Notes under the pieces: generated by a model
Database searches by the model: none
Told to the model about the DNA's origin: nothing
The model's input: the letters and a program-made list of their open reading frames with translations, nothing else
Source: Parcubacteria group bacterium
GTDB lineage: Bacteria; Patescibacteriota; Patescibacteriia; Patescibacteriales; GWC2-42-12
Assembly (NCBI GenBank): GCA_016188785.1
Contig: JACPHD010000007.1
Location: 1-40,672, forward strand
Length of the DNA stretch: 40,672 nucleotides
Direction of reading: 5' to 3'
Part shown: piece after piece, positions 1-40,672 of the stretch
Position numbering within the stretch: position 1 is the stretch's first letter
How the letters are laid out: each line of letters begins with the position of its first letter
Translations under genes and position numbers: made by a program

Positions 1-300
1 TCCGTCAACCAGCCAATACATCAGCGCCGTATTTAACGCCAAATTAGCCAAAGCGACTGATAAATAGCCAGCCATCTGCCGATACATTTTTTGCTGATCG
101 CGGTCGCTGAAAGTCCAAAATTTTTGCAGAAAAAAACTAACGAAAAAAGACCAGATAAATGCCAAGCTGGCAGAGATTAAATACCAAATGCCTAAAATAT
201 CAGTTAGTATATACAATAAACTTAAATCAACCAAAGCGGCCAGACCGCCGGCCATCAGATATTTTACGATTCGCTTATATTTTAATAATAAATTAAGCAT
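1..300 (-). CDS. GtrA-like membrane protein, partial (runs off left edge)
   Basis: Manual translation of minus strand from ATG at 300: MLNLLLKYKRIVKYLMAGGLAALVDLSLLYILTDILGIWYLISASLAFIWSFFVSFFLQKFWTFSDRD..., open to base 1; hydrophobic helices and the KFWTF motif typical of GtrA family. Not in the ORF list because it is truncated. Confidence 0.8.
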   Translation of the reverse strand, partial: MLNLLLKYKRIVKYLMAGGLAALVDLSLLYILTDILGIWYLISASLAFIWSFFVSFFLQKFWTFSDRDQQKMYRQMAGYLSVALANLALNTALMYWLVDG

Positions 301-340
301 AAATTTTATATTGCGCATTGCGAGCGATACTCTCTTGGCT

Positions 341-419
341 GTCATTGCGGGCTTGACCCGCAATCCAGAAACTCGGTTCTTGCGCTGAACCCTGGATTGC
401 GGGTCAAGCCCGCAATGAC
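341..419. repeat. REP-like palindromic repeat (GTCATTGCGGGCTTGACCCGCAATCCAG ... CTGGATTGCGGGTCAAGCCCGCAATGAC)
   Basis: Inverted repeat read directly; the first 53 nt (341-393) are identical to the reverse complement of 6971-7023. Confidence 0.9.
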
Positions 420-422
420 AAA

Positions 423-1601
423 TTAAATTTTGCTCCTCGCAATGACAGAATTAAATATAGCCTCCATTTTAACCGCGATTAAATCCCAATCATAATTTTT
501 TACCACGAGCTCTCTGGCATTTACTTTTATTTTTTCGGCCAATTCTTTATTATTTAATAATTCTGCCGCCATATCGGCGATGCTTCGCGGATTATTTACT
601 TGGCAAAATAAGCCGGTTTGGCCGGGGCGTAAAAAATCAACAATGCCACCAACCGGCGTGGCGATTACCGGCACGCCGGCCGCCATGGCTTCTAAAAAAG
701 CAATGCCCTGTCCTTCGGATAAAGACGGCCGAACAAACGCGTCGGCCAGAGCCAGATACTGCGGAATGTCTTCATTTTTAACTATACCTAACATCAGCAC
801 TCTGTCATTTAATTTGTAATTTGTAATTTGTAATTTGTAATTTTTTTCCAGTTCTCCCGCGCCGATTACTATTAGTTTTACGCCCGCCGGCAGATAGCGC
901 GTGGCTTCAATCAAATCACCCACTCCATTTTTTTTAACCAACCGCGAAACCGTAATAATTATTTTTTCATCTTCGTTTATTTTCAGTTTTTTTTTAAATT
1001 CTTTTTTTGAAAATTGAAAATCCGCCCGGACGAATGTCCGTTCGGACGGGTTGAAAATTGAAAATTTCTTAATGTCCACTCCATTCGGCACAATTTCAAT
1101 CGGCGCCGTCGCCCCCTGTTTTAAAGCGAAATCTTTTAAATAATAGCTAATGGCCGTAATAAAATCAGCTTGAGTAAACATTTTTTTATAACACGACCCG
1201 AGCCATTTGGCCCGCGAATAAATATGCTCGGGCGTATCGCCTTCCTGCAAAGTCAATAAATACGGCCTCCGGCGGTTTATCTTTTTAAAAAGCCAGGCGG
1301 CTAAAGCGCCGAAAGAAGCCATAATCGCCCAGCTAAAATCGTAATTATTTTTTCTATTTAACCTGATCGCTTTAATTAAACCTAAAATCGGCAATAAAAA
1401 TTTATCAAAATCACGGCCTGAACCAAGGCGATAAATCATAACCCGGCCGATTTTTTCCTGTCTGGCCAAATTTTTTTTAAGCTTGGCGGTAATTAAGTCA
1501 AACTCAAAACCGGTCAAGCGGTCAGTCAGCTCCTTAACCGCTATCTCGGCCCCGCCGACTAATGGCAAGTAGGCGGTAGAAAAAATTAATATATTCTTCA
1601 T
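423..1601 (-). CDS. Glycosyltransferase family 4/1 (GT-B fold)
   Basis: ORF 392 aa; N-term STAYLPLVGGAEIAVKELTDRL, C-term VRPSLSEGQGIAFLEAMAAGVPVIATPVGGIVDFLRPGQTGLF. Confidence 0.9.
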   Translation of the reverse strand: MKNILIFSTAYLPLVGGAEIAVKELTDRLTGFEFDLITAKLKKNLARQEKIGRVMIYRLGSGRDFDKFLLPILGLIKAIRLNRKNNYDFSWAIMASFGALAAWLFKKINRRRPYLLTLQEGDTPEHIYSRAKWLGSCYKKMFTQADFITAISYYLKDFALKQGATAPIEIVPNGVDIKKFSIFNPSERTFVRADFQFSKKEFKKKLKINEDEKIIITVSRLVKKNGVGDLIEATRYLPAGVKLIVIGAGELEKNYKLQITNYKLNDRVLMLGIVKNEDIPQYLALADAFVRPSLSEGQGIAFLEAMAAGVPVIATPVGGIVDFLRPGQTGLFCQVNNPRSIADMAAELLNNKELAEKIKVNARELVVKNYDWDLIAVKMEAIFNSVIARSKI

Positions 1602-1616
1602 GCTATAATTTTTAAG

Positions 1617-1716
1617 ACGGCTGGATAAAATTAGCGATTTTTGAAGTGAGGACTGTTTGAGCCCCGCATTTGCGGGGCGAGTTCCGCAACGAGAAAATCG
1701 CTGATTTTATCCAGCC
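1617..1716. repeat. Long nested palindrome (GGCTGGATAAAATTAGCGATTTT ... GAAAATCGCTGATTTTATCCAGCC with inner GCCCCGCATTTGCGGGGC hairpin)
   Basis: Inverted arms visible by eye in the intergenic region between the GT4 and UXS genes. Confidence 0.85.
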
Positions 1717-1731
1717 ATATAAATGTGTTAT

Positions 1732-2667
1732 TTATATTATTATTTTTTTAAAATATTCTATAGTCTGCTTAAGCCCGTCTTCAAGATTAACTTCCGGCTG
1801 CCAATTTAATTTTTCTTTGGCTATCGTTATGTCCGGCCGGCGTCTGGTAGGATCGTCTTGAGGCAGAGACTGATAGACTAATTTTGATTTTGAGCCGGTC
1901 AGGCTGATTATTTTTTCCGCTATTTCCTTGATGGTTAATTCAAGCGGATTGCCTAAATTTACCGGACCGGTTAAATTTTCCGCCTCCATTAATTTAATTA
2001 AGCCGTCAACCATATCCGAAACATAACAAAAGCTCCTGGTTTGCGAGCCGTCACCATAAATAGTAATATCTTTTCCAGCTAAGGCCTGAGTAATAAAGTT
2101 AGAAACCACCCGGCCGTCATTTAAAGACATCTTCGGCCCATAAGTGTTAAAAATCCTGGCCACGCGAATTTCCAGGTTATACTTACGATAATAATCAAAA
2201 AACAAAGTTTCGGCCACGCGCTTGCCTTCGTCGTAACAGGCTCTAGGCCCGATCGGATTAACATTACCGAAATAATTTTCTTTTTGCGGATGCTCGGCCG
2301 GATCGCCATAGACTTCCGAAGTGGAAGCCTGCAGAATTCTAGCGCCATGTTTTTTAGCAAAACCTAAAACATTGATCACGCCGATGGTGTTAGCCTTGAC
2401 CGTTCTAATGGCATTAAGCTGATAATGCACCGGCGAAGCCGGACAGGCCAGGTTATAAACCTGATCAATTTTTTCCGAAGTAAAAAACGGCTCAATTATA
2501 TCATGCTCAATAAACTGAAAATTTTTATCAGCCAGCAAAAGCGCAATGTTTTCTCTACTGCCGGTGAATAAATTATCTAAGCAGATTACTTTATGCCCCT
2601 CTTTAAGTAATTTTTCACATAAGTGAGAGCCGATAAACCCCGCACCGCCGGTAATTAATATTGTCAT
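1732..2667 (-). CDS. UDP-glucuronate decarboxylase-like (UXS) SDR-family protein
   Basis: [88 protein letters not shown]: characteristic UXS motifs. Confidence 0.9.
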
Positions 2668-2727
2668 AAATCTGATTATATAGAAATATAAATTTAAAAA
2701 TTCAAAAAGCCATTCTGTATAATTATA

Positions 2728-2773
2728 GGTGGTGCGGGGTAAAGCCGGTGCCGCCGGTTATGAGTATTTTCAT
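2728..2773 (-). pseudogene. N-terminal remnant of an NAD-dependent epimerase ([16 protein letters not shown])
   Basis: ATG at 2773 overlaps the TGA stop of the upstream epimerase (ATGA); encodes a Rossmann GGTGF start, then terminates after 16 residues. Confidence 0.55.
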
Positions 2774-3675
2774 AACAATCCCATATCTTTTTTATAATAA
2801 TTTTCCAGCCACTCCGGCAGATCCATGGATGGCTCCCAGCCTAATAATTTTTTAGCCAAAATATTAGAGCATAAATTGCGCGCCGGTTCAATTCTTTCCG
2901 GGATATTAGTGGTCGGCCCGCCAAATATTTTAGCGATTTCATTAACCGTATATTCTGTGCTTTGTCCGATGTTTATCGCCCGGCCATCGGTAATCTGGCT
3001 TTGTGCCGCTAAAATATTGGCCCGGACAATATCTTTGACGTAGGTATAAGTTCTAAAATGCGTACTATCGCCGGCTATGGTCATAGGCTGACCCTTTTGC
3101 CTCTGCTGGCCGAAAATGCTGACCACCGAAGCATAAGCGCCTTCGGTCGCCATGCGCGAACCATAAACATTAAAGTATCTTAAGCAAACCGTGGGTAATT
3201 TATAAACATAACTGAATAAACGGCAATATTCTTCACCAATGTATTTTTGCAAAGCATACGGACTGATCGGCGCCGCGATCATCTCCTCAGTTAAAGGCAT
3301 TTCTGCCTGATCGCCATAAATCGAAGACGAAGAGGCGTAAATAACTTTTTTAACTTTACTGTCTCTGGCCGCCACTAAAACATTTAAAGTGACGTTGACA
3401 TTATTATCATGATATTTAACCGGATTCTCAATTGACGGTTGCACTCTGGCTAAAGCGGCCTGATGAAAAACAAAATCTACGCCCTGAAACAGCGGCGCGA
3501 TATCAGCTAAATTTCTTAAATCCGCTTCATAAAATTTTGCTTGCGGATTTAGATTTTCCTTTTTACCCGTAGCTAAATTATCAATGACCAAAACCTCATG
3601 GCTTTGACTGATTAACTCATCAACTAAATTTGAGCCCACAAATCCGGCGCCGCCGGCAACTAAACATTTTGGCAT
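2770..3675 (-). CDS. NAD-dependent epimerase/dehydratase (SDR; UDP-sugar 4-epimerase type)
   Basis: MPKCLVAGGAGFVGSNLVDELI, YASSSSIYGD, SPYALQKYIGEEYCRLF (YxxxK). Confidence 0.88.
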   Translation of the reverse strand: MPKCLVAGGAGFVGSNLVDELISQSHEVLVIDNLATGKKENLNPQAKFYEADLRNLADIAPLFQGVDFVFHQAALARVQPSIENPVKYHDNNVNVTLNVLVAARDSKVKKVIYASSSSIYGDQAEMPLTEEMIAAPISPYALQKYIGEEYCRLFSYVYKLPTVCLRYFNVYGSRMATEGAYASVVSIFGQQRQKGQPMTIAGDSTHFRTYTYVKDIVRANILAAQSQITDGRAINIGQSTEYTVNEIAKIFGGPTTNIPERIEPARNLCSNILAKKLLGWEPSMDLPEWLENYYKKDMGLL

Positions 3676-3681
3676 ATTTTT

Positions 3682-4554
3682 TTATTTTAATATTTTATTA
3701 ATAAAGCTATCGCCATAAACCCCGGTTAATAAATCTAAGTCTTTACCGCTGTCCGCCAATAATTCAATATTTTTATTTTGCAGGCTCTCCAGCAGCTTAT
3801 TGCCAAAAACATCGCCGACTTTTTCCCTATATAACTTTGAAAAAGCGGCAAAATCTTTAATATAGCATGGCCCGCCCGCACCCCGGCCGTCGCCATGAAT
3901 TGGTTTATAATAATAGCCGCCGTTAATCGGGTCAGCCGCCATAGCCTGTTCAATATTATGCCAATCAACCCCTAAAGATTGAGTCAGGTCATAAGCTAAA
4001 TTAGCGAAAATAACCCGGAAATAACCCTGGCAATTTCTCATATATTTAATTATTTCGGCTTGCTTGGCTGAGCAAATCAGATTATAAGGCGCTTTAGGGA
4101 TCAATCGCAAAACCGACTGGGCCGCCTGGCGATAAGTCTTATTATCCGCCGGCAAGCCGATTATATTTCGGCACGGCTCGGCCACGTCTTTTTTCGCGGT
4201 GGAACGCGTTAAAAACTCCGGCGAGTGCAAAACAAAGATGTTGGGATTATTTTTTTGAATCGCTTCAGTTGTCCCTGGAAGCAAAGTTGATTTTATAACC
4301 GCGATTTTACCCGGCCCAACCAGCTTAACGGCTATTTTCACTATCTGACCGTCAAAGCCGGCCGGCGTAGTCATGGTTGGTACAGCGATAAAAACAATCT
4401 CGCAGTCTTTAATTTTTTCTTTGTTGCTGTTGCTATTATATTCGGCGTCTAAGCTGTAGCGGACAACATTAAAACCGCGCTCAACGAAATTATCAGCGTA
4501 ATTTTTGCCGATCCAGCCTTGGCCGATAAAACCTATTTTAATTTCTCTTGGCAT
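3682..4554 (-). CDS. UDP-glucose/GDP-mannose dehydrogenase family protein (short form)
   Basis: IGFIGQGWIGKNYADNF Rossmann; KSTLLPGTTEA; HSPEFLTRSTAKKD; KYMRNCQGYFRVIFANLAYDL. Confidence 0.75.
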   Translation of the reverse strand: MPREIKIGFIGQGWIGKNYADNFVERGFNVVRYSLDAEYNSNSNKEKIKDCEIVFIAVPTMTTPAGFDGQIVKIAVKLVGPGKIAVIKSTLLPGTTEAIQKNNPNIFVLHSPEFLTRSTAKKDVAEPCRNIIGLPADNKTYRQAAQSVLRLIPKAPYNLICSAKQAEIIKYMRNCQGYFRVIFANLAYDLTQSLGVDWHNIEQAMAADPINGGYYYKPIHGDGRGAGGPCYIKDFAAFSKLYREKVGDVFGNKLLESLQNKNIELLADSGKDLDLLTGVYGDSFINKILK

Positions 4555-4555
4555 A

Positions 4556-5953
4556 TTATAGTTTTGCTTTCATCAGCGGCGAACCAACCGCGATAATGTC
4601 ATAGCCGGCCCCCATAAGTTCGTCGTATTTTTGCGCCAGCATGCGGCGTCCGTCCATAATCAGCGCGCCTTTAGGTAAATTTTCTAAAATTAAACCATCC
4701 AGTCCTCTGAATTGCGGCCAGTCAGCGGTTATGATTAAAATATCAGTTTCTTTAATAACTTCTAATTCTGAGCCGACTAAATTTATTTTTTCCGCGCCTT
4801 TATGACCGGAAAAATATTTTAAATAATTATTTCCGGCCGCTGGATCATAAACCTTGATTTGCTTCACAGCTTTAGTTAATAAAAATTCAGTTGTACCGAG
4901 CGAAGCGGCGTTCCTGATATCATTGGTGTCCTGTTTAAAAGCCAAGCCCAACAGGCCCACGGTTTTTCCGGCCCAACTAAAATTCAGTTCGGCTTCGGCT
5001 CTGGCTAAAAAATTATTTAACTGCCTTTGATTAGCGGCCAAAACATCGTCAATTAAATCAGTTTCAGCGCCTTTAACTTTAAGCTGATGCGCGAGCGAGC
5101 GAGCGTCTTTGATAAAGCAGCTACCGCCGGCAAATAAGCTGTCATAAAAACCCCAGTCGCCGATCCGGCCATCGGTGATTAAAACTTTCCTGATGTTTTC
5201 AAACTGCAGGCCGGAAAATTTTTCGCAAATTCGGCCCACCACATCAAAACAATTAGCCAAACGGCTGAATAAAATGTAGTTGGCCAGCAGTTTGCCGGCT
5301 TCGGCTTCGGCCGGGCTGACTTCCAGATAGGAAACGTTGGACGATTCCACGAAGCGGCCGTAAATATTTCTAAAAATAGCGAAGTCGGTTTGGCTGTCCG
5401 CCCCAACCACGACCCGCGCCGGCCGGATTGAGCCTTCAATCGCCTTGCCTTCAACCAAAAATTCCGGATTTGAACCCACACCAAAATTTTTTACTCCGGA
5501 GGCCAGCATGATTTCTTTGGTGCGGTTAATCATGTCAATCGGCACCGTGCTTTTATTAATTATCAAAACATACCGGCTTGGCTTGCCCTGATTTCTTTTA
5601 GTCAACAAGCCGGCCAAAGTTCTGGCGGCATTTTCATAAATTTCCAAATTAGTTTCACCCGTACCGTCGCGTTCCGGCGTGGGCAGGCACATAAAGACCG
5701 CTTCAGCTTCGTCAATAAATTTTTCCGCCTCGGCTAAAGCAAAAGTAAATTTAATCCTGGCCTGATTTCTTATAAGCAAATCGCCTAAGCCTTTTTCAAA
5801 TAAATATGATTCTATTTTGTCCTTATCGCCGGACGATAAACTATTGACCAGCTCCTGATTAATATCATAAACCAAAACCTCATGCCCGCTGTCCGCGCTT
5901 ACCGCGGCCGAACAAGCGCCAACAAAACCGCCACCAAAATATAAAATTTTCAT
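4556..5953 (-). CDS. UDP-glucose 6-dehydrogenase family protein
   Basis: FGGGFVGACSAAVSADSGHEVLVYDIN; VINKSTVPIDM-like; GSNPEFLVEGKAIEGSIRPARVVVG; GGSCFIKDARSLAHQ; LGLAFKQDTNDIRNAASL. Confidence 0.9.
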   Translation of the reverse strand: MKILYFGGGFVGACSAAVSADSGHEVLVYDINQELVNSLSSGDKDKIESYLFEKGLGDLLIRNQARIKFTFALAEAEKFIDEAEAVFMCLPTPERDGTGETNLEIYENAARTLAGLLTKRNQGKPSRYVLIINKSTVPIDMINRTKEIMLASGVKNFGVGSNPEFLVEGKAIEGSIRPARVVVGADSQTDFAIFRNIYGRFVESSNVSYLEVSPAEAEAGKLLANYILFSRLANCFDVVGRICEKFSGLQFENIRKVLITDGRIGDWGFYDSLFAGGSCFIKDARSLAHQLKVKGAETDLIDDVLAANQRQLNNFLARAEAELNFSWAGKTVGLLGLAFKQDTNDIRNAASLGTTEFLLTKAVKQIKVYDPAAGNNYLKYFSGHKGAEKINLVGSELEVIKETDILIITADWPQFRGLDGLILENLPKGALIMDGRRMLAQKYDELMGAGYDIIAVGSPLMKAKL

Positions 5954-5988
5954 AGGAAATAAACTTTAATTATTTTAAAATCTTCTGC

Positions 5989-6112
5989 TTATACAAATTA
6001 CGAATCTTTTACGAATTTACGAATAAATATAATGCAAATCCGCAAATATGGGCGAATGCCGCAAATAAGGGAAATATATTTGTAAATTTGTATTGGATTC
6101 GTAATTTGTATT
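5989..6112. repeat. AT-rich imperfect palindrome (ATACAAATTACGAATC ... GATTCGTAATTTGTAT)
   Basis: Inverted arms in the intergenic region. Confidence 0.7.
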
Positions 6113-6177
6113 ATTCTTAACTATAAGTTATTATTAAATAAAATAAGCCCAAAGTCAACACCTAAAAATAAGCTTTG

Positions 6178-6276
6178 TCATTGCGAGCGACCGAAGGGAG
6201 CGAAGCAATCTCACGTAATCGGATTTTAACCAGAGATTGCTTCGTCATTCCGCTTCGCTTCATTCCTCGCAATGAC
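6178..6276. repeat. REP-like palindrome (GTCATTGCGAGCGACCGAAGGGAGCGAAGCAATCTC ... GAGATTGCTTCG...CCTCGCAATGACA)
   Basis: Inverted repeat arms directly upstream of the second GT4 gene; related arms also surround the 341-419 element (CATTGCGAGCGA near 314; CTCCTCGCAATGACAG near 431-446). Confidence 0.85.
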
Positions 6277-6295
6277 ACAAATTTACCATAAATTC

Positions 6296-7558
6296 ATGAA
6301 AAAAATTCTCTATTTTATCACCCAGTCTGAATACGGCGGCGCCCAGCGCTATGTTTTTGATTTAGTCAATAGCTTAAAAACAGATTTTAAGGTGGCCGTG
6401 GCCTTTGGCGAGCAAGAAAATAATCTAAAATTAGCCAAAATTTTACAAAAAAACAACCTAAAATATTATATAATTCCCCATCTTAAACGTAGTCTTTCGC
6501 CCCTTAATGACCTTTTAGCCCTGCGAGAAATCATCAAACTAATAAAACAATATCAGCCGGATATTATTCACTTAAACAGCTCCAAAATTTCCATTTTGGG
6601 CTCGTTGGCGGCATTATTCACTAATTCGAAAATCGAAAATCGAAAATCGAAAATCGTCTATACTGTGCACGGCTGGGTCTTTAACGAGCCTTTACCCGCC
6701 TGGCTAAAATATTTTTATAAATATGCGGAAAAATTCACGGCCAAATTTAAAGACAAAATAATTTGCGTTAGCGAATATGATAAACAGGCCGCGCTAAAAA
6801 ATAAAATCGCGCCGCCGGAAAAATTACTTACTATCCATAACGGCATTTCACGAATAAATTTTTATTCTAAAACAGAAGCGCAGGAAATTATAAACTCATT
6901 TATTTGTCATTCCGGCCTTGAGCCGGAATCCCCGCCCGCCTCGCCTTGCGGCTCGCATGGCGGGCGCGGCAGGGTTCAGCGCAAGAACCGAGTTTCTGGA
7001 TTGCGGGTCAAGCCCGCAATGACAAATAACTTTATCATCGGCTCCATCGGCAATCTCTACAAAACCAAAGGTTTTGCTTATCTGATTGAAGCCGCTGATA
7101 TTTTAATCAATAAAAATAAACTGCCGATAACTTTTATAGTTATCGGCGAGGGCAGTGAAAGAAAAAATTTAGAAAATTTAATTGAAAAATATAATTTAGC
7201 CGATAATTTTATTTTAGCCGGCCGGATTGATAGGGCCGCCGAACTATTGCCGGCCTTTGATATTTACGGCTGTTCATCGGTTAAAGAAGGCTTGCCCTAC
7301 GCTATTTTAGAAGCCATGGCCGCCGGCTTGCCTATAGTTTCCACACAAGTCGGCGGCCTGCCGGAAATGATTAAACATGAAAAAACCGGCTTCTTAGTTA
7401 AACCGGCTGAAGCGCGCCAATTAGCCGAAAAAATTAAACTGCTTATAGACGATAAAACTTTAGGACAGAAATTAGGCGCAAGCGCGCGAGAAAAATTAGA
7501 AACTGAATTTGGCCTGGGAAAAATGATTGAAAAAACCAGAAAATTATACGCGGAGTAG
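6296..7558 (+). CDS. Glycosyltransferase family 4 with in-frame repeat-derived insertion
   Basis: MKKILYFITQSEYGGAQRYVFDLVNSL; EGLPYAILEAMAAGLPIVSTQVGGLPEMI. The ORF caller starts at 6272 within the upstream repeat; ATG at 6296 gives a canonical GT4 N-terminus. Confidence 0.9.
   Translation: MKKILYFITQSEYGGAQRYVFDLVNSLKTDFKVAVAFGEQENNLKLAKILQKNNLKYYIIPHLKRSLSPLNDLLALREIIKLIKQYQPDIIHLNSSKISILGSLAALFTNSKIENRKSKIVYTVHGWVFNEPLPAWLKYFYKYAEKFTAKFKDKIICVSEYDKQAALKNKIAPPEKLLTIHNGISRINFYSKTEAQEIINSFICHSGLEPESPPASPCGSHGGRGRVQRKNRVSGLRVKPAMTNNFIIGSIGNLYKTKGFAYLIEAADILINKNKLPITFIVIGEGSERKNLENLIEKYNLADNFILAGRIDRAAELLPAFDIYGCSSVKEGLPYAILEAMAAGLPIVSTQVGGLPEMIKHEKTGFLVKPAEARQLAEKIKLLIDDKTLGQKLGASAREKLETEFGLGKMIEKTRKLYAE
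6905..7023. repeat. REP-like palindromic element inside the glycosyltransferase ORF (encodes CHSGLEPESPPASPCGSHGGRGRVQRKNRVSGLRVKPAMT)
   Basis: 53 nt identical (reverse complement) to 341-393; reading frame preserved. Confidence 0.9.
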
Positions 7559-7601
7559 CGTCTAAAGCGCTACGATTAAATCGTAGCGCTTTAGACGCTA
7601 C
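7555..7601. terminator. Perfect palindrome overlapping the GT4 stop codon; possible bidirectional terminator or REP element
   Basis: GTAGCGTCTAAAGCGCTACGAT-TAA-ATCGTAGCGCTTTAGACGCTAC, 22-bp perfect arms and 3-nt loop, between convergent genes; no clear T-tract. Confidence 0.6.
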
Positions 7602-7621
7602 TGTCTTCGCTACTGTCTTGA

Positions 7622-9844
7622 TTACTGATTTTTCAGCTTCCTAATAAACTCCTCGGCCGCGGCCTTAAGCGACGGATCAAGCGCGCCCGCTTTCTCGGCC
7701 GCGGCAATGGCTTCATCTTTTCTGCCGGCTTGCGCGTAAAGCAAAGACAGATTAACCAAAATTTTAGCGTTAGACGGCTCTAACTGCGACCATCTTTCAT
7801 ATAAAGCTAAAATCCGCGGCTGATCCTTTTTTATCGTGTAGTAATTTAAAGCAACTTTAATAAAATCAGCCGGATACAAACTGCCAGCGCCGCCCAGATC
7901 AAGACATTGATCAAGGGCTTCATAGCCCGTCTCCTCATCTCTAAAATAAATCGCCGCCTTAGCTAAGTAGCAAGCCGAGTCAGAATATTTTTTATTTAAA
8001 TTATAAGCATCCTGCAGAGTTTTTATGGCATTATCTTTATCGTTTCTGGTTAGATACAGCTGGGCCTTGGAAAAATAAATCGTTATCCGTCCCGGGCTGG
8101 CTTTAATAGACTCATCCATCGCTTTTAAGGCCCGATCGGAATAAAAATAAAACTTGTTTTGATTATCCTGGTTGACAATCGCCGCCGTATTTAAAGTTTG
8201 CGCCAATTGCATCTGCATCATTGAATCTAGCGAGTTGAGTTTTACATTAGCTTCGGCCAAATTTACCGCATAATCGGCTAGGTCTTTAGCCGTTGCCTTG
8301 TCCATGGCCGTTAGCGCTTCCTGCCGGCCGTTAATAACATTGATTAAGCTGGCACGGCTGTCGCGGTCTAAAGGAGTTTTATAACTTAAAGCTTTCTTAT
8401 ATTCTGCCACTCCAGCCGCTAAATCGCCCCTGGCAAATTCAGTCTGCCCCTTAATCGTGCCATCCAGCATCTTAAAAACCTTAAGATTATATTGATAGAT
8501 AACTGACAAAAAAATTAAGCCGGCCACAGCTAAAGCCGCTAATTCTTGATTAGTTAAACCCTGGCTAGCGGAAAATTCTTCCGTCTCGCCGGCGTTAAAG
8601 AGCCAATAAACATAACCCAAAGTTATGATTAAAGAAATATAAGTGACTAAAGAATCAAACACGGCTAAATTCTGGATAAAATAAGCTGTCAATAAGCAAA
8701 CCAGCAGGATAAATTCATTAGTAGAAATTTTACCCGACCGCTTGCCCTTGAATAAATAATAACCTACAGCCGCCAGAATAGACAGATAAGCTAACAGACC
8801 TGTCAGGCCGGCGGTTGAAGCTAAATCCACTAAATTATTATGCGCCCGGTCAAAATAAGTTTCCGAGCTGGTGTAATTATAAAACGAAGGGTCAAAATAT
8901 TTATCAAAAGTAATGGCATAATTGCCATAACCCGTACCCAGGAGGACATGATTGGGAAAATCCTTGAAAGCCGCTTTCCAGGAAATCAGCCTGGTCTGAA
9001 AAGTTACGGCCTGGGAATTTATTTGTATGGCTGTCCTTAAAATCTCGCTCTTATTAACAAAGGCGCTTTGCGGAAAAGAAAATATCAACACCGCGCCGAT
9101 GATGGTAGCGGCCAGAACGGCCAAGCTGTAAATTTTTACTTTTTTGCTCCGGCTATAAAAGCCGTAAAGAATAAAAAATAATAAAAAACTCGCGCCTAAG
9201 CCGACATAAGCTCCCCGAGTATGCGTTACTTTCATAACTAACAGCATGATAAAAGCCGCTATCAGATAAAGAGCGGCCAGCCAGTTTTGCCGCGGGCTTT
9301 TTTCTTGGCCGCGGCTGCGAAAAAATAAAATTAAAGCAAAATAAAAATTAAAAATAGCATAGCCGGAAACATAAGCCGTATTGCCGATGGTGCTGATCGG
9401 AGTTTTAACCAGCGCATAAAGGCAAACCGCGGCCGCGGCCATTACCGAAATGATAAACAAATTGCGCCAATCCCGCCAATCGCGAAAAACCGTAATAACA
9501 ATTAAATAAAAAATAAAAAAATGCGCGATATGAAACCAGCCCAGCATTCTTTCAATGTCTCCCCAAAAACTTAAATTAAAATCAACGCCGAAAAGCGAAG
9601 AAACCAATAAGGCGCTGAAAAAAGCTATTAGACCGAAAGTAATCCAGGATTTTTTGGGCCGAGTTTCAGGATATTTTATTATGAGCCCCAGCCAAACCAC
9701 GGCTAAAATCTCCATTAAAACATTAAAAAAAATCTGCTTGGAAGTTATGAAAGGAAAAAGCAGATTGGAAAAAACTAAAAAAACCGAAAGAAAACTTAAA
9801 TATACTCCGGTTCTCAAAATGTTTAAATAAGTTTTTAAAGTCAT
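7622..9844 (-). CDS. O-antigen ligase/polymerase-like (Wzy_C) membrane protein with C-terminal TPRs
   Basis: ~12 hydrophobic segments, LGTGYGNYAITFDKYFDPSFY...ETYFDRAHNNLVDLASTAGLTGLLAYL (Wzy_C/WaaL signature), C-terminal TPR-like repeats. Confidence 0.85.
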   Translation of the reverse strand: MTLKTYLNILRTGVYLSFLSVFLVFSNLLFPFITSKQIFFNVLMEILAVVWLGLIIKYPETRPKKSWITFGLIAFFSALLVSSLFGVDFNLSFWGDIERMLGWFHIAHFFIFYLIVITVFRDWRDWRNLFIISVMAAAAVCLYALVKTPISTIGNTAYVSGYAIFNFYFALILFFRSRGQEKSPRQNWLAALYLIAAFIMLLVMKVTHTRGAYVGLGASFLLFFILYGFYSRSKKVKIYSLAVLAATIIGAVLIFSFPQSAFVNKSEILRTAIQINSQAVTFQTRLISWKAAFKDFPNHVLLGTGYGNYAITFDKYFDPSFYNYTSSETYFDRAHNNLVDLASTAGLTGLLAYLSILAAVGYYLFKGKRSGKISTNEFILLVCLLTAYFIQNLAVFDSLVTYISLIITLGYVYWLFNAGETEEFSASQGLTNQELAALAVAGLIFLSVIYQYNLKVFKMLDGTIKGQTEFARGDLAAGVAEYKKALSYKTPLDRDSRASLINVINGRQEALTAMDKATAKDLADYAVNLAEANVKLNSLDSMMQMQLAQTLNTAAIVNQDNQNKFYFYSDRALKAMDESIKASPGRITIYFSKAQLYLTRNDKDNAIKTLQDAYNLNKKYSDSACYLAKAAIYFRDEETGYEALDQCLDLGGAGSLYPADFIKVALNYYTIKKDQPRILALYERWSQLEPSNAKILVNLSLLYAQAGRKDEAIAAAEKAGALDPSLKAAAEEFIRKLKNQ

Positions 9845-9847
9845 AAA

Positions 9848-10099
9848 TCAAGCTGGTAATTCTAATTTCTTTATTCTAATTTCATGGCCGGCTATATTTT
9901 TCCCAAGCCTGTTGTGCGCGCCCTGATTAGCCGCCATTTCAACTTCAAAACCTTGGTGCTTATGAGCAATCCCGTCAACGGCCGTAAGAACTTTATCAAT
10001 ATCTTCTTTAGTCGCCAAATTTTTCAATTTTTCTTCTAATTTTTCTTCAAAATAATCTTTAGTAACTAATTTATTAAATTGTTCAGGAGTTAAAGACAT
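9848..10099 (-). CDS. Small coiled-coil protein (paralog of 13254-13514)
   Basis: MSLTPEQFNKLVTKDYFEEKLEEKLKNLATKEDIDKVLTAVDGIAHKHQGFEVEMAANQGAHNRL; same motif order as the second copy; 3-nt gap to the next gene. Confidence 0.75.
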   Translation of the reverse strand: MSLTPEQFNKLVTKDYFEEKLEEKLKNLATKEDIDKVLTAVDGIAHKHQGFEVEMAANQGAHNRLGKNIAGHEIRIKKLELPA

Positions 10100-10164
10100 A
10101 AATTCATAAAAATTAATTTTTATAATTATATTATACCACTTTTAAAATTTCAATCAAACTTTAT

Positions 10165-12402
10165 TTACTTTTTATTAAAAGCCTTATTAAGCATACTCAC
10201 AAATTCCTCATAGCCTTTTAAGGTCTGGGGCGAACGCTCGTTAATAACGTTAACCTGCTCTACGGCCGCGTCAAAATCATTAGACAAATAATAAACTTTA
10301 GCCAAGTCCAGGCGATAATCAAACCGGTCAGGTTCAGTTTTAATCAATTCCAGATAGTATGGTATAGCGGCTTGATATTTTTTACCGTCCAAAAGATAAG
10401 CTATTATTTTCTTTAAGCCGCTGAAATCCGCGACGCCGGCTTGCCTAATTCCTTCCTGAAATAGCTGTTCGGCCCGTTTAGGCTCGTCTTTATATAGATC
10501 AGACATGAGCATTATTTTGGCGCCGCCATAGCCGGGCAATTGCCTAACCAAATCCTCTAAAACCGCGCGCGCTTCAGCCTTTTTTTTCTCTTTAGAATAT
10601 AAATTATACAATAAATAATAGGGCTCAACCCTGGTCGGACTTAATTTTTTAGATTCTAAGAGCAAATTTTCCGCTTCATCAAGCTCTTTTATGTCTTTAT
10701 AATTATTTAAAATTAACTGCCCCAAATACATTTTAGCTTTTATATCTAAAGGAAAATTAACTGAAGCGAATTTTAATTTTTCCCGGTCCAAGGCTAAATA
10801 TTTTTCTTTAACCACCGCGTTAACATCGTTTTGAGCCTCTACCACGTCTAACGATTTATTAAGCTGAACCGCGGCTTCGGTGCTGCCGAATTTATAATTT
10901 AAAGCCTGTTGAAAATTTTCATACGAACGAAAAGTGTCGGCAATAACGTAATAATAACCGATATAAATCGCGCGATTGATTTTAAGCGGCAGATAAACTA
11001 ATTTATAACCAACAAAAATATTTATTATTATTAAAATTACAAAAGCCCGGTTAAAAGCCTTATTATTAGGCTCGGCATTTTTTTTGCCATCATCATTTTT
11101 TTCTTTAAAACTAACCAGTCCGATCAAGAAAAAATATAAAAACGAAGTGTTGATTGTGTCAAAAACGAAAAAATTATGCAGGCCATAAGCGATTAGCAAG
11201 CTGAATAAAACCGCGAATTTATAATAATCTTCCAGTCTGGCTTTAAACAGCAAATAAAACAAATAAATTAAAATCGCCAGATAAGCGGCCAGGCCTAAAA
11301 TTCCGCCGGCCATGAGCTGATCTAAATAAACGTTATGCGTGCGGTCAAACCAGTTTTCCGAAATATCCGGCGTATAATATTTATTGTAAATTATATCAAA
11401 ATTTTCCAGCCCCGCGCCAAGCAGAGGATGAAATTTAAAATCTTTTAACGCCATGCGCCAGACGGTTAAACGATTTAACACTGCTCCATCTTCAATTGAA
11501 ATCGTGGCCAGCCGCCGCACAAATTCTATTTTAGAATCAGCTAAATTGGCGCGGAAGAAAAAAAATGTTCCACACAATATGATAAAAATAGCTAAAATCA
11601 CGAGATATTTTCTTTTGGCTTTGCCCGGTAGAGGTTCGACCTCCTCCGCCAGCTGGCGGATGGAGGTCGAACCTCTTTGAACAGCAGGCTGGAAAATCGC
11701 ATTAATAAGAAAATAAAAAAATATTCCCGCCACCAAGCCTAAAATCGCGCCTCTGGTTGAGGTTAAAAATAAAACTAACAGATTAACCGCGATCGCGGCT
11801 AAAGTAAAATAGCGATAATTTTTATCGGTTTCATTAAAATAATAATACACGCCCAGTCCGACGGCGACCAGTAAATAGCCGGCTAGAAACGCCGCGTTGC
11901 CGATGGTTGAGGTAACCCGTCCGATACCGGCCTCAAACACCGGCAAAAGATTAAATTTCTGCCCTAAACCGTAAAGCGAAACTATAGCGCTCGCTATTAA
12001 AATCAACCTGATATAAAACAACCAATCTTTTTTATAACGTAAAAACACCTGCAGCAAAAATAAATAAACCGCTAAATAAATCAGGCTGATAACGCCTTCC
12101 ATTCTTTCAAAATCCGACCAAAAACTTTTATAAAAGTCGTAGCCAAGACTAGCCGCCACTAGTTGAACGAATAAAAAAATAATCACCAGCTTAAACGCCC
12201 AATTAAAACGTGGCCGGTATTTTTTAAAATTTAAAGCCAGTAATAGCAGATATAAACTCAAACCCAGCTGCAGGAGTAGGCGAAAAAAAATCGTTCTGGT
12301 AATAATAAACGGAAAATAAAAGCCTTGAATAAAAATCAGCGCCAGAAAGGGAACGGCGTATAATAAAATTCTAGTATATTTTTCTAATTTTAGTTCAAGC
12401 AT
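10165..12402 (-). CDS. O-antigen ligase/polymerase-like (Wzy_C) membrane protein with C-terminal TPRs
   Basis: GRVTSTIGNAAFLAGYL; LGAGLENFDIIYNKYYTPDISENWFDRTHNVYLDQLMAGGILGLAAYL; TPR-like C-terminus; paralogous to 7622-9844. Confidence 0.85.
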   Translation of the reverse strand: MLELKLEKYTRILLYAVPFLALIFIQGFYFPFIITRTIFFRLLLQLGLSLYLLLLALNFKKYRPRFNWAFKLVIIFLFVQLVAASLGYDFYKSFWSDFERMEGVISLIYLAVYLFLLQVFLRYKKDWLFYIRLILIASAIVSLYGLGQKFNLLPVFEAGIGRVTSTIGNAAFLAGYLLVAVGLGVYYYFNETDKNYRYFTLAAIAVNLLVLFLTSTRGAILGLVAGIFFYFLINAIFQPAVQRGSTSIRQLAEEVEPLPGKAKRKYLVILAIFIILCGTFFFFRANLADSKIEFVRRLATISIEDGAVLNRLTVWRMALKDFKFHPLLGAGLENFDIIYNKYYTPDISENWFDRTHNVYLDQLMAGGILGLAAYLAILIYLFYLLFKARLEDYYKFAVLFSLLIAYGLHNFFVFDTINTSFLYFFLIGLVSFKEKNDDGKKNAEPNNKAFNRAFVILIIINIFVGYKLVYLPLKINRAIYIGYYYVIADTFRSYENFQQALNYKFGSTEAAVQLNKSLDVVEAQNDVNAVVKEKYLALDREKLKFASVNFPLDIKAKMYLGQLILNNYKDIKELDEAENLLLESKKLSPTRVEPYYLLYNLYSKEKKKAEARAVLEDLVRQLPGYGGAKIMLMSDLYKDEPKRAEQLFQEGIRQAGVADFSGLKKIIAYLLDGKKYQAAIPYYLELIKTEPDRFDYRLDLAKVYYLSNDFDAAVEQVNVINERSPQTLKGYEEFVSMLNKAFNKK
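11630..11676. repeat. In-frame palindromic repeat within the O-antigen-ligase-like gene
   Basis: AGAGGTTCGACCTCC-TCCGCCAGCTGGCGGA-TGGAGGTCGAACCTCT; translated in the host ORF as QRGSTSIRQLAEEVEPL. Confidence 0.85.
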
Positions 12403-12418
12403 AAAAATAAAATTTTCA

Positions 12419-12524
12419 AATCACAATTTTCAATTTTCAATGAATTTTCAATGTTTTAATTTTCAATTGAAAATTTAATAATTGATTATTCATTGAAAAT
12501 TGGTACTTGAAAATTGAAAATTAT
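12419..12524. repeat. AT-rich inverted-repeat array (TTTTCAATTTTCAATGAATTTTCAAT...ATTGAAAATT)
   Basis: Homologous in layout to 17897-18015. Confidence 0.75.
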
Positions 12525-13264
12525 CTTCTTAGTCCTTCAATTCTTCTCTCAATCGCCTCTTTGTTCTCCGGCTGCTTCTTTTCCAGCTGGCGCCAGATTT
12601 CAATGGCTTCTTCATATCTTTTTTGCTCCGCCAGCCAATGAGCATAATCGTTTAAAACCAAAGTATCGCCTTCCGTACTTTTTTTAATAGCCTCTAGGCC
12701 CAGCTTATAAGTCGCCTCCGCCTTTTTGCCGTCGCCAATGGCCTTATAATAATCGGCCAATTTAACATAGCTTTCCGGAATATATTGATTTAATTCAATG
12801 GCTTTTTTATAAGCGAACTCCGCGCTTTTAAAGGCTTTTACTTTTAATAAAACATCAGCCAAATTCTGCCAGGCGACTCTGGCCCGGCTTTCTAACTTTA
12901 AAGATTCTAAATAAGCGTCATAAGACTGGCGGTAATGGCCTAAATATTTTTCATAAATCGCCAAGTTATTATAATCGGCCAGCAATTGTTCTTTTTCCTT
13001 AGCCACAGCCAAGTCAGCTTTAATTTTTTCTATTTGATTTTCAAACTGAAGGCGCGCTTCAGGCGCCAGCTCTACCGCTTCTGTCCAGATTAAATTTTTC
13101 TCATCGTCTAATAAAGTAAAACCGGTTTCAAAAGCAGTCCTGCCTTTTTCTCCGCTATTTTTATTAAAATACCAAAAACCGCCGGCCGCGATTGTTAGAG
13201 TCAAAATAATAACTATTAAAATTTTGTATTTTTGCATAAAACTAGTAAAATTTTTATATAACAA
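12521..13264 (-). CDS. Membrane-anchored TPR protein
   Basis: N-terminal TM (ILIVIILTLTIAAGGFWYF), repeated TPR motifs (AWQNLADVLLKVKAFKSAEFAYKKAIELNQYIPESYVKLADYYKAIGDGKKAEATYKLGL). Confidence 0.85.
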   Translation of the reverse strand: MLYKNFTSFMQKYKILIVIILTLTIAAGGFWYFNKNSGEKGRTAFETGFTLLDDEKNLIWTEAVELAPEARLQFENQIEKIKADLAVAKEKEQLLADYNNLAIYEKYLGHYRQSYDAYLESLKLESRARVAWQNLADVLLKVKAFKSAEFAYKKAIELNQYIPESYVKLADYYKAIGDGKKAEATYKLGLEAIKKSTEGDTLVLNDYAHWLAEQKRYEEAIEIWRQLEKKQPENKEAIERRIEGLRR

Positions 13265-13514
13265 CCTGACTTACGCTAAGCTCTTTTTCCAAAACTTTCA
13301 CCCTTTTATTGGTTTTAATAAATTTTTTCTCAAAGCGCTCATGAGCGCCTACATTAGCCGCCATTTCAACTTCAAAATTTTGGTGTTTTTTGGCAACACC
13401 ATCCACAGCCGTAAGAATCTTATTTATATCCTCTTTAGTCGCCATCTCTTGTTTTAATTCTTTTAAATCTTCTTTGGTTGCTAACTTATTAAATTGCTCG
13501 GGAGTTAATGACAT
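13254..13514 (-). CDS. Small coiled-coil protein (paralog of 9848-10099)
   Basis: MSLTPEQFNKLATKEDLKELKQEMATKEDINKILTAVDGVAKKHQNFEVEMAANVGAHERFEKKF; overlaps the next gene by 11 nt. Confidence 0.75.
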   Translation of the reverse strand: MSLTPEQFNKLATKEDLKELKQEMATKEDINKILTAVDGVAKKHQNFEVEMAANVGAHERFEKKFIKTNKRVKVLEKELSVSQVVI

Positions 13515-13554
13515 AAATTTATTATTTTATTATTTTTTCAACATATATTTAGAT

Positions 13555-13582
13555 TGTCATTGCGGGCTTGACCCGCAATCCA
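13555..13582. repeat. Left half of the REP-like repeat (GTCATTGCGGGCTTGACCCGCAATCCAG)
   Basis: Identical to 341-368. Confidence 0.85.
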
Positions 13583-13599
13583 GGGGTGGGCCGTATAAA

Positions 13600-13893
13600 T
13601 TATATTTCATTATATAAATCTCGCCACGTAGAATTTTCTTTTTCTACTAATTCTATCTTCCATTTTCTTTGCCAATTTTTTAATTGTTTTTCCCTGTTAA
13701 TTGCATCTCTAACGTCATTATAGACTTCGCAATAAACTAATTTATCAACTTTATATTTTTTGGTAAAACCATCATAAATTCCTTGTTTATGTTTATCTAT
13801 TCTATCGGCTAAATTTGAAGTTACTCCTATATACAATGTGCCGTTTCTTTTACTGGCCAAAAGATAGACATAATAATATCTTTCCTCCTTCAT
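13600..13893 (-). CDS. Stand-alone GIY-YIG nuclease-domain protein
   Basis: YYYVYLLASKRNGTLYIGVTSNLADRIDKHKQGIYDGFTKKYKVDKLVYCEVYNDVRDAINREKQLKNWQRKWKIELVE; start reassigned to internal Met at 13893, because upstream codons derive from the flanking repeat. Confidence 0.9.
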   Translation of the reverse strand: MKEERYYYVYLLASKRNGTLYIGVTSNLADRIDKHKQGIYDGFTKKYKVDKLVYCEVYNDVRDAINREKQLKNWQRKWKIELVEKENSTWRDLYNEI

Positions 13894-13923
13894 AATATTA
13901 TTTAATCTTGTTGCCGCTGAAAT

Positions 13924-13983
13924 CTGGATTGCGGCTCGCCCGCCCGGCCCAACGGTCGTTCGAGCAGGGGAGGCCGCAATGAC
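13924..13983. repeat. Right half of the REP-like repeat (CTGGATTGCGG ... CCGCAATGAC)
   Basis: Inverted relative to 13555-13582; flanks the GIY-YIG gene. Confidence 0.75.
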
Positions 13984-14017
13984 ATAATAAATTATACTTT
14001 TTCCCTTAACAAAAAGC

Positions 14018-14067
14018 AACCCCTCACCCAGCCCCGCATCTGCGGGGCTGGGGTGAGGGGCGCTTGT
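14018..14067 (-). terminator. Rho-independent terminator of the S-layer-like gene
   Basis: CCCCTCACCCAGCCCCGCA-TC-TGCGGGGCTGGGGTGAGGGG hairpin, followed on the minus strand by TTGCTTTTT. Confidence 0.8.
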
Positions 14068-14088
14068 CTAGCTGAAGTTCAACAATTA

Positions 14089-17000
14089 TTAGAAGCTCTG
14101 GCTGGTGGTCATATCTTTCAGCAGGAAGCCGTTGGTCCAGTCAGCCGTAGCGGTCGTGTGAGCGCTGGCTGATCGGTCTGACCAGATATTGCCTTCATTA
14201 GCAGTATAAGTGCCATCAGCGCCGGCAGTGAAAGCGCCGACGGTCGCTCCGGCCGTAGTGTCAGCGGCAAAAGAGACGGTAATGGTGCTGGTATTCTTAA
14301 CGAAACTGGATACCGTGCCTCTAACCTCGTAAGTAACAGCGACTGGGCCAATAGTCTCTACCGTATCGTCAATCGCGCTATCCAATAAACTTACATTGGC
14401 GCTAGTGCCGTTCCATGTCGGAGTCAAGCCGGTTGTAGTCAGAGCCGTACCCTGGCTATCAAATAATTTAACCGAGGTAATAGTCGCACTGCTGGTTACA
14501 AAATTAAAGGCTAATTGCTTGATGTCAATATTACCCGCATTATCAGCCACGACCGAGAACTTAAACAACCTGGTAGTCGGCGCTGTGCCAGCATCAAGCA
14601 AGGCAAAAGTCGGTTTAGACTTTCTGACATAGAAAGTATTATTAGTCAAATCAGCTGAACCAACCGTGGTGACAGAAGTGCCGGAATCGCCAGTGGCGTT
14701 AAAGCCTTCATTCCAATCAAAAGTTATCGCGCCAGAAGCGCCGGAAGCGCCCGCGCCCGTACCCACAGAGGTCAAATCAACATAAACGTCAAGGTTGGCA
14801 GAACCATTGGCCGGCACATAAAGGGTCAAGCCGGCATAGGTAGCGGTAGCGCTAACATCGGCGGCGGCAAAGGCTAACACCTGCGTTGATTGCTGGGTCG
14901 CGCCGGCTTTATCTCTATATTTAATGGTTATGCCGGTAGTTGAAGTGGCAAAGTTATTTGGAACTTTAAGCTTCAACTTGTCAATGGTAAAGCCTTCGTT
15001 AGCAGCGCTGAAAGTGAACTGCGCCAGGTTATTGCCGGTTGAACCGCCGATTAGAATAGCCGCGGTCGGCTTAGCCCCGTTGGTCGCGGTTAATGAGCCT
15101 GAACCAACCGTAATGGTCTGCATGGCATTAGTGGCAGATCCGCCGGTAACTGCCTTGCTGGTGTTTAAACCAACGCCATCGGCCGACACATTAGCTATCC
15201 AGGAACCGACATTGGCACCTGATTTTATGTCGCCATACAAATCAATCACTTTGCCGTTAGAAGCGGCTAAGTTAAAGCTTACCGTATAAATGTTAGAAGT
15301 TGAAATGCTAGTCTTAATATCACCCAAAGCCGCGCCGGTAGCATGATCTTTGATGTACATTCTGGTAATAGTGGATGAATTGGCGTTAGCGGCTGTCAAA
15401 GCAATGGTAATTGAATTTACGGTTACGCCTTCGGCCGCACCAGCGCCGATCACAAATGAAGATAATTTAGCGTCATTAGTGCCAGCGGCTACGGTTTGGT
15501 TGCCAAAACCGGAAAACTTAGTCGCGGTTAAAGCGGCGGAAGTGATATTTAAGATAAAGGCGGTGGTGTCAGTGGCCGGCCGGTTCAAAGTGCCTAAAGA
15601 GGTCATTCTCTGAACGTTGGAAGAACCAGTGCCGATAGTAATGGCCACAGTTTCGCCGCCAGCATAGCTGGTGGAAGTGGTAGTCTTGACATCACCCACG
15701 ATTTTAACTTTAGCCGTAGTGCCGGCTTTCACTATAAAGGTTGAACCAAAAGTGAAGTTAACATCCGTGGCTTCGGTTAAATTCTTGGTCGTGCCTAATT
15801 GAGTATCAGCCGCCGTATCTTTAGCGCCGGTAACTACAACTTTGCCGTTTAAGATACCGCCATTAGCTCCGCCAACTATGTTGGCCTGAATATCCAAGTT
15901 TTGCACTTTAATGTCTTCGCCTGAAGCCGTAAAGTCAAAAATAGCCAAAGTCTGATTGGTCGCGTCCACGGCCACGTCATTGGTCGGAGAATTTGAAGCT
16001 CGGCTTACAGCCAAGTCTCCGGCCGCGATTAACCAATTAGCGCTGGAACCAGGTTTAATTACCGTGAAAGTGCCGGCTTGGTAAGGTTCAATGTAGACAT
16101 TATAGCTGGCGTCTTTAACTATGATATCCTGCTGATTCTGGAATGACATGTAGAAAGTTCTGGTTGAACCGTTAGTGATGTCAGCCCTGACGCTTACCGT
16201 CTTGGAACTGCCTTTAGGCACTACCAACGGCGCCGCGGTTAAATCAAAATCAACCACATTGCCGGTAGTCATAGCGGCCACGATCGGGCCGACTTGAGCG
16301 CCGGAAATGCTTAACTTAAGGTTCTTTAAGTCAGTCAATTGGATTGAACCAACCGCAGTCATTTTTAATCTTTCCACTTTCAATTCCTGACTAGTGCTCT
16401 GTAAAGTAAAGCGCCAGACTTCCTGATCATTGGCCGGAGTAATTGAAGTGTCAACTCCGGTCGGAATATTGAATGAACCGCTGGTAAAGGTCAATTTGCC
16501 CAAATCAGTGGCATTGGCGGTTGACATTAAGTTGCCGGAAGCCGGGAAAGTGCCGCTAACGGCCGCGCCGTCAGTGACTACATCAGTAGCCGCGACAACG
16601 CCGAAGCCAATCGTCTTGCCCGAAGTGGCGGCAAAATTCATGTCGCCGACCAAGGTAATTGATTTAGTGGTGCCTTTAGCCACCGTGAACAAACCGGAGG
16701 CGTTGTTAAAGGTAACAAAATTTGAAGAGATGGACGAACCGTCGGTTAATCTAGTAGCTCCATCATAAAGATAGAGGTTGTCCAAATCAGTATCCGCGGA
16801 AATGCCGGTTCTCTTAAATTTAAGATTCTTAACCTTAACGTCGCCATCGGCGGCTGCGGTAAAGTTGACTTTAACAAAGGAAACGTTGGCCTGGCCGTTG
16901 CCTGTAACAGCCGTAGTGTCAGTAATTACCGTGGCTGAAGCCGGGGTGTCTGCGGCCAAGGCAGCGGTTAAGCCCGTACCTGCGCCAGCCACTCCGCCCG

Positions 17001-17691
17001 CGCCTGACGAAACATCAATTAAAGCGGCAACAGCGCCGGTAATTGCCACACCTTCGGTTGGTTTGGCAATCGTCGCGGTAATAATATCAGTCAGCTTGAA
17101 TCTGTTGGCAGCTAAAGCCGCTTCATTAGCGATCTTTGAAGCCGTGCCGTCAGCATTGATGTAAAACACATCAGGCGAGGCGCCAAACTTGACTAAACTG
17201 CCCTGTGGATAAGCGGTCGCGCTTACAATGGACACGCTAATCTTGTAGTTAGTAAAAAAAGCATCTGGCACGTCAATAATCCGTTTGTTCCACATACTGC
17301 CGTATAAAGTCGCGGCTGTCGCTTCATCAGGAATAGCTAATAAATTGCCATTCGCGGTTACGGCATAGACTTTCGGATTAGTAGTAATTTTAACTAATTT
17401 AGTGCCTGGTCTTACAGTGACATTAGCTCCTAATGGTAGCGCTTCTAACTCGCTTTGAGGAATAGTTACCACTCCGGAGAAGTCCGAGTACCAGGAAAAA
17501 TAAGTTTGCTCATTAGGGAAAACATATCTTTTGCCGTCAGCGGCCAAGTAATAAACGGACGAGAGTCCGCTCATCTTGATTAAGTCACCGGCTACAGCGA
17601 CAGCGCCGGCCTCAGGGGCCACGACTACGCTCATTGATAGAACCGTGACAAAAATTACACCGGCGGCAAAAATTTTCTTAAATCTTTCCAT
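14089..17691 (-). CDS. S-layer-like secreted protein, 1200 aa, Thr/Ala/Gly-rich
   Basis: Signal peptide MERFKKIFAAGVIFVTVLSMSVVVAPEAGAVA; N-terminal repeats (SSVYYLAADGKRYVFPNEQTYFSWY / PKVYAVTANGNLLAIPDEATAATLYG / PDVFYINADGTASKIANEAA), then many beta-rich domains. Confidence 0.75.
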   Translation of the reverse strand: MERFKKIFAAGVIFVTVLSMSVVVAPEAGAVAVAGDLIKMSGLSSVYYLAADGKRYVFPNEQTYFSWYSDFSGVVTIPQSELEALPLGANVTVRPGTKLVKITTNPKVYAVTANGNLLAIPDEATAATLYGSMWNKRIIDVPDAFFTNYKISVSIVSATAYPQGSLVKFGASPDVFYINADGTASKIANEAALAANRFKLTDIITATIAKPTEGVAITGAVAALIDVSSGAGGVAGAGTGLTAALAADTPASATVITDTTAVTGNGQANVSFVKVNFTAAADGDVKVKNLKFKRTGISADTDLDNLYLYDGATRLTDGSSISSNFVTFNNASGLFTVAKGTTKSITLVGDMNFAATSGKTIGFGVVAATDVVTDGAAVSGTFPASGNLMSTANATDLGKLTFTSGSFNIPTGVDTSITPANDQEVWRFTLQSTSQELKVERLKMTAVGSIQLTDLKNLKLSISGAQVGPIVAAMTTGNVVDFDLTAAPLVVPKGSSKTVSVRADITNGSTRTFYMSFQNQQDIIVKDASYNVYIEPYQAGTFTVIKPGSSANWLIAAGDLAVSRASNSPTNDVAVDATNQTLAIFDFTASGEDIKVQNLDIQANIVGGANGGILNGKVVVTGAKDTAADTQLGTTKNLTEATDVNFTFGSTFIVKAGTTAKVKIVGDVKTTTSTSYAGGETVAITIGTGSSNVQRMTSLGTLNRPATDTTAFILNITSAALTATKFSGFGNQTVAAGTNDAKLSSFVIGAGAAEGVTVNSITIALTAANANSSTITRMYIKDHATGAALGDIKTSISTSNIYTVSFNLAASNGKVIDLYGDIKSGANVGSWIANVSADGVGLNTSKAVTGGSATNAMQTITVGSGSLTATNGAKPTAAILIGGSTGNNLAQFTFSAANEGFTIDKLKLKVPNNFATSTTGITIKYRDKAGATQQSTQVLAFAAADVSATATYAGLTLYVPANGSANLDVYVDLTSVGTGAGASGASGAITFDWNEGFNATGDSGTSVTTVGSADLTNNTFYVRKSKPTFALLDAGTAPTTRLFKFSVVADNAGNIDIKQLAFNFVTSSATITSVKLFDSQGTALTTTGLTPTWNGTSANVSLLDSAIDDTVETIGPVAVTYEVRGTVSSFVKNTSTITVSFAADTTAGATVGAFTAGADGTYTANEGNIWSDRSASAHTTATADWTNGFLLKDMTTSQSF

Positions 17692-17761
17692 AGAAAATTT
17701 ATCCTTTCTCGCTTTTTAAATTATCTTAAAAGCAAGTTGATTAATTAATTTTGGTGAAACC

Positions 17762-17816
17762 TCTCGCGTCGCGAGATCGACCTTTTAGTTTTACCGCAAT
17801 CCGCTTAATGCGGATT
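17762..17816 (-). promoter_or_regulatory. Two stable hairpins in the 5' leader of the S-layer-like gene
   Basis: AATCCGC-TTAAT-GCGGATT (17798-17816) and TCTCGCG-T-CGCGAGA (17762-17776), both downstream of the putative promoter. Confidence 0.6.
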
Positions 17817-17824
17817 AGACAGCT

Positions 17825-17852
17825 ATTATATGAATAATTGCTCGCTAATCAA
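17825..17852 (-). promoter_or_regulatory. Sigma70-type promoter for the S-layer-like gene
   Basis: Minus-strand TTGATT - 16 nt - TATAAT; implies a ~125-nt leader. Confidence 0.6.
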
Positions 17853-17896
17853 CACTAACCGATATAATTTAAATTTCTAAAAAATTAACTTCAAAA

Positions 17897-18015
17897 ATTT
17901 ACAAATTTTCAATGACCAATTTTCAATGAATTTTCAATTATTTAATTTTCAATTGAAAATTAAAAATTAAATAATTTAATCATTATTTGAAAATTGAAAA
18001 TTGGGATTTGAAAAT
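17897..18015. repeat. AT-rich inverted-repeat array (CAATTTTCAATGAATTTTCAAT...ATTTAATTTTCAATTGAAAATT...)
   Basis: Same unit and order as 12419-12524. Confidence 0.75.
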
Positions 18016-18860
18016 TAATTTGTGCTCGTTGCCGTTTCGCTCTCACCTTTAACCCGTCCAGAGCTTGCCGAAGGAACCTGGCCGTCTTTATCTGCCTGGC
18101 TAATTACTTTATTAACTTCCTCCAATTTATCAATGCTTTGATTATAATTTTTTTGATCAAATAATTCTTCCGCTTCTTCCAGGGCTTTATCCGGAGTAGT
18201 CGTGGCCGCCGGCTTAACCGGTTCAGAAATTTCCATTCTTTGATTATTCTTGCCTAAATTGGCTCCGAAAACTTCCGGCTCTTCTTTATTTTCTTCATTT
18301 TCTTTATTCTTATTTTCAGCCGCTTTGATCGTAGTTAGCCTGTTTTTAACCTGTTTGATTTCTTTTTTAAAGTCTTGCGATAATTGTTTTACTTTTTCAC
18401 CTTGCTTATCAGCCGGCTCTTTAGCCTCTTCTAAAACTTGAGTTATTTCTTTGGCTCGGTTGGCGGCGAATTCCAAACCCAATTTAACTTTATCTTTTTC
18501 ATTAAAAGTTATAACTAGCTGGGTTTTTTCGCTGATAATTTTGGCGATATATAACGAGTCGCCGGGTTTGGAATTTTTTGCAGCATAAACTCCGCCGATG
18601 CCAATTACTAGAATCAAGACGCTGATTAAAGCCGTTACCCAAACCGATTTAGACATGTCAATAAAAATTTTACCCGGCATAATAGTCTGCCAAATTATTC
18701 TTAAATTTGATTCTGATTTATTGGCCGTGGCGCCGGCGGAAATCTGGCTATGCAAAATCTCCCGATAATTTTTCTTCCAATCATCATCGGGTTTAATGGT
18801 TTTTAAATTATTTAATTTTTTGATAAGTTCTTTTTCGTTCACCCCGTTAGAAGTTTGCAT
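18015..18860 (-). CDS. DUF5667-like single-pass membrane protein (putative anti-sigma or sigma-linked factor)
   Basis: TM VWVTALISVLILVIGIGGVYAA followed by KNSKPGDSLYIAKIISEKTQLVITFNEKDKVKLGLEFAANRAKEI; adjacent to a sigma factor. Confidence 0.7.
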   Translation of the reverse strand: MQTSNGVNEKELIKKLNNLKTIKPDDDWKKNYREILHSQISAGATANKSESNLRIIWQTIMPGKIFIDMSKSVWVTALISVLILVIGIGGVYAAKNSKPGDSLYIAKIISEKTQLVITFNEKDKVKLGLEFAANRAKEITQVLEEAKEPADKQGEKVKQLSQDFKKEIKQVKNRLTTIKAAENKNKENEENKEEPEVFGANLGKNNQRMEISEPVKPAATTTPDKALEEAEELFDQKNYNQSIDKLEEVNKVISQADKDGQVPSASSGRVKGESETATSTN

Positions 18861-18924
18861 AATATTTATAATTGCGATTATCCCGTTAGGTACATTTTTC
18901 CCAGAAACTTCTAACGGGGTTCAT
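18841..18924 (-). repeat. ACCCCGTTAGAAGTTT/AAACTTCTAACGGGGT inverted repeat spanning a mini-ORF and the start codon of the DUF5667-like gene
   Basis: Arms 18841-18856 and 18905-18920, 16/16 bp; mini-ORF MNPVRSFWEKCT* at 18924-18886 (minus); main ORF begins MQTSNGV. Confidence 0.9.
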
Positions 18925-18933
18925 ATTTGAAAA

Positions 18934-19497
18934 TTAAATTTCTTTATTCACGAGCTCTTTTAGCGCTCCCACCGCCCGAAAAATTAACACCCTGACATTG
19001 CCTTTGGTCTTATCTAAAATCTCGGCGATCTCTTTGATTGAAAGTTCGTTGACGAAACGTAAAATTATTACCTCGCGATACTCATCTTTTAATTCCGGCA
19101 ATTTAGTTTCTAAAACCAAAAGATCAAATTTTAATTCCATGGCTTTGGCTATGTTTAGTTTGTCATCAATAATTTCAATCCTGTTATCAACGTCCAGGCT
19201 CATAACTTCTCTGTCTTTATTTTTTCTATAATGATCAATGATTAAATTTCTGGCGATTTTATAGAGCAGAGCTTTTAAAGTTTTTGGCTCTTTTAAACTG
19301 TTTTCCAAAATATAGCTCCAAGTTTTTAAAAAAACGGCTGAACATAAATCTTCGGCTTCTTCCCGACTGCCTACTTTAAAATAAATAAATCTATAAAGCT
19401 GATCTATATATAAATCATAAGCCTTAATAAAGGCTTGTTTGTCGTTTTTTTTAATTTTGTATAATAACAATTTTTCTTCTATTTTGCCGATGTTCAT
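18934..19497 (-). CDS. Sigma-70 family (ECF-like) RNA polymerase sigma factor
   Basis: DLYIDQLYRFIYFKVGSREEAEDLCSAVFLKTW (region 2), LPELKDEYREVIILRFVNELSIKEIAEILDKTKGNVRVLIFRAVGALKELV (region 4). Confidence 0.93.
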   Translation of the reverse strand: MNIGKIEEKLLLYKIKKNDKQAFIKAYDLYIDQLYRFIYFKVGSREEAEDLCSAVFLKTWSYILENSLKEPKTLKALLYKIARNLIIDHYRKNKDREVMSLDVDNRIEIIDDKLNIAKAMELKFDLLVLETKLPELKDEYREVIILRFVNELSIKEIAEILDKTKGNVRVLIFRAVGALKELVNKEI

Positions 19498-19750
19498 TTT
19501 AATTATACTTAATTATACGAAAAAAATTAGTTATTGTTACAGTAAATAATAAACAATAGCTATTTATAGCTATAATGTTGGATTCAGCCCAGCGGATATA
19601 TCAAGCATAATAACATATAGATGGGTAAAAAGCAAAATGACAAATCCAAATATAAAAAATTGATTTATTTGTCATTTGTCATTGGAAATTTGTCATTATT
19701 TAAGATACTCTTGCCTTTTTAAAAGTAATATGTAAAAATATAAATATATT

Positions 19751-19873
19751 ACTTTAGTCTAATATGACGTGGACTTTGGCTAGATTATAAAATAATAAGA
19801 CTTTAGTCTACATTGTTGTAGACTAAAGTCTTATTATTCATAAACTTAAGTCTACATTATTGTGGACTTAACT
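19751..19873 (+). promoter_or_regulatory. Three tandem imperfect palindromes (operator-like), the last ending 2 nt before the HTH gene start
   Basis: actttagtctaatatgacgtggactttggc (19751), actttagtctacattgttgtagactaaagt (19800), acttaagtctacattattgtggacttaact (19844). Confidence 0.75.
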
Positions 19874-19875
19874 AT

Positions 19876-20160
19876 ATGGCAGAAGAAAAAACTCAAATCC
19901 AACCAAATAATAAAAAATTTGATAATAATGAGATTAAAACTCCTATTTGGCTTTCTGTTTCCGAAGCCGCCAAGATCGGCGGTGTTCAGACAAAAACTAT
20001 CCGCCGCGCCATCCAATATAATAAAGTTAAATATAAAATAATCAGCAACCGCTATTCAATTGACCTAGCTTCCTTAATAGCTTTACTGCAAACCAAAACT
20101 AAATTAAAAAATAAACTAAATCAATTCGGACTGGGCCAATATGTGGATAAGTGGAAATAA
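19876..20160 (+). CDS. Small HTH (MerR/excisionase-type) DNA-binding protein
   Basis: PIWLSVSEAAKIGGVQTKTIRRAIQYNKVKYKIISNRYSIDLASLIALL. Confidence 0.8.
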   Translation: MAEEKTQIQPNNKKFDNNEIKTPIWLSVSEAAKIGGVQTKTIRRAIQYNKVKYKIISNRYSIDLASLIALLQTKTKLKNKLNQFGLGQYVDKWK

Positions 20161-20251
20161 ATGAAAATGACAAATGACAAATTTTCAATGACAAAACTAT
20201 GAAAGTTGTCCGAAACAAACTATCCTAAAAGCGCCGTCCAGACTGTCCGAG

Positions 20252-20377
20252 AACTGTCATTCCGACCCCGCACTTGATGCGGGGGAGGAATCGCTTAAAG
20301 GTAGAAACTGCTAATTTAAGGGATTTCTCCCCCGCGGATGCGTGGTCAAAATGACAAAAAATGAATTCTCGGACAGT
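20252..20377. repeat. Nested palindrome (CTGTCCGAGAA ... TTCTCGGACAG enclosing GTCATTCCGACCCCGCACTTGATGCGGGGGAGGAATC ... GGGATTTCTCCCCCGCGGATGCGTGGTCAAAATGAC)
   Basis: Outer and inner inverted arms read directly. Confidence 0.8.
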
Positions 20378-20435
20378 TGCCAGAAAAAATATTCGAACAA
20401 TCTATTATTTTAAAAACTATTTAATTATATTTTTC

Positions 20436-20464
20436 TTGTGGTGCGGATATTTTTATGTTATAAT
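20436..20464 (+). promoter_or_regulatory. Sigma70-type promoter
   Basis: TTGTGG - 17 nt - TATAAT. Confidence 0.65.
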
Positions 20465-20470
20465 TATAAA

Positions 20471-20600
20471 ATAAAACAATTTAATCCCCATGCATGTTTT
20501 ATTTTATATTATTATTTTTCCAGCCTAAGCTGAAAAAACTTTTTATTTTACATATTATAAATTATAAAATCGGCTAATTTTTTAATTGGCCGATTTTTTG
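20471..20600 (+). ncRNA. Candidate ~130-nt sRNA or leader/attenuator upstream of the giant surface protein
   Basis: Starts ~7 nt after the -10 box at 20459-20464; ends in hairpin AAAATCGGCTAA-TTTTT-TTGGCCGATTTTTT with a T-run. Confidence 0.45.
20567..20600 (+). terminator. Rho-independent terminator/attenuator
   Basis: aaaatcggctaattttttaattggccgatttttt. Confidence 0.75.
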
Positions 20601-20622
20601 TTATTAAATTTTCATGAAAACT

Positions 20623-20702
20623 ATGAACCCCGTTAGAAATTTATTCTAAAACGAGGTTTATAAAAAACGAACTTATGATAAACAAAATTTCTAACGGGGT
20701 GA
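20623..20702 (+). repeat. ACCCCGTTAGAAATTT/AAATTTCTAACGGGGT inverted repeat spanning a mini-ORF and the start codon of the giant gene
   Basis: Arms 20627-20642 and 20685-20700, 16/16 bp; mini-ORF MNPVRNLF* at 20623-20649; main ORF begins MINKISNGV at 20675. Confidence 0.9.
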
Positions 20703-23700
20703 AAACATTTAAAAATCTGGCAAAAAAATTCGTGGTTGGTTTAACCATAACCGCGACTGTGCTTTGGAGCATGAGTTCTTCCTTATTAATTCCAACCTTG
20801 CCGGCTAAGGCCGCTTTAATCAGTCCTAACGTCATCGGCTTAATCAACGGTAATTTCCCTGACGCTCCCATTAAGGCCAGTTCGGCAGCTACGGCGATTG
20901 TTAAATTAAATATCTCTGCTTCGGCGGCCAATCAGACCCTGCAAGCGGTTACCGTAGCTTTTACCACCAGTCCGGGAACTTTTGCTACTACCACTTTAGC
21001 TAATATCACAGCTAACACCAGTTCTGGCGTAGCTTTATATAATGATTCTGCCGGCAATGTAGGCAGTTTAGTCGCCACCTCAACAACCGGCTGGACCGGC
21101 CTGACCAGTAATATCACCTTAACGCCCCAGCCGGCAATTTCCATCGGCACGGCCACCAGCACTTTTTATGTGGTGATCAGAACTTCAGGCACAGCCGCGA
21201 ATAATTACCAAATTATGGCCACGATTCCGGCTAATAGCGTAATTACTTCTAATGGCAGTGGCCCGGCCGCCGACTACACGGCCAATTCATTCAGAGTGGA
21301 CACGGCTGTGCCAAGTATTACCAGTGTTACCGGTAATAGCGGCAGTCCTAATTTAACCGTAACCTTTTCCGAGCCGGTGCAGAAATCTGGCGGCGGCGCT
21401 TTAACCGCCAATCAATTTACTTTTGTTGACAATGGCACTACCACCGGCCACAGCACCAGTACGGCCTCTCATATGGCTGGACACCCGGTTGCCACCGTAA
21501 CTTTAACCGCTAATACAGACTCGGGCGATTTTGACGGCACACCCAGCACTTTGGCGGCCGCCACTAGCACCATTACTGATATGGCCGGCAACGTGGTCGC
21601 GCCTACGGCCGTGCCTCTGACCAGCCCGATTACCATTACCACTTATGTGGTGCCTACGGCCACGACCACGGCGGTTTATTCGGCCAGCAACCCTTTAGTA
21701 ACTTTCGCGGCTACCGGCGGCAATGGCATTTATACTTGGAGCGATGTTGGTACCAGCCTGACGCCGACTAGTTTATCTTTAAGCGCCGGCGGCGTGCTTA
21801 CCGGCACCGCCACCAGCTCTATGGGCAACTACCAGGTGCTAATAAAAGTAGCGGACAATGCGGTTCCCGCAGCCAGCACCACTAAAAATTTTACTATCAA
21901 TGTGGGCACTGCCGGCGGCGCCGTGCCTGGCATATCCAATATCACTCCAGGCGGCGGCGCGACCAGCACAACTCCTACCTTAACCATTACCGGCAGTAAT
22001 ACTAATTTTTCCTCTGCCAGCGTAGTTACGTTTACTATGCCACAGGGTGTCAATGGAACCGTTGGTATAACTGGCAACGGCGCAGTATCAGCTATCAGCG
22101 CCACTTCTCTGTCCGTGCCAATTACCATAGCGGCCGGAGCCACGGTCGGCGCTAGAGACGTTAAAGTTACTACTGGCTCACAAATTGTTTTTATGCCGTC
22201 CGGCTTTAGCGTATTTGCCGGCGGCGGCGCGACCGGTTTGGGTTTAAATTTACCAACCGATGCGGCCACTAATGTTTCAGTAACTCAAGGCTCGCCCAAT
22301 TTTAATTTTAATCCTTCTACCAACGCGGGCGTTAATTCTTATCGCCTGACCATAAAACCTAATTCTGATTTTTCCGGCACAGCTTTATGGGATTATGTTT
22401 TTCCCATTCCGGCCCTAATGTCTACTAGCCATTGCGGCGCTTCAACTTGTAATGTGAGTTTCGGCGCCGGGCAATTTATGCCCATCACTCAAGCCACTCA
22501 ATTAGCCGCCAATACCACTTATTATTGGAATGTCCGCACTTATTCGCAAATGCCTGGCAACGTTAGCGATTCAAACGTGCCCTTAGAAATGACCGCGGTG
22601 CGCAGTTTCACTTCCACTGCTGAAATTGCCGACAATGCTCCGCCTTCAATTGACCACCAGCCGATTTTCTCGGCCCAGGCCAGCACGGCTTTAAATATTT
22701 TCGCCCGCGTCATGGATAACATCGCTAATGCCAGCACCACGCCGGCTTTAACCACTAAAGTCTTGTACTGCGCTACGGCCGGCTGTACGCCGACCGACGC
22801 CACCGGCTCATCCACGGCGATTTCTATTGGCAACGGTTATTTTAAATATACTATTCCGGCTGGAGCTAGCGGTGTGGGCGCGGCCGGCGCGCTTGTCCGT
22901 TATTGGCTCCAGGCTAATGACGGCACCAATACTACCTGGTATAAAAATACTGGCGATGCGCCGTTCCAACTTACTACTGCGGCCGCCGGTTCAGCCACTA
23001 TTACCGGCACAGTGATGGATAACGCGGGCACACCCGCGGCCATTCTCGGCGCCACCGTCTCTATAAAAGGCACCGGCTTTAACACTACCACGGCCGCAGA
23101 CGGCACTTATACTTTAAGTAATCTTTCTCCGGGAACTTATGATATCGTAGCGGTTAGAACCGGTTATACCGACAGCATCATAAACGGTATACCGGCCGGA
23201 GCCACTGGCATTAACTTTACCCTGTATTCGGGCGGCGGCGGCGGCTTTGGCGGCGATACCACCAGGCCGCACCTTAAATTTAGCGGCCCGCCGGATAATG
23301 GTATGGCTCCGGGCAATGATTCTAACTTTAAAATTTTTATGGCTTTTGATAAAGCCATGAATCAAACCGTCATAACTAACAGCGGTAATATAACGGTCAA
23401 CTCGCTTAATCCCCTGACCGGCGCTTTAACTAATATCACGGCTAGCGGCACTCTAACTTATTATCAAAACGCTCCGCCAGCCGGCGCGCCCGCGGAAAAC
23501 AATTTAGCCATCTGGTCCTTAACTAGCCCCAATACTTTTGGCGATAATAAAACCATTGTGGTGAAAATAACGCCAAGCGTGGCGGATACGGCCAATAATG
23601 CCATTCAGGGCAACCAGCCGGACGGCTCTTATGCTTTTTCTTTTACTACTAATAAGGTAGCCGACTTTACCAGCTTTAACACCAGCACTGGCGCTTTCTC

Positions 23701-26700
23701 CGGCGGCGGCACTTTCGGCTCCGGCGCTTTTACCCCGCCTTATGTTACCGGCTCAACCCCGGCGCCAGGCATGTACGATATACCGGTTAACCAAAAAATT
23801 GTGTTTAATTTTTCCGAAGCCATGGCCGATGACGCTGGTACTTATGTTTTAAAAAATTATCTAAAACCATATACTTTGTCCGGCGCTAATCCGCCTTATA
23901 CCGAGACTGCCGTTGCGGCCGCTTCTTATTCAGTTTCCCTGGATACTTCTAAAAAAGTCGCCACGGTTACGATTACTGACAATGCAACAAAAATGACAGC
24001 CAGCACGCGCTACCGCGTCAAAGTTTTGGGCGGGGCCAAAGCTTCTTCCGGCATGACTCTTTCAGCTCCGGGCGGAGAAGCTAACCAGATGTACCTGACT
24101 GAATTTAAAACTTCTTCCAGCGCTGATGGCGATACGGCCGCACCAGCCATCACCGGCCTTTATCCGACTGGCGGCGCCACGGCCGTATCAGTCAACACCA
24201 ACGCAGTTAACGTGGGCTTTAATAAAGACATGAACGCCTCTACTCTAACTACCAGTAATTTCTATCTGTCCATTGGCTCAACCGCTGTTAACGGCACGGT
24301 TGATTACCGGCCAGCCGAGCGCCAAGCTTACTTTATACCGAAAAACTCGCTTAATGCCACTACTACTTATACTATAAATTTGACTGCTAGTGTTTTAGCT
24401 TTAAACGGCCAGGCTTTAACCGCCTCTACTTCTGTCTTCACTACCGGCGGAGCTGACACCGGACTGCCCACGGTTAGTTTCATTAACGCGGATGATTATT
24501 CTTTAGCCATTACTTTTTCCGAGCCCATGAACTCGGCCAAAGCGGTTGATACTTTAAATTATGCTTCTTCCACCTTAAATCCAGCCCGTTACACCATTAA
24601 ACAAGGCGCAACCGGCTTCAACGCGGAAACCGGCGGCGCCACCGTAACTTTAGGCGCTGATGTCTCTTTATCTTATGATGCCATCACCAATACCGTTATT
24701 ATTAAAGGCGTTAGCTTAACCGCCGGCAACGAGGTTTATGTTTCAGTCTACGCGGTTAAGGACGCGGCCGGCAATGTTATGACTACTGGCAATACGGCTA
24801 AGGCTCCGGTGCAAAGCAGTTCCACCACTAAAGGCGCTTTGGGCCCTATGGCCATGTCTTCTGACGCTTTTTCTATGGGCGGCGGCTTTATGCCTACCAG
24901 CTTTTCCGGCTCCACTTTTGGTTTTGCGCCGCCGGTTGATGTCAAACCATTCAGTATGATGGCCGGTAAAACCACGATCTACGGCGTGCGTCTGCCTATT
25001 TCTAAGCAAATTCCGGCCGGCGGCACGATTGTTTTAACCTTCCCTACTGGTTTTGATATAACTGGGGCTAAACAGGATATTAACAGCCCCATGCGCTCGG
25101 ACTTAAATGGTCCGGGCACAGGCGCACCCACCTTTAAATGCCTTACCAATGTGAGCGGCGGTAAATCTTGCGCTACTACAGCCAACGCCGATGATACAGG
25201 CGCGGCGCAAGGCGGCTTGGCTGATGACGGCGTAGTGGTAAATACGGCAGCGCGCGCCGTCACTGTTTATCTCTCTTCAGCCACTAATTCCGCCGGTCAT
25301 GATTTCTTAACTTTAGACATCGCCGGTATAATAAATTCCGTGGTACCTAAAGACTTTAATACCGCCGGCTATACGGTTGACATTAAAACCAAAAATGGCT
25401 CCACTTTATTAGAATCTTTAACTTCACAGCCCTTCTTTATTCAGACCGGCGGCGCTTATTCCATTAGTGGCACGATTACGGCTACCGGCGCCAACGGCGT
25501 TAGTTCTACTACTAAAATATATCTGATGTCGCCCATGACCGGACCGACCGATGTTACGGCCACTTTTGACGGCGGCGGCGGAACGACCGCTGCTTATTCG
25601 TTCACTGGCTTATCCGCCGGTGAATATTTCCTGTTCACTGATCCGTCAATCACTTTAGGCACGGTTGACTTTGTGGGCAAACAAATGCCGGAAAGAATCT
25701 CTATTACTAATGCTAATGTAACTTATAATATCAGCTTAACCAACGCTGATTCAGGCACATCAGTTACCATTTCGGTTAAAGGTCCAGCCAGCGAGCCGAT
25801 TGATGTTTTTGCCGGCTCGCCTACTGGCTTTAAAGTTAAACAAGTAACCTTAAATAGTAATGCTAACGATTATGACAGTATTACGCTTAAATTAGCCGAT
25901 GGCAATTGGATGGTGGGCGTAGGTCCGCAGATGCCTAAAGGTCCTATGTCCGGTCCGCCGCCCACGCCAACTTATCTGCCGCCTCAACCGGTAAATATTA
26001 CCGTACAGTCCGGCGGCAGTCCGGCGGTGGTGGAGAATAGCGATACGGCTAATGACGGCACTCTTAAGTTTACTTTAACTACGGCTGATAAATATATTAA
26101 AGGTACGGTTAAAGACGGTTCCGGCAAAGTTATGGCCAATGCTGAAGTCTACGCTTATTCGCCTCAAGGCGGTCTGGGCACGCATGGCCAAACCGCTACT
26201 GACGGCACTTTCTCTTTGGGCGTTACCGACGGTTCTTATATTGTAGGCTCATTCGTACCTGGCATGCCTTCGTCCAAAGAAGTGCCAGTAGTAGTTACTA
26301 GCGATGCCACTACTTATCTTTTAATTGACGGCTCTACTACGGCCATAGAGGCCGCGACCGCGCTAACCTCATTCATCTTAAAAATCGCCAAGCCTGATTA
26401 TACAATTTCCGGTAAAGTCACAGATGGTACCAATGTCGTGCAAGGCGCTTCGGTTTATGCTTACCGCACGGATGGACCAGGCCATTCTAATGCTAATACG
26501 GATTCTTCCGGCAACTATACCTTATATGTATCAAATGGCACCTGGAAAGTTGGCGTCTTCCTGCCCCAATACGGTAATTTAACTGAACAGACAGTGACTA
26601 TTAGCGGAGCTAATGCCAGCAACCAAAATTTCGCGCCTTCTAGCACTGGCACCTTTAATTCTATTGCCGGTACGGTAACCGTGAACAACGTCAACCAGCA

Positions 26701-29287
26701 AGGCGCTTTTGTCCGCATTAACGGCAATAATACTTCTAATGAAGCTATTACCGGTACAAATGGCCAATACAGTTTTAAAGTGCCGCAAGGCAATGGTTAT
26801 GTTATAAAACTTAACATTCCAGGCATGGGTGAAGCCTCAACCACAGCCGCCTTTAATGTTACCGGCGATATCACCGGCAAAGATTTCGCCATTGGCGCGA
26901 CCAGCACTATTACTGTTTTAACCTCTTCCTCGGTCACTAAAGCTTTTGTTGAATTGATGGACATCAATGGCGTGGGCGGCCGCGCGGAAATTACTAATGC
27001 TACTTCTACCAGCTTAAGTCTGCCTAGCGGCAGCTATAAAGTTGCGGTTAACATACCGGGCATAAGCTTACCGTTAACCGCCATCGCCGGCACTACAGTC
27101 AACACGGCCTATGCCACTTCTACCGGCGTAGGCGTAATTACGGTTAATGGCGCGGAAAGCTTAACCGTGACTTTACCGACTTTACGCACTGTTTCCGGCG
27201 CTACCAGCGTGGGTGATGCCTGGGTAGAAATTATTAATAACTCCAGCGGCATTCACTTTGGTACTAAATCAGCTTCTACTACGCCTTATGCCTGGAGCCT
27301 GCAAGTGGCTGATTCGGCCACGGATTATATCATCAATGCCATGAAACCAGGCTATTATCGCGACCCATCCAACCTAACGGTTAATGGCGCTAATCCGGCC
27401 AGCCAGACTCTTACCTTAACCGCTTCCACTTTAAACATCTCCGGCCAGGTGAAAATCGGCTCTGCCGGCGCGGCCAACGCTTTTGTGCGCGCGGAAAAAC
27501 AAGGCGCTGGTTTTTCCGGCACCCAGGCCGACGCTAACGGTAATTTCACTTTGCCGATTACAGCCGGAACCTGGAAAATTTATGGCGTGGCCGAGGGTTA
27601 TGCTGAAACTGCTTACTCGGGCAATCCGATTATAATTACCACTAGCTCATCGGCTGGCAATAATATTACTTTAAGCTCCACGGTTTCCTTAAGCCCGCCA
27701 AAATCAAAAACCATTACCCCGTCAAGCGGCGGCACTTTGGACGACCCGGTGGCTGGAGTAAAAATAACCATGTTAGCTAATGCTTTAAGTCAGGATACTT
27801 CGGCCGGTAATATCCAAACCAAAGAAACCAATAATGTGCGCTCCACTTCAAATTCCAAGCCGATTGACAAAAAAGGCATAGAAATAACCGCTATTGATTC
27901 TAATAAAAATCCGATTAAAAAATTATCTAACTCCGTCACTGTGGAAATGAGCTATAATAACACTGAATTGGCCACCACGCCTTCGGCCTCTGATTCATCA
28001 ATCAACACTAAAACAGAAGCGGACAAACTGCAAATGGCTTATTGGGACGAAACTACGGCCAACTGGGTAACTCTGCCTTCAACCATTACTTATTACAAAT
28101 CAGATGGCACGATTTTAGACAGCTCTGACTCGGCGCATACACCGGCCGCTAATTTATCTAATGTGGCCACGACTACAATTTCGGCCCCCACCACTCACTT
28201 TTCGCTTTATGCTCCGGTTTCTACAACCGATGGCGCGCCAGGCACGCCAACTGGTTTAACTGCGTCCACTCAAAGCACAACGCAGATCAATTTAAGCTGG
28301 ACCGCGGTTTCCGGAGCTGTAAGCTATGATCTCTACCGTAATACGGTTGACAGCGGCGACTTTCCCCGAGTAGGCAGTGAACCTAGCACTACCAGCACTT
28401 CTTATTCTGATACTGGTTTAACCGCTGGCACGACTTATTATTATAAAGTAAGCGCCATAAACGGTTCGGGCGAATCAATCGCCTCGGGCGCTGTTTCAGC
28501 CACCACTCAATCTTCTGGAGGAGCGGTAATCGCTCCGGCCAGCGGTAATCTCCAGACTGCTTCTCCGTCAACTCTGGCCCCTACACCCACACCAACTACC
28601 ACCCCGCCGCCGACTGCGCCGGCTACCACCGCCACCCCAACACCAGCCACCCCCGCGATCACTGCGACTCCAGCTATCACAGCCGGCGGCGGCACTTCAC
28701 AGATAAAAAATATCGTGGCTGAAGCCGCCACAGTTGCCAGCGGAAAAACTGAACAGATTTTATCAGCTATTGGTTCAAGTAAGGATAACAAAGCTGAAAC
28801 TTCAGCCGCGATAAAATATACGACCAATTTAATAAACAAACAAAAAATTACTACCAGCGCCAAAACCGCCCTAACTAATTTTATTGCCTATGGCACGCCC
28901 ACCACTAAAGTTTTAGGCGCTGGTGAACGAGCCGGCGTAGTCAACTCTTACAAATCAACTTTTGGCAAAGTGCCGTCAACCGAAACTGAATGGTCTGATG
29001 TAATAAAAATCGCTAATGGCAGATGGCCGTCTGCCCGCGACGTTAAATCAGAAAATGCTTCTACTGATGCTTTTAAGAAAATCTATAAGCGCTCGCCTGA
29101 CCGAAAAAATGCTAATGATGACGCGGCCGTAACCGTAATCGCCTACGGCTTAAGGCCAGCGGCCAGAAACACTAACAGCGAGAAAGCCGCCATTAAGAGC
29201 TTTAAAGCCATCTACGGTTATAACCCGAAAAGCGCCACCGCCTGGGACATAGTAAGAGCCGTAGCATATTCAGGGGCGAAGAGGTAA
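20675..29287 (+). CDS. Giant secreted surface protein (2870 aa): bacterial Ig-like (SbsA/Big_5-type), multiple CarboxypepD_reg-like domains, FN3, Pro/Thr linker, conserved C-terminal module
   Basis: Signal region TFKNLAKKFVVGLTITATVLWSMSSSLLIPTLPAKAA; repeats such as ISGKVTDGTNVVQGASVYAYRTDG..GNYTLYVSNGTWKVGV; FN3 GTPTGLTASTQSTTQINLSWTAVSGAVSYDLYRNT..; PTPTTTPPPTAPATTATPTPATPAI; C-term YGYNPKSATAWDIVRAVAYSGAKR. Confidence 0.85.
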   Translation: MINKISNGVKTFKNLAKKFVVGLTITATVLWSMSSSLLIPTLPAKAALISPNVIGLINGNFPDAPIKASSAATAIVKLNISASAANQTLQAVTVAFTTSPGTFATTTLANITANTSSGVALYNDSAGNVGSLVATSTTGWTGLTSNITLTPQPAISIGTATSTFYVVIRTSGTAANNYQIMATIPANSVITSNGSGPAADYTANSFRVDTAVPSITSVTGNSGSPNLTVTFSEPVQKSGGGALTANQFTFVDNGTTTGHSTSTASHMAGHPVATVTLTANTDSGDFDGTPSTLAAATSTITDMAGNVVAPTAVPLTSPITITTYVVPTATTTAVYSASNPLVTFAATGGNGIYTWSDVGTSLTPTSLSLSAGGVLTGTATSSMGNYQVLIKVADNAVPAASTTKNFTINVGTAGGAVPGISNITPGGGATSTTPTLTITGSNTNFSSASVVTFTMPQGVNGTVGITGNGAVSAISATSLSVPITIAAGATVGARDVKVTTGSQIVFMPSGFSVFAGGGATGLGLNLPTDAATNVSVTQGSPNFNFNPSTNAGVNSYRLTIKPNSDFSGTALWDYVFPIPALMSTSHCGASTCNVSFGAGQFMPITQATQLAANTTYYWNVRTYSQMPGNVSDSNVPLEMTAVRSFTSTAEIADNAPPSIDHQPIFSAQASTALNIFARVMDNIANASTTPALTTKVLYCATAGCTPTDATGSSTAISIGNGYFKYTIPAGASGVGAAGALVRYWLQANDGTNTTWYKNTGDAPFQLTTAAAGSATITGTVMDNAGTPAAILGATVSIKGTGFNTTTAADGTYTLSNLSPGTYDIVAVRTGYTDSIINGIPAGATGINFTLYSGGGGGFGGDTTRPHLKFSGPPDNGMAPGNDSNFKIFMAFDKAMNQTVITNSGNITVNSLNPLTGALTNITASGTLTYYQNAPPAGAPAENNLAIWSLTSPNTFGDNKTIVVKITPSVADTANNAIQGNQPDGSYAFSFTTNKVADFTSFNTSTGAFSGGGTFGSGAFTPPYVTGSTPAPGMYDIPVNQKIVFNFSEAMADDAGTYVLKNYLKPYTLSGANPPYTETAVAAASYSVSLDTSKKVATVTITDNATKMTASTRYRVKVLGGAKASSGMTLSAPGGEANQMYLTEFKTSSSADGDTAAPAITGLYPTGGATAVSVNTNAVNVGFNKDMNASTLTTSNFYLSIGSTAVNGTVDYRPAERQAYFIPKNSLNATTTYTINLTASVLALNGQALTASTSVFTTGGADTGLPTVSFINADDYSLAITFSEPMNSAKAVDTLNYASSTLNPARYTIKQGATGFNAETGGATVTLGADVSLSYDAITNTVIIKGVSLTAGNEVYVSVYAVKDAAGNVMTTGNTAKAPVQSSSTTKGALGPMAMSSDAFSMGGGFMPTSFSGSTFGFAPPVDVKPFSMMAGKTTIYGVRLPISKQIPAGGTIVLTFPTGFDITGAKQDINSPMRSDLNGPGTGAPTFKCLTNVSGGKSCATTANADDTGAAQGGLADDGVVVNTAARAVTVYLSSATNSAGHDFLTLDIAGIINSVVPKDFNTAGYTVDIKTKNGSTLLESLTSQPFFIQTGGAYSISGTITATGANGVSSTTKIYLMSPMTGPTDVTATFDGGGGTTAAYSFTGLSAGEYFLFTDPSITLGTVDFVGKQMPERISITNANVTYNISLTNADSGTSVTISVKGPASEPIDVFAGSPTGFKVKQVTLNSNANDYDSITLKLADGNWMVGVGPQMPKGPMSGPPPTPTYLPPQPVNITVQSGGSPAVVENSDTANDGTLKFTLTTADKYIKGTVKDGSGKVMANAEVYAYSPQGGLGTHGQTATDGTFSLGVTDGSYIVGSFVPGMPSSKEVPVVVTSDATTYLLIDGSTTAIEAATALTSFILKIAKPDYTISGKVTDGTNVVQGASVYAYRTDGPGHSNANTDSSGNYTLYVSNGTWKVGVFLPQYGNLTEQTVTISGANASNQNFAPSSTGTFNSIAGTVTVNNVNQQGAFVRINGNNTSNEAITGTNGQYSFKVPQGNGYVIKLNIPGMGEASTTAAFNVTGDITGKDFAIGATSTITVLTSSSVTKAFVELMDINGVGGRAEITNATSTSLSLPSGSYKVAVNIPGISLPLTAIAGTTVNTAYATSTGVGVITVNGAESLTVTLPTLRTVSGATSVGDAWVEIINNSSGIHFGTKSASTTPYAWSLQVADSATDYIINAMKPGYYRDPSNLTVNGANPASQTLTLTASTLNISGQVKIGSAGAANAFVRAEKQGAGFSGTQADANGNFTLPITAGTWKIYGVAEGYAETAYSGNPIIITTSSSAGNNITLSSTVSLSPPKSKTITPSSGGTLDDPVAGVKITMLANALSQDTSAGNIQTKETNNVRSTSNSKPIDKKGIEITAIDSNKNPIKKLSNSVTVEMSYNNTELATTPSASDSSINTKTEADKLQMAYWDETTANWVTLPSTITYYKSDGTILDSSDSAHTPAANLSNVATTTISAPTTHFSLYAPVSTTDGAPGTPTGLTASTQSTTQINLSWTAVSGAVSYDLYRNTVDSGDFPRVGSEPSTTSTSYSDTGLTAGTTYYYKVSAINGSGESIASGAVSATTQSSGGAVIAPASGNLQTASPSTLAPTPTPTTTPPPTAPATTATPTPATPAITATPAITAGGGTSQIKNIVAEAATVASGKTEQILSAIGSSKDNKAETSAAIKYTTNLINKQKITTSAKTALTNFIAYGTPTTKVLGAGERAGVVNSYKSTFGKVPSTETEWSDVIKIANGRWPSARDVKSENASTDAFKKIYKRSPDRKNANDDAAVTVIAYGLRPAARNTNSEKAAIKSFKAIYGYNPKSATAWDIVRAVAYSGAKR

Positions 29288-29386
29288 ACCCCGTTAGAAA
29301 AATGTCGCTTGTTGGTGGCTTTAAACCACCAACTGCGACAGAATTATTTACCTCCGACTTCGTCAAAGGCTTTTTCTAACGGGGTA
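29287..29386. repeat. Third ACCCCGTTAGAAAAA/TTTTTCTAACGGGGT inverted repeat, immediately after the giant gene's stop, with an inner hairpin
   Basis: Arms 29288-29302 and 29371-29385, 15/15 bp; inner TGTCGCTTGTTGGTGG ... CCACCAACTGCGACA. Confidence 0.9.
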
Positions 29387-29549
29387 AAAACCAAAATTAT
29401 TTATCAAACAGAATTTTAAAGGTCGAGCCCTAACCGGCTAAAATTCATAATCTTGATAAATTTATAAATAATAAAAAACAATAAAAATTAATATTCTGTT
29501 AGGCCTAAATATTAATTTTTATTAACCAAATTAAGAAATTAAAAAGACT

Positions 29550-30668
29550 ATGAAAAAATTATTTAAATCAAAACTGCTTATCCAGATAGTTGTCGCCTCC
29601 ATGGTCGCAACGCTCGCTATGGCAGGAATTGTCGCGGCGGCCACAACCATTGGAACGAACATTAACACTGGCGGCACTTTGACCGCTACCGGAGCGACCA
29701 CCATCTATGGAGCGACTTCCATTGGTGGAGCGTTGACCGCGACCAGTACTTTGAGTGTAAGCGGAGTCACCACTTTTGCCGACAATGCTTCAACCACCGG
29801 CAGCGCGGTTTTAAAATCAGCTACCATCAACTCTGACACCGGCGCTATCAGCTTTGGCGATGAAAACCTGTCCACCAGCGGCACCTTAACTCTGTCCAGC
29901 GGAACATTCAACTTTAACACCGCTTCCACCTCGGCCGGCAGTACTGGCAGCTTAAAAATTCTGTCTCTTGGCTCTGACACCGGCGCCTTTAGCGTTTCTG
30001 CTACAGCTTCCACGACTGGCACAGCGGTTTTAAAATCAGCTACCATCAACTCTGATACCGGCGCTATCAGCTTTGGCGATGAAAACCTGTCCACCAGCGG
30101 AACATTTTCCTCTGGAGCCGCTTCCTTTTCCGGCAATGCTTCAACTACCGGCACGGCAGTTCTAAAATCAACCGGACTTGGTTCTGATACTGGCACCATT
30201 GCCGTTTCTGCTACGGCTTCCACGACTGGCACAGCGGTTTTAAAATCCTCCACCATCAACTCTGACACCGGCGCTATCAGCTTTGGCGATGAAAATCTGA
30301 CTACTACCGGCAACATTGACCTGGCAACGGCTTCCTCAACCGGATTAGTCAAACTACAAAACGCCTCATCAACTTTAGCTAATTTCGGCGGCGGCACCAC
30401 GGTAGCCAAACTTTTATTCGGAACCTGCACGGTAGATTTTGGCACTTCACTTGGAGCCGGAACAGCAACCACAACCAATTGTACCGCTACTGGAGTTGAC
30501 AACACTTACAAATTTTTTGTAACACCGTCTAACCTGGAAACATACCTTGCTTTCAACAGCGCCTCTTCCACCGGAACCAATGTAATTCAAGTACAAGTAT
30601 TTAACACCAGCACTTCTACTCCGCTAACTATCGCCTCTCACACTTGGGCCTGGATGGCCATTAAATAA
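29550..30668 (+). CDS. Secreted repeat protein (Thr/Ser-rich, stalk/beta-repeat type)
   Basis: Signal peptide MKKLFKSKLLIQIVVASMVATLAMAGIVAAA; repeated STTGTAVLKSATINSDTGAISFGDENLSTSGT units. Confidence 0.75.
   Translation: MKKLFKSKLLIQIVVASMVATLAMAGIVAAATTIGTNINTGGTLTATGATTIYGATSIGGALTATSTLSVSGVTTFADNASTTGSAVLKSATINSDTGAISFGDENLSTSGTLTLSSGTFNFNTASTSAGSTGSLKILSLGSDTGAFSVSATASTTGTAVLKSATINSDTGAISFGDENLSTSGTFSSGAASFSGNASTTGTAVLKSTGLGSDTGTIAVSATASTTGTAVLKSSTINSDTGAISFGDENLTTTGNIDLATASSTGLVKLQNASSTLANFGGGTTVAKLLFGTCTVDFGTSLGAGTATTTNCTATGVDNTYKFFVTPSNLETYLAFNSASSTGTNVIQVQVFNTSTSTPLTIASHTWAWMAIK
29788..30303 (+). repeat. Intragenic direct repeats of ~90 nt (three near-identical copies)
   Basis: GCGGTTTTAAAATCAGCTACCATCAACTCTGACACCGGCGCTATCAGCTTTGGCGATGAAAACCTG at ~29807, ~30023 and (with TCCTCC) ~30233. 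Confidence 0.85.
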
Positions 30669-30691
30669 AGCCAAATAATTAATAAATTTCT

Positions 30692-31978
30692 ATGAAAAAA
30701 TTTCTAGTCACAACTGTATTGGCTTTATTATTGGTTACCTCAGCAGTAGTCGCGGCCACCACGGATTTTACGGCTAACAATGACGTTACTGTAGACACGG
30801 TTACCGGTGATGGCCTTAATGCTACCTTACTAATATTAAACAGTTCCACTGCGGAAAGCTGGACTTTTTCCAGCGGAGATTTCACCGTAACTAACCCGGG
30901 AACTTTTAAAGTTGGCGCGGCCAGCAGTTTAGTAAAAAGCATTAAAGTTAAAAATTCCGGCGGCGCGGTCATCGCTTGCGCTAACAACACCACAGCCGGC
31001 ACCAGTTATGTTACCCTGCCTACGGCCTCGGCTACTTATACTGTTGTGCCTTCAACTACTGAAAGCTGTGTCACACTTTGTACTGCGCAAACCGGCGCCA
31101 GTACTTACTATCAAAATGATGGCACCTATACCTTGCCCACCTGCGGCGTAGCTACTTGTAGCGGTACCTATACCTTATCAGCGGCCTCGGCCAGCACCTC
31201 AACTACCTGCAACCCTCCGGCAGTATCCGGTGGCGGCGGATTAGCTACTCCGGCCACCCCAGCCACCCCAGCCACGCCGACGCCGGCTGAAACGCCAGCC
31301 ACCCCGGCCACGCCAGCCACCCCGGCCACGCCAGCCACCCCGGCCACGCCAGCCACGCCAGCCAACGCTACCGCTAAAGCAGCCGAGCTGATTAAAAACA
31401 TCGTGGCCGAAGCTACCACTCTATTCAGCGGCAACTCAATGAAACTCGCGGCTGATATGGGTATAAAAACTGATGCCAAAGCCGAAGACGCGGCTGAAAC
31501 TAAATACACGGCTAAATTAGTAAGCGGTTTGAAAGCAGTCACCACCACAGCCAAAGACGCTATTACTTATTTTGTGGCTTACGGTACGCCTACGACCAAA
31601 GTCCTGGGCGCGGGCGAACGTGCCGGCGTAGTCAACTCTTACAAATCAGCTTTTGGCAAAGTGCCGACCACCGAAACCGAATGGTCAGACGCCATTAAAA
31701 TCGGCAACGGCCGCTGGCCGAGCGAAAAAAGCACAACTGCGGAAACTAAAGCCACGCAAGAATTTAAGAAAGTCTATAAGCGCTCGCCTGATATGAAACA
31801 GCCTAATGACAACGCGGCCGTAACGGTTATCTCTTACGGTTTAAGACCGTCCGCCAGAAACACTAACAGCGAAAAAGCCGCCATTAAAAGCTTTAAAGCC
31901 ATTTACGGCCACGCGCCGGTTAGCGCTTTAGCCTGGGATATTGTAAGATCAATCGCTTATTCAGGAGCTAAAAGATAA
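30692..31978 (+). CDS. Secreted protein with PATP stalk and the conserved C-terminal module shared with the giant protein
   Basis: Signal peptide MKKFLVTTVLALLLVTSAVVAA; (ATP)n linker; C-term LIKNIVAEATTLFSG...AYGTPTTKVLGAGERAGVVNSYKSAFGKVPTTETEWSD...YSGAKR aligns to the C-terminus of 20675-29287. Confidence 0.8.
   Translation: MKKFLVTTVLALLLVTSAVVAATTDFTANNDVTVDTVTGDGLNATLLILNSSTAESWTFSSGDFTVTNPGTFKVGAASSLVKSIKVKNSGGAVIACANNTTAGTSYVTLPTASATYTVVPSTTESCVTLCTAQTGASTYYQNDGTYTLPTCGVATCSGTYTLSAASASTSTTCNPPAVSGGGGLATPATPATPATPTPAETPATPATPATPATPATPATPATPANATAKAAELIKNIVAEATTLFSGNSMKLAADMGIKTDAKAEDAAETKYTAKLVSGLKAVTTTAKDAITYFVAYGTPTTKVLGAGERAGVVNSYKSAFGKVPTTETEWSDAIKIGNGRWPSEKSTTAETKATQEFKKVYKRSPDMKQPNDNAAVTVISYGLRPSARNTNSEKAAIKSFKAIYGHAPVSALAWDIVRSIAYSGAKR
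31250..31364 (+). repeat. Coding microsatellite/minisatellite (9/18-nt GCCACCCCG-GCCACGCCA units, PATP stalk)
   Basis: Tandem units read directly. Confidence 0.9.
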
Positions 31979-31992
31979 TAAACCAATACAGA

Positions 31993-32030
31993 CAAACCCC
32001 CCACCAAAATTTGGTGGGGGGTTTATTTTG
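31993..32030. terminator. Bidirectional rho-independent terminator
   Basis: AAACCCCCCACCAAA-ATTTGGTGGGGGGTTTATTTTG between convergent genes. Confidence 0.85.
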
Positions 32031-32050
32031 TCTATCCTTTGTTTTACCTT

Positions 32051-32332
32051 TTACAAAACCGCTTCCTTGGCCGCTTTAGCCACTTTAAATTTAACCACAG
32101 TCTTAGCTTTAATCTGAATTTGTTCACCAGTGGCTGGGTTCCGGCCCATTCTGGCGGCGCGGTTAATTTTCACTAATTTACCCAATCCAGGGATAACAAA
32201 TTCACCATTCTTTTTAACCTCTTTTAAGGCTAAATTGGCTAACTTTTCAATAAAATTAGCCGTGTCCTTCTTGCTCATACCGGCTTCAGCCGCCATGGCG
32301 TCCAACAGTTGAGACTTGGTCATTTTTGACAT
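32051..32332 (-). CDS. HU/IHF-family DNA-binding protein
   Basis: MTKSQLLDAMAAEAGMSKKDTANFIEKLANLALKEVKKNGEFVIPGLGKLVKINRAARMGRNPATGEQIQIKAKTVVKFKVAKAAKEAV. Confidence 0.95.
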   Translation of the reverse strand: MSKMTKSQLLDAMAAEAGMSKKDTANFIEKLANLALKEVKKNGEFVIPGLGKLVKINRAARMGRNPATGEQIQIKAKTVVKFKVAKAAKEAVL

Positions 32333-32503
32333 AATTTTTTAAATTATATGTAAATTATTAAAGTTTTCCACACTTTTTCTTTATTATAGCCTAAATTTTT
32401 AAAAAAGCCAATCAATAAACGCATTTTTGTTTAATTATTATGCGGCAAATTATTTCTTAACCTATGCGCCAAGCTCTTCATAATTTACATTTAAAACAAC
32501 GCA

Positions 32504-32646
32504 TAATTTAGAACCTTGCCAACCCCGGCCGATTTGGCCCAGATTTTGCCCTGATGCGCTTCAATCATCAGGCGCGCTACATACAGGCCCAGGCCCGTGC
32601 CTTCGGTATGAATTAAGGACGAAGCGCCGGAACCGCGGGAAAATTT
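32504..32646 (-). pseudogene. Histidine-kinase 3'-end remnant A (HATPase_c)
   Basis: Encodes KFSRGSGASSLIHTEGTGLGLYVARLMIEAHQGKIWAKSAGVGK; aligns to 39117-39256 of the larger kinase gene but diverged. Confidence 0.85.
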
Positions 32647-32705
32647 CACCCAATCTTTTATTAACAAATTTTTCTTAGCCAACCGCCCAAAGTGGTATAG
32701 TATTT

Positions 32706-33185
32706 TCAGGGATTGACAGGCTCGTCAACAATTGAGTGATTGATTTTATCTAAGATTGTTTGCTGAATGATTTTATTTCTCACCTCCTCCGGCTTCAGGT
32801 TAATGTCTGGCAGATTTTTTAATTCTACCCACCTAATCTTATATTCACCTTTGTATTGTGTTACTGGTTGAAGCTCTGGCCCATGTCCAGCGCCTATCTT
32901 TCCACCGGTGATGCTACATAGATAGAAAAATTCTGACTGACCCTTTATTCCAGGTTTATCGCCCATTCTTTGCAAAAAAAGTTTTTCCACTTCCACTTGA
33001 ACCCCCAACTCCTCAAGGCATTCTCGTTTAATGGCCTGCTCGTGGTTTTCGCCAGGCTCTACAGCGCCGCCAGGTATAACCCAGTAAGAATCGTTATCTT
33101 TAATACGATTGATGAGTAGAATTTTATCGGAGTTGATAATAACAGCACGCACACGCTCTATTATTTTTTTTGAAATATTAACCAT
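32706..33185 (-). CDS. NUDIX hydrolase
   Basis: GGAVEPGENHEQAIKRECLEELGVQVE matches the Nudix box Gx5Ex7REUxEExGU. Confidence 0.93.
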   Translation of the reverse strand: MVNISKKIIERVRAVIINSDKILLINRIKDNDSYWVIPGGAVEPGENHEQAIKRECLEELGVQVEVEKLFLQRMGDKPGIKGQSEFFYLCSITGGKIGAGHGPELQPVTQYKGEYKIRWVELKNLPDINLKPEEVRNKIIQQTILDKINHSIVDEPVNP

Positions 33186-33257
33186 ATTCGTAGAGAATTT
33201 TTAATATCTTTCGTTTTGCCATCTTGGTCAAGTCAAGTACCCCTTTTTTATTTTACA

Positions 33258-34022
33258 CTATTTTTTTCTAACTAAAACTATGTTATCAGATGATATTTTC
33301 TTCAATATCTTCGCCTCTTCTCTTTCAAAAAAACCGATGAACTCAAATCTACCATTAACATCTATCAAGAGTTTAAATTCCTCTGGAAAAATAATTTTCA
33401 AGTCATCCTTATCAACAAATTCCATTTTCTTTCCATTATCATTAACTTGCATTTTTAAGGTCTGCGTTATAATTTGCCTCAACGGATCCTTGGGTAATAT
33501 TTGATATGTAGTCTTGACTTTAATTCCATCTTGTTTCATTATCCACGATTGGGGTTTTAAAAAGGCTAAATCTGCCCAATTGATAGCCAGATTTTCAATA
33601 AGATAAAGTCCTCCGGAACTAAGCGAATCAGCAACCGAGTTTAAATGAGAAAGAAACGACTCATTATTTTTTACATAAATAATGGATCCCATCATTATGA
33701 AGGCAAAATCAACTTTTTGTTTTAACCTGAAGTTGTTCATATCATTCTTGACTGTTTCTATTTCCAGACCACCATTTAACGCTTTGTTTTTTAACAAATC
33801 GAGCATCTTGGAACTGGCGTCCAAGCCAATGGCTTTATAGCCTCTTTTGGCCATTTCTTCAAGCTGAAGAGCGGTACCACAAGCTATATCTAGAACAGAT
33901 TTTACTTCTTTCTTGCTAAACTTTTTTATAAATTTTTCAAACAAATCAACTTGTTTTTTCTGATCCACAAAACTGAAAGCTATTTCATAATATTTGGCGT
34001 GATTATATATTTGTGATTTCAT
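33258..34022 (-). CDS. Class I SAM-dependent methyltransferase
   Basis: VKSVLDIACGTALQLEEMAKRGYKAIGLDASSKMLDL; FAFIMMGSIIYV. Confidence 0.88.
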   Translation of the reverse strand: MKSQIYNHAKYYEIAFSFVDQKKQVDLFEKFIKKFSKKEVKSVLDIACGTALQLEEMAKRGYKAIGLDASSKMLDLLKNKALNGGLEIETVKNDMNNFRLKQKVDFAFIMMGSIIYVKNNESFLSHLNSVADSLSSGGLYLIENLAINWADLAFLKPQSWIMKQDGIKVKTTYQILPKDPLRQIITQTLKMQVNDNGKKMEFVDKDDLKIIFPEEFKLLIDVNGRFEFIGFFEREEAKILKKISSDNIVLVRKK

Positions 34023-34157
34023 TGTATTAATAGTAAATTATAAACATTAATAAAATTTTTATAGAAAATTTTTCTTCTTCAATGTGTTTTTCAATTTTAC
34101 ACATCGGCCAATCAACGCCAAAAATCACTTTATCCGGCCTTTATTTAATAAAAATCC

Positions 34158-34268
34158 TTCCTCCCCGGCAACTCAAAAGAGAACTTAGCGCCCTGGCCCG
34201 CGCCGTCCGACTCGGCCCAGATATGGCCATGATGCGCTTCAATCATCATGCGCGCCACGTACAGGCCG
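34158..34268 (-). pseudogene. Histidine-kinase 3'-end remnant B
   Basis: Minus-strand translation LYVARMMIEAHHGHIWAESDGAGQGAKFSFELPGRKDFY*; aligns to the C-terminus of the larger kinase gene. Confidence 0.85.
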
Positions 34269-34277
34269 AAAAAAAAT

Positions 34278-35285
34278 CTAGACTATTTGTAATTGTGCTT
34301 GCAAACTTTTTGTCTTCGGTTCTTTAATGGATGCTACATTTCTAAATAAATCCGGTGTTTCATCTAATTCTTTTAATCTTCTCTCGGAAATTTCTACATA
34401 ATTTTTATTGGCGTCAATGCCAATATAATTTTTTCCCAGTTTTTTAGCGGCCACGGCGGTTGTGCCGCTACCGATAAAAGGATCTAATACGACCGCATTC
34501 TTGGCAAAAACTGATAACTTAATTAGATATTCACAGACCGCCAAGGGCTTAACCGTTTTGTGGTCGTTATATTCTCCTTTTTCTTTCTTGGTTGGCTTTG
34601 GCAATAAAAAGGTTTTATCAATTAACCTATTTATATTATCAACGGTGAATACATTTGCCGGATACATGTTGTCGCCAATTCTTACATTTGTATTCAACAT
34701 ACCCACCTCATGTTTAAGCATATTATTAAGATAAGTTTGATCGGTTGGTTTTTGGGCCATGGCAATTGGTTCAAAACAGGATTTAATCTGCGGGGTTTTC
34801 CAGCCGTTTAGTTTTTCTTTAATTTTTTCTTTGGCTTTTTCGTCTATACTCATTTTTTTGATGAAATGATCAACTCCCATAGCCTTAGCTTGATTTTGAG
34901 TGTAGAGCCACATAAAAGCGTCTCTAATTTCAAAGCCGGCATCATCTATCGCCGAAGCCATTCTATGATATAGTCTAGGGCTAGAAAACGAAAAGAAAAA
35001 ACCGCCAGGCTTTAAAATTCTAAAAATTTCTTCAGAGATCTTTAAATACCAAGCATAAAATTTTTTACCCTGTTCTCGGTCAAATTTCATTCCAGCCGGC
35101 AGTGATTTAATCGCGTACTGATTATTTTGATTTGACACTGCCTCATAGTCCCAATTATTGTCCAACTTATCTAAAAAATAAGGCGGATCCGTTAAAACAA
35201 CATCAATTGAATCACTTTCAATTTGAGGAAGTAATTTTAAAGTGTCAGAACAGATTATTTTGTTTATAAATTTATTATTTTTCAT
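34278..35285 (-). CDS. DNA methyltransferase (beta-class N4-cytosine/N6-adenine type)
   Basis: DPPYFLDKLDNNWD (motif IV) N-terminal and DPFIGSGTTAVAAKKLGKNYIGID (motif I) C-terminal. Confidence 0.9.
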   Translation of the reverse strand: MKNNKFINKIICSDTLKLLPQIESDSIDVVLTDPPYFLDKLDNNWDYEAVSNQNNQYAIKSLPAGMKFDREQGKKFYAWYLKISEEIFRILKPGGFFFSFSSPRLYHRMASAIDDAGFEIRDAFMWLYTQNQAKAMGVDHFIKKMSIDEKAKEKIKEKLNGWKTPQIKSCFEPIAMAQKPTDQTYLNNMLKHEVGMLNTNVRIGDNMYPANVFTVDNINRLIDKTFLLPKPTKKEKGEYNDHKTVKPLAVCEYLIKLSVFAKNAVVLDPFIGSGTTAVAAKKLGKNYIGIDANKNYVEISERRLKELDETPDLFRNVASIKEPKTKSLQAQLQIV

Positions 35286-36000
35286 GAAATTCTTTATGCA
35301 ATATCCTATAAATTTTCTTCCTTACATTTTTATCAAAATTTTTAACGAAATTTGCGTCTGCCAATTTTATAACTCTGCCTTTTTCATCATAAACCCACCT
35401 ATTTCTGTCGGCTCTATTGCATTTCTGACATTGGGGAATAATATTTCCGGCAATCAAAGGTCTATTTGGATCCATATGCGCTTTTTGCAATTTAGTTTTA
35501 GTCGCAGGCCAGTGAAGATGAGGTTTTCCTTCCTGCGAACCACAAGTGGCGCAACGAAAATTATAGACCTCTTTAATTTTTTCCCAATTATCAGTTCCGG
35601 AAATTCTATGTCCCTTTTTAAAGCCAGGATAAGGTTGCTCTAATGTGTAAAGCTGATATGAGCCTCTTTTTATTTTTAAAACAATATTATCTCGTCCCCC
35701 GGCGACTATCCACCAACCGGCCTGCGCGCCCAAATGACGCGCTTGCTGCACATCGTTAGTGTTCGGATAATAACTTCTGACAAATTTGGTTAACTCTTCT
35801 TTGCTGACTTTTCTGGTTTTGGGATAATCGTAAGCAAGATAAACTAAAACCAAAACGTCTTTCGTAAACTTGCCCTTATTAGCGGCGTAAAGTTTCGGCA
35901 GTTTGACTCCAAATTGTTTTAAATATTTTTCGTGGTATTGGCTAATAGTTTGATAAATGCTTTCTATTGATTTTTTGTTTAAAATAAGATTATCTATCAT
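35275..36000 (-). CDS. HNH-family restriction endonuclease (putative type II partner of the adjacent methyltransferase)
   Basis: CATCGSQEG...LQKAHMDPNRPLIAGNIIPQCQKCNRADRNRWVYD zinc-HNH-like core; overlaps the methyltransferase by 11 nt. Confidence 0.75.
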   Translation of the reverse strand: MIDNLILNKKSIESIYQTISQYHEKYLKQFGVKLPKLYAANKGKFTKDVLVLVYLAYDYPKTRKVSKEELTKFVRSYYPNTNDVQQARHLGAQAGWWIVAGGRDNIVLKIKRGSYQLYTLEQPYPGFKKGHRISGTDNWEKIKEVYNFRCATCGSQEGKPHLHWPATKTKLQKAHMDPNRPLIAGNIIPQCQKCNRADRNRWVYDEKGRVIKLADANFVKNFDKNVRKKIYRILHKEFHEK

Positions 36001-36061
36001 GTTATTTATGTTTATATTTATACTTTAATTTTAGCGCGATAATTTATAAAGTCAATTTTTT

Positions 36062-36093
36062 CCCGCCGGCAACTCAAAGCAAAATTTAGCGCT
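36062..36093 (-). pseudogene. Histidine-kinase 3'-end remnant C (terminal ~32 nt)
   Basis: CCCGCCGGCAACTCAAAGCAAAATTTAGCGC is identical to the stretch starting at 39092. Confidence 0.75.
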
Positions 36094-36117
36094 TCAAGCA
36101 TAAATATTTATAAAATA

Positions 36118-36450
36118 TCAACGCTTTGACATCGGATAAACGCCGTTACTAATTTTTTTAAAAACAGAACTCTGATATAAACGAATAGCGCGTCGTTTTT
36201 CTTTTTTATATATATAAAATGTCCCGATGATTTTTTTACATGAAAGACAAAGAAATTCGCTGTTCTTATGAGGCGAAACCTTTGGAGCCAAAACGCGATC
36301 TAAATACATACGTTTAAGTTCTCCCGGCCCGTCTTTTTGATATAGCAATAAATGCGCCCCGCAACTATCACAAAAAATATTAAGAAATCGCGAATAACCG
36401 CCTCTGCTTTCTCTATACGTATCTTTTTTTAATATGAATTTTGCTTGCAT
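36118..36450 (-). CDS. Small double-CxxC zinc-ribbon-like protein (paralog of 38567-38953)
   Basis: Start reassigned to Met at 36450: MQAKFILKKDTYRESRGGYSRFLNIFCDSCGAHLLLYQKDGPGELKRMYLDRVLAP...CLSCKKIIG. Confidence 0.7.
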   Translation of the reverse strand: MQAKFILKKDTYRESRGGYSRFLNIFCDSCGAHLLLYQKDGPGELKRMYLDRVLAPKVSPHKNSEFLCLSCKKIIGTFYIYKKEKRRAIRLYQSSVFKKISNGVYPMSKR

Positions 36451-36510
36451 AGGTTTAATTATCAAAAATATACTCAAAATATCTTTATCAAAAATAAATA
36501 AAAATAGTGA

Positions 36511-36562
36511 ACCCCGCGGCCATATTTGCAAATAATACTAGCAAATATAGCCGCAGGGTTAA
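36511..36562. terminator. Hairpin (AACCCCGCGGCCATATTTGC ... GCAAATATAGCCGCAGGGTT)
   Basis: Imperfect inverted repeat between the kinase pseudogene and the zinc-ribbon gene. Confidence 0.55.
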
Positions 36563-36567
36563 ATAAT

Positions 36568-36874
36568 CTAACTAATGGATCGCAGATAACTGGTATAGAC
36601 ATCCTTTGTCAATCTCTGGCGCAAAATATCAATTGACGGCGGCGACACATAAACGATAAATAACCTGTCCAAGAAAATATGCGTCATTAATTCGCCGCCA
36701 CATCTCGTCCATCTGTTCGTCGCTTACCGCGACTTTATTTTTTTCTCCTAATCGAAGCGGACGTGTCATGTAAGGCGAAATATAAACAAACCTATTGTCG
36801 AATTTTGACAATTCGTCAATAATCGCACTTTTACCAACACCCGATGGACCGAGTAAAAGCAGAAACTTACTCAT
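36568..36874 (-). pseudogene. Guanylate-kinase-like P-loop protein, frameshifted and internally deleted
   Basis: Frame 1: MSKFLLLLGPSGVGKSAIIDELSKFDNRFVYISPYMTRPLRLGEK...; a second frame continues ...LFIVYVSPPSIDILRQRLTKDVYTSYLRSIS*. Confidence 0.65.
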
Positions 36875-37710
36875 AACGTTCTCCCCGCCTGGTTCAATGT
36901 CTCTTTCATCTCAACAGCCGCCGTTGCAATAGCGGCTCGCCATGGTTCGGAGCTTGCGGGATAAAGAATGTTGCGCGATGAGTTAACAAATACGCCTACA
37001 CCTTCCGAGTTAAGTAAGTTAGGCAGATCATCGTAATTACCGCCCTGAGCGCCAACACCAGCGAGCAAAATCGGCATCGTATTAGGAATCAGCAAACGAG
37101 TTTTCATTACATCCAACCCAGAAATCGACGACAGCACTGGAATCATGTTGTCGTTCTTGTTCCAGTGGTTTACTAAGAGATCAAGCAAGTATTGCCAAAG
37201 TAATCGTCCATCGCTTAACACAATATCTTGGACGATACTGCCAGAGGCGTTACTCGTCTTGACAAGAACGACAATTGCCTTATCTGCCAATTTGATGAGC
37301 GGGACAATAACATCGTCGCCCATATACGGGTTAACTACGATACCGTCCGCCTGGATTGAGCCAAACAAATTTTCGATGTAAGCCTCCATCGTGTTATAGA
37401 TGTCTCCGATCTTGCAATCAATGATGATAGGCACGCCCGGCTGCTTCTGGTGAACGTAATGCACAATCTCTTTTAAAACATCATGTCCGCCGGGCAGTAG
37501 ATCAAAAAACGCTTTCTGTGCCTTATACGCGCAAACATACGCTCCGGTCGCATCAATTACACCCTGCAGAAAATCGAAAACTTTTTCTTCATCCGTCCCT
37601 GGTTTTTCGAGAACTTCGATGGGCAACTTATGCCGATCCGGATCAAGCCCGACGCACAATAAAGTCCCGTGCGAGCGCATTCTCGCAAAAATTTGGTCAT
37701 TCGCGCGCAT
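36871..37710 (-). CDS. Orotidine-5'-phosphate decarboxylase family protein
   Basis: LLCVGLDPD; PIIIDCKIGDIYNTM (DxKxxD catalytic motif); VNPYMGDDVIVPLI; VLVKTSNASGS. Confidence 0.88.
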   Translation of the reverse strand: MRANDQIFARMRSHGTLLCVGLDPDRHKLPIEVLEKPGTDEEKVFDFLQGVIDATGAYVCAYKAQKAFFDLLPGGHDVLKEIVHYVHQKQPGVPIIIDCKIGDIYNTMEAYIENLFGSIQADGIVVNPYMGDDVIVPLIKLADKAIVVLVKTSNASGSIVQDIVLSDGRLLWQYLLDLLVNHWNKNDNMIPVLSSISGLDVMKTRLLIPNTMPILLAGVGAQGGNYDDLPNLLNSEGVGVFVNSSRNILYPASSEPWRAAIATAAVEMKETLNQAGRTL

Positions 37711-37711
37711 G

Positions 37712-38524
37712 TCATTCTCCGTTCTTTTTAATAAGCCCCTGATGGTTGAGGTATTCCTCCTTGGCCCGCAGATGATTCACAGTATGCTCATTCGGTTCAA
37801 TAACGATCGGTACGAAGTCTTTTGCAACTACGTAGCCATTTTCGCTAAATACACCGACTTTCTCGGGGTTATTGGTAGCAAGGTTGATGATGCACGATGG
37901 CGGCACTTCGAAAAATTTCAGGATACAAATAACGCCCGAATACGTCCGGACATCAATCACGCCGCCAGGAGCCAATAAACCGGCTGATTCAACTGTATGA
38001 ACCTTAAGCGCGTCCTGTATCCATAGAGTAGCAAGTTTAAATGTCAATCCCATACCCCGGCCGTCTTGGCGAGGAATGTTTATAATCATCCCTTGGCCGA
38101 CTTCCGCAATCGTCTGCATGGCGAGCTTTAACTGCTCATAACACTCGCACGTCTGATCGCCGAAAACTTGACCAGTCTCACATCCAGAATCGGTGCGCAA
38201 GATCAAGCGGTCTTTCTGACTAAAAATGGGAATAAATGTTTCTAAATCAAGTTTCGCCTTTACGATCACGGAATACTTCTCCCACTGGTCATCAATAGCG
38301 AAACTGAACTGCCAAAACTTGCCATGAACCGTATTCAAAACGCCAACCCCCCTTCTCTCAACAGCGTAAAATCGATTAATTCCACCTTCAATAACAGCAA
38401 TACGTTTCTGAAGCGGCTCCATTGAACGTTTCACAATTTCAAGAAAAGCCACGACATCTGCGGCAGATTCACCAGACTTCCTGATAATTTCATCCATATC
38501 GGGTGATTTAACCATAATAGCCAT
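37712..38524 (-). CDS. GTP cyclohydrolase II (RibA)-like protein
   Basis: ILRTDSGCETGQVFGDQTCECYEQLKLAMQTIAEVGQGMIINIPRQDGRGMGLTFKL: zinc Cys triad and (R)Q-GRG-G motif of GCH II. Confidence 0.85.
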   Translation of the reverse strand: MAIMVKSPDMDEIIRKSGESAADVVAFLEIVKRSMEPLQKRIAVIEGGINRFYAVERRGVGVLNTVHGKFWQFSFAIDDQWEKYSVIVKAKLDLETFIPIFSQKDRLILRTDSGCETGQVFGDQTCECYEQLKLAMQTIAEVGQGMIINIPRQDGRGMGLTFKLATLWIQDALKVHTVESAGLLAPGGVIDVRTYSGVICILKFFEVPPSCIINLATNNPEKVGVFSENGYVVAKDFVPIVIEPNEHTVNHLRAKEEYLNHQGLIKKNGE

Positions 38525-38566
38525 CGACGTTCTCCTCTTGGTCTGATATTTCTATTAAAACTTCTA

Positions 38567-38953
38567 TTACGATTTTAATGGCGGATACATTCCGTCGCTA
38601 TTTTTTTTGATGAAAGCGCCAGGCACAAGGCGGAAGGCCAAACGATTTTCTAGTTCGTACACCATCGGATTTCCGATAAGCGCATGACAATTTTTACACT
38701 GTAAATTAGGCAAATTTTTCTTACTCCCGCCTTTATACTGCAAATCGGCCAAATTTGACGGCGCAAAAATTCTGTCAAGATACATCCGGATCAAAGCGCC
38801 GGGGCCATCCTTTTGGTACAGAGCGACGTGGCTTTTGCAAGAGCTGCAAAAAATATTGAGAAAACATGAATTACCTCCACGAGCCTTAGAATAGCGATCT
38901 TTCTTGAATACGTGTTTTTCAAAATTATTGTCTGCCATAACTTTTCCTTTCAT
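38567..38953 (-). CDS. Small double-CxxC zinc-ribbon-like protein (paralog of 36118-36450)
   Basis: VFKKDRYSKARGGNSCFLNIFCSSCKSHVALYQKDGPGALIRMYLDRIFAP...LQCKNCHALIG. Confidence 0.75.
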   Translation of the reverse strand: MKGKVMADNNFEKHVFKKDRYSKARGGNSCFLNIFCSSCKSHVALYQKDGPGALIRMYLDRIFAPSNLADLQYKGGSKKNLPNLQCKNCHALIGNPMVYELENRLAFRLVPGAFIKKNSDGMYPPLKS

Positions 38954-39087
38954 TTTGTTTGTTGGCCATAGATAAACTTAATCATTCATTATCAACGAGC
39001 TACCACGAAACTAACATATTTTTATTATTTTTGCAATGGTAGTCATAAAAGCCATGGCGAACAAATAGACCAGCAAACAGCATCTTT

Positions 39088-40672
39088 CTACCCCGCCGGC
39101 AACTCAAAGCAAAATTTAGCGCCTTTGCCAACTCCAGACGACTCGGCCCAGATCTTGCCATGATGCGCTTCAATCATCATACGCGCCACGTACAGGCCCA
39201 GGCCGGTGCCTTCGGTATGAATTAAGGAGGAAGCGCCGGAACCGCGGGAAAATTTCTTAAACAGGTTAGACATATCTTCCGGCTTGATGCCCATGCCTGA
39301 ATCAGCCACGGAAAATTTAACCGTGTTTTTTAATAATTCCAAAGTGACGGTTATACCGCCCCGCTCGGTATATTTTATGGCATTATCAATTAAATTCATA
39401 ACCACCTGTCTGATCTTTTCCTCGTCTAATTTAATTAAAGGCAAAGGCTTGACTAACGGCTTACCTGCCTGCGCAGGCAGGTATTCTAAAAGCAGATTTT
39501 TATTTTTAGCGTTACCGGATAATTCTTCTACTACGCTCTCTATCATTTTACTTAAATCAACCGGCTTAAAATCAAACTGCATTCGGCCGGATTCAATGCG
39601 GGAAACATTCAATAAATTTTCCACCAGCTGGATCAATCTTTCGTTGGATAAATAAACCTTTTCCAAAGATTCTATTTCCGGCTGATTTAAAACGCCGAAA
39701 TCGCCGGCAAGCAGCATAGAAACATAGCCTTTAATCGCGGTTAATGGCGTTCTTAGCTGGTGCGAGGCGATGGAAATAAATTCAGACTTGGCCGCGTCTA
39801 ATTTTTTTAATTGCTCATTGGCTTTTTTTAAATCGCGCGTGGCTTTGGCCACTTCTTTTTGCAGTTTTAAACTAAAATTTTTGGTTTCTTTATACAGTAA
39901 AGCGTTTTCTAAAGCGATGGCGACTTGCGCGCCGGTCACTGCCAAAACTCTTAAATCCTCGTCATTATACATGTCGCCTGATTCTTTTCGGCCTAAAGCG
40001 ATAAGACCGCCGATTTTTTTTAAAGTCTCTATGGTTTTATTGCCGCTTAACTCGGGCGTATGGCCGTTATCTTCGGTAATAATCGGCTGGTTTTTTTTAA
40101 TAAACATTTCATCAAGCAATTTATCCGCGGGAAAGATTTCTCGCGAACTAATTTTAAAGCCGTTATTATACTCGGCCGCGTAGCTCTGGTCTTCATTATT
40201 ATAAGTCAGAATGCCGAAGGACTTGGTGTGAAAAGCATTGGTTAGAATCTGATAAATAAAATCATAAATTCTTTCGGTTTCCAGAGTGGAGCGCAGTTTG
40301 TCGGACAACGAGGCGATGACTTCGATAGAGTCATAAAGCGAGGAAAAAAAATATTTATTAGCTAATTTATAGAAACGTTTCTTAACCGGCGGAAAAACAA
40401 ACAAAGCCGCCACTAAAATCACTAAATGCTCCCAGGTTGGATAATTATAAAACCAGTCATCAAAAATGTATTTCATAATCCAGGCCATAAGTACCACCGC
40501 GGACAGGGAAGCTAAAAAGACCGAGGAGCGGCGCAGGACGAATTTGATGTCCATCAGGCGATGGACGATGATGGCGTAAGATAAGATTAAAGTGAAAATC
40601 AGGCCAGATATATAGGCGAAGGGATAAATTCCAACGCCGTAGGCCGGTAGATAGGCTAATGGTCCAATTGTA
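39088..40672 (-). CDS. Sensor histidine kinase with N-terminal TM region, GAF-like and HisKA/HATPase domains; 5' end beyond window
   Basis: ISIASHQLRTPLTAIKGYVSMLL (H-box), VVMNLIDNAIKYTERG (N-box), DSGMGI, GTGLGLYVARMMIEAHHG (G2); frame stays open upstream of 40554 to the window end (TIGPLAYLPAYGVGIYPFAYISGLIFTLILSYAIIVHRL). Confidence 0.9.
   Translation of the reverse strand, partial: TIGPLAYLPAYGVGIYPFAYISGLIFTLILSYAIIVHRLMDIKFVLRRSSVFLASLSAVVLMAWIMKYIFDDWFYNYPTWEHLVILVAALFVFPPVKKRFYKLANKYFFSSLYDSIEVIASLSDKLRSTLETERIYDFIYQILTNAFHTKSFGILTYNNEDQSYAAEYNNGFKISSREIFPADKLLDEMFIKKNQPIITEDNGHTPELSGNKTIETLKKIGGLIALGRKESGDMYNDEDLRVLAVTGAQVAIALENALLYKETKNFSLKLQKEVAKATRDLKKANEQLKKLDAAKSEFISIASHQLRTPLTAIKGYVSMLLAGDFGVLNQPEIESLEKVYLSNERLIQLVENLLNVSRIESGRMQFDFKPVDLSKMIESVVEELSGNAKNKNLLLEYLPAQAGKPLVKPLPLIKLDEEKIRQVVMNLIDNAIKYTERGGITVTLELLKNTVKFSVADSGMGIKPEDMSNLFKKFSRGSGASSLIHTEGTGLGLYVARMMIEAHHGKIWAESSGVGKGAKFCFELPAG
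39463..39482. repeat. Perfect 20-bp palindrome inside the kinase ORF
   Basis: ACCTGCCTGCGCAGGCAGGT, translated as YLPAQAGK in the host frame. Confidence 0.8.

Follow-up and report, generated by a model that had tools for sequence, protein, structure and literature searches.

A MITE-like palindromic element at start codons of a Parcubacteria group bacterium and its possible link to GIY-YIG nucleases

Results

Three copies of a palindrome in the window

The window, that is, the whole 40,672-nucleotide stretch analysed here (contig JACPHD010000007.1 of a Parcubacteria group bacterium), carries a DUF5667 gene and a gene for a giant surface protein, and the start codon of each lies inside a hairpin (Table 1). 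Both hairpins lie where a first-pass annotation had placed them, and the mini-ORFs and main N-termini that it reported (MQTSNGV and MINKISNGV) proved exact, but it missed a third copy at the end of the giant ORF. The complementarity of 16 of 16 arm positions that it described is obtained when the flanking A/T is counted, but this outermost A/T belongs to the target-site duplication rather than to the element; likewise, the TGAA of the ATGAA that had been assigned to the hairpin is target duplication, and the element proper starts at CCCC. The duplications of the three copies read TTCA/TTCA, TGAA/TGAA and TAAA/TAAA, and TTCTAACGGGGT matched six times in the window with at most one mismatch, against 0.19 expected.

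The element is absent from the congener orthologs of the DUF5667 gene. Orthologs that lack the repeat and start at a downstream Met had been named as evidence against a start-codon cassette; the repeat is indeed missing from congeners, but their genes begin with the original ATG, located where the element inserted, indicating that the repeat was inserted and took the place of the start codon.

Table 1 Element copies and associated features in the window
Feature	Position	Strand	Description
Element copy 1	18842..18919	-	78 bp; within DUF5667 gene start codon; inverted ends CCCCGTTAGAAGTTT/AAACTTCTAACGGGG
Copy 1 target-site duplication, gene side	18838..18841	+	TTCA (gene strand TGAA)
Copy 1 target-site duplication, upstream	18920..18923	+	TTCA (gene strand TGAA); holds the TG of the original ATG
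Copy 1 mini-ORF	18886..18924	-	MNPVRSFWEKCT, then stop; opened by original ATG
Copy 1 replacement ATG	18858..18860	-	In loop
DUF5667 ORF	18015..18860	-	281 aa; new N-terminus MQTSNG/VNEKEL
Copy 1 third half-arm	18882..18889	-	CTAACGGG; in loop; could pair with 5′ arm in place of 3′ arm
Element copy 2	20628..20699	+	72 bp; within start codon of giant surface-protein gene
Copy 2 target-site duplication, left	20624..20627	+	TGAA
Copy 2 target-site duplication, right	20700..20703	+	TGAA
Copy 2 mini-ORF	20623..20649	+	MNPVRNLF, then stop; opened by original ATG
Copy 2 third half-arm	20645..20656	+	TCTAAAACGAGG; weaker
Giant ORF	20675..29287	+	2870 aa; CarboxypepD_reg domain; starts at replacement ATG 20675
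Element copy 3	29289..29384	+	96 bp; stop-codon class; immediately follows the giant ORF's TAA
Copy 3 target-site duplication, left	29285..29288	+	TAAA; includes stop codon TAA
Copy 3 target-site duplication, right	29385..29388	+	TAAA

Inverted ends, target duplications and dispersal

Exact matches to the 12-mer of the element numbered 62 in the 1.0-Mb genome, against 0 for the control, and the analysis of single copies covered the loci around the arms. The element, with ends of the CCCCGTTAG type, is bounded sharply by 13-bp terminal inverted repeats, CCCCGTTAGAARY...RYTTCTAACGGGG. Covariation between the arms, thin when claimed from two copies, was upheld by 116 elements of other genomes, 95 of which had matching ends at base pairs 12–13, against 35.5 (maximum 50) in GC-stratified shuffles, with matching at chance level from position 14 on. 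As the mismatches at pair 12 were G-T in six cases and A-C in five, the end matching need not imply RNA pairing.

The foot of the palindrome is formed by a variable target duplication, YNNR, followed by CCCC, and the duplication has a constant length of 4 bp in three data sets, being exact in 25 of the 56 listed arm pairs (mean 5.5 and maximum 16 in shuffles), 63/126 elements of other genomes (8.7, maximum 19) and 24/54 in G018, a second family (6.0, maximum 13). Single-copy empty sites were present in congeners at the genes for ProRS, DUF5667, CtpA, HrcA, GT2, GalU and others, with the ATG at the insertion point. Some copies measured 29 bp. Related copies, some of which fold as a covarying three-way junction, occurred in MAGs that carry the labels of about ten phyla, although misbinning, to which MAGs are open, may have mislabelled some of the non-Patescibacteria contigs. 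Rfam matched only one tRNA in 119 kb (the window and eleven loci), plasmid and phage collections gave no match, viral contigs contained no matched ends about 235–296 bp apart, and our literature search found no earlier description of the element.

Insertion at start codons, at stop codons and in frame

The preferred target is a start codon, A/TGAA or A/TGGA. Among 27 copies with perfect duplications, 13 lay at starts and 5 at stops, against 0.41 and 0.24 expected, which is not the random distribution that had been named as contrary evidence; in G018, 16/24 lay at start codons with a null of 1.3%. Binomial tests on non-ORF sites only gave 7e-19 and 9e-20. The terminal repeat itself contains TAG, and the context of the copies was assigned by the empty-site test. 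Other copies sit at stop codons or in frame within genes, where the reading frame was preserved in 29/34 in-gene copies of other genomes (p = 6e-10), and internal copies of 11, 17, 18 and 34 residues were missing from the congener orthologs.

Replacement starts carried by the element

Start-codon copies carried an in-frame replacement ATG in 38 of 41 cases against about 7 expected, comprising 22/23 (shuffle 3.5, maximum 10) and 16/18 (shuffle 3.2, maximum 9) in two sets, so that the starts of genes such as proS, sua5, galU and hrcA now lie within it. In most copies the element adds an N-terminal tag of 5–13 residues, a peptide predicted from the loop ATG of ProRS being MVNQISNGVKYSK, and its 3′ end reads ..TCT AAC GGG G/TG AAA.., that is, S-N-G-V-K. 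The mini-ORF was stopped within the element in 23/23 copies. A third half-arm, which could form a competing hairpin, was present in 31/35 start copies against 2.8 expected, with mean z values of −2.6 and −3.3 for the 5′ domain. The start cassettes share ancestry, so that for the loop ATG and half-arm that they conserve they do not count as independent, although the insertions do. In this genome, some enrichment of half-arms extended to non-start copies (7/15 against 2.9). A strong leaderless-promoter model for the loop was set aside: −10-like boxes preceded the loop ATG in 12/22 copies against 7.1 expected, and native genes showed only a weak excess at 8 nt.

Longer copies with a GIY-YIG gene

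Three longer copies, L250, L338 and L358, hold a GIY-YIG gene between the same ends, with duplications of TTTA/TTTA in L338 and TGAA/TGAA in L358. Pfam matched GIY-YIG (PF01541) in L250 and L358, and the domain occurred in longer copies only. One of the three was frameshifted, one was in a tandem arrangement and one had no matching duplication. In about 12/16 G018 cassettes the 3′ end was similar to that of the GIY-YIG copies, whereas the start cassettes of this genome showed little or no significant sequence similarity to them, so the origin proposed for the latter rests on layout. A protein scan of viral contigs found distant GIY-YIG genes only.

Discussion

These observations bear out the proposal that a mobile cassette is common to unrelated genes and places the gene start inside a hairpin, and the hairpins are very probably copies of a short, mobile, palindromic, MITE-like element that replaces start codons. 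After insertion, the original ATG lies 5′ of the element and opens the MNPVR mini-ORF, and the host gene follows the element's 3′ end. Given the in-frame loop ATG in start copies, the gene would be re-started inside the element from the AT-rich loop, gaining a short N-terminal tag. The replacement start can turn the start codons of essential genes into safe landing sites, so that one of the most harmful places for an insertion becomes tolerable. The element also explains why artefact-like N-termini, MNPVR.. and ..SNGV, recur among the predicted proteins of candidate-phylum bacteria, and gene-start annotation is thereby affected.

Rickettsia and Wolbachia palindromic elements are short repeats found in frame in unrelated, even essential genes (PMC10969869, PMC3767692), and are described as insertions within ORFs. 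The present element likewise inserts in frame in protein genes without destroying them, but it differs in its preference for start codons, its replacement start and its fixed 4-bp duplication, as well as in its apparently different terminal sequence, its hosts across many phyla and its longer copies bearing GIY-YIG genes.

For the origin of the mini-elements, we favour, tentatively, internal deletion from an element of ~300 bp encoding a GIY-YIG nuclease. In the single intact nuclease copy at a start codon, the ORF would open at the host ATG and run across the 5′ end (MNPVRN..NWYVYI..). The new host ATG overlaps the final codons of the nuclease, so that the host gene would depend on termination-reinitiation for its translation. 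The MNPVR mini-ORF and the SNGV restart may then be what is left after deletion of the nuclease; on this partly inferred reading, which is better founded than a regulatory one, the mini-ORF would be a vestige of the nuclease gene's 5′ end. Taken alone, a role of GIY-YIG in the element falls just short of an even chance. Less probable still is the most far-reaching reading, a new class of mobile element that uses a GIY-YIG nuclease without a transposase, combining a start-codon cassette, translation from the host ATG, an overlapping restart and deletion derivatives across many phyla. Should the link to GIY-YIG be real, it would provide a candidate for the enzyme that mobilises this kind of palindromic repeat, whose movement has no other explanation.

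Carriage of a small, free-standing GIY-YIG nuclease in a mobile unit recalls GIY-YIG homing. Known homing elements use one conserved site and are inserted by gene conversion, whereas here the ends are inverted, the 4-bp duplication is variable, the sites are many and one copy would have its ORF translated from the start codon of the host gene. A GIY-YIG nuclease is not known to mobilise, as the only enzyme, any element that has inverted ends and duplicates its target.

The best-surviving alternative, which we consider possible to the same tentative degree as the nuclease-driven class, is a conventional MITE derived from a DDE insertion sequence, with the transposase in trans or lost and the GIY-YIG genes as passengers. 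Bacterial MITEs are small and non-autonomous, with terminal inverted repeats and duplications, and in-frame fusions are known (PMC10969869). The short inverted ends and constant-length duplication are the classical DDE signature, and no gene lies within the copies of this genome. However, DDE_Tnp_1 was not found by Pfam in G000, G018, G036 and G046, DDE_Tnp_1_4 (IS1380) and DDE_Tnp_1_3 (IS982) were not found in 8/8 tested element-bearing genomes, and no IS1380, DDE_Tnp_1 (flanks included) or IS982 gene was linked to the element. Nor did any transposase ORF lie within matched ends 350–4500 bp apart in the loci sampled (L195 and L114 inspected), copies of 29 bp are very small for a DDE mechanism, and end matching at positions 12–13 persists despite sequence change. 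The present element differs from a typical MITE in that GIY-YIG-bearing copies rather than a parent insertion sequence were found, and in its start-codon targeting with an in-element ATG, third half-arm and three-way-junction subfamily.

Regarding the restart itself, translation could instead resume at the junction, where ATG becomes GTG (G of the element and TG of the duplication), the loop ATG being incidental. The junction in most start copies is GTG, a legal start, and the loop ATG could go unused wherever that GTG survives. This reading is nevertheless unlikely, as in-frame loop ATGs far exceed the shuffle and the junction is mutated in some copies (GTA, GAG, GCG), the loop ATG being kept where it reads GTA or GAG.

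Less likely again is a selected regulatory cassette, in which the mini-ORF and alternative hairpins would form a translation switch recruited to chosen genes. The invariable stop of the mini-ORF inside the element, the replacement ATG and the third half-arm, which may pair with the 5′ arm and thereby release the new ATG, are consistent with such a putative switch. By contrast, the targeted genes have no evident common function (ProRS, Sua5, GalU, HrcA, proteases, DUFs), congeners have no copies at the same genes, and identical ends also occur within genes and behind stops.

The REP/BIME or REPIN reading that the first-pass annotation had offered, with mobilisation by a RAYT (Y1 tyrosine transposase), is very improbable: REPINs do have inverted palindromic ends, a variable spacer and a predicted hairpin (PMC3116915), and most element-rich genomes have a Y1-like gene, but the present element has variable-sequence 4-bp duplications and single-copy empty sites, has no GTAG/CGTC tag at its foot and is not extragenic, and, in a search of its own and 19 related genomes with flanks inspected, Y1 genes were found as often in element-free genomes and were missing from element-bearing G010, the single Y1 gene of this genome had no arms nearby, and, of the Y1 loci examined, two lay within about 500 bp of arms (one being the GIY-YIG copy L250). 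A resemblance to integron attC sites was rejected, the GTT/AAC boxes being in reversed orientation.

The hairpin is a transposed element

The two hairpins, each with a mini-ORF beginning MNPVR and a restart ending in SNGV, are present precisely as the first-pass annotation described, and six arm-motif matches were found in the window against 0.19 expected. The 12-mer TTCTAACGGGGT occurred 62 times in the 1.0-Mb genome (31 per strand) and its reversed control not once; the neighbourhoods inspected contained approximately 46 hairpins of roughly 30–110 bp whose ends are constant and whose interiors vary. The hairpin is a transposed element. In 25 of 56 arm pairs of this genome, CCCC..GGGG is flanked by direct repeats of precisely 4 bp (shuffles: mean 5.5, maximum 16); longer repeats were not found. 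An independent scan of GTDB contigs gave a perfect 4-bp repeat in 63 of 126 scorable elements among the matches listed (mean 8.7, maximum 19), as did 24 of 54 elements in G018, a genome of another family (mean 6.0, maximum 13). The duplication takes the form YNNR, chiefly TAAA and TGAA. The two ends matched fully over 11 bp, at ~90% at positions 12 and 13, where the letters vary yet both ends still agree, and at chance level from position 14; under G+C stratification the ends matched in 95 of 116 elements among the matches listed versus 35.5 expected (maximum 50). The alternative of a REP element moved by a RAYT transposase was not supported.

Each of three congener genomes carried 0–2 arms versus 62 here, and the congener counterparts of the fused proteins are element-free, beginning with ATG at the exact codon that is split here: ProRS begins MKYSKLFG in the congener versus MVNQISNG/VKYSKLFG here, and HrcA begins MDKRKELI versus MKISNG/VDKRKELI, the same pattern recurring in CtpA, GT2, GalU, DUF5667 and others.

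Start codons are the preferred insertion site

Target sites were reconstructed by rejoining the flanks, with the expectation taken from all TRRA sites in the same loci. Among 27 perfect-duplication copies, start-codon insertions numbered 13 and stop-codon insertions 5, versus 0.41 and 0.24 expected; these copies represent 26 distinct ones, because two contigs (C2 and C21) both begin inside a copy and share this contig-end element. The start-codon excess persisted when ORF-internal sites were dropped as lethal, and start codons accounted for 16 of 24 sites in G018. The target genes are mutually unrelated, and among them are usually essential ones: those for ProRS, Sua5, GalU, HrcA, RpiB and HtrA-type and CtpA-type proteases. 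The start codon is the preferred insertion site, and the earlier proposal of a mobile translation-start cassette is right in substance, its cause being insertion into the start codon.

In-gene copies contribute 11, 17, 18 or 34 residues missing from the congener orthologs, as in a TsaD/TsaB-type protein (GGSF-TPLEKPFLTGF-TALRIG), and 29 of 34 in-gene copies on contigs from elsewhere, among the matches listed, retained an open frame (p = 6e-10). Two in-gene copies lie in prepilin leaders, directly ahead of the FTLVEL/FTLIEL motif.

The element supplies a replacement start

The junction codon becomes GTG because the last base of the element is G. An in-frame ATG lay deeper in the element in 22 of the 23 start copies of this genome (shuffle 3.5, maximum 10) and in 16 of the 18 from G018 (shuffle 3.2, maximum 9), and this loop ATG was still present where the junction had mutated to GTA or GAG. 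A Shine-Dalgarno sequence is rare in native genes of this genome (9 of 136), so the AT-rich loop may suffice for translation initiation. The mini-ORF from the original ATG stopped within the element in 23 of 23 copies in this genome, while some copies in other genomes (L113, L121, L131, L163) are open to read-through from that ATG. In 31 of 35 start copies, versus 2.8 expected, the stretch separating the 5′ arm from the ATG held a third half-arm (TAACGGGG-like). This half-arm is able to base-pair with the 5′ arm, which would free the ATG and the 3′ arm, a putative switch.

Some copies enclose a GIY-YIG nuclease gene

Few matched ends were separated by more than 200 bp, and such copies in three genomes enclose a GIY-YIG nuclease gene. 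The nuclease is a candidate mobiliser and its gene a putative source of the mini-ORF, and this link is the lead of greatest consequence. In L358, the nuclease frame starts at its own arm's 5′ end (..HPVRNLAKSNWYVYIAESLKDK..KYYYERRK, then stop) and is open throughout in the host-ATG frame (MNPVRNSVVNLNIIMSEKDHKISNGIHPVRNLAKSNWYVYI..), and the restart ATG of the host ORF overlaps the final nuclease codons (..TATTATGAGCGAAGGAAATAAC.., MSEGNNKISNGMKNLF). Among 16 G018 start cassettes, about 12 are similar to the GIY-YIG copies at the 3′ end, and that at L339 at the 5′ end too. Cassettes from the present genome show little or no such similarity, so we infer from their layout that they derive from GIY-YIG copies. 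The differently ended unit at L324 is possibly a sister element family.

Elements and associated features
Feature	Location	Remarks
Element copy 3	window 29289-29384	immediately 3′ of the giant surface-protein gene's stop codon
GIY-YIG copy	L250:1003-1291	PF01541, 3e-16
GIY-YIG copy	L338:5962-6263	duplication TTTA/TTTA; frameshifted
GIY-YIG copy	L358:1002-1379	PF01541, 7e-14; duplication TGAA/TGAA; tandem with mini-element; one end base altered (GGGA)
GIY-YIG gene, other ends	L324 (G018:C4), 4559-4786, minus	different 18-bp inverted ends ACCCCGCACCTTTTAAGC
Free-standing GIY-YIG gene	window 13603-13893, minus	PF01541, E 3.6e-18; no CCCCGTTAG ends; a different dispersed inverted repeat (CCGCAATCCAG) in flanks
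ECF-type sigma-70 gene	window 18934-19497, minus	14 bp upstream of copy 1 and the DUF5667 gene
Related subfamily, this genome	L032:2998-3047; L050:2587-2638	variant ends CCCCGTTAAAT..ATTTAACGGGG
Nested elements	L035:3009-3168; L051:3154-3265	reading frame with host gene still kept
Nested element	L059:3040-3144	
Adjacent type IV prepilin leaders	L114:5845-5909; L114:6383-6447	element in each, before FTLVEL and FTLIEL

The element belongs to a wider family

The contig scan returned at least 112 stretches in metagenome-assembled genomes of several labelled phyla, although individual contigs may be misbinned; labels among the matches listed were Patescibacteria, Planctomycetes, Deltaproteobacteria, Nitrospirae, Omnitrophica, Elusimicrobia, KSB1, Stahlbacteria, Ratteibacteria and Nitrospinota. 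Across an even sample of the phylum, 13 of 287 genomes contained the exact full element, and no Rfam family matched the element in 119 kb made up of the window and eleven loci. A three-way-junction fold, consisting of a 13-bp base and two hairpins, was found in 26 of 116 elements among the matches listed versus 10 in shuffles (maximum 15). In this subfamily, which includes L098, L130, L131, L148, L191 and L199, the inner hairpins covary strongly over a constant 13-bp base; 11 aligned members showed 15 pairs altered on both sides and a covariation score of 0.353 versus 0.144 when shuffled and at most 0.134 when slid.

In the window, the ECF-type sigma-70 gene and the DUF5667 gene probably form one operon, so that copy 1 would sit within the transcript.
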